A stretch of DNA of 33,209 nt, taken from NCBI GenBank assembly GCA_012512925.1, contig JAAZDE010000001.1:1-33209 (forward strand), written 5' to 3'. This DNA is from Desulfuromonadaceae bacterium. GTDB lineage: Bacteria > Desulfobacterota > Desulfuromonadia > Desulfuromonadales > JAAYDE01. This document shows positions 1 to 33,209 of the stretch, piece after piece; positions within the stretch are counted from its first letter, which is position 1, and every line of letters begins with the position of its first letter. The position numbers and the translations under genes are program-made. The notes beneath the pieces are model-generated. The model saw only the letters and a program-made list of their open reading frames with translations. It was not told the origin of the DNA and ran no database searches.

Positions 1-638
1 GCGGTCACCAAGGGGATCTCCTTCCCCTTGTGCATGAAATCCTCGACCCGCAGCAGAAGCCGTTTGCCCAGCGCGCCGCCGGGATGAAAAAAAGCGAAAT
101 CCTCTTCACGGAAACCCCGCCGTAACAGCAGGGCGATGGCCAGGGCATCCCCCAGCGCCAAGGTCGCGGTGGTGCTGGCGGTGGGCGCCAGGCCCAGAGG
201 ACAGGCCTCTTCTTTCACCGAAATGTTGATAAAGGCATCCCCGGCCTTGCCCAGGGTGCTCTCGGGATGGCCACTCATGGTGATCAGAGGAAGCCCCATT
301 CTCCTGATGACAGGCAGGATCTGGATCACTTCGGCGGTCTCCCCGGAATTGGACACGGCCACCACCACGTCCCCCTTCATGAGCATCCCCAAATCCCCGT
401 GAATCCCCTCGGCGGGATGAAGAAAGAAGGCGGGCGTGCCGGTCGAAGCCAGAGTGGAAGCGATTTTCTGGCAGATCAGACCGGATTTGCCGATGCCGGT
501 GATCACCACCCGCCCCTTACAGGCGAGCATCATCTCCACCGCCAGAACAAAACCCTCGCCAATGCGATCCATCAATGTATAAAGGGCGTCGGCTTCGATC
601 CGAAGCACACGCCGCGCCGATTCCAGGATGTCGCTCAT
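1..638 (-). CDS. kdsD: Arabinose-5-phosphate isomerase KdsD (3' end cut by window edge)
   Basis: KdsD interconverts ribulose-5-phosphate and arabinose-5-phosphate, the first committed step to KDO for lipopolysaccharide, in the cytoplasm. The 212 visible residues start MSDILESARRVLRIEA and hold a sugar isomerase (SIS) domain: the GIGKSG phosphate-binding motif, HPAEGIHGDLGM and SNSGETAEV. The GGALGKRLLLRVEDFMHKG stretch near the edge leads into the paired CBS domains expected next; the family is about 320-340 residues, so roughly a third is missing. The ATG at 638-636 lies one base after the kdsA stop, so the two are probably translationally coupled. Being last in kdsB-pyrG-kdsA-kdsD supports the KdsD call over the paralogue GutQ. 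Confidence 0.93.
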   Translation of the reverse strand, partial: MSDILESARRVLRIEADALYTLMDRIGEGFVLAVEMMLACKGRVVITGIGKSGLICQKIASTLASTGTPAFFLHPAEGIHGDLGMLMKGDVVVAVSNSGETAEVIQILPVIRRMGLPLITMSGHPESTLGKAGDAFINISVKEEACPLGLAPTASTTATLALGDALAIALLLRRGFREEDFAFFHPGGALGKRLLLRVEDFMHKGKEIPLVT

Positions 639-639
639 T

Positions 640-1470
640 TCACCTTTCACTTTCCTTGACAATCCGATCGATGGCCAGGAGAGCTTCAACTCGCTCCCGC
701 AACCCCTCCAGGTGGAGAGAATTGGGCCCGTCGCAAAGAGCCTTATCGGGGTTTTCATGAACCTCCCAGAAAAGGGCGTCGATTCCCACTGCCGCGGCCG
801 CCCGGGACAGCGGTCCCACAAAACGCCGTTCGCCGCCCGAGGCATTTCCCCTGCCGCCGGGAAGCTGTACCGAATGGGTCGCGTCGAAAACCACCGGATA
901 GCCCAATTCCCGCATGATGACCAGGGAACGCATGTCGACGACCAGGTTGTTGTAGCCGAAGGAACTTCCCCTCTCCGTCAACAGGATGTTGCGGTTGCCG
1001 CAGCTCTCGATCTTGTGGACGATATTGGTCAAGTCCCAGGGCGCCAGAAATTGCCCCTTCTTGACGTTCACTCCCCGTCCCGTCCGCGCCACAGCCATCA
1101 GCAGATCGGTCTGGCGGCAGAGAAACGCCGGGATTTGGAGAATGTCCAGCACCTCGGCGGCGCTTTCCACCTGAGCCGTGTCATGAACGTCGGAGAGCAC
1201 CGGCAGACCGTACTCCCGCTTGACCTTCGCCAGGATGGCCAGGCCCTCCGCCAAACCGGGGCCACGGAAGGATTCCCCCGAAGTGCGGTTGGCCTTGTCG
1301 TAGGAAGCCTTGAAAATCACCCCGATGCCGAGGTCCTCGCCAAGGCGCTTCAGATAAGCGGCAATGCGCAGGGTGGCGGCCTCATCCTCGATAACGCAGG
1401 GTCCGGCGATCAGCGCCAGCGGACGCCCGCCGCCCACAGTACAACTGCCGAAGGTCAACTCAGATGTCAT
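640..1470 (-). CDS. kdsA: 3-deoxy-8-phosphooctulonate synthase (KDO-8-P synthase)
   Basis: KdsA condenses phosphoenolpyruvate with arabinose-5-phosphate to give KDO-8-phosphate. The 276-residue protein has the usual length and the motifs [49 protein letters not shown] and [11 protein letters not shown]. The N-terminal motif is AGPC with Cys25, where the E. coli enzyme has Asn. From family knowledge, that Cys, the His of DATHS, the Glu of WEVH and the Asp of LCDGPNS form the divalent metal site, so this should be the metal-dependent class. The gene overlaps the end of pyrG by 11 nt and abuts kdsD, fitting a compact operon. Confidence 0.97.
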
Positions 1471-3076
1471 ACCCTTCCTCCTGTTTCTTTTTCAGGCAGG
1501 CACCGATGAAGGATTCAAAAAGGGGATGGGGAGCCATCGGCCGGGAGCGAAACTCGGGGTGAAACTGACAGCCGATAAACCAGGGATGTTCCGGAATTTC
1601 GACCATCTCCACCAGTTCCTGCTCGGTATTGACGCCCGACACCTTCATGCCGTGACTCTCGACAGCCTCACGGTAATCGTTGTTGAATTCGTAGCGGTGC
1701 CGATGGCGTTCAAAAATGCCCTGCTGACCGTAGATCCGTCGGCTCAGAGTACCGTCGAGCAGACTACAGGGGTAGGCTCCGAGACGCATGGTGCCCCCCT
1801 TTTTCTTGACCTGCTTCTGGCTTTCCATCAGATCGATGACAGGATTTTTGGCATCCTTGTGGAACTCGGTGGAATGGGAATCCTCCAGTCCGCAGACATG
1901 GCGGGAAAACTCGACCACGGCCATCTGCATGCCCAGGCAGATGCCGAAAAACGGGATGCGGTTTTCGCGGGCATAACGGATCGATTCAATCTTTCCTTCA
2001 CTCCCCCGTTCCCCGAAGCCGCCGGGGACCAGGATGCCATCCACACCGTTGAACACATCCCTGATCCCATGCCGCTCGATCGCCTCGGAATCGATAAATT
2101 CCAGGCCGACCCGGCAGTTATTGGCGATTCCGCCATGGGTCAGCGCCTCGTTGAGGGATTTGTAGCTTTCGGTCAGTTCCACATACTTGCCGACTATGGC
2201 GATGCGGACCTGGGACACCGGTTCCTTGACCCGTTTGACGATCCGTTCCCAGGGAGAAAGATCGGGGGCCTTGGTCCAGATATTGAGATAATCCGCGATC
2301 CGTTCATCAAGACCCTGCTCATGATAAACAAGAGGCAGTTCGTAGATGCAGGAGACGTCGCGGGCGGTAATGACCGCCTCTTCGGTCACGTTGCAGAAGA
2401 GGGCGATTTTCTTTTTCATGTCGTGGGGGATTTCGCGGTCGCAACGGCACAGCAGAATGTCGGGCTGGATGCCGATGCTGCGCAGTTCCTTGACGCTGTG
2501 CTGGGTCGGCTTGGTTTTCAGTTCCCCCGCCGTGGCGATATAAGGAACCAGGGTCAAATGAATGTAGAGGACATTGTCCGCTCCCAGGTCGGCGCGGAAC
2601 TGGCGGATTGCTTCGAGAAAAGGAAGCGATTCGATGTCGCCCACCGTCCCTCCCACCTCGATGATGGCCAGGTCGGCACCCTTGGCGTTATCCAGAATCT
2701 TGCCCTTGATCTCGTCGGTGATATGGGGGATGACCTGGACGGTTCCCCCCAGATAAACGCCGCGCCGTTCCTTCTGGATCACCGAATCGTAGACCTGACC
2801 GGTGGTGAAATTCGATTTCCGGGACAGGCCGGCGGTGGTGAAACGCTCGTAATGGCCCAGATCGAGATCGGTTTCGGCGCCGTCGTCGGTCACGAAAACC
2901 TCGCCGTGCTGATAGGGGCTCATGGTCCCGGGATCGACGTTGATATAGGGATCCATCTTCTGCATCGCCACCCGCAGGCCGCGGGCCTCCAGAAGAGCGC
3001 CGATGGAAGCGGCCGAAAGGCCCTTGCCAAGAGAAGAAACCACACCGCCGGTAATGAAAAGGAACTTGGTTTTCAT
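1460..3076 (-). CDS. pyrG: CTP synthase
   Basis: PyrG converts UTP to CTP using ATP and glutamine. The open frame runs upstream to 3130, but the ATG at 3076 gives the standard N-terminus [19 protein letters not shown] and is preceded by AAAAGGG at good spacing, so the protein is 538 residues. Residues 1 to about 265 form the synthetase domain ([10 protein letters not shown] loop, [20 protein letters not shown]). The C-terminal class I glutamine amidotransferase domain has the nucleophile Cys380 in GICLGMQ and the His-Glu pair in FHPEF. It lies between kdsB and kdsA, and CTP is the co-substrate of KdsB, so the operon links nucleotide supply to KDO activation. Confidence 0.97.
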
Positions 3077-3147
3077 AACAACCCTTTTCCAAAGAAGAAA
3101 GAAGTTCAATCGATTCCCGACCTGAACCAACGGGAAGATTTTCAGGT

Positions 3148-3903
3148 TCAGAAACTCTGTCTTCTCATCATTTTCTCGACCCGAGCCAGATCTTGGGGCG
3201 TATCCACGCCGTGACTGGAGAATCCGCTTTCCACCACACGAATCCGGTAACCGTTTTCCAGGGCCCGCAACTGTTCGAGTTTCTCCACACTCTCCAAAGG
3301 GGTCGGTGAAAGCGAGGCAAAGGTGAGAAGAAACTCCCGGCGATAGACATAAAGGCCAATATGACGAAAAGCGTTCAGCCCATGCATCCCCCGGTCATCG
3401 CCGCGATCTTGGTCACGCCAATGGGGAACGGGGGCGCGGGAAAAATAGAGGGCGAAACCCTGGAGGTCCGTCACCACCTTGACCACATTGGGGTTCAGGT
3501 AGTCGCAGGGGTCGTCGATACGACTTTTCAGGGTTCCCATCGGAATGGTGGGATCGGCCGCCAGGGGCGCCACGGCCTGATCGATCATCCCCGGCTCGAT
3601 CAGGGGCTCATCTCCCTGCACGTTGACGACGATGTCGGAGTCCAGATTGGCAGCCACCTCCGCCAGCCTGTCGGTGCCGGAAGGATGGTCGGAACGGGTC
3701 ATCACCGCCTCCCCACCGAAAACCCGAACGGTTTCGGCGATTCGTTCATCGTCGGTGGCCACGATCACTCGATCGACGAGGCGGGAGCTGGCGGTGCGCT
3801 CATAGACCCATTGGATCATCGATTTGCCACACAGGGGTGCCAGCGGTTTGCCGGGAAAGCGGCTGGAGGCGAAACGGGCCGGGATGATGGCGGCAATCTG
3901 CAT
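3148..3903 (-). CDS. kdsB: CMP-KDO synthetase (3-deoxy-manno-octulosonate cytidylyltransferase)
   Basis: KdsB activates KDO with CTP to give CMP-KDO, the sugar donor for lipid A glycosylation. The 251-residue protein starts [21 protein letters not shown], the nucleotide-binding signature of the family, followed by [26 protein letters not shown] and NVQGDEPLI. Length and motif order are normal. It is first in the operon; pyrG follows after 71 nt. No strong Shine-Dalgarno sequence precedes the ATG, although the family N-terminus fixes the start. A good promoter lies about 40-65 nt upstream. Confidence 0.97.
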
Positions 3904-3940
3904 GAAAGGCGATTTCTATGGGTTGAGGGTGCCGATACGT

Positions 3941-3969
3941 AAAATAGGTAAAAGACTTTCACCTGTCAA
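3941..3969 (-). promoter_or_regulatory. Sigma-70 promoter for kdsB-pyrG-kdsA-kdsD
   Basis: On the minus strand a consensus -35 TTGACA (3964-3969) is followed by a 17-nt spacer and a -10 TATTTT (3941-3946). Transcription would start near 3934, giving a leader of about 30 nt before kdsB. Confidence 0.7.
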
Positions 3970-4044
3970 GACATTGCGCTTTTTCCGGCGATCCCGGCGA
4001 GGCCGATCTGAAAGGATCCGGTGGACAGACGATTTTGGCGCATC

Positions 4045-4782
4045 TTAAACAAAACGGTAGAGATACCCGGAGAGTAAACCGAAAAGATTGAAAAAGAGCA
4101 TGGCGCCGACGATCATCAACAGGAAGCCGGTGATCCGTTCCAGCAACAGAATATACTTGCGAAAACGCTGAAAAAAGAGGAGAAAACCGTGAAAAAGCAG
4201 GGCCGTGACCAAAAAGGGGATGCCCATTCCCGCTGAATAGGCGGTGAGCAGAGCCATACCCCGGACGGTATCGGAGGAGGAACCGGCGACCAGGGTCAGA
4301 ATGGCGCCCAGAATCGGACCGATGCAGGGAGTCCAGCCGGCGGCGAAAGCCACCCCGACCAGGAAGGTGCCGATTAAACCGGCCGGTTTGTGCCTCAACT
4401 GGATTCGTTTTTCTCCCAGCAGCAACCCGAAGTGAAAGAGGCCGCTGACATGGATGCCGAAGAGAAAGATCAGCAGTCCGCCGATCCGCTGGATCCACAC
4501 CAGGCCTTCCCGCATGAAAGACTGGAAGGAACCGGACAGAAACCCCGCCACCCCTCCCAGCATGATGAAGATAGCCGAAAATCCCAGAACGAAGGCCAGG
4601 GAATGCAGGAAAACCAGCAGCTTTCGCGGTGCGCCGATATGCGCTTCCTGCAGTTGTCCAAAGGTGAGGCCGGTGATATAGGTCAGATAAGAGGGAATCA
4701 GGGGGAGAACGCAGGGGGAAACGAATGAAAGCACACCGGCCCAGAAGGCGATCCAAAAGGTGATATCGGCTCCATTCGTCAT
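4045..4782 (-). CDS. CcdA-type cytochrome c biogenesis / thiol-disulfide transporter
   Basis: This 245-residue membrane protein matches the CcdA/DsbD-transmembrane family, which carries electrons from cytoplasmic thioredoxin across the inner membrane, for example for cytochrome c maturation. The redox cysteines lie in SPCVLPLIPSY (first membrane segment) and TPCIGPILG (fourth), the paired motifs expected. About six hydrophobic segments are seen and there is no periplasmic DsbD domain, so it is the short form. GAGGAAC lies about 11 nt before the ATG; a GGGAG abutting the ATG is too close to act. No thioredoxin-like partner or heme lyase is adjacent, so the specific substrate cannot be assigned. 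Confidence 0.88.
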   Translation of the reverse strand: MTNGADITFWIAFWAGVLSFVSPCVLPLIPSYLTYITGLTFGQLQEAHIGAPRKLLVFLHSLAFVLGFSAIFIMLGGVAGFLSGSFQSFMREGLVWIQRIGGLLIFLFGIHVSGLFHFGLLLGEKRIQLRHKPAGLIGTFLVGVAFAAGWTPCIGPILGAILTLVAGSSSDTVRGMALLTAYSAGMGIPFLVTALLFHGFLLFFQRFRKYILLLERITGFLLMIVGAMLFFNLFGLLSGYLYRFV

Positions 4783-4816
4783 CTCCCGTTGTTCCTCGAC
4801 AAAGCCGGCGTCCGGC

Positions 4817-4846
4817 GAAATAGCGTTTCCGGAATCATCTCATCAA
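4817..4846 (-). promoter_or_regulatory. Candidate promoter of the ccdA-like gene
   Basis: Minus-strand TTGATG (4841-4846), an 18-nt spacer and TATTTC (4817-4822). It lies between the pyc hairpin and the ccdA-like start and would give that gene its own transcript. Moderate match only. Confidence 0.35.
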
Positions 4847-4892
4847 CGTCTTCTGAATGGCTGGGGCAGATTTATCTGTTTCGGTTCGTGGA

Positions 4893-4931
4893 GACGAAGA
4901 AGCCGGACCGGGCCGGTCCGGCTTCTTCGTC
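4893..4931 (-). terminator. Long perfect hairpin just after pyc
   Basis: A 17-bp perfect inverted repeat (4893-4909 with 4915-4931) with a 5-nt loop begins 8 nt after the pyc stop. The right arm ends CTTCTTCGTC with no real U-run after it on either strand. It may terminate the pyc transcript or protect its 3' end. It is the only terminator-like element between pyc and the ccdA-like gene. Confidence 0.55.
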
Positions 4932-4938
4932 CATGTCC

Positions 4939-7900
4939 TTATTCCAGGACGACCACCAGATCCCCCTGCTGCACCTGCTTGCCTTCCTTGTAGAGAACCT
5001 CCCGGACCACGCCGGAGATGGGGGTTTTGATGTTGGTCTCCATCTTCATCGCCTCGGTCGCCAGCAGAGTGTCCCCTTCGCTGACGGTATCCCCGACATC
5101 GACGAATATCTTGCAGATTTTGCCCGGCATCGGCACTCCGATCTGGCAGGGATCGTTTGGGTCGGCCTTGCGGTTTTCCACCCTGTCCACCTTGACGGAG
5201 CAGTCCCTCACCGTCAGTTGCCGAGGTTCGCCGTTCAGTTCGAAATAGATGGTCCGCTGGCCCCCTTCCTGAATATGGCCGACGGCGGTCAGCTTGATGA
5301 CCACGGTTTTTCCTTCGCCGATCCGGACGGAGGTTTCGTCCATCAGATCGAGGCCGTAGAAGAAAACCGGCGTCGGCAGCACCGAGGTGTCGATATACTC
5401 CTGGCGGTGCCGGTCGAAATCCTCGAACACCGCCGGGTACATGAGCCACGACATATGATCCTCGTCGCTGATTTCATGGCCGAGTTTCTTCTCCAGAGCC
5501 GCCTTGCTGGCCACGAAATCGACCGGCTCCATCAATTCCCCGGGACGGTGGGTAATCGGCTTCTCCCCCTTGAGGACGATTTTCTGCAGTTTTTCCGGGA
5601 AGCCCCCATGGGGCTGTCCGATCATCCCCTTGAAGAATTCGACCACCCCCTGGGGCAGATCCATCTCCATGCCCCGCTCGTAGATATCCTCGGGCTGAAG
5701 ATTGTTTTTCACCATGAAGATGGCCATGTCGCCGACGATCTTTGATACGGGAGTCACCTTGATGACATCCCCGAACATGTCGTTGACCTTGCGGTACATC
5801 TTCTTGCACTCTTCCCAGCGGTCGCCGAGTCCCATTCCCTCTACCTGAGGCTTGTAGTTGGAGTACTGGCCGCCGGGGATTTCATGCTCATAGACCTGGG
5901 CGGTGCCGCTGCGCAGCTCGGACTCAAAGGGGGCGTAGTAGGTGCGCACCGTCTCCCAGTAGTTGGCCAACTGCTGCAAAGCCTCCAGATCGAGCCCCGG
6001 ATCGCGCTCGGTATTCTCCAGCGCCGAGACAAGGGCATTGAGATTCGGCTGGGCGGTCAGACCGGAGAGGGAGGAGAGGGAAGCGTCAATGGAATCGACC
6101 CCGGCCCGGTTGGCCAGCATCAGGGTGGTCAAACCGTTGCTGGAGGTATCGTGGGTATGCAGCGAGATGGGAATGCTGATCTCCTGCTTCAACGCCTTGA
6201 TCAGCTTTTCCGCCGCAAACGGTTTGAGCAGACCGGCCATATCCTTGATGTTGAGAATATGGGAACCCATCCGCTCCAGTTCCTTGCCGAGCTCCACATA
6301 ATACTTAAGAGGGTATTTGTCGCGCTTGGGATCGAGAATGTCGCCGGTGTAGCACATCGCCCCTTCCAGAACCCCGCCGTGCTTGAGTACCGAATCAAAG
6401 GCCACCCGCAGACCTTTGGTCCAGTTAAGGGCGTCGAAAACCCGGAACACATCGATACCGCTCTTCACCGACTGGGCGATGAACTCATCGATGACGTTGT
6501 CGGGATAGTTGGCGTAGCCGACCGCGTTGGAACCGCGGAACAGCATCTGGAAGACCACGTTGGGAATCTTTTCCCGCAGTTTGTGGAGCCGCTCCCAGGG
6601 GCACTCGTTGAGGAAGCGCATGGCCACGTCGAAGGTGGCGCCCCCCCAGCATTCCAGGGAGTAAAGACCGGCGCCGAGACGGGAGGTGGCATCGGCGATC
6701 TGCAGCAGGTCGAAGGTGCGGATGCGGGTCGCCAGCAGGGACTGATGGGCATCGCGCAGGGTAGTGTCGCAGATCAGCAGTTGCTTCTGCTCCAGAATCC
6801 AGTCGGCAAACCCTTTGGGTCCCCTTTCCCTGAGAATGTCGCGGGTTCCCTTGGGAGGAGCATCATGGTGATGGAACTCGGGGATCACCGGTTGACGCAG
6901 CTCCCGGAAATGCAAAGGGGTCTTGATTCCTGGATAGCCGTTGACCACGGTGTGGCCGATAAAAGACAACAGTTTGGTGGAGCGGTCCCGCTTTGGTGGA
7001 ATTTTGAACAGCTCCGGATGCTGGTCGAGAAAAGAGGTATTGCACTCGCCGGCCAGAAAACCCGGATGGGAGATGACATTTTCCAGGAAACTGATGTTGG
7101 TCTTCACCCCCCGCACCCGGAATTCGACCAGAGCGCGGTACATATGGGCCGCGGCCTCCCTGAAGTTCAGCCCATAGGTGGACAGCTTCACCAGCAGCGA
7201 ATCGTAATAGGGGGTGATCTTGGCACCGACGTAGGCATTGCCGGCGTCGAGACGCACACCGGGACCGCCCGCCGAGCGATAGGCCTTGATCGTGCCAAAA
7301 TCGGGGGCGAAATTGTTTTCCGGATCCTCGGTGCTGATGCGGCACTGGATGGCATTGCCGCGCATGGCGATATCGCTCTGCTGCTCGATGCCGATAACCG
7401 GGTCGGAGAGTTGGTACCCCTCCGCCACGCGGATCTGGATCTCCACCAGGTTGCGGGAAGTGATCAGTTCGGTAACGGTATGCTCCACCTGAATGCGGGG
7501 ATTGGTCTCGATGAAGTAAAGGTTGTCATTCTGGTCGAGCAGAAATTCCACCGTCCCGGCGTTGACATAATTGACCGCCTTGGCGATTTTCAGGGCATGG
7601 CCGCACAATTCCTGGCGCTTCTCTTCGGAAAGATAGAAGGCGGGAGCTATCTCGATCACTTTCTGATGACGGCGTTGAACGGAACAGTCGCGCTCGAAAA
7701 AGTGAACGACGTTGCCGTGCTGGTCCCCCATGATCTGGACTTCTACATGCTTGGGGTTCTCGATGTATTTTTCCAGAAAAACGGCCGCATTGCCGAAAGC
7801 GGCCTTGGCCTCGGATGCGGCGCTCTGCAATCCTTCCAGCAGTTCCTTGCGGTTGCGCACGACACGCATGCCGCGCCCGCCGCCGCCGGCGGAAGCCTTG

Positions 7901-8385
7901 ATGATGATCGGATATCCGCACTCCTTGGCAAAAAGGAGGGCTTCCTCTTCGGAATGGATCGGCTCGGCGGTTCCCGGAACCACGGGGACGCCGACCTCGA
8001 CAGCCACCTTGCGCGCCGCCACCTTGTCGCCGAGACGGCGCTGGATGTCGGAATTGGGACCGATAAAGGCAATCCCCGCCATTTCGCACGCCTTGGCGAA
8101 ATCGGCATTTTCGGAAAGGAACCCATAGCCGGGGTGGATGGCGTCGACCTCTTTTTTGAGGGCCAGATCAATGATCTCGTCGATCCCCAGATAGGCATCG
8201 ACCGGCCCCTTTCCCTTCCCGACCTGATAAGCCTCGTCGGCTTTGTAGCGATGGAGGGAAATCCGGTCCTCTTCCGAGTAAATCGCCAGGGTACTTATTT
8301 TCATCGCGGTGCAGGCGCGAAAAATCCGAATCGCAATTTCGCCCCGGTTAGCGGCCATGACCTTCCTGAAATTCTTGATCCCCAT
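4939..8385 (-). CDS. pyc: Pyruvate carboxylase, single-chain
   Basis: This biotin enzyme carboxylates pyruvate to oxaloacetate, the anaplerotic step feeding gluconeogenesis and a reductive or oxidative TCA cycle. The 1148 residues are in standard order: biotin carboxylase domain (KVMAANRGEIAIR to about residue 450, with the GGGGRGMR ATP-grasp loop), carboxyltransferase domain (CDTTLRDAHQSLLATR, then THDTSSNG as metal-site region), and a C-terminal biotinyl domain with EAMKMETN, where about Lys1114 carries biotin. GAGGAGG sits 4 nt before the ATG. The full one-chain form separates it from the two-subunit type. It is transcribed alone or with the ccdA-like gene. Confidence 0.97.
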   Translation of the reverse strand: MGIKNFRKVMAANRGEIAIRIFRACTAMKISTLAIYSEEDRISLHRYKADEAYQVGKGKGPVDAYLGIDEIIDLALKKEVDAIHPGYGFLSENADFAKACEMAGIAFIGPNSDIQRRLGDKVAARKVAVEVGVPVVPGTAEPIHSEEEALLFAKECGYPIIIKASAGGGGRGMRVVRNRKELLEGLQSAASEAKAAFGNAAVFLEKYIENPKHVEVQIMGDQHGNVVHFFERDCSVQRRHQKVIEIAPAFYLSEEKRQELCGHALKIAKAVNYVNAGTVEFLLDQNDNLYFIETNPRIQVEHTVTELITSRNLVEIQIRVAEGYQLSDPVIGIEQQSDIAMRGNAIQCRISTEDPENNFAPDFGTIKAYRSAGGPGVRLDAGNAYVGAKITPYYDSLLVKLSTYGLNFREAAAHMYRALVEFRVRGVKTNISFLENVISHPGFLAGECNTSFLDQHPELFKIPPKRDRSTKLLSFIGHTVVNGYPGIKTPLHFRELRQPVIPEFHHHDAPPKGTRDILRERGPKGFADWILEQKQLLICDTTLRDAHQSLLATRIRTFDLLQIADATSRLGAGLYSLECWGGATFDVAMRFLNECPWERLHKLREKIPNVVFQMLFRGSNAVGYANYPDNVIDEFIAQSVKSGIDVFRVFDALNWTKGLRVAFDSVLKHGGVLEGAMCYTGDILDPKRDKYPLKYYVELGKELERMGSHILNIKDMAGLLKPFAAEKLIKALKQEISIPISLHTHDTSSNGLTTLMLANRAGVDSIDASLSSLSGLTAQPNLNALVSALENTERDPGLDLEALQQLANYWETVRTYYAPFESELRSGTAQVYEHEIPGGQYSNYKPQVEGMGLGDRWEECKKMYRKVNDMFGDVIKVTPVSKIVGDMAIFMVKNNLQPEDIYERGMEMDLPQGVVEFFKGMIGQPHGGFPEKLQKIVLKGEKPITHRPGELMEPVDFVASKAALEKKLGHEISDEDHMSWLMYPAVFEDFDRHRQEYIDTSVLPTPVFFYGLDLMDETSVRIGEGKTVVIKLTAVGHIQEGGQRTIYFELNGEPRQLTVRDCSVKVDRVENRKADPNDPCQIGVPMPGKICKIFVDVGDTVSEGDTLLATEAMKMETNIKTPISGVVREVLYKEGKQVQQGDLVVVLE

Positions 8386-8409
8386 TCAGCCTCCTCAAAA
8401 AAACTATAA

Positions 8410-8439
8410 TTTATAACTGGTTAGATAGTTAGGTGAAAA
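8410..8439 (-). promoter_or_regulatory. Candidate AT-rich promoter of pyc
   Basis: Minus-strand TTTTCA (8434-8439), an 18-nt spacer and TATAAA (8410-8415). It lies in an AT-rich stretch just before the pyc ribosome-binding site. The -35 is poor, so the assignment is tentative. Confidence 0.3.
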
Positions 8440-8478
8440 ACACGTTCTTGGGCATCTACTTTTTGCATCCTGACATAT

Positions 8479-8524
8479 AAACAAAGGCGGGGTTTCCTTG
8501 TCAATATGAAAAGGATTCCCCGCC
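8479..8524 (-). terminator. Rho-independent terminator after the nfeD-slipin operon
   Basis: Minus-strand stem GGCGGGG/CCCCGCC (8518-8524 with 8486-8492), extended by TCCTT/AAGGA past a two-base mismatch, then TTTGTTT. It lies 29 nt after the slipin stop and separates that operon from pyc. Confidence 0.8.
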
Positions 8525-8552
8525 CTGCAAAGGCCGCCGCGTCCAAAAAAAG

Positions 8553-9326
8553 TTAATCAGGACCCGGCGCTTTTTTCGCTAAAAAGGGACTGAGCAGGTC
8601 GATCGGAAGGGGGAAGATAATGGTGGAGTTCTTTTCCGAAGCAATTTCGTTCAGTGTCTGCAGAAAACGGAGCTGCAGGGCGCCCTGCTCAGAAGAAATG
8701 ACGCGGGCCGCTTCGGAAAGTTTCTGGGAGGCTTCGAATTCCCCTTGGGCATGGATGACCTTGGAACGCCGCTCCCGTTCCGCCTCGGCCTGCCGGGCCA
8801 TGGCGCGTTGCATCTCCACCGGCAGATCGACATGCTTGATCTCGATGTTGGATACCTTGACCCCCCAGGGATCGGTCTGCCGATCAAGAATCTCCTGCAG
8901 ATGCTGATTGATCTGATCACGCTGGGAGAGGAGTTCGTCCAGTTCAGACTGTCCCAGAACGCTGCGCAGGGAGGTCTGCGCCAGCTGGCTTGTGGCGTAA
9001 AGATAATTCTCCACTTCGATCATCGCCTTCTCCGGCTGGACAACACGGAAATAGAGCACGGCGTTGACCTTGATGGAGACGTTGTCCTTGGTAATCACGT
9101 CCTGGGGAGGAACGTCCATCGCCACCGTGCGCAGACTCACCTTGACCAGGCGGTCAACCACCGGGATGATGAAGCGGAGTCCCGCCCCCTTGACCCCGGC
9201 AAATCTTCCCAGTCGAAAAACCACCCCCCTCTCGTACTCGACAATGATCCGGAAGGCGCTGGCCACCAAAGCGGCCGCCAGACCCACCATTACCAGCCAG
9301 ACAATCAGATCCATAGGAACCATCAT
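8553..9326 (-). CDS. Slipin / stomatin-like membrane-scaffold protein (SPFH family)
   Basis: This SPFH-domain protein, about 257 residues, has one N-terminal membrane segment (about residues 5-25), then the prohibitin-homology core ([40 protein letters not shown]) and a coiled-coil rich in Ala, Glu and Arg ([19 protein letters not shown]). Such proteins oligomerise in the membrane and organise microdomains. It follows nfeD by 12 nt; the NfeD-slipin pair is a known conserved operon in which the protease can cut the slipin C-terminus (shown for the archaeal PH1510/PH1511 pair). An in-frame GTG at 9329 is too close to AGGAGG, so ATG 9326 (or 9323) is chosen. Confidence 0.93.
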
Positions 9327-9338
9327 CACAACCTCCTT

Positions 9339-10670
9339 TTATGCCTCGATGGAAAAATCCTCTTTTTGGGGCAGCGGAGCAACCTCCAGTTCCAGGTTGT
9401 TCCTGATGCCGACCACTTCGACCCTCTCCCCCAGCGAAACGGGCTGGGCGGAAAAAGCGTTCCAGTATTCCCCGTGGACAAAAACCTTGCCGAAGGGAGA
9501 CAGATCACTGACGGCTTCCCCCTTCTCTCCGACCAGAGCTTCCAGTCCGGAGACGAAACGGCTGCGCTGGGTGCGGACGACGAAAAAAAGCACCAGCAGC
9601 AGAAAAACCGCCGTCAAACCCACCGCTCCCAGAATGACCGCGGGGGAAATCTGCAGATAAGGCTCAGCGGTCTCGATCAGTATCAGCGAGCCGAAGGTCA
9701 TGGAAGCCAAACCGCCAATCGTCAGCATGCCATAGGAAGTCACCTTCACCTCCAGAACAAAAAGCACGATACCCAATAGGATCAGCAGAGCACCGACATA
9801 GTTGATCGGCAGTGTCTGGAAACCAAGAAAAGAAAGAAGCAGAGCGATAGCGCCGATGGCGCCGGGAAAGATGGCCCCCGGCTGGGAAATCTCGAAAAAA
9901 ATACCGAGCATGCCGAGCATGAGCAACATATAGGCCACATTCGGATCGCTGACGGTATTGAGAATCTGCCGGCGCCAGTCCATCTCCCGATAAACCACGG
10001 CGAGGGCGGCGGTGTTCAGTCTTTTTTCCTCCCCTTTGCGAAGGTAACGCCGCCCATTCAGCATCTTTAAAAGGTCGGCCTGATCCTCGGCGATGAAATC
10101 GATCACCTTCAGCTTCAACGCATCCTCGGCGGGGGTGGAAACGCTCTGCCTGACAATACTTTCCGCCCATTCGGCATTACGGCCCCGCTGCTGGGCGATG
10201 CCGCGGGCGTAGGCCACGGCATCCTGGACCACCTTGTCCATGAGCGGGTCGTCCTTCTTCTCCTCTCCGGCGCCGAGACGCACCGGACGGGCCGCACCGA
10301 TATTGGTACCGGGAGCCATCACCGCAAAATCGGCGGCCAAAGTAATCAAAGCGCCGGCCGAAGCGGCTCTTGACCCGGACGGAGAGACGTAGACGACGAC
10401 CGGAGCGGGCGAGTTGAGAACCCCTTGGATAATCTTCCGCATGGACTGATCAAGACCCCCCGGGGTGTCCAGTTCGATGAGAAAAGCGCCAGCTCCGGAT
10501 CGGTTGGCGGCATCGAGTTCGGCGGTGATGAATTCGGCCAGCACAGGATTGATGACACCTTGGATGCGAACCGCAGGCAAGATCTCCCCACTCCCCCAAA
10601 TACCCTCCGGAAGGACGGAAAACATTACCAGGAAAACGCTAACCAACGAATATAAATATATTTTTTTCAT
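9339..10670 (-). CDS. nfeD: NfeD-family membrane serine protease (ClpP-class)
   Basis: A long-form NfeD/STOPP protein of 443 residues from the ATG at 10670, which opens a signal-like segment (MKKIYLYSLVSVFLVMFSVL). It has a ClpP-like periplasmic protease domain (LDTPGGLDQSMRKI, SGSRAASAGALITL with likely nucleophile Ser104, MAPGTNIGAARPV), then about four membrane segments and a C-terminal OB-fold NfeD domain (VGEKGEAVSDLSPFGKVFVHG). The frame stays open to 10745, but that extension has no signal peptide. Its likely partner and substrate is the slipin encoded 12 nt downstream. No clear Shine-Dalgarno precedes the start. Confidence 0.92.
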   Translation of the reverse strand: MKKIYLYSLVSVFLVMFSVLPEGIWGSGEILPAVRIQGVINPVLAEFITAELDAANRSGAGAFLIELDTPGGLDQSMRKIIQGVLNSPAPVVVYVSPSGSRAASAGALITLAADFAVMAPGTNIGAARPVRLGAGEEKKDDPLMDKVVQDAVAYARGIAQQRGRNAEWAESIVRQSVSTPAEDALKLKVIDFIAEDQADLLKMLNGRRYLRKGEEKRLNTAALAVVYREMDWRRQILNTVSDPNVAYMLLMLGMLGIFFEISQPGAIFPGAIGAIALLLSFLGFQTLPINYVGALLILLGIVLFVLEVKVTSYGMLTIGGLASMTFGSLILIETAEPYLQISPAVILGAVGLTAVFLLLVLFFVVRTQRSRFVSGLEALVGEKGEAVSDLSPFGKVFVHGEYWNAFSAQPVSLGERVEVVGIRNNLELEVAPLPQKEDFSIEA

Positions 10671-10677
10671 CAGATAA

Positions 10678-10706
10678 ACACTACCCGAGAAAACTGCGAG
10701 TGTCAA
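10678..10706 (-). promoter_or_regulatory. Candidate nfeD promoter
   Basis: Minus-strand consensus -35 TTGACA (10701-10706), 17-nt spacer, TAGTGT (10678-10683). The predicted start point falls almost on the nfeD ATG, implying a leaderless or nearly leaderless mRNA, in line with the missing Shine-Dalgarno. Confidence 0.5.
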
Positions 10707-10736
10707 ATGAGAGAACACCCCAGGACCGGAAAATGA

Positions 10737-10765
10737 TTGCTCCAACCTTGCTTCGGTGCTATTTT
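10737..10765 (+). promoter_or_regulatory. Promoter of the sigma-54 response regulator
   Basis: TTGCTC (10737-10742), 17-nt spacer, TATTTT (10760-10765). It is divergent from the nfeD promoter, about 30 bp away, and would give a short leader with a strong GGAGGAGGGG ribosome site. Confidence 0.5.
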
Positions 10766-10795
10766 TGTCAAAAATATGACGGAGGAGGGGATGTG

Positions 10796-12187
10796 ATGAA
10801 AAACCAGTTTCAAATCCTGATCGTCGAGGACGAGGCCCCCAACCGCGAGGCTCTGGCCATGCTGCTGAAAAAGGCCGGTTACGAAATTCAGGTGGCCGCC
10901 AGCGGCGAGGAAGCCTTCGAACGGCTGAACAAAACCACCTTCGACATCGTCGTCACCGATCTGTTCCTCCCCGGCATCAATGGCATCGAAATTCTCAAAA
11001 GAGTCAAAAAAGAATCGCCTGACACCCATGTTCTCATGATCACCGGCAACGCCTCGGCGGAAACGGCGGTTGAAGCCATGAAGGAGGGGGCTTTCGACTA
11101 CATCACCAAGCCGATCAACTTCGAAAAGCTCAAACTGCTGATGGCCAAGGCCTTGGAAAAAAGTCTGCTGGTAGCGGAAAACACCTACCTCCGTCAGCAG
11201 TTGCGGGGCAAATATCGCTTTGAGAACATCATCGGCACCAGTCTCGCCATGCAAAACCTTTTTTCGCGCATGGAAAAGGTGGTAAGCACCGATTCCACGG
11301 TGCTGATCCTGGGGGAATCCGGTACGGGCAAGGAACTGGTGGCCAAGGCCCTCCACTTCAACGGCCCGCGCCGGGAAAAACCGTTTGTCGCCATCAACTG
11401 CGCCGCCATTCCGGCGGACCTGCTGGAAAGCGAACTCTTCGGTCATGTCAAAGGGTCCTTCACCGGAGCCATCCACGACAAGGCGGGGAAATTCGAGCAG
11501 GCCAACGGAGGCACCATCCTCCTCGATGAAATCGGCACCATGCCCCTCCACCTTCAGACCAAGCTGCTGCGGGTCCTTCAGGAACATGAGATCGAGCGGG
11601 TCGGCGGCAGCAAAAAGATTCTCCTCAACGTACGGCTGATCTCGGCCACCAACGCCGATCTCGAAAATGAGGTCCGGCTCGGTAAGTTCCGGGAGGATCT
11701 TTATTACCGGCTCAACGTCATTCCCATTCAACTTCCCGCGTTGCGGGAACGTCGTGAGGATATCGCCCTGCTGGCCCACCATTTTCTCCTCAAAAACTGT
11801 CAGGAGCTGAAACGGCCGAAAATGACCATTGCCCCCGAAGCCATGGAGGCGCTGGAAAACTATTCCTGGCCCGGCAACGTCCGTGAAATGGAAAACGTCA
11901 TGGAACGCTCGGTGACGCTCGCCGAAAGGAGCATCCTCCATGTCGAGGACCTTCCTCCCCAGTTTGGCGCGGCCAAGCCCCAGCCAGGGGAAGGGAATCA
12001 GGGAATGCCCAGCCTTTCCCCCAAAGGCATCGACATGGAACGTTATCTCGCCGGCCTGGAACTGCACCTGATCCGGGAAGCGCTGAAAATGGCCAACGGC
12101 GTCAAAGCCCGGGCGGCAAAACTTTTGGGAATCAAGCGGACCACACTGGTTGAAAAGCTCAAACGGGCGACCGGCCAGACAGACTGA
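10796..12187 (+). CDS. Sigma-54-dependent response regulator (NtrC/AtoC type)
   Basis: This 463-residue activator has three domains: a receiver (about 5-120; acidic pocket EDE, phospho-acceptor Asp55 in VVTDLFLPG, Lys in TKPIN), an AAA+ domain (about 140-380; Walker A GESGTGKE, sigma-54 contact loop GSFTGA, Walker B GGTILLDEIG) and a Fis-type helix-turn-helix at the end (RAAKLLGIKRTTLVEKLKR). When phosphorylated it would remodel RNA polymerase-sigma-54 at enhancer-bound promoters. ATG 10796 is chosen because GGAGGAGGGG precedes it; the frame is open further upstream. No histidine kinase is adjacent, so it is an orphan here. The targets are unknown. Confidence 0.92.
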   Translation: MKNQFQILIVEDEAPNREALAMLLKKAGYEIQVAASGEEAFERLNKTTFDIVVTDLFLPGINGIEILKRVKKESPDTHVLMITGNASAETAVEAMKEGAFDYITKPINFEKLKLLMAKALEKSLLVAENTYLRQQLRGKYRFENIIGTSLAMQNLFSRMEKVVSTDSTVLILGESGTGKELVAKALHFNGPRREKPFVAINCAAIPADLLESELFGHVKGSFTGAIHDKAGKFEQANGGTILLDEIGTMPLHLQTKLLRVLQEHEIERVGGSKKILLNVRLISATNADLENEVRLGKFREDLYYRLNVIPIQLPALRERREDIALLAHHFLLKNCQELKRPKMTIAPEAMEALENYSWPGNVREMENVMERSVTLAERSILHVEDLPPQFGAAKPQPGEGNQGMPSLSPKGIDMERYLAGLELHLIREALKMANGVKARAAKLLGIKRTTLVEKLKRATGQTD

Positions 12188-12195
12188 AACCAAAA

Positions 12196-12228
12196 CAAAG
12201 GCCATCCACGATCCGCGGATGGCCTTTG
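12196..12228. terminator. Shared terminator between convergent regulator and frr
   Basis: Perfect 12-bp inverted repeat (12196-12207 with 12217-12228), 9-nt loop. On the minus strand it is followed by TTTTGGTTT, so it best ends the rpsB-tsf-pyrH-frr transcript. On the plus strand the stem starts 8 nt after the regulator stop but lacks a U-run. Confidence 0.8.
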
Positions 12229-12268
12229 AACATGTTGTCCGGTTGGGGAGAGGGAAAAACCCGGCCTC

Positions 12269-14484
<2,216 letters not shown>

Positions 14485-14533
14485 AGTTTCCTCCGTTATT
14501 TTATGCTAAGAAATAGTCGTCCGTCCTTATGCC

Positions 14534-14562
14534 AAAAAAAAGCGGCCACCTGAATGCCGCTT
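14534..14562 (-). terminator. Internal terminator/attenuator between rpsB and tsf
   Basis: Minus-strand stem AAGCGGC/GCCGCTT (14556-14562 with 14540-14546), a 9-nt loop and a run of eight T residues (14534-14541). It lies about 20 nt after the rpsB stop and would lower transcription of tsf, pyrH and frr relative to rpsB. Confidence 0.8.
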
Positions 14563-14581
14563 CTCTTTACACCACTTTCCA

Positions 14582-15367
14582 TTACTGTTCGGCGGCCGCT
14601 TCCTCTTCCCCAGCGCCGCCCTGGGGTTCAACAGCAGCTTCAGCCTTTTCCCCCCCTTCGAGGTCGCTGCGCAGCTCATCCTCGCGGGCCACGGACCCTT
14701 CCGCACAGGCATCGGCCATCTTGTTGGCAAAGAGACGGATGGCGCGAATGGCGTCATCGTTGCCGGGGATGACATAGTCGATTTCATCGGGGTCGCAGTT
14801 GGTGTCGACAACCGCCACCACAGGGATACCCAGTTTGCGGGCTTCCTTGACGGCGATCGACTCCTTCTTGCAGTCAATGACGAAGATCGCTCCCGGCAGC
14901 TTGCTCATCCCTTTGATACCACCCAGGGTGGTTTCCAGTTTCTCCCTTTCCTTCTGCAGCTGAAGAACCTCTTTTTTGGTCAGCTTGACGAAGGTGCCGT
15001 CCTCGGCCATGGCCTCGATCTTTTTCAGCCGGTCGATACTCCTTTTGATGGTGCTGAAGTTGGTCAGCATCCCGCCCAGCCAGCGACTGTTGACGAAATA
15101 TTGGCCGGCCCGGGTGGCTTCTTCCTGAATGGCGTCCTGGGCCTGCTTCTTGGTTCCGACGAAGAGAACCTTTTCGCCGCTTTTCACCGTGTCGCGAAGA
15201 AATTCGTAGCCGGTTCTGAAACAGCGAACCGTCTTCTGCAGGTCGATGATGTAAATGCCGCTGCGGGCGCCGAAGATGTAGGGTTTCATTTTCGGGTTCC
15301 AGCGCTTGGTTTGGTGGCCGAAGTGAACACCGGCCTCGAGAAGCTGTTTCATGCTGATCTGGGTCAT
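14582..15367 (-). CDS. rpsB: 30S ribosomal protein S2
   Basis: S2 is an essential small-subunit protein that helps S1 dock on the ribosome. The 261-residue protein begins [19 protein letters not shown], then [24 protein letters not shown] and [12 protein letters not shown], all family motifs. The C-terminus is an acidic, Ala/Glu-rich tail. The frame is open upstream to 15445, but the ATG at 15367 has AAGGAG nearby and gives the family N-terminus. A strong promoter and a structured leader of about 120 nt lie upstream. Confidence 0.98.
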
Positions 15368-15486
15368 CTTCTTTTTCTCCTTGCGTGATGGGTTGATAAC
15401 CTCCGCCCTCGTCATCTCCCCCGAGGTTCCGCGAAAGGGAATCACGGAAACCTCTCGAGCGGATCGGAAGGCGTGTGACTTTTAAA
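15368..15486 (-). ncRNA. Structured rpsB leader, candidate S2-binding autoregulatory element
   Basis: The region between the predicted transcription start (about 15486) and the rpsB ATG folds on the minus strand into a strong hairpin: GAGGTTTCCGTG pairs with CGCGGAACCTC, eleven pairs with one bulged U, followed by a GGGGGAGATGACGAGGGCGGAGG stretch. Leaders upstream of rpsB that bind S2 are known in other bacteria. The assignment rests on position and one hairpin, not on a covariance match. Confidence 0.4.
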
Positions 15487-15492
15487 CGATTT

Positions 15493-15521
15493 TCTATACC
15501 ATGCACCTTCCTGATTGACAA
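15493..15521 (-). promoter_or_regulatory. Sigma-70 promoter of the rpsB operon
   Basis: Minus-strand TTGTCA (15516-15521), 17-nt spacer, TATAGA (15493-15498) with a TGG extended -10. It is one of the best promoter matches in the window, as expected for a ribosomal protein operon. Confidence 0.75.
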
Positions 15522-15630
15522 GGAGAATTTGCCTGGAATGTCCACGGCCAGGACCGGAACGAAGCCTTGAGGTCCCTTCCTTCCGCCGGTATGGACACTG
15601 AGGAAAGTCCACTTCCTCCTTGGATAGGGG

Positions 15631-15660
15631 TTGACTTTTCCTCTCGAATAAACTTATTTT
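15631..15660 (+). promoter_or_regulatory. Promoter of the 91-aa protein gene
   Basis: TTGACT (15631-15636), 18-nt spacer, TATTTT (15655-15660). It is divergent from the rpsB promoter, with about 110 bp between them. That stretch holds short inverted repeats (GAGGAA/TTCCTC at about 15600-15618) but no gene that I can see. Confidence 0.55.
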
Positions 15661-15699
15661 TTCAGAACTTTGAAAAAAAGACATGAATGGGGGTAGATC

Positions 15700-15975
15700 A
15701 TGGAAAAGGTTAAAATGCCGGATGGAACCGAAGTGCTGTTCGAAGGGGCAGAGTGGTACATGGACGACGAAATCCGCGCCGAGGTGATCTTCGAATGTGG
15801 AGGCGTCTCCGACCAGGAGTTTCTCGATATTTATTGCCGGAAGCACAAGGAAAAGTTTCATGAGGAATTCTCCCTGGAAGCCGGAAAAGAACAGGAGATA
15901 GCAACCTATGAACAAAGCGTAAAGGAAAAGGAAAAAGAGAAAAAGAAGAAGGGCGGGGAAGAAGCGGCGGAATAA
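15700..15975 (+). CDS. Small acidic/lysine-tailed protein of unknown function
   Basis: I do not recognise this 91-residue protein. It starts MEKVKMPDGTEVLFEG after a GGGGGT ribosome site and has its own promoter and a strong terminator, so it is very probably a real gene. The first 60 residues look folded: an acidic, aromatic part (AEWYMDDEIRAEVIFECGG) followed by SDQEFLDIYCRKHKEKFHEEF. The last 25 are a highly charged Lys/Glu tail (KEKEKEKKKKGGEEAAE). It has no signal peptide or membrane segment. Two Cys residues lie about 14 positions apart, too far apart for a single zinc-knuckle motif. It is flanked by rpsB and lnt with no shared operon, so context gives no role. Confidence 0.7.
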   Translation: MEKVKMPDGTEVLFEGAEWYMDDEIRAEVIFECGGVSDQEFLDIYCRKHKEKFHEEFSLEAGKEQEIATYEQSVKEKEKEKKKKGGEEAAE

Positions 15976-16015
15976 CAAAAACCATCTTCACCAACCTTTT
16001 AAGCCAGGCTGCATC

Positions 16016-16052
16016 AGCCGGACCCTGAATTTCTATCGGGTCCGGCTTTTTT
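16016..16052 (+). terminator. Terminator of the 91-aa gene, overlapping the lnt 3' end
   Basis: Perfect 10-bp stem AGCCGGACCC/GGGTCCGGCT (16016-16025 with 16038-16047), 12-nt loop, then a T-run to 16052. The stop codon of the convergent lnt gene lies in the loop, and its last codons in the right arm. Confidence 0.85.
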
Positions 16053-17574
16053 GCCTGTAATGACGCCATTCCGCCCCGCACCAGACCACAAGGACGATAA
16101 CGCCAAACAGCAGCGGCAGAAAATCTCCCCAGCGGTTATAGAAGGTTGCCCGGGCGCCGAGCCCCGTCTCCCCCCTCAGGGTGGCGGCCTCGAAGATGCC
16201 GGTCGTGGCGGTGACGCGACCCGAAGGAGCGATGAAGGCGGAAATGCCGGTATTGGCGGCGCGGGCGATCCAGACCCGGTTTTCCACGGCGCGAAAGCGG
16301 GTCATGGCGAGGTGCTGGTAGGGAGCCGACGATCGCCCGAACCAGGCATCGTTGGTGACATTGATCAACAGACCGCATCCGAGACGCACGTAATTCCGGG
16401 CGATTTCGGGGAAAATGGCCTCAAAGCAGATCAGCACCCCGGCTTTGGCCTCATCCAGGGAAAGCGGATTGAGGCTTCCGGGGGAGAAATCCCCCACCCC
16501 ATGCACCAGTTTGTCGAGAAAAGGGAATACTTTCGCCAGCGGGTTGTACTCGCCGAAAGGAACCAGATGAATCTTGTCGCTGCGTCCCGACACCTCTCCC
16601 CGGCGGGAGAGAAGAAAGGCGCTGTTGAGATAGCGGACGGAACCGTTCGCCACCTCGTAGGCGGGCGCCCCGAAGAGAAGCCGGGCGCCGGTGGCAGGGG
16701 GAATTTCCCTGACCCTGGCCAGCAGCGGCTCCCCTAAATCGAAATAAAAAGGGGTGGCGCTTTCCGGCCAGATGATCAGATCGGTCTTTCCAGCCTGCGC
16801 CGCATCCATGGAGAGCCGTCGGTAACGATCAACCGTGGCTTGCTTGAAGTCCGGGTCCCACTTGACCGCCTGATCCACATTACCCTGGATCAAGGCAATG
16901 GAAAGGCTTCGGGGTCGTTCATCCACGGCCCCCCGCAGTTGCCGCCAACCATAGCCGGCGTTGCCCGCCAGCAGAAGCAGAGCCGCCGCCAGGGGGGCCC
17001 ACCGGGCCAGGGAGGCTTTTTTGTCCCGCAGTGCCCGCCACCCTTCGGCAACGGAGGCATTGAAAAAGACCAGGAGAAAACCGATCCCGTAAACCCCGAA
17101 GAGATCGGCCGACTGGATCATGGAGAGATAGCGCTGCTGGGAGTAGCCGAGGCTGGCCCAGGGAAACCCCGACAGCAGATGGGCGCGGAGATACTCCGCG
17201 GCCACCCAGACAACCGGCAGCGAGATCCAAGGGGAGAGGCCGAGGAGTTTGCGGAGACGGCAGGAAAGCCAGGTCGAGACGGCGAAATAGAGAGCAAGGT
17301 AAAAAACCAGCAACAGGTAGGCGACAATAGCGAAGAAGGGGCTCATTCCGCCGTAGGTGGTCATGACGATGTTGAGCCAATAAAGAATGATGGCGAAAAA
17401 CGCCGTCCCGGCGGCAAAACCGGAGGCAAAGGGTCTCTTCTCCATGACCAGGAAGAGGGGAACCAGGGCAAACCAGGCGACAAAGGACAGATCGGCGCGG
17501 GGGTAGGCCAGCGCCAGAACCAGACCTGACAAAAAGGAAAGAGCCAACGCCCGATCACTCAGGGGAAAAATCAT
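16033..17574 (-). CDS. lnt: Apolipoprotein N-acyltransferase
   Basis: Lnt adds the third acyl chain to the N-terminal Cys of lipoproteins in the inner membrane, needed for Lol transport in Gram-negative cells. The 513 residues have an N-terminal membrane domain with about six segments and a nitrilase-type periplasmic domain. The catalytic triad is in place: Glu271 (WPESA), Lys334 (DKIHLVPFGEY) and Cys383 (ICFEAIFPE), followed by a final membrane segment. The ATG overlaps the corC stop by 4 nt (ATGA). Lnt next to CorC is a common bacterial arrangement. The last codons fall in the terminator of the opposing gene. Confidence 0.96.
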   Translation of the reverse strand: MIFPLSDRALALSFLSGLVLALAYPRADLSFVAWFALVPLFLVMEKRPFASGFAAGTAFFAIILYWLNIVMTTYGGMSPFFAIVAYLLLVFYLALYFAVSTWLSCRLRKLLGLSPWISLPVVWVAAEYLRAHLLSGFPWASLGYSQQRYLSMIQSADLFGVYGIGFLLVFFNASVAEGWRALRDKKASLARWAPLAAALLLLAGNAGYGWRQLRGAVDERPRSLSIALIQGNVDQAVKWDPDFKQATVDRYRRLSMDAAQAGKTDLIIWPESATPFYFDLGEPLLARVREIPPATGARLLFGAPAYEVANGSVRYLNSAFLLSRRGEVSGRSDKIHLVPFGEYNPLAKVFPFLDKLVHGVGDFSPGSLNPLSLDEAKAGVLICFEAIFPEIARNYVRLGCGLLINVTNDAWFGRSSAPYQHLAMTRFRAVENRVWIARAANTGISAFIAPSGRVTATTGIFEAATLRGETGLGARATFYNRWGDFLPLLFGVIVLVVWCGAEWRHYRQKSRTR

Positions 17575-18437
17575 GGCCGCGGCTCAACCTCTGCCAAAGG
17601 CTCTTGACCGTCCTCAGACAACTCTATTTTCACTTTTCCGATACGGCGGGAATCGGCCTCGACAACGGTCATGCGCAAGCTTCCGAATCGGGCCTCTTCT
17701 CCAGGGGTCGGAACATGCCCCAAAAGGTGGAAAAGCCAGCCGCTGACGGTATCGAATTTTTCCTTGGCAATGGTGATGTCGTAAAACTCTTCAAGGTCAT
17801 CGATGGGGAAGCGGCCGTCGACCAGAATGAATCCCTCTCCCTCCTCGAGCAGCAGCCTGTCCTCCTCTTCATCCTCGTCGCCGACATCGCCGACGATTTC
17901 CTCCACCAGATCGGAAAAAGTGACCAGTCCCGAGGTGCCGCCATATTCATCAATGACAATGGCGAACCGCGCTCTCTGGCGGCGGAATTCCCGCAACAAC
18001 TGTTCCAGGGACATGGTTTCGGGGACAAAGAGCGGCTTCTTCATGATTTCCTGCAACCAGCCTGACCCGGGCTCCCGTCCCCAGAAGCGGAGCAGGTCCT
18101 GGGAATGGACCACGCCGACGATTTCGTCCACACTGCCGCTGAAAACCGGAATCCGCGAATGTCCCGAGCATTGGATGATCCTCAACATTTCGGAAAACTC
18201 GGCGTCCAGACTGCAGCAGGTCATGGCGGTGCGGGGGACCATGACTTCCCGGACGATGGTTTCGCCGAGTTCGAAGATGGAGTGCAACATCTCCCCCTCT
18301 TCCTCGTTGATGAATCCACCGGCCTCGGACTCCTCGATCATCTCCTGCAGTTCCCGCTCGGAAGAAATCCGCCGCCGGCCAAAAATCGCTCTCCACCAGG
18401 ATGCCAAGGGGTTCGGCACATGGTCATCGCCTTCCAA
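17571..18437 (-). CDS. corC: CorC/HlyC-family CBS-domain protein
   Basis: This cytoplasmic protein of the CorC type, linked to Mg/Co efflux, has no membrane anchor. It has paired CBS domains (REVMVPRTAMTCC, then GHSRIPVFSGSVDEIVGVVHSQDLL and FVPETMSLEQLLREFRRQRARFAIVIDEYGGTSGLVT) and the C-terminal CorC_HlyC domain (VDGRFPIDDLEEFY, DTVSGWLFHLLGHVP). I place the start at TTG 18437, giving 288 residues, because AAGGGAGG lies 7 nt upstream and the family N-terminus follows. ATG codons at 18506 and 18545 have no ribosome site and would overlap the preceding gene. It is translationally coupled to lnt. Confidence 0.9.
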   Translation of the reverse strand: MEGDDHVPNPLASWWRAIFGRRRISSERELQEMIEESEAGGFINEEEGEMLHSIFELGETIVREVMVPRTAMTCCSLDAEFSEMLRIIQCSGHSRIPVFSGSVDEIVGVVHSQDLLRFWGREPGSGWLQEIMKKPLFVPETMSLEQLLREFRRQRARFAIVIDEYGGTSGLVTFSDLVEEIVGDVGDEDEEEDRLLLEEGEGFILVDGRFPIDDLEEFYDITIAKEKFDTVSGWLFHLLGHVPTPGEEARFGSLRMTVVEADSRRIGKVKIELSEDGQEPLAEVEPRP

Positions 18438-18489
18438 AATAGTTCCTCCCTTCTTGAAAAAAACCTTGTTGCCGGCCGATAACCGGTCC

Positions 18490-19188
18490 TCAGGGATAAA
18501 TGACATAAAGGAACAATGTGGTTCCGGATCCCAGGATCGCCCCAACCAGAACTTCCCAGAACGAATGAACCTTCAGCTGAACCCGGCTCTGGCCGATAAG
18601 AAAGGCCAGAAACAGACTCAGCCCGGAGACAATCAGCCCCCGGTGCAGAAGAGCGACAGAGGTGGCGATGGAAAAAGCCACCGCCGCATGGCCGCTCGGC
18701 ATGCCGCCCTGCAAGGATAGTCCGCAGCGCAGAAATCCCTTGCAGAGAACCACCAGAAAAGTGACCACCAGAACGGAGAAAAAGGCGAATTCGCCCGGCG
18801 GCCGGACATTTTGAACCTGGTTTCCTTCCAGGTTCATGAGCAGATGGCGGGAAAGCGCCAGATAGCCGATCAGCACCGCGCCGACGGCGGCGACCATCAC
18901 GGCGCCCGCCGCCACGTCCTTGGCCCGCCTGGCCAGAGGATGATAGTCGGGGGAAACCAGATCGACCAGTACTTCAAAAGCGGTGTTGATCATCTCGGCG
19001 AAGAAAACGAGGATGATGGCAAAGACCATGAATATCAGCTCAGGAGCGGAAACCCTCAGCAGAATGGCAGCCAGCAGCATAAGGACGGCGACCAGGAAAT
19101 GGTAACGCATGTTGCGCTGGGTACGAACCACCCAGAGAATCCCGTCGATGGCGCAATTGAGACTTTCAAGCCAATTGGAAGGACGCAT
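18490..19188 (-). CDS. DgkA-type lipid kinase fused to a PAP2-type phosphatase domain
   Basis: A 232-residue membrane protein in two parts. Residues 1 to about 115 match small DgkA-type kinases (diacylglycerol or undecaprenol kinase): three membrane segments and the active-site motif AEMINTAFEVLVD then AKDVAAGAV. Residues 130-232 match the PAP2 lipid phosphatase fold: GMPSGHAAVAFS with His167 and SRVQLKVHSFWE with His208. The usual final Asp of the SRx5Hx3D motif is Glu212. The pairing suggests turnover of a lipid phosphate such as undecaprenyl-phosphate or phosphatidate, but the substrate is not shown by sequence. A kinase gene after ybeY is common; the fused phosphatase is the notable part. 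Confidence 0.85.
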   Translation of the reverse strand: MRPSNWLESLNCAIDGILWVVRTQRNMRYHFLVAVLMLLAAILLRVSAPELIFMVFAIILVFFAEMINTAFEVLVDLVSPDYHPLARRAKDVAAGAVMVAAVGAVLIGYLALSRHLLMNLEGNQVQNVRPPGEFAFFSVLVVTFLVVLCKGFLRCGLSLQGGMPSGHAAVAFSIATSVALLHRGLIVSGLSLFLAFLIGQSRVQLKVHSFWEVLVGAILGSGTTLFLYVIYP

Positions 19189-19560
19189 GGCCGATCAATT
19201 CCCGCCGGCGGTGTTCAGCTCTCCGCGGCGATGAGAGCAAAAATCTCATCCTCCTTGGCTTCCATGCGGCGGACCTCCTCGGCGGAAGTCCCTTCATGGT
19301 TGAAGCCGACCAGATGAAGGATGCCGTGCAGCAGCAGGAAATAGAGCTCCTTTTCAAAATCGGTCCCCGCTTCTGCGGCATCGCGGGCCGCGGTATCGGC
19401 GGAGATCACCACATCGCCCAGGAGATCGGCATGGAGACCGCTCTCCTCCCCCTCCTGCATGGGAAAGGAGATTACGTTGGTCGGGCGGTCGCGGCCGAGA
19501 AAATCCCGGTTGAGTTCCCGGATCTCCTCATCGGAGACGATCAGCACCGAAAGCTCGGCG

Positions 19561-21926
<2,366 letters not shown>

Positions 21927-21930
<4 letters not shown>

Positions 21931-22945
21931 GGCTTCCCACCCCCTCCGAAACCGCCGTTCCCAACCGCCTGTCGCGGGCAGCGTTCATAGGCCTGGATGA
22001 TGCTCTGGACGATCGGGTGGCGAACCACATCGAGATCGGAGAAAAAGATGAAGGAAATCCCTTCCACACCCGCCAGCACTTCCTTGGCCTCGCGCAGACC
22101 CGACAGTCGTGCCTCGGGAAGATCGATCTGGGTCAGATCTCCGGTGACCACGGCCCTGCTGCCGAACCCCAGCCGGGTCAAAAACATCATCATCTGCTCG
22201 CGGGTGGTGTTTTGGGCCTCGTCGAGGATAACAAAAGCGTCGTTCAGGGTTCTGCCCCGCATGAAGGCCAGTGGGGCGACCTCCACGATCCCCTTTTCGA
22301 TCAGGTCCTGTCCTTTGTGGAAATCCATCATGTCAAACAGGGCGTCATAAAGAGGGCGCAGGTATGGATTGACCTTTTCGGCCAGGTCACCGGGCAGAAA
22401 ACCCAGCTTCTCCCCCGCCTCCACCGCCGGCCGGACCAGAACGATGCGGCTGACCTCCTTCTTGAGGAGAAAAGAGATGGCCATGGCCATGCCAGGTAGG
22501 TCTTGCCAGTGCCCGCCGGCCCGATTCCGAAAACGACATCGCGACAGCGGATGGCATCGATGTAGGCCTTCTGGGCGAGACTTTTGGGAGAGATGACCTT
22601 GTTGCGGGTGGATATCAGCACCCGGTCGAGGAATATGTCCTTCAGGGAGGAAGCGGGATCGGCTCTGAGGATGCGCAGGGCATAGTCGAAGTCGGTGGGA
22701 TAGGGCTTGTAACCTTCCCGCAGCAGCATCGCCAGTTCCTCGAAAAGCCGCTTGGCCAGGGAGACCCCTGCAGGCTCCCCTTCGATGGTCAAGACCGCGC
22801 CACGACAACCGATGCGAACCCCCAGGGACCTTTCGACCTGGCGCAGATGCCTGTTCTGGTGACCAAAGAGGAGGCCCGCCGTTTCGGCATTGTCGACGCC
22901 GAAACTCTCCCGTATCATGGGGATATCTTTTGGATTTATTTGCAT
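21927..22945 (-). pseudogene. phoH: PhoH-family ATPase, disrupted by a single-base frameshift
   Basis: PhoH-like proteins are NTPases of the P-loop type, often beside ybeY. The first part is read from ATG 22945 ([16 protein letters not shown]) through an N-terminal KH-like region to the Walker A motif [11 protein letters not shown], ending at about 22491. The rest continues one base out of frame ([35 protein letters not shown]... through Walker [10 protein letters not shown]) to the stop at 21927. Joined, they give a normal protein of about 340 residues; one base is missing between CTG GC and ATG GCC near 22490-22493. There is no slippery heptamer, so a mutation or sequence error is likelier than programmed frameshifting. 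The stop is coupled to the pgpH start. Confidence 0.88.
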
Positions 22946-22957
22946 ATTTTTTTACAC

Positions 22958-22974
22958 GTAAACGTTACGTTTAC
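22958..22974. promoter_or_regulatory. Palindromic operator-like site upstream of phoH
   Basis: GTAAACG-TTA-CGTTTAC is a perfect 7-bp inverted repeat with a 3-nt centre. It lies 12 bp upstream of the phoH start and overlaps the candidate -10 of the phoH promoter, the usual placing of a repressor site. The binding protein is unknown. Confidence 0.45.
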
Positions 22975-22996
22975 CACTCCTTCAGCGCAAAAGCAA
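22968..22996 (-). promoter_or_regulatory. Candidate promoter of the phoH-lnt operon
   Basis: Minus-strand TTGCTT (22991-22996), 17-nt spacer, TAAACG (22968-22973). The -10 is weak and lies in the palindrome; the -35 lies in a second short inverted repeat (22990-23004). Confidence 0.3.
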
Positions 22997-23058
22997 TATG
23001 CTTTCTCCTGCTTTGCCGGAAGCTCAGAGGAGGGACTTCTCCACCGCTATCTTTGCGG

Positions 23059-24432
<1,374 letters not shown>

Positions 24433-24456
24433 TCCATCGACAAAAACGGCGACAGA

Positions 24457-24487
24457 AAATCCCCGCCTCCAGGCGGGGATTTTTTTT
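24457..24487 (+). terminator. Rho-independent terminator of eno
   Basis: Stem AATCCCCGCC/GGCGGGGATT (24458-24467 with 24472-24481), 4-nt loop and eight T residues (24480-24487), 26 nt after the eno stop. Confidence 0.95.
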
Positions 24488-24550
24488 GGAGAAAATCAGG
24501 GACGACAGCCTCTTCCGGCGGCGGAACACAACCACTCAAGCCTATTTCAA

Positions 24551-24567
24551 AGGGCCTTTTTGGCCCT
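24551..24567 (-). terminator. Weak terminator-like hairpin after the SDR-DUF2867 gene
   Basis: AGGGCC/GGCCCT (24562-24567 with 24551-24556 on the minus strand) with an AAAAA loop, followed by TTGAAATAGG. It lies about 17 nt after the stop of the SDR gene. The U-run is short. Confidence 0.4.
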
Positions 24568-24584
24568 CCCTGCCGCCACTTTGG

Positions 24585-26054
24585 TCACAGTTCGTCGGGA
24601 AGTACCGCCCGCCGGGCGATCTCCCGGACCAGACCGTTGAAAATCAGCCGGTGGAAGGGATAGAGGGAGTACCAGTACAGCCACCCGAAAAGTCCCTTGG
24701 GGGCAAAAAATACCGTCTGAGTCAACATCGAACAATCTTCCATGCGCGGCGTCACCCGGAATTCCAGCCAGGCTTTTCCCGGCAGTTTCATCTCCGCCCG
24801 CAGACGCATCAGATGATCCGGCTCGATGGCCTCCACCCGCCAGAAATCGAGAGCGTCCCCGGGACGAAGTTCGTTCGGGTCCCGGCGTCCGCGGCGCAGC
24901 CCCACCCCCCCGATGACCCGGTCGGCGAAGCCGCGCAGTTTCCAGGCCCAGTTCATGTAAAACCAGCCGCGCTTTCCCCCCAGTCCGGTAAACACCCTGA
25001 AGATGTCTCCGGCCGAAGCCGGCACCGCCCGGTAGCGGTGTTCCACGATCATCCCCTCCTGGGTGGTCAGGATGACCGGCGACACATCGCTCTGGCTGGT
25101 GCTCAGGGCATCCCTCCAGGTCGTCTCGATACGGCTGGCCCGAAGGCGGACCAGGGCCCGTTCCACCGCGGTGCGGTAGCCCACCGGCTGGATGTGGGGG
25201 AAAAGGCGGTGTGCGATGGGATCCCGGACGACGCTCTCATTCCGCAGACCATCGATCAGAGGACGGGCAATGGCGGCGGGCACGGGAGTGATGAGGCTGA
25301 CCCAATGGGACGACAGACGCGGGGTCAGAAAAGGGACCGGGAGCATCAGCCGCTTCAAGCCGCGGACCTTGGCGTAGATCATCATCATTTCGCCGTAGGT
25401 GACGATGTCGGCACCGCCGATTTCGATGATGCGGCCGCTGCTTTGGGGTTCCCCGATGGCCGCTACCAGATATTCGAGCACTTCGCGAATGCCGATCGGC
25501 TGGGTACGGGTGTAGACCCAGCGGGGGCAGACCAGGATGGGAATGCGCTCCGTCAGATAGCGGACGATCTCAAAGGAGACGCTCCCCGAGCCGACAATGA
25601 CTCCCGCCCGGAATTCGGTGACCGGAACGCCGGCGCTGCGCAGGGCAAATCCGGTCTGCTGGCGCGAACGGAGATGCTCCGACAGGGAGGAGGAAGCATC
25701 GGCCAGGCCGCCGAGAAAGATGATCCGTTCGACACCGGCGCCGCGAGCCGCAAAAGAGAAATTGAGGGCACCGGTCAGATCCCGCTGGTGAAAATCAGCC
25801 CCCCCGATGAGGCTGTGCACCAGGTAATAGGCTACCTGCACCCCTTTCATCGCCGCTGGCAGACTTTCCGACTGAAGGACATCGCCGGCCGTCACCTCGA
25901 CGGAGGCCTTCCAGGGGTGTCCTTCCAGGCGGGAGGGATCGCGGACCAGGCAGCGGACGCGGTATCCCTTGGCCAGAAGGCGCGGCACCAGCCGTCCACC
26001 GACATAACCGGTGGCGCCGGTCACAAGCACCAGAATATGGCGATTGTCCTCCAC
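24585..26054 (-). CDS. SDR-family NAD(P)-binding protein with C-terminal DUF2867 domain
   Basis: This 489-residue protein has an atypical short-chain dehydrogenase/NmrA-like domain (ILVLVTGATGYVGGRLV nucleotide-binding loop, then CLVRDPSRL and GDVLQSESL) and a C-terminal DUF2867 domain (from about residue 340, ending FFAPKGLFGWLYWYSLYPFHRLIF). Proteins of this layout are common but their reaction is unknown, so I name no substrate. The open frame reaches 26189, but AGGAG lies 9 nt before GTG 26054 and the residues upstream are not family-like, so GTG is used. It is monocistronic and divergent from the two-component system. Confidence 0.82.
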   Translation of the reverse strand: MEDNRHILVLVTGATGYVGGRLVPRLLAKGYRVRCLVRDPSRLEGHPWKASVEVTAGDVLQSESLPAAMKGVQVAYYLVHSLIGGADFHQRDLTGALNFSFAARGAGVERIIFLGGLADASSSLSEHLRSRQQTGFALRSAGVPVTEFRAGVIVGSGSVSFEIVRYLTERIPILVCPRWVYTRTQPIGIREVLEYLVAAIGEPQSSGRIIEIGGADIVTYGEMMMIYAKVRGLKRLMLPVPFLTPRLSSHWVSLITPVPAAIARPLIDGLRNESVVRDPIAHRLFPHIQPVGYRTAVERALVRLRASRIETTWRDALSTSQSDVSPVILTTQEGMIVEHRYRAVPASAGDIFRVFTGLGGKRGWFYMNWAWKLRGFADRVIGGVGLRRGRRDPNELRPGDALDFWRVEAIEPDHLMRLRAEMKLPGKAWLEFRVTPRMEDCSMLTQTVFFAPKGLFGWLYWYSLYPFHRLIFNGLVREIARRAVLPDEL

Positions 26055-26253
26055 TGACAAATTCTCCTGTTCTTTTTTGACAGGCTGCCCGGCTCGGGCG
26101 TTAAAAACCTTTCTGATCACTGATGAAAATTGTAACGGGTTATCGGGGACCATGGCAAGAGGGCGATCGGCAAAATGGCGGGATGACACTCTCTTCTCCG
26201 TCCTTTTGGCGGAAGGGTCTATCGCGGGATGATCGTCAGGGCCTTCAAAAGGG

Positions 26254-26283
26254 TTGTTAACACATGGGGGAATCAGGTAAAGT
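26254..26283 (+). promoter_or_regulatory. Candidate promoter of the CpxRA-like pair
   Basis: TTGTTA (26254-26259), 18-nt spacer, TAAAGT (26278-26283), ending about 25 nt before the regulator ATG. The rest of the 254-bp gap (26055-26308) shows no gene or strong repeat. Confidence 0.45.
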
Positions 26284-26308
26284 CTGATCTCGAAACAAGG
26301 AGATACCG

Positions 26309-27022
26309 ATGAGCCGGATCCTGATCGTGGACGACGATGTTGAGCTGTGCGAACTGCTGACTGAATATCTCGGCCAGGAGGGTTTCGAGGTAACCTCGGT
26401 CCATAACGCCGACGACGGATTCAAGCAATCCCTTGCCAATGGGTTTGCTCTGATTGTCCTCGATGTCATGCTGCCGGGCAAGAGCGGCTTCGAGGTGCTG
26501 CGGGAGATCCGCCAGCATTCCCGGGTGCCGGTGATTATGCTGACGGCGCGGGGCGACGAGGTGGACCGCATCGTCGGCCTGGAAATGGGAGCCGACGATT
26601 ACATGCCGAAGCCCTTCAATCCCCGCGAACTGGTCGCCCGCATCCGCGCCATTCAGCGGCGCACCACCGCCCTGAAGCCAACCGCCGGGGAGGAGGAAAG
26701 TCCCCTGCTCAGAGTCGGCCGTATCGAACTCGATCCCGGCGCCCGCACCGTCCACCATTCCGGCGTGGAAGTGATCCTGACCGCGGTGGAATTTGCCTTT
26801 CTGGAGATTCTGCTGCGCCATGCCGGCCAGGTGGTGACCCGTGAAACCCTGGCCCGCGAGGTTCTCGGCCGGCCGCTCTCCCCCTACGACCGCAGCATCG
26901 ACGTCCACATCAGCAGCCTGCGGCGCAAAATCGACCCCGAGCAGCGCGGCGAGGAGCAGATCAAGACGATCCGCGGCATCGGCTACCAATTCACCTTCCC
27001 CCACGCCAAGGGGTCCCAGTGA
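26309..27022 (+). CDS. CpxR-like OmpR-family response regulator
   Basis: The 237-residue protein has a receiver domain (acidic pocket DDD at 8-10, phospho-acceptor Asp52 in VLDVMLPG, Lys in PKPFNPREL) and a C-terminal winged-helix OmpR domain (LTAVEFAFLEILLRHAGQVVTRETL, SIDVHISSLRRKI, IRGIGYQF). It resembles CpxR. AAGGAG lies 6 nt before the ATG. Its stop overlaps the kinase start (GTGA), the usual coupling of a cognate pair. CpxR-type regulators respond to envelope stress, but the targets here are unknown. The neighbouring NRPS is a possible one. Confidence 0.92.
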   Translation: MSRILIVDDDVELCELLTEYLGQEGFEVTSVHNADDGFKQSLANGFALIVLDVMLPGKSGFEVLREIRQHSRVPVIMLTARGDEVDRIVGLEMGADDYMPKPFNPRELVARIRAIQRRTTALKPTAGEEESPLLRVGRIELDPGARTVHHSGVEVILTAVEFAFLEILLRHAGQVVTRETLAREVLGRPLSPYDRSIDVHISSLRRKIDPEQRGEEQIKTIRGIGYQFTFPHAKGSQ

Positions 27023-28476
27023 CGCTCAAGGAATTCAATATCTTCCGCTTCCTGCGCAAGATACTCTCCAGCATCTTCGTCAAGATCTTCTTCTGGTTCT
27101 GGCTGGCCACCATCCTCTCCGGGATCACCTTCTACATTCTGACCACGGTCACCGAGTCCTCCACCATTGCCGAATCCCGCCAGAACCTCATCGTCCATCG
27201 CCGCCACCTGACGGGTCAGACCATAGCCATGTACGGGGAGGCGGCCATCGAGCTTTTCGAACGGAAAGGGCTCAAGGCCCTCAACAACTACACCGACAGG
27301 ATGGAGAGCACCACCGGCATCCATACCTATCTGTTCGCCAACGGCCTTCATTCGCTGGCCGGACAGGATCCCTCCCCCCAGGTTCAGATTATGGCGGAGC
27401 GCTCCCTGCGCAGCGGCAAGGTCGAATTCGGCGTTTACCGCGACACCTTTCTGGTCGCCCAACCGATGTTCAACTCCCAGGGATTGCTCTACATCATCGT
27501 CGGCGAGGTTCCCGGCGCCCCACCCCAGCCGGTGGAACCCTTTTACCGCCTCCCCACCGATTTCGGCATGCGCATGCTGATCACCTTCATCATCGGCGGC
27601 ATCATCTGTTCCTGGCTGGCCTGGCATCTGACCTCCGGCATCCGCAAACTGCGCAACGCCACCCAGTCATTCGCCCAGGGGAATCTGGCTACCAGGGTGC
27701 GCCCCAAACTCGGCAACCGGAGTGACGAGATTGGCGGCCTGGCCCGGGAATTCGACCAGATGGCGGAGCAGATCGAAGGGTTGATGACCTCCCAGAAACG
27801 GCTGCTCCGCGACGTCAGCCATGAACTGCGTTCGCCCCTGGCGCGACTCAACGTCGCCCTGGAGCTGCTCCAGCAAAAAACCGGCCCCGAGGCGGAGACA
27901 TCCCTCCACCGGATCCGCCGCGAAGCCGAGCGCCTCAACGAGATGATCGGGGAGATCCTCTCCCTCAATGCCATTGACGGTTCGGCTGAGGCCTTGGAGC
28001 AGGGAGTGGTCGATCTGGACCACCTGCTCCACGAAATCACCGCCGATGCCGATTACGAAGCCCGCGGGCGCAATTGCCGCGTCGCCCTCCATGTTTCGGA
28101 AACGGCGCAGGTCCAGGGAAACCCGGAACTGCTGGGCCGGGCCATCGAAAACATCATTCGCAATGCCGTCCACTATACCCAGGCCGAGACGACGGTTGAG
28201 GTCGGCCTCCAGGGCATCCACGACGGGAACCATCCCTGGGCCGTTATAAGCGTCCGCGACCAGGGACCGTGAGTTCCCGAGTCGGAGCTGGAAAAAATCT
28301 TTCAGCCCTTTTACCGGGTAGCCGCCGCCCGGGACCGTCAGAGCGGCGGCACCGGCATCGGACTCGCCATTACCGAACGGGCCGTCCGCCTCCACGGCGG
28401 GAGCGTCAAGGCCGCCAACCATCCCGAGGGAGGTCTGATCGTCAAGATCCAACTGCCGATGCTGCCGACGGTCTGA
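27019..28476 (+). pseudogene. CpxA-like sensor histidine kinase, interrupted by in-frame TGA
   Basis: Read through the TGA at 28270-28272, the gene encodes about 485 residues: membrane segments near 20-44 and 182-204 enclosing a periplasmic sensor, a HAMP linker, the DHp helix with phospho-acceptor His268 (RDVSHELRSPLARL), the N box (ENIIRNAVHYT), then VRDQGP-TGA-VPESELEKIFQPFYRV and the G2 box GGTGIGLAI. The TGA replaces the second glycine of the G1 box (normally GPG) by one base (GGA to TGA). As it stands the 417-residue product lacks half of the ATP site and should not autophosphorylate. A selenocysteine reading is unlikely: only a weak bulged hairpin follows. The GTG start overlaps the regulator stop. 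Confidence 0.88.
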
Positions 28477-28493
28477 CAGCGATCTTCCGGCGG

Positions 28494-28542
28494 GATGCCG
28501 GCAACGGGGCTGACTCTTCCCGGCATCTCTTAATTTCCTTTT
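28494..28542 (+). terminator. Terminator-like hairpin after the CpxRA-like pair
   Basis: GATGCCGG/CCGGCATC (28494-28501 with 28520-28527), an 18-nt loop, then TCTTAATTTCCTTTT. The long loop makes it weaker than the others, but the U-rich tail supports it. It separates the kinase from the NRPS gene. Confidence 0.5.
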
Positions 28543-28555
28543 AACAACCGAAATA

Positions 28556-28585
28556 TTGATCTATGGGATGCCGATATTCTAAAAT
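28556..28585 (+). promoter_or_regulatory. Candidate promoter of the NRPS gene
   Basis: TTGATC (28556-28561), 18-nt spacer, TAAAAT (28580-28585), about 75 nt before the NRPS start. With the hairpin upstream, it suggests the NRPS has its own transcript. Confidence 0.5.
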
Positions 28586-28659
28586 GACCGGATTTGCGTC
28601 GATAATTGTCTCCGCATTCTGACCGCAAGGGACCAACCGGTTTGCGACCGTAGGAAATG

Positions 28660-31600
28660 ATGAAAATCCAACCCGCCTCCCGCTTCCAGGAAAAATTCGT
28701 TCTTGAGGAGAAACTTCTCGCCGGGAAGCCGTATAACAATTTCCCCATCATCTATGAAATTCGCGGGGCGCTGGACGCCGACCTGGTGGAGAGGTCCCTT
28801 CGCCATGTGATGGCCGCCCACGAATCGATGCGCGCCTGTTATCGGGAAAACCAGGGGAACCTCTACCTGGGCATCGACGACGACTGCCAACCGGTGATCG
28901 AAAAGCTCGCTTTCGCCGACCGGCAGAGGGCCGAAACCTTCATGGACGATTTCATCAGAAAGCCTTTTGACCTGCGCATGCCGCCCCCCCATAGGCTGGC
29001 CCTGATCCAACTGGGGGAGGACCATTTCATCTTCCTCCTCGTCGTCCATCACATCCTTACCGACGGCATCACCCTGGAACCGCTGATGCCCCAGTGGGCC
29101 GCCGCCTACAACGCCCTGGCCGCCGGCAAAGAACCGCCGGCCATAGCAACAGACTCTTACGCCGATTATCTCCAGAGTGAACGGGAATTCCTCAAATCCA
29201 GGGACATCCAGACCGATCTCCGTTTCTGGGAAGAGTACCTGGGCGACACACCCCTGACTGTCGACATGCCGGTTTTCAAGGGAGAAAACAGCTTCGGCGG
29301 GGTTTATTTCGAGATCCCCGGCGAGTTGAGAGACAAGATCCGGCGTTTTTCCAGGCACCGCAAAAGCACTTTCTTCTGGGCTGTCGCCGCGGCCTGGATG
29401 ACCCTTCTCTTCCGCTACAGCAATCAGCCCACGATCGCCGTCAACTATCCCGTCAACCTGCGGCCGCCGAATTTTCCCAACCTGTTCGGCCCTTTCATCA
29501 ACAACCTGCCGCTGATCGCCGAATTTGGCGGCGGCACGACCTTCGCCGGCCTCCTGGAACGAATCACCGCCGACCGGCGGCGCTGCAAGAAACACCAGCA
29601 GTGCATGCTGGCCGATATCGTTGCCCACCGGCGCGCCCGAAAATTGCCGGGCGGCGATTCGATGATGAATGTGGGTATTGCGGAAACGGCGCTGCGCACC
29701 ACCTATCCGTTCGAACTCGAGGGCCTCGATGTCCGCCATCTGGAGCCTCCCGGCGTCGGCATGGCCACCGAGCTGCTGCTGGAATACGAGGACAGGCCCG
29801 ATGCCGTCCACTGCCGCCTCGCCTACGACGGCGGCAGATATTCCAGGTGGTTCGCCGAGCGTATGGCCCACCACTTCACCGGTCTCCTTGATGCCCTGAT
29901 CGATGAACCCGAGCAGCCCGTCGCCGCCTTTTCCCTCCTCGACGAAGGGGAGAAGATTCACCTGGAGCAATGGAACGACACCACGGTGCCGCTCCGGGAC
30001 GACAGATTCCTGCACCGGATTTTCGAGGCGAAGGCGGCGGCGCGTCCCGACGCCCCGGCTGTCTGCGACCCCGCCGGAGAACTGACCCGGCGGGAGTTGA
30101 ACGAGCGTGCCAATCGCATCGCCCACGCCCTGATCGACATGGGCGTCCGGCCCGATACCCCCGTCGGCCTCGCCCTCCCCCGCGGCACCGGCCTCATGAC
30201 CGCCCTCCTAGGCATCCACAAGGCCGGCGGAGCCTATCTGCCAATTGACCCCGGCCATCCGCCCGAACGGATTCAGGGAATGATCGCGGACGCCGATCTG
30301 CGTTTCCTGGTCACCGCCTCCGACGAAGCCATCCCCTTCTCCGGAAAAATTCTGTTTATCGACGACCCCGCCCTGTCCCGCCAGGCCGACGGCAATCCGG
30401 AGGTCGCCCTCGATTACGCCCACCTCGCTTACGTTCTCTTCACCTCCGGGTCCACGGGAAGGCCGAAGGGAGTGGCCATCGAGCACCGCAGCCTGATCAA
30501 CCAGATCCACTGGCTCCAGAACCGCTTCCCCTGCGGGGAGAGGGATGTCGTCCTGCAAAAGACCCCTCTCTCCTTCGACGCCTCGGTTTGGGAGCTCTTC
30601 TGGTGGATGGTTTCCGGAGCCAGGCTGGCTCTACTGGAACCCGACGGGGAAAAGGAGCCGCGGAAAATTCTCGGCGCCATGAAGCGGTGGGGGGTCACCA
30701 TCATCCAGTTCGTGCCGTCGCTGCTCCAGGCCGTGGCGCAGAGCGTATCGGCAAAAGATGATTCGGCTTTTTCCAGGCTGCGCCATCTCTTCTGCGGCGG
30801 CGAGCCCCTCACCGGGAAGCTGATCGGGGAGGTGCGCGCCCTGCCGGGATTTTCGGCCTCGGTCCACAATCTCTACGGCCCGACCGAAGCGACCATCGAC
30901 GCCGCCTGGCACACCTGCCCCGACCCGGCTCCCATGGCGATCCCTATCGGCCGCCCCGTGGACAACACGCGGATTCATATCCTCGACGGCCGGGGATCGC
31001 GGCAGCCGGTCGGCATTCCGGGCGAGCTGTGCATCGCCGGGGTGCAGGTGGCCCGCGGCTATATCGGCAATCCGGAGCTGACCGCGGCGAACTTTATCCC
31101 CGATCCCTTCAGCGCGGGAAGGCTCTACAAAACCGGCGACCTGGCCCGCTGGCTGCCGGACGGGACCATCGAGTTTCTCGGACGGATCGACCAGCAGGTC
31201 AAAATCCGCGGCTACCGTATCGAGACGGGAGAGATCGAAAGCGTCCTGAAACAACATCCCGCCGTGACCGAAGCGGTGGTCCACCCTTATGGGAAGGAGA
31301 GGGAAAAACGCCTCGGCGCCTGGATTGCCGGCGCGGCCGAGCCCTGTGAATTGCGCCTCCATCTGGCCCAAAGGCTTCCCGACTACATGATGCCGTCGGC
31401 GTTCATGAAGATCGACGCCTTTCCCCTGACCGCCAGCGGCAAGATCGACCGCAAGGCGCTGCCCGACCCGGAACCGGCCCCGATGACCGTCTATGAGGCC
31501 CCGCGCAACGCCGAAGAAGAACAACTCTGCTTCCTCTTCGCCAAGGTGCTGGATGTCGAGCGGATCGGCATCCATGACGATTTCTTCCAACGCGGCGGCC

Positions 31601-33209
31601 ACAGCCTGCTGGCGATCCGCCTCATCAACACCATCGCCCAGACCTTCGCCGTCGAGATGCCGCTCAAGGCTCTGTTCGAGAATCCCACCCCCGCTTCTTT
31701 ACTGGAAAAAATCGCCGCTTCCGCCAACACGGATTTTCTCCCTCTGAAAAAAAGCGGCCTCAAAGAAGCCCCCCTGTCCTTCGCCCAGACCCGCTTCTGG
31801 TTTCTCGACCGTTTCGAGGGAGAAAGCGGCGGCTACAACATCCCCGCCGCCCTCCGCATCGGCGGCGACCTCGACCTCGGCGCCCTGGAAAAATCCCTGG
31901 GATTTCTGCTCGCCCGCCACGACACCCTGCGCACCGTGTTCCGGGAAAGTTCCAGCGGCGCCATCACCCAGCGGGTCCTCGATCCGGTCCCCTTCGTCCT
32001 CCCCTTGGAAACAGCGGTGGAAAGTGAACTCAGGGAAAAACTGGCCGAGGAATCGAGCCGCCCCTTCGATCTCACCCGCGGGCCGCTCTACCGTTTCCGG
32101 CTTTTCCGGATCGGGACCGGGGATCACGTCCTGTCGATCAATATCCATCATATCGTCTTCGACGGCTGGAGCTTCGGCATCCTTTTCGAGGAGCTCGCTT
32201 CTTGCTACGAGGCGTTCCGCAGCGGGGAAAATCCCCTTCTGCCGGAACCGCCGGCCACCTACCTCGACTATGCCATCTGGCAGCGGCAATGGCTCGACGG
32301 GGTACGACTCGACCGCCACAGCCGCTATTGGAAGGAAAAACTGGCCGGAATCCCGGCCCTGCTTTCCCTCCCCACCGACCGGCCTCGTCCCGAGATCCTC
32401 AGCAGCCATGGCGGCCACGTCCCGGCAACCCTCGGCGTCCCCCTTGCGGAGGCGCTGTCCGGCCTGGCACGCTCGCGGGGAGTCACCCTGTTCATGGCCC
32501 TGGAGACCCTGTGGGCGGTTTTTCTGGCCAAATACAGCGGCATGGAGGATATCGTCGTCGGCACCCCGGTTTCGGGCCGGGTCCGTCCCGAGATCGAAAG
32601 AATCACCGGGCTTTTCGTCAACACCCTGCCGTTGCGCCATGACCTGTCGGGAAATCCGACCTTCGCCGATCTCCTCGCCAAGACCAGGGACACCCTCCTC
32701 GAAGCCGATGCCCACCAGGACCTCCCTTTCGAAAAACTGGTGGAGGAACTGGCGCCGACCCGAAGCACCGGCCATACACCGGTTTTCCAGGCCATGTTCG
32801 TTCTCGGCGAGGAATCCTTCGACACCGTCCGTCTTCCCGGCCTGGAAACGGTGCCCCTCTTTCCCGAATTCGACAGCGCCAAGTTTGACCTGACCCTGAG
32901 CCTCGGCCTTTACGGCGGCCGCCTTGACGGCCACCTCGAATTCAGCAGCGACCTCTTCGATCGGCAGACGGCGGAACGGATGGTGAGGCACTTCGCCCGC
33001 CTCGCTGCCGAAGCGGTTCGCCGGCCGGATACGCCGATCTCGGAGCTGTCCCTGGTCGACGGTGCTGAGCGGCGTTTTGTGGTGGAGGAATGCAACGCCA
33101 CGGCGGCGGATTATCCCCGGGATAAAACCCTCCACCGGCTTTTCGAGGAGCAGGCGGAACGGGTTCCCGGCCAAATCGCCGTGCGCTGCGGCGCGGATCA
33201 GCTCACCTA
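28660..33209 (+). CDS. Nonribosomal peptide synthetase, C-A-PCP-C-A... (3' end cut by window edge)
   Basis: At least 1516 residues of a multimodular NRPS. Order: condensation domain 1 (about 10-430; HHILTDG with His130/His131), adenylation domain 1 (about 450-940; FTSGSTGRPKG, NLYGPTEAT, KTGDLARW, LTASGKIDRK), carrier domain with phosphopantetheine Ser982 (RGGHSLLAI), condensation domain 2 (about 1035-1470; SFAQTRFWFL, HHIVFDG) and the start of a second adenylation domain. Both condensation active sites are intact. By alignment to the GrsA pocket, adenylation domain 1 reads D-A-W-Q-F-G-L-I-D-K; from memory this resembles glutamine-type codes. No epimerase domain is seen in module 1. The N-terminal condensation domain suggests acylation of the first residue or receipt of a chain from another synthetase. 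ATG 28660 is chosen over 28657 for spacing from AGGA. Confidence 0.95.
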   Translation, partial: MKIQPASRFQEKFVLEEKLLAGKPYNNFPIIYEIRGALDADLVERSLRHVMAAHESMRACYRENQGNLYLGIDDDCQPVIEKLAFADRQRAETFMDDFIRKPFDLRMPPPHRLALIQLGEDHFIFLLVVHHILTDGITLEPLMPQWAAAYNALAAGKEPPAIATDSYADYLQSEREFLKSRDIQTDLRFWEEYLGDTPLTVDMPVFKGENSFGGVYFEIPGELRDKIRRFSRHRKSTFFWAVAAAWMTLLFRYSNQPTIAVNYPVNLRPPNFPNLFGPFINNLPLIAEFGGGTTFAGLLERITADRRRCKKHQQCMLADIVAHRRARKLPGGDSMMNVGIAETALRTTYPFELEGLDVRHLEPPGVGMATELLLEYEDRPDAVHCRLAYDGGRYSRWFAERMAHHFTGLLDALIDEPEQPVAAFSLLDEGEKIHLEQWNDTTVPLRDDRFLHRIFEAKAAARPDAPAVCDPAGELTRRELNERANRIAHALIDMGVRPDTPVGLALPRGTGLMTALLGIHKAGGAYLPIDPGHPPERIQGMIADADLRFLVTASDEAIPFSGKILFIDDPALSRQADGNPEVALDYAHLAYVLFTSGSTGRPKGVAIEHRSLINQIHWLQNRFPCGERDVVLQKTPLSFDASVWELFWWMVSGARLALLEPDGEKEPRKILGAMKRWGVTIIQFVPSLLQAVAQSVSAKDDSAFSRLRHLFCGGEPLTGKLIGEVRALPGFSASVHNLYGPTEATIDAAWHTCPDPAPMAIPIGRPVDNTRIHILDGRGSRQPVGIPGELCIAGVQVARGYIGNPELTAANFIPDPFSAGRLYKTGDLARWLPDGTIEFLGRIDQQVKIRGYRIETGEIESVLKQHPAVTEAVVHPYGKEREKRLGAWIAGAAEPCELRLHLAQRLPDYMMPSAFMKIDAFPLTASGKIDRKALPDPEPAPMTVYEAPRNAEEEQLCFLFAKVLDVERIGIHDDFFQRGGHSLLAIRLINTIAQTFAVEMPLKALFENPTPASLLEKIAASANTDFLPLKKSGLKEAPLSFAQTRFWFLDRFEGESGGYNIPAALRIGGDLDLGALEKSLGFLLARHDTLRTVFRESSSGAITQRVLDPVPFVLPLETAVESELREKLAEESSRPFDLTRGPLYRFRLFRIGTGDHVLSINIHHIVFDGWSFGILFEELASCYEAFRSGENPLLPEPPATYLDYAIWQRQWLDGVRLDRHSRYWKEKLAGIPALLSLPTDRPRPEILSSHGGHVPATLGVPLAEALSGLARSRGVTLFMALETLWAVFLAKYSGMEDIVVGTPVSGRVRPEIERITGLFVNTLPLRHDLSGNPTFADLLAKTRDTLLEADAHQDLPFEKLVEELAPTRSTGHTPVFQAMFVLGEESFDTVRLPGLETVPLFPEFDSAKFDLTLSLGLYGGRLDGHLEFSSDLFDRQTAERMVRHFARLAAEAVRRPDTPISELSLVDGAERRFVVEECNATAADYPRDKTLHRLFEEQAERVPGQIAVRCGADQLT

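Follow-up and report, generated by a model that had tools for sequence, protein, structure and literature searches.

A truncated synthetase gene of a Desulfuromonadaceae bacterium probably opens a hybrid NRPS-PKS assembly line with a divergent N-terminal condensation domain

The synthetase gene that is cut at the right end of the window, i.e., of the whole stretch of 33,209 nucleotides that was analyzed, most likely encodes the beginning of a modular hybrid NRPS-PKS, a well-known class within which it represents an understandable new line. Its first domain, C1, is not an ordinary LCL condensation domain, as judged from its position in phylogenetic trees, and may be starter-like, of a lineage of its own. 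We consider it probable that the line starts with an acyl-capped Gln, passes through modules for a D-residue and an aromatic residue, incorporates one malonyl unit, and ends with release by a TE domain of an N-acyl-peptidyl beta-keto acid.

The reading frame of the synthetase (1517 aa) starts with an ATG at position 28657, followed by a second ATG at 28660, and was still open at the contig end in the ORF listing. The window is the entire contig C102, which is exactly 33,209 bases long, and the gene was thus truncated by the assembly and not by the choice of the window. This agrees with the earlier note, which had described the gene as cut and most of the cluster as lying outside. The source genome is fragmented (2.6 Mb in 213 contigs). 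The order of the domains in this frame is C1-A1-T1-C2-A2(start), and Pfam reported two condensation domains, an AMP-binding and an AMP-binding_C domain, and one carrier domain, with scores so far above the cut-offs that chance is excluded. The features of this region are listed below, with G001 designating a genome of the same genus.

26309–27022, + strand: CpxR/OmpR-type response regulator, possible cluster regulator (Pfam, NCBIfam; same order beside the NRPS gene in G001)
27019–28272, + strand: CpxA-like histidine kinase, with an in-frame TGA at 28270–28272 after which the frame continues to 28476 (Pfam HATPase, partial)
28657–33207, + strand: first gene of the hybrid NRPS-PKS, 3' end cut (open ORF, Pfam, translation)
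28666–29961, + strand: C1, N-terminal condensation domain of a divergent lineage, HHILTDG at 29047–29067 (PF00668 4–454 of 456, 193 bits; predicted model with pLDDT 92; trees)
30022–31443, + strand: A1, adenylation domain, code DAWQFGLIDK, predicted Gln (PF00501 1–383 of 384; AMP-binding_C; alignment with the EntF control)
31522–31707, + strand: T1, carrier domain with FFQRGGHSL (PF00550)
31762–33075, + strand: C2, ordinary LCL-type condensation domain, HHIVFDG (PF00668 3–453 of 456, 360 bits)
33120–33207, + strand: start of A2, cut by the contig end (translation compared with the A-domain starts of two other synthetase pieces)

The closest PDB structures of C2 were Txo1, Txo2, DhbF, and TycC6, and C2 fell inside the LCL clade in the tree. 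The pocket residues of A1 lie within 30577–30900, with the Lys encoded at 31441–31443. The alignment gave the code DAWQFGLIDK for A1 and DVWHFSLVDK for the EntF control, the latter being the expected and known Ser code of E. coli EntF. All nine readable A1 code residues of G001 were identical to those of the window, and the A1 code of G003, a genome of the same family, differed by one conservative change. The glutamine-type code announced in the earlier note was thus reproduced by a controlled alignment, and it is identical to an entry assigned to Gln in a published code-substrate table (PMC2866473). A1 is therefore predicted to select Gln.

The remainder of the line was sought by a domain-family search of the same genome, in which condensation domains were found only on C102, C133, and C82. 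Contig C133 (3.3 kb) carries T(end)-C-A-T-KS(start), with an LCL-type C domain, and C138 carries KS-AT-T-TE with a stop at 3738; C138 yielded no KR, DH, ER, or methyltransferase domain in the domain search. C133 and C138 overlap by the nine bases AACCTGATC, and joining them at this point, in the middle of the KS domain, keeps the reading frame through to the stop. This join is well supported, since G002, from the same family, has C-A-T-KS-AT-T-TE in one frame of 2283 residues ending in a stop, and G003 has a piece with C(end)-A-T-KS-AT. Contig C82 (3.9 kb) carries A(end)-T-C-A-T-E(start), its last domain matching best the solved epimerase (E) domains. The C domain of C82 matches domains of McyB, PvdL (C3), bacitracin synthetase, SrfA-C, and TycB, several of them preceded by an epimerase, and we take it to be of the DCL type from established knowledge. 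It directly follows a GGDSI carrier domain (L007 1–1668), with no epimerase between the two and without a dual E/C motif.

The codes obtained by alignment were DVPHFSLIEK for C82 and DASTIAAVCK for C133, the latter being kept in G002 and nearly kept in G003. From general knowledge of the published code tables, we take the former to be Ser-like and the latter to be Phe/Tyr-like; a literature search for aromatic and Ser-like codes returned only the EntF-type Ser code. The AT domain of C138 carries HAFH, the usual malonyl motif. A reading of the window as a plain NRPS was dropped once the KS-AT-T-TE pieces, which lie outside the window and therefore escaped the earlier note, were found in the genome, and, from its domains, the line is a hybrid NRPS-PKS in which C-A-T modules are joined to a KS-AT-carrier unit.

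The line is spread over four contigs, of which the overlap supports only the C133/C138 join, and we infer the order C102, C82, C133, and C138. The T domain at the beginning of C133 is immediately followed by an LCL domain, so that the remainder of the epimerase and at least one module would lie between C82 and C133, or C82 would be a separate gene. In the latter case, whichever way C1 works, C82 would come from another gene or cluster and the main line would be reduced to C1-A1(Gln)-T1-C2-A2-T2-C-A(aromatic)-T-KS-AT-T-TE, C133 directly continuing A2-T2 of C102, as its opening T-domain end and LCL domain would allow. The DCL-type and E domains of C82 belong to another lineage, and no counterpart of C82 was found in G001, G002, or G003, although these genomes are incomplete. 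On the other hand, the A domain of C82 shares 51% identity both with that of C133 and with A1, compared with 34–41% for EntF, and the GC content of the pieces agrees (0.627–0.631). We regard a separate C82 as a real possibility, but not as the favored one, and retain C82 as part of the line.

C1 is the first domain of the line: it is N-terminal, starting at about residue 3 in a protein without N-terminal extension, has no carrier domain ahead, and is preceded by two-component genes. It spans 4–454 of the 456 positions of PF00668 and its HHILTDG motif is intact, confirming that the synthetase opens with a complete condensation domain, as the earlier note had put it. An assignment of C1 to the dual E/C or heterocyclization domains, for which HH[I/L]xxxxGD near the start, or DxxxxD instead of HHxxxDG, served as criteria, was rejected, as HHILTDG is intact and there is no second His motif at the start.

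C1 was placed in trees with solved or context-labelled reference domains, the starter condensation domain class being taken from Rausch et al. 2007 (PMC1894796). In two trees, the C1 domains of the window, G001, and G003 formed their own lineage with a support of 100/100. This lineage adjoined the starter domains of RzmA and CDA1 and Streptomyces N-terminal domains in the first tree (support 97/87), and was sister to RzmA-Cs, CDA1-Cs, EntF-C, and the Streptomyces N-terminal domains in the second one (98/94). In a third tree, from which the starters were removed, C1 remained outside all 43 LCL rows, so that it lay outside the LCL clade in three of three trees. C1, like all six starter/EntF rows, lacks the Trp found after HHxxxDG in most LCL rows.

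These placements have to be weighed against other measures. The AU test did not reject a tree in which C1 and the LCL domains form one clade (p = 0.34), and the C1 lineage sits on a long stem (1.6), which makes long-branch attraction possible. The raw score of C1 was 127 bits against Txo1 (LCL) and only 52 and 41 bits against RzmA-Cs and CDA1-Cs, respectively, in which it differs from a true starter domain used as a control. Likewise, the predicted model of C1 fits Txo2, DhbF, and HtmB2 slightly better than CDA1. Typing C1 as LCL from its best PDB match alone was nevertheless abandoned in view of this control and of the trees, which put C1 outside the LCL domains.

C1 could also be a diverged ordinary LCL domain, with a separate A-T loading protein docking to deliver the first residue and Gln being residue 2. 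The best sequence and fold matches in the PDB, which are LCL domains, and the AU test are in favor of this, but C1 was outside the LCL clade in every tree and there is no N-terminal extension ahead of it. Moreover, a search of the genome, whose fragmentation means that absence is no proof, gave no further amino-acid A-T unit. Its remaining C, A, and T domains either belong to later pieces of this line or seem to come from ordinary metabolic genes, and the other AMP-binding genes scanned look like acyl-CoA/acetyl-CoA ligases, a FlxY-like ligase, and the FAAL protein described below. We consider this explanation unlikely. Of the two options in the earlier note, an upstream partner synthetase in cis was not found, the two upstream genes encoding the response regulator and the histidine kinase, and lipo-initiation is the better one, as C1 lies beside the starters and outside the LCL clade, even if the AU test leaves the LCL alternative standing. 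Similarly, the ordinary LCL assignment, which that note held out as an outcome against it, was not borne out by the trees, whereas a sister position to LCL was not rejected.

With C1 read as a starter-like domain, acyl groups could be supplied in the same genome by acyl-CoA ligases and by an ACP-FAAL-acyltransferase protein. The latter, an ACP-FAAL-PlsC fusion encoded on C54 (L028:7048–10038, − strand), is 75% identical in G001 and 63% identical in G002, and was not found in seven other genomes of the order. Its gene adjoins sugar nucleotide and DNA ligase genes and, its neighbors being unrelated, is only a lead as a donor source; no acyl ligase gene was found beside the synthetase pieces. The starter group is itself no proof of a fatty acyl-CoA donor, since it also includes EntF, whose aryl donor is bound to a carrier protein in trans. 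Another possibility is that C1 uses an uncommon donor, perhaps an aryl or a short acyl group on a dedicated carrier in trans, as EntF does with dihydroxybenzoate, and not a fatty acyl-CoA. This would explain its own lineage and is in keeping with the position of EntF within the group next to C1, with the conserved, family-specific C1 motif DG(I/T/V)TLEPLxPQW, and with the occurrence of the FAAL protein in the window's genome, G001, and G002. We regard it as unlikely, as no gene for the activation of an aryl acid was found near the pieces and the FAAL protein is not encoded near them and was not found in G003, which is 83% complete and has C1. The same genome also contains, on C59 (L114), a flexirubin/aryl-polyene-like cluster with an aromatic amino acid lyase, an MMPL exporter, a FlxY-like ligase, several KS genes, carrier proteins, and two B12 radical SAM genes.

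In the preferred reading, C1 would acylate Gln on T1, the acyl group arriving as an acyl-CoA or on a separate acyl carrier protein. The N-acyl-Gln chain would then be elongated over further modules, among them a Ser-like module with an epimerase, so that one residue would be turned to D; these domains were seen, and their order is the one proposed above. After addition of an aromatic (Phe/Tyr-like) residue, the KS would add one malonyl unit, which no domain would reduce or methylate, and the TE would release the chain, probably as an N-acyl-peptidyl beta-keto acid. This acid may decarboxylate to a C-terminal methyl ketone or undergo cyclization. The unrejected LCL topology (AU test), the long stem of C1, and its higher scores and better model fit with LCL structures weigh against this scheme, as does the fact that the contig order is inferred and that A2, beyond its start, and probably at least one module are missing.

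Several known systems resemble parts of this line. CorA, the coralinone synthetase of Corallococcus, is organized as A-T-C-A-T-KS-AT-ACP-TE, and its reconstitution showed that the product forms via a dipeptidyl beta-keto acid that decarboxylates (PMC10979478). As in CorA, NRPS modules lead into a single non-reducing KS-AT-ACP-TE unit, by which the chain would be extended with malonyl and released by the TE as a peptidyl beta-keto acid. However, CorA starts with A-T, which leaves a free amine and allows closure to a pyrazinone, whereas the line described here is longer and starts with C1. A CorA-type pyrazinone product was discarded for this reason, as C1 would cap the amine. The epoxyketone synthetases TmcG/TmcH and EpnG/EpnH combine an N-acyl start with one malonyl extension and TE hydrolysis to a beta-keto acid (PMC9943649), and thus share with the line proposed here an N-acyl peptide made from an acyl thioester, a single malonyl extension, and a beta-keto acid ending. 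They differ by the dimethylation of the alpha carbon and by a flavin-dependent decarboxylase-desaturase-monooxygenase; neither a methyltransferase domain nor such a gene was seen on the pieces, and an identity as an epoxyketone synthetase was rejected on the lack of a C-methyltransferase domain in the PKS module (C138).

Uncharacterized hybrids from Sinorhizobium plasmids (e.g., WP_180942295.1) share 39–40% identity across the KS-AT-T-TE part. Like the present line, these C-A-T-KS-AT-T-TE proteins start with a C domain, but they have a single amino-acid module and different neighbors. One such single-module locus lies at L112:12698–19759, and one plasmid has an M81 metallopeptidase gene nearby. 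At the level of the first domain, C1 is like RzmA-Cs and CDA1-Cs in that it is the first of its line, has an intact HHxxxDG without a subsequent Trp, and is their sister in the tree; unlike them, its lineage is long and stands apart, and its scores are higher with LCL structures than with these two domains.

The distribution of C1 was analyzed in 136 genomes of the order. The C1 lineage was present in three of them, all from one family, and no orthologue other than those of the window, G001, and G003 was found in this set; C1 of the window shares 57% identity with its counterpart in G001 and 53–54% with that in G003. A scan of 85,000 species genomes with two narrow peptide patterns, by which distant relatives may be missed, returned only two close relatives, on contigs matching those of G001 and G003 in length. 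Both are Deltaproteobacteria MAGs, one from Zodletone ('Zod_Metabat.652', the place being taken from the isolate name) and one from water buffalo rumen. The named relatives bear out the "Desulfuromonadales-like" origin suggested in the earlier note only to the level of "Deltaproteobacteria bacterium" MAGs. This specific line and its first domain have so far been found only in one family of uncultured anaerobes. Other condensation domain proteins were also encountered in the order: G001 encodes a stand-alone one of 442 aa (contig C21, L117, 320–1645, − strand) that was not found in the window's genome, and G025, from another family, has a separate large NRPS cluster with frames of 4032 and 1891 aa (contig C6, L062/L063).

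The genes upstream of the synthetase were also inspected. In the kinase gene, the TGA codon at 28270–28272 corresponds to Gly in three orthologues (G001, G002, and G003), and the 67 codons that follow are intact and close to those of G001, which points to a fresh nonsense change or a sequence error. Beyond the two-component pair lie an opposite-strand gene with NAD-binding and DUF2867 parts and then enolase. The same regulator-kinase-synthetase order was found in G001, with a different gene beyond, suggesting that the pair travels with the synthetase. In G002, the same pair lies beside a phosphopantetheinyl transferase gene (contig C66, L118, 2–2692), the C-A-T-KS-AT-T-TE end being on another contig. 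The kinase orthologue of G003, however, lies on another contig among other genes, so that the pair was not accepted as a certain cluster member; its link to the cluster is likely but not certain. In G003, the kinase orthologue is followed by a gene (contig C86, L119, 2780–3913) whose product, as judged by reading, is similar to a type III secretion gatekeeper protein. Further upstream in the window, a pyruvate carboxylase-type biotin enzyme of 1148 aa is encoded at 4939–8385 (− strand), near a CTP synthase gene and a KdsB-like cytidylyltransferase gene.

Of the accessory functions expected downstream by the earlier note, a TE domain was found in C138. No phosphopantetheinyl transferase or dedicated transporter gene was seen beside the pieces, but a phosphopantetheinyl transferase of the Sfp/AusB group is encoded elsewhere in the genome, on C35, with scores below the NCBIfam curated cut-offs and above those of Pfam.

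Finally, the natural products described from this branch of anaerobes are few, and the one predicted here is a capped peptide that ends in a reactive ketone or keto acid at its C terminus, an end group that in the epoxyketones leads to protease inhibitors. The cluster is an orphan with clear testable predictions and does not involve a new principle. A bolder proposal, which we regard as improbable, is that C1 represents an undescribed N-terminal condensation subtype beside the starter and LCL types, with a donor of its own, in a line by which anaerobes would make beta-keto acids or methyl ketones of N-capped glutaminyl peptides. C1 provides a test case for the evolution of donor choice between starter and elongating condensation domains.
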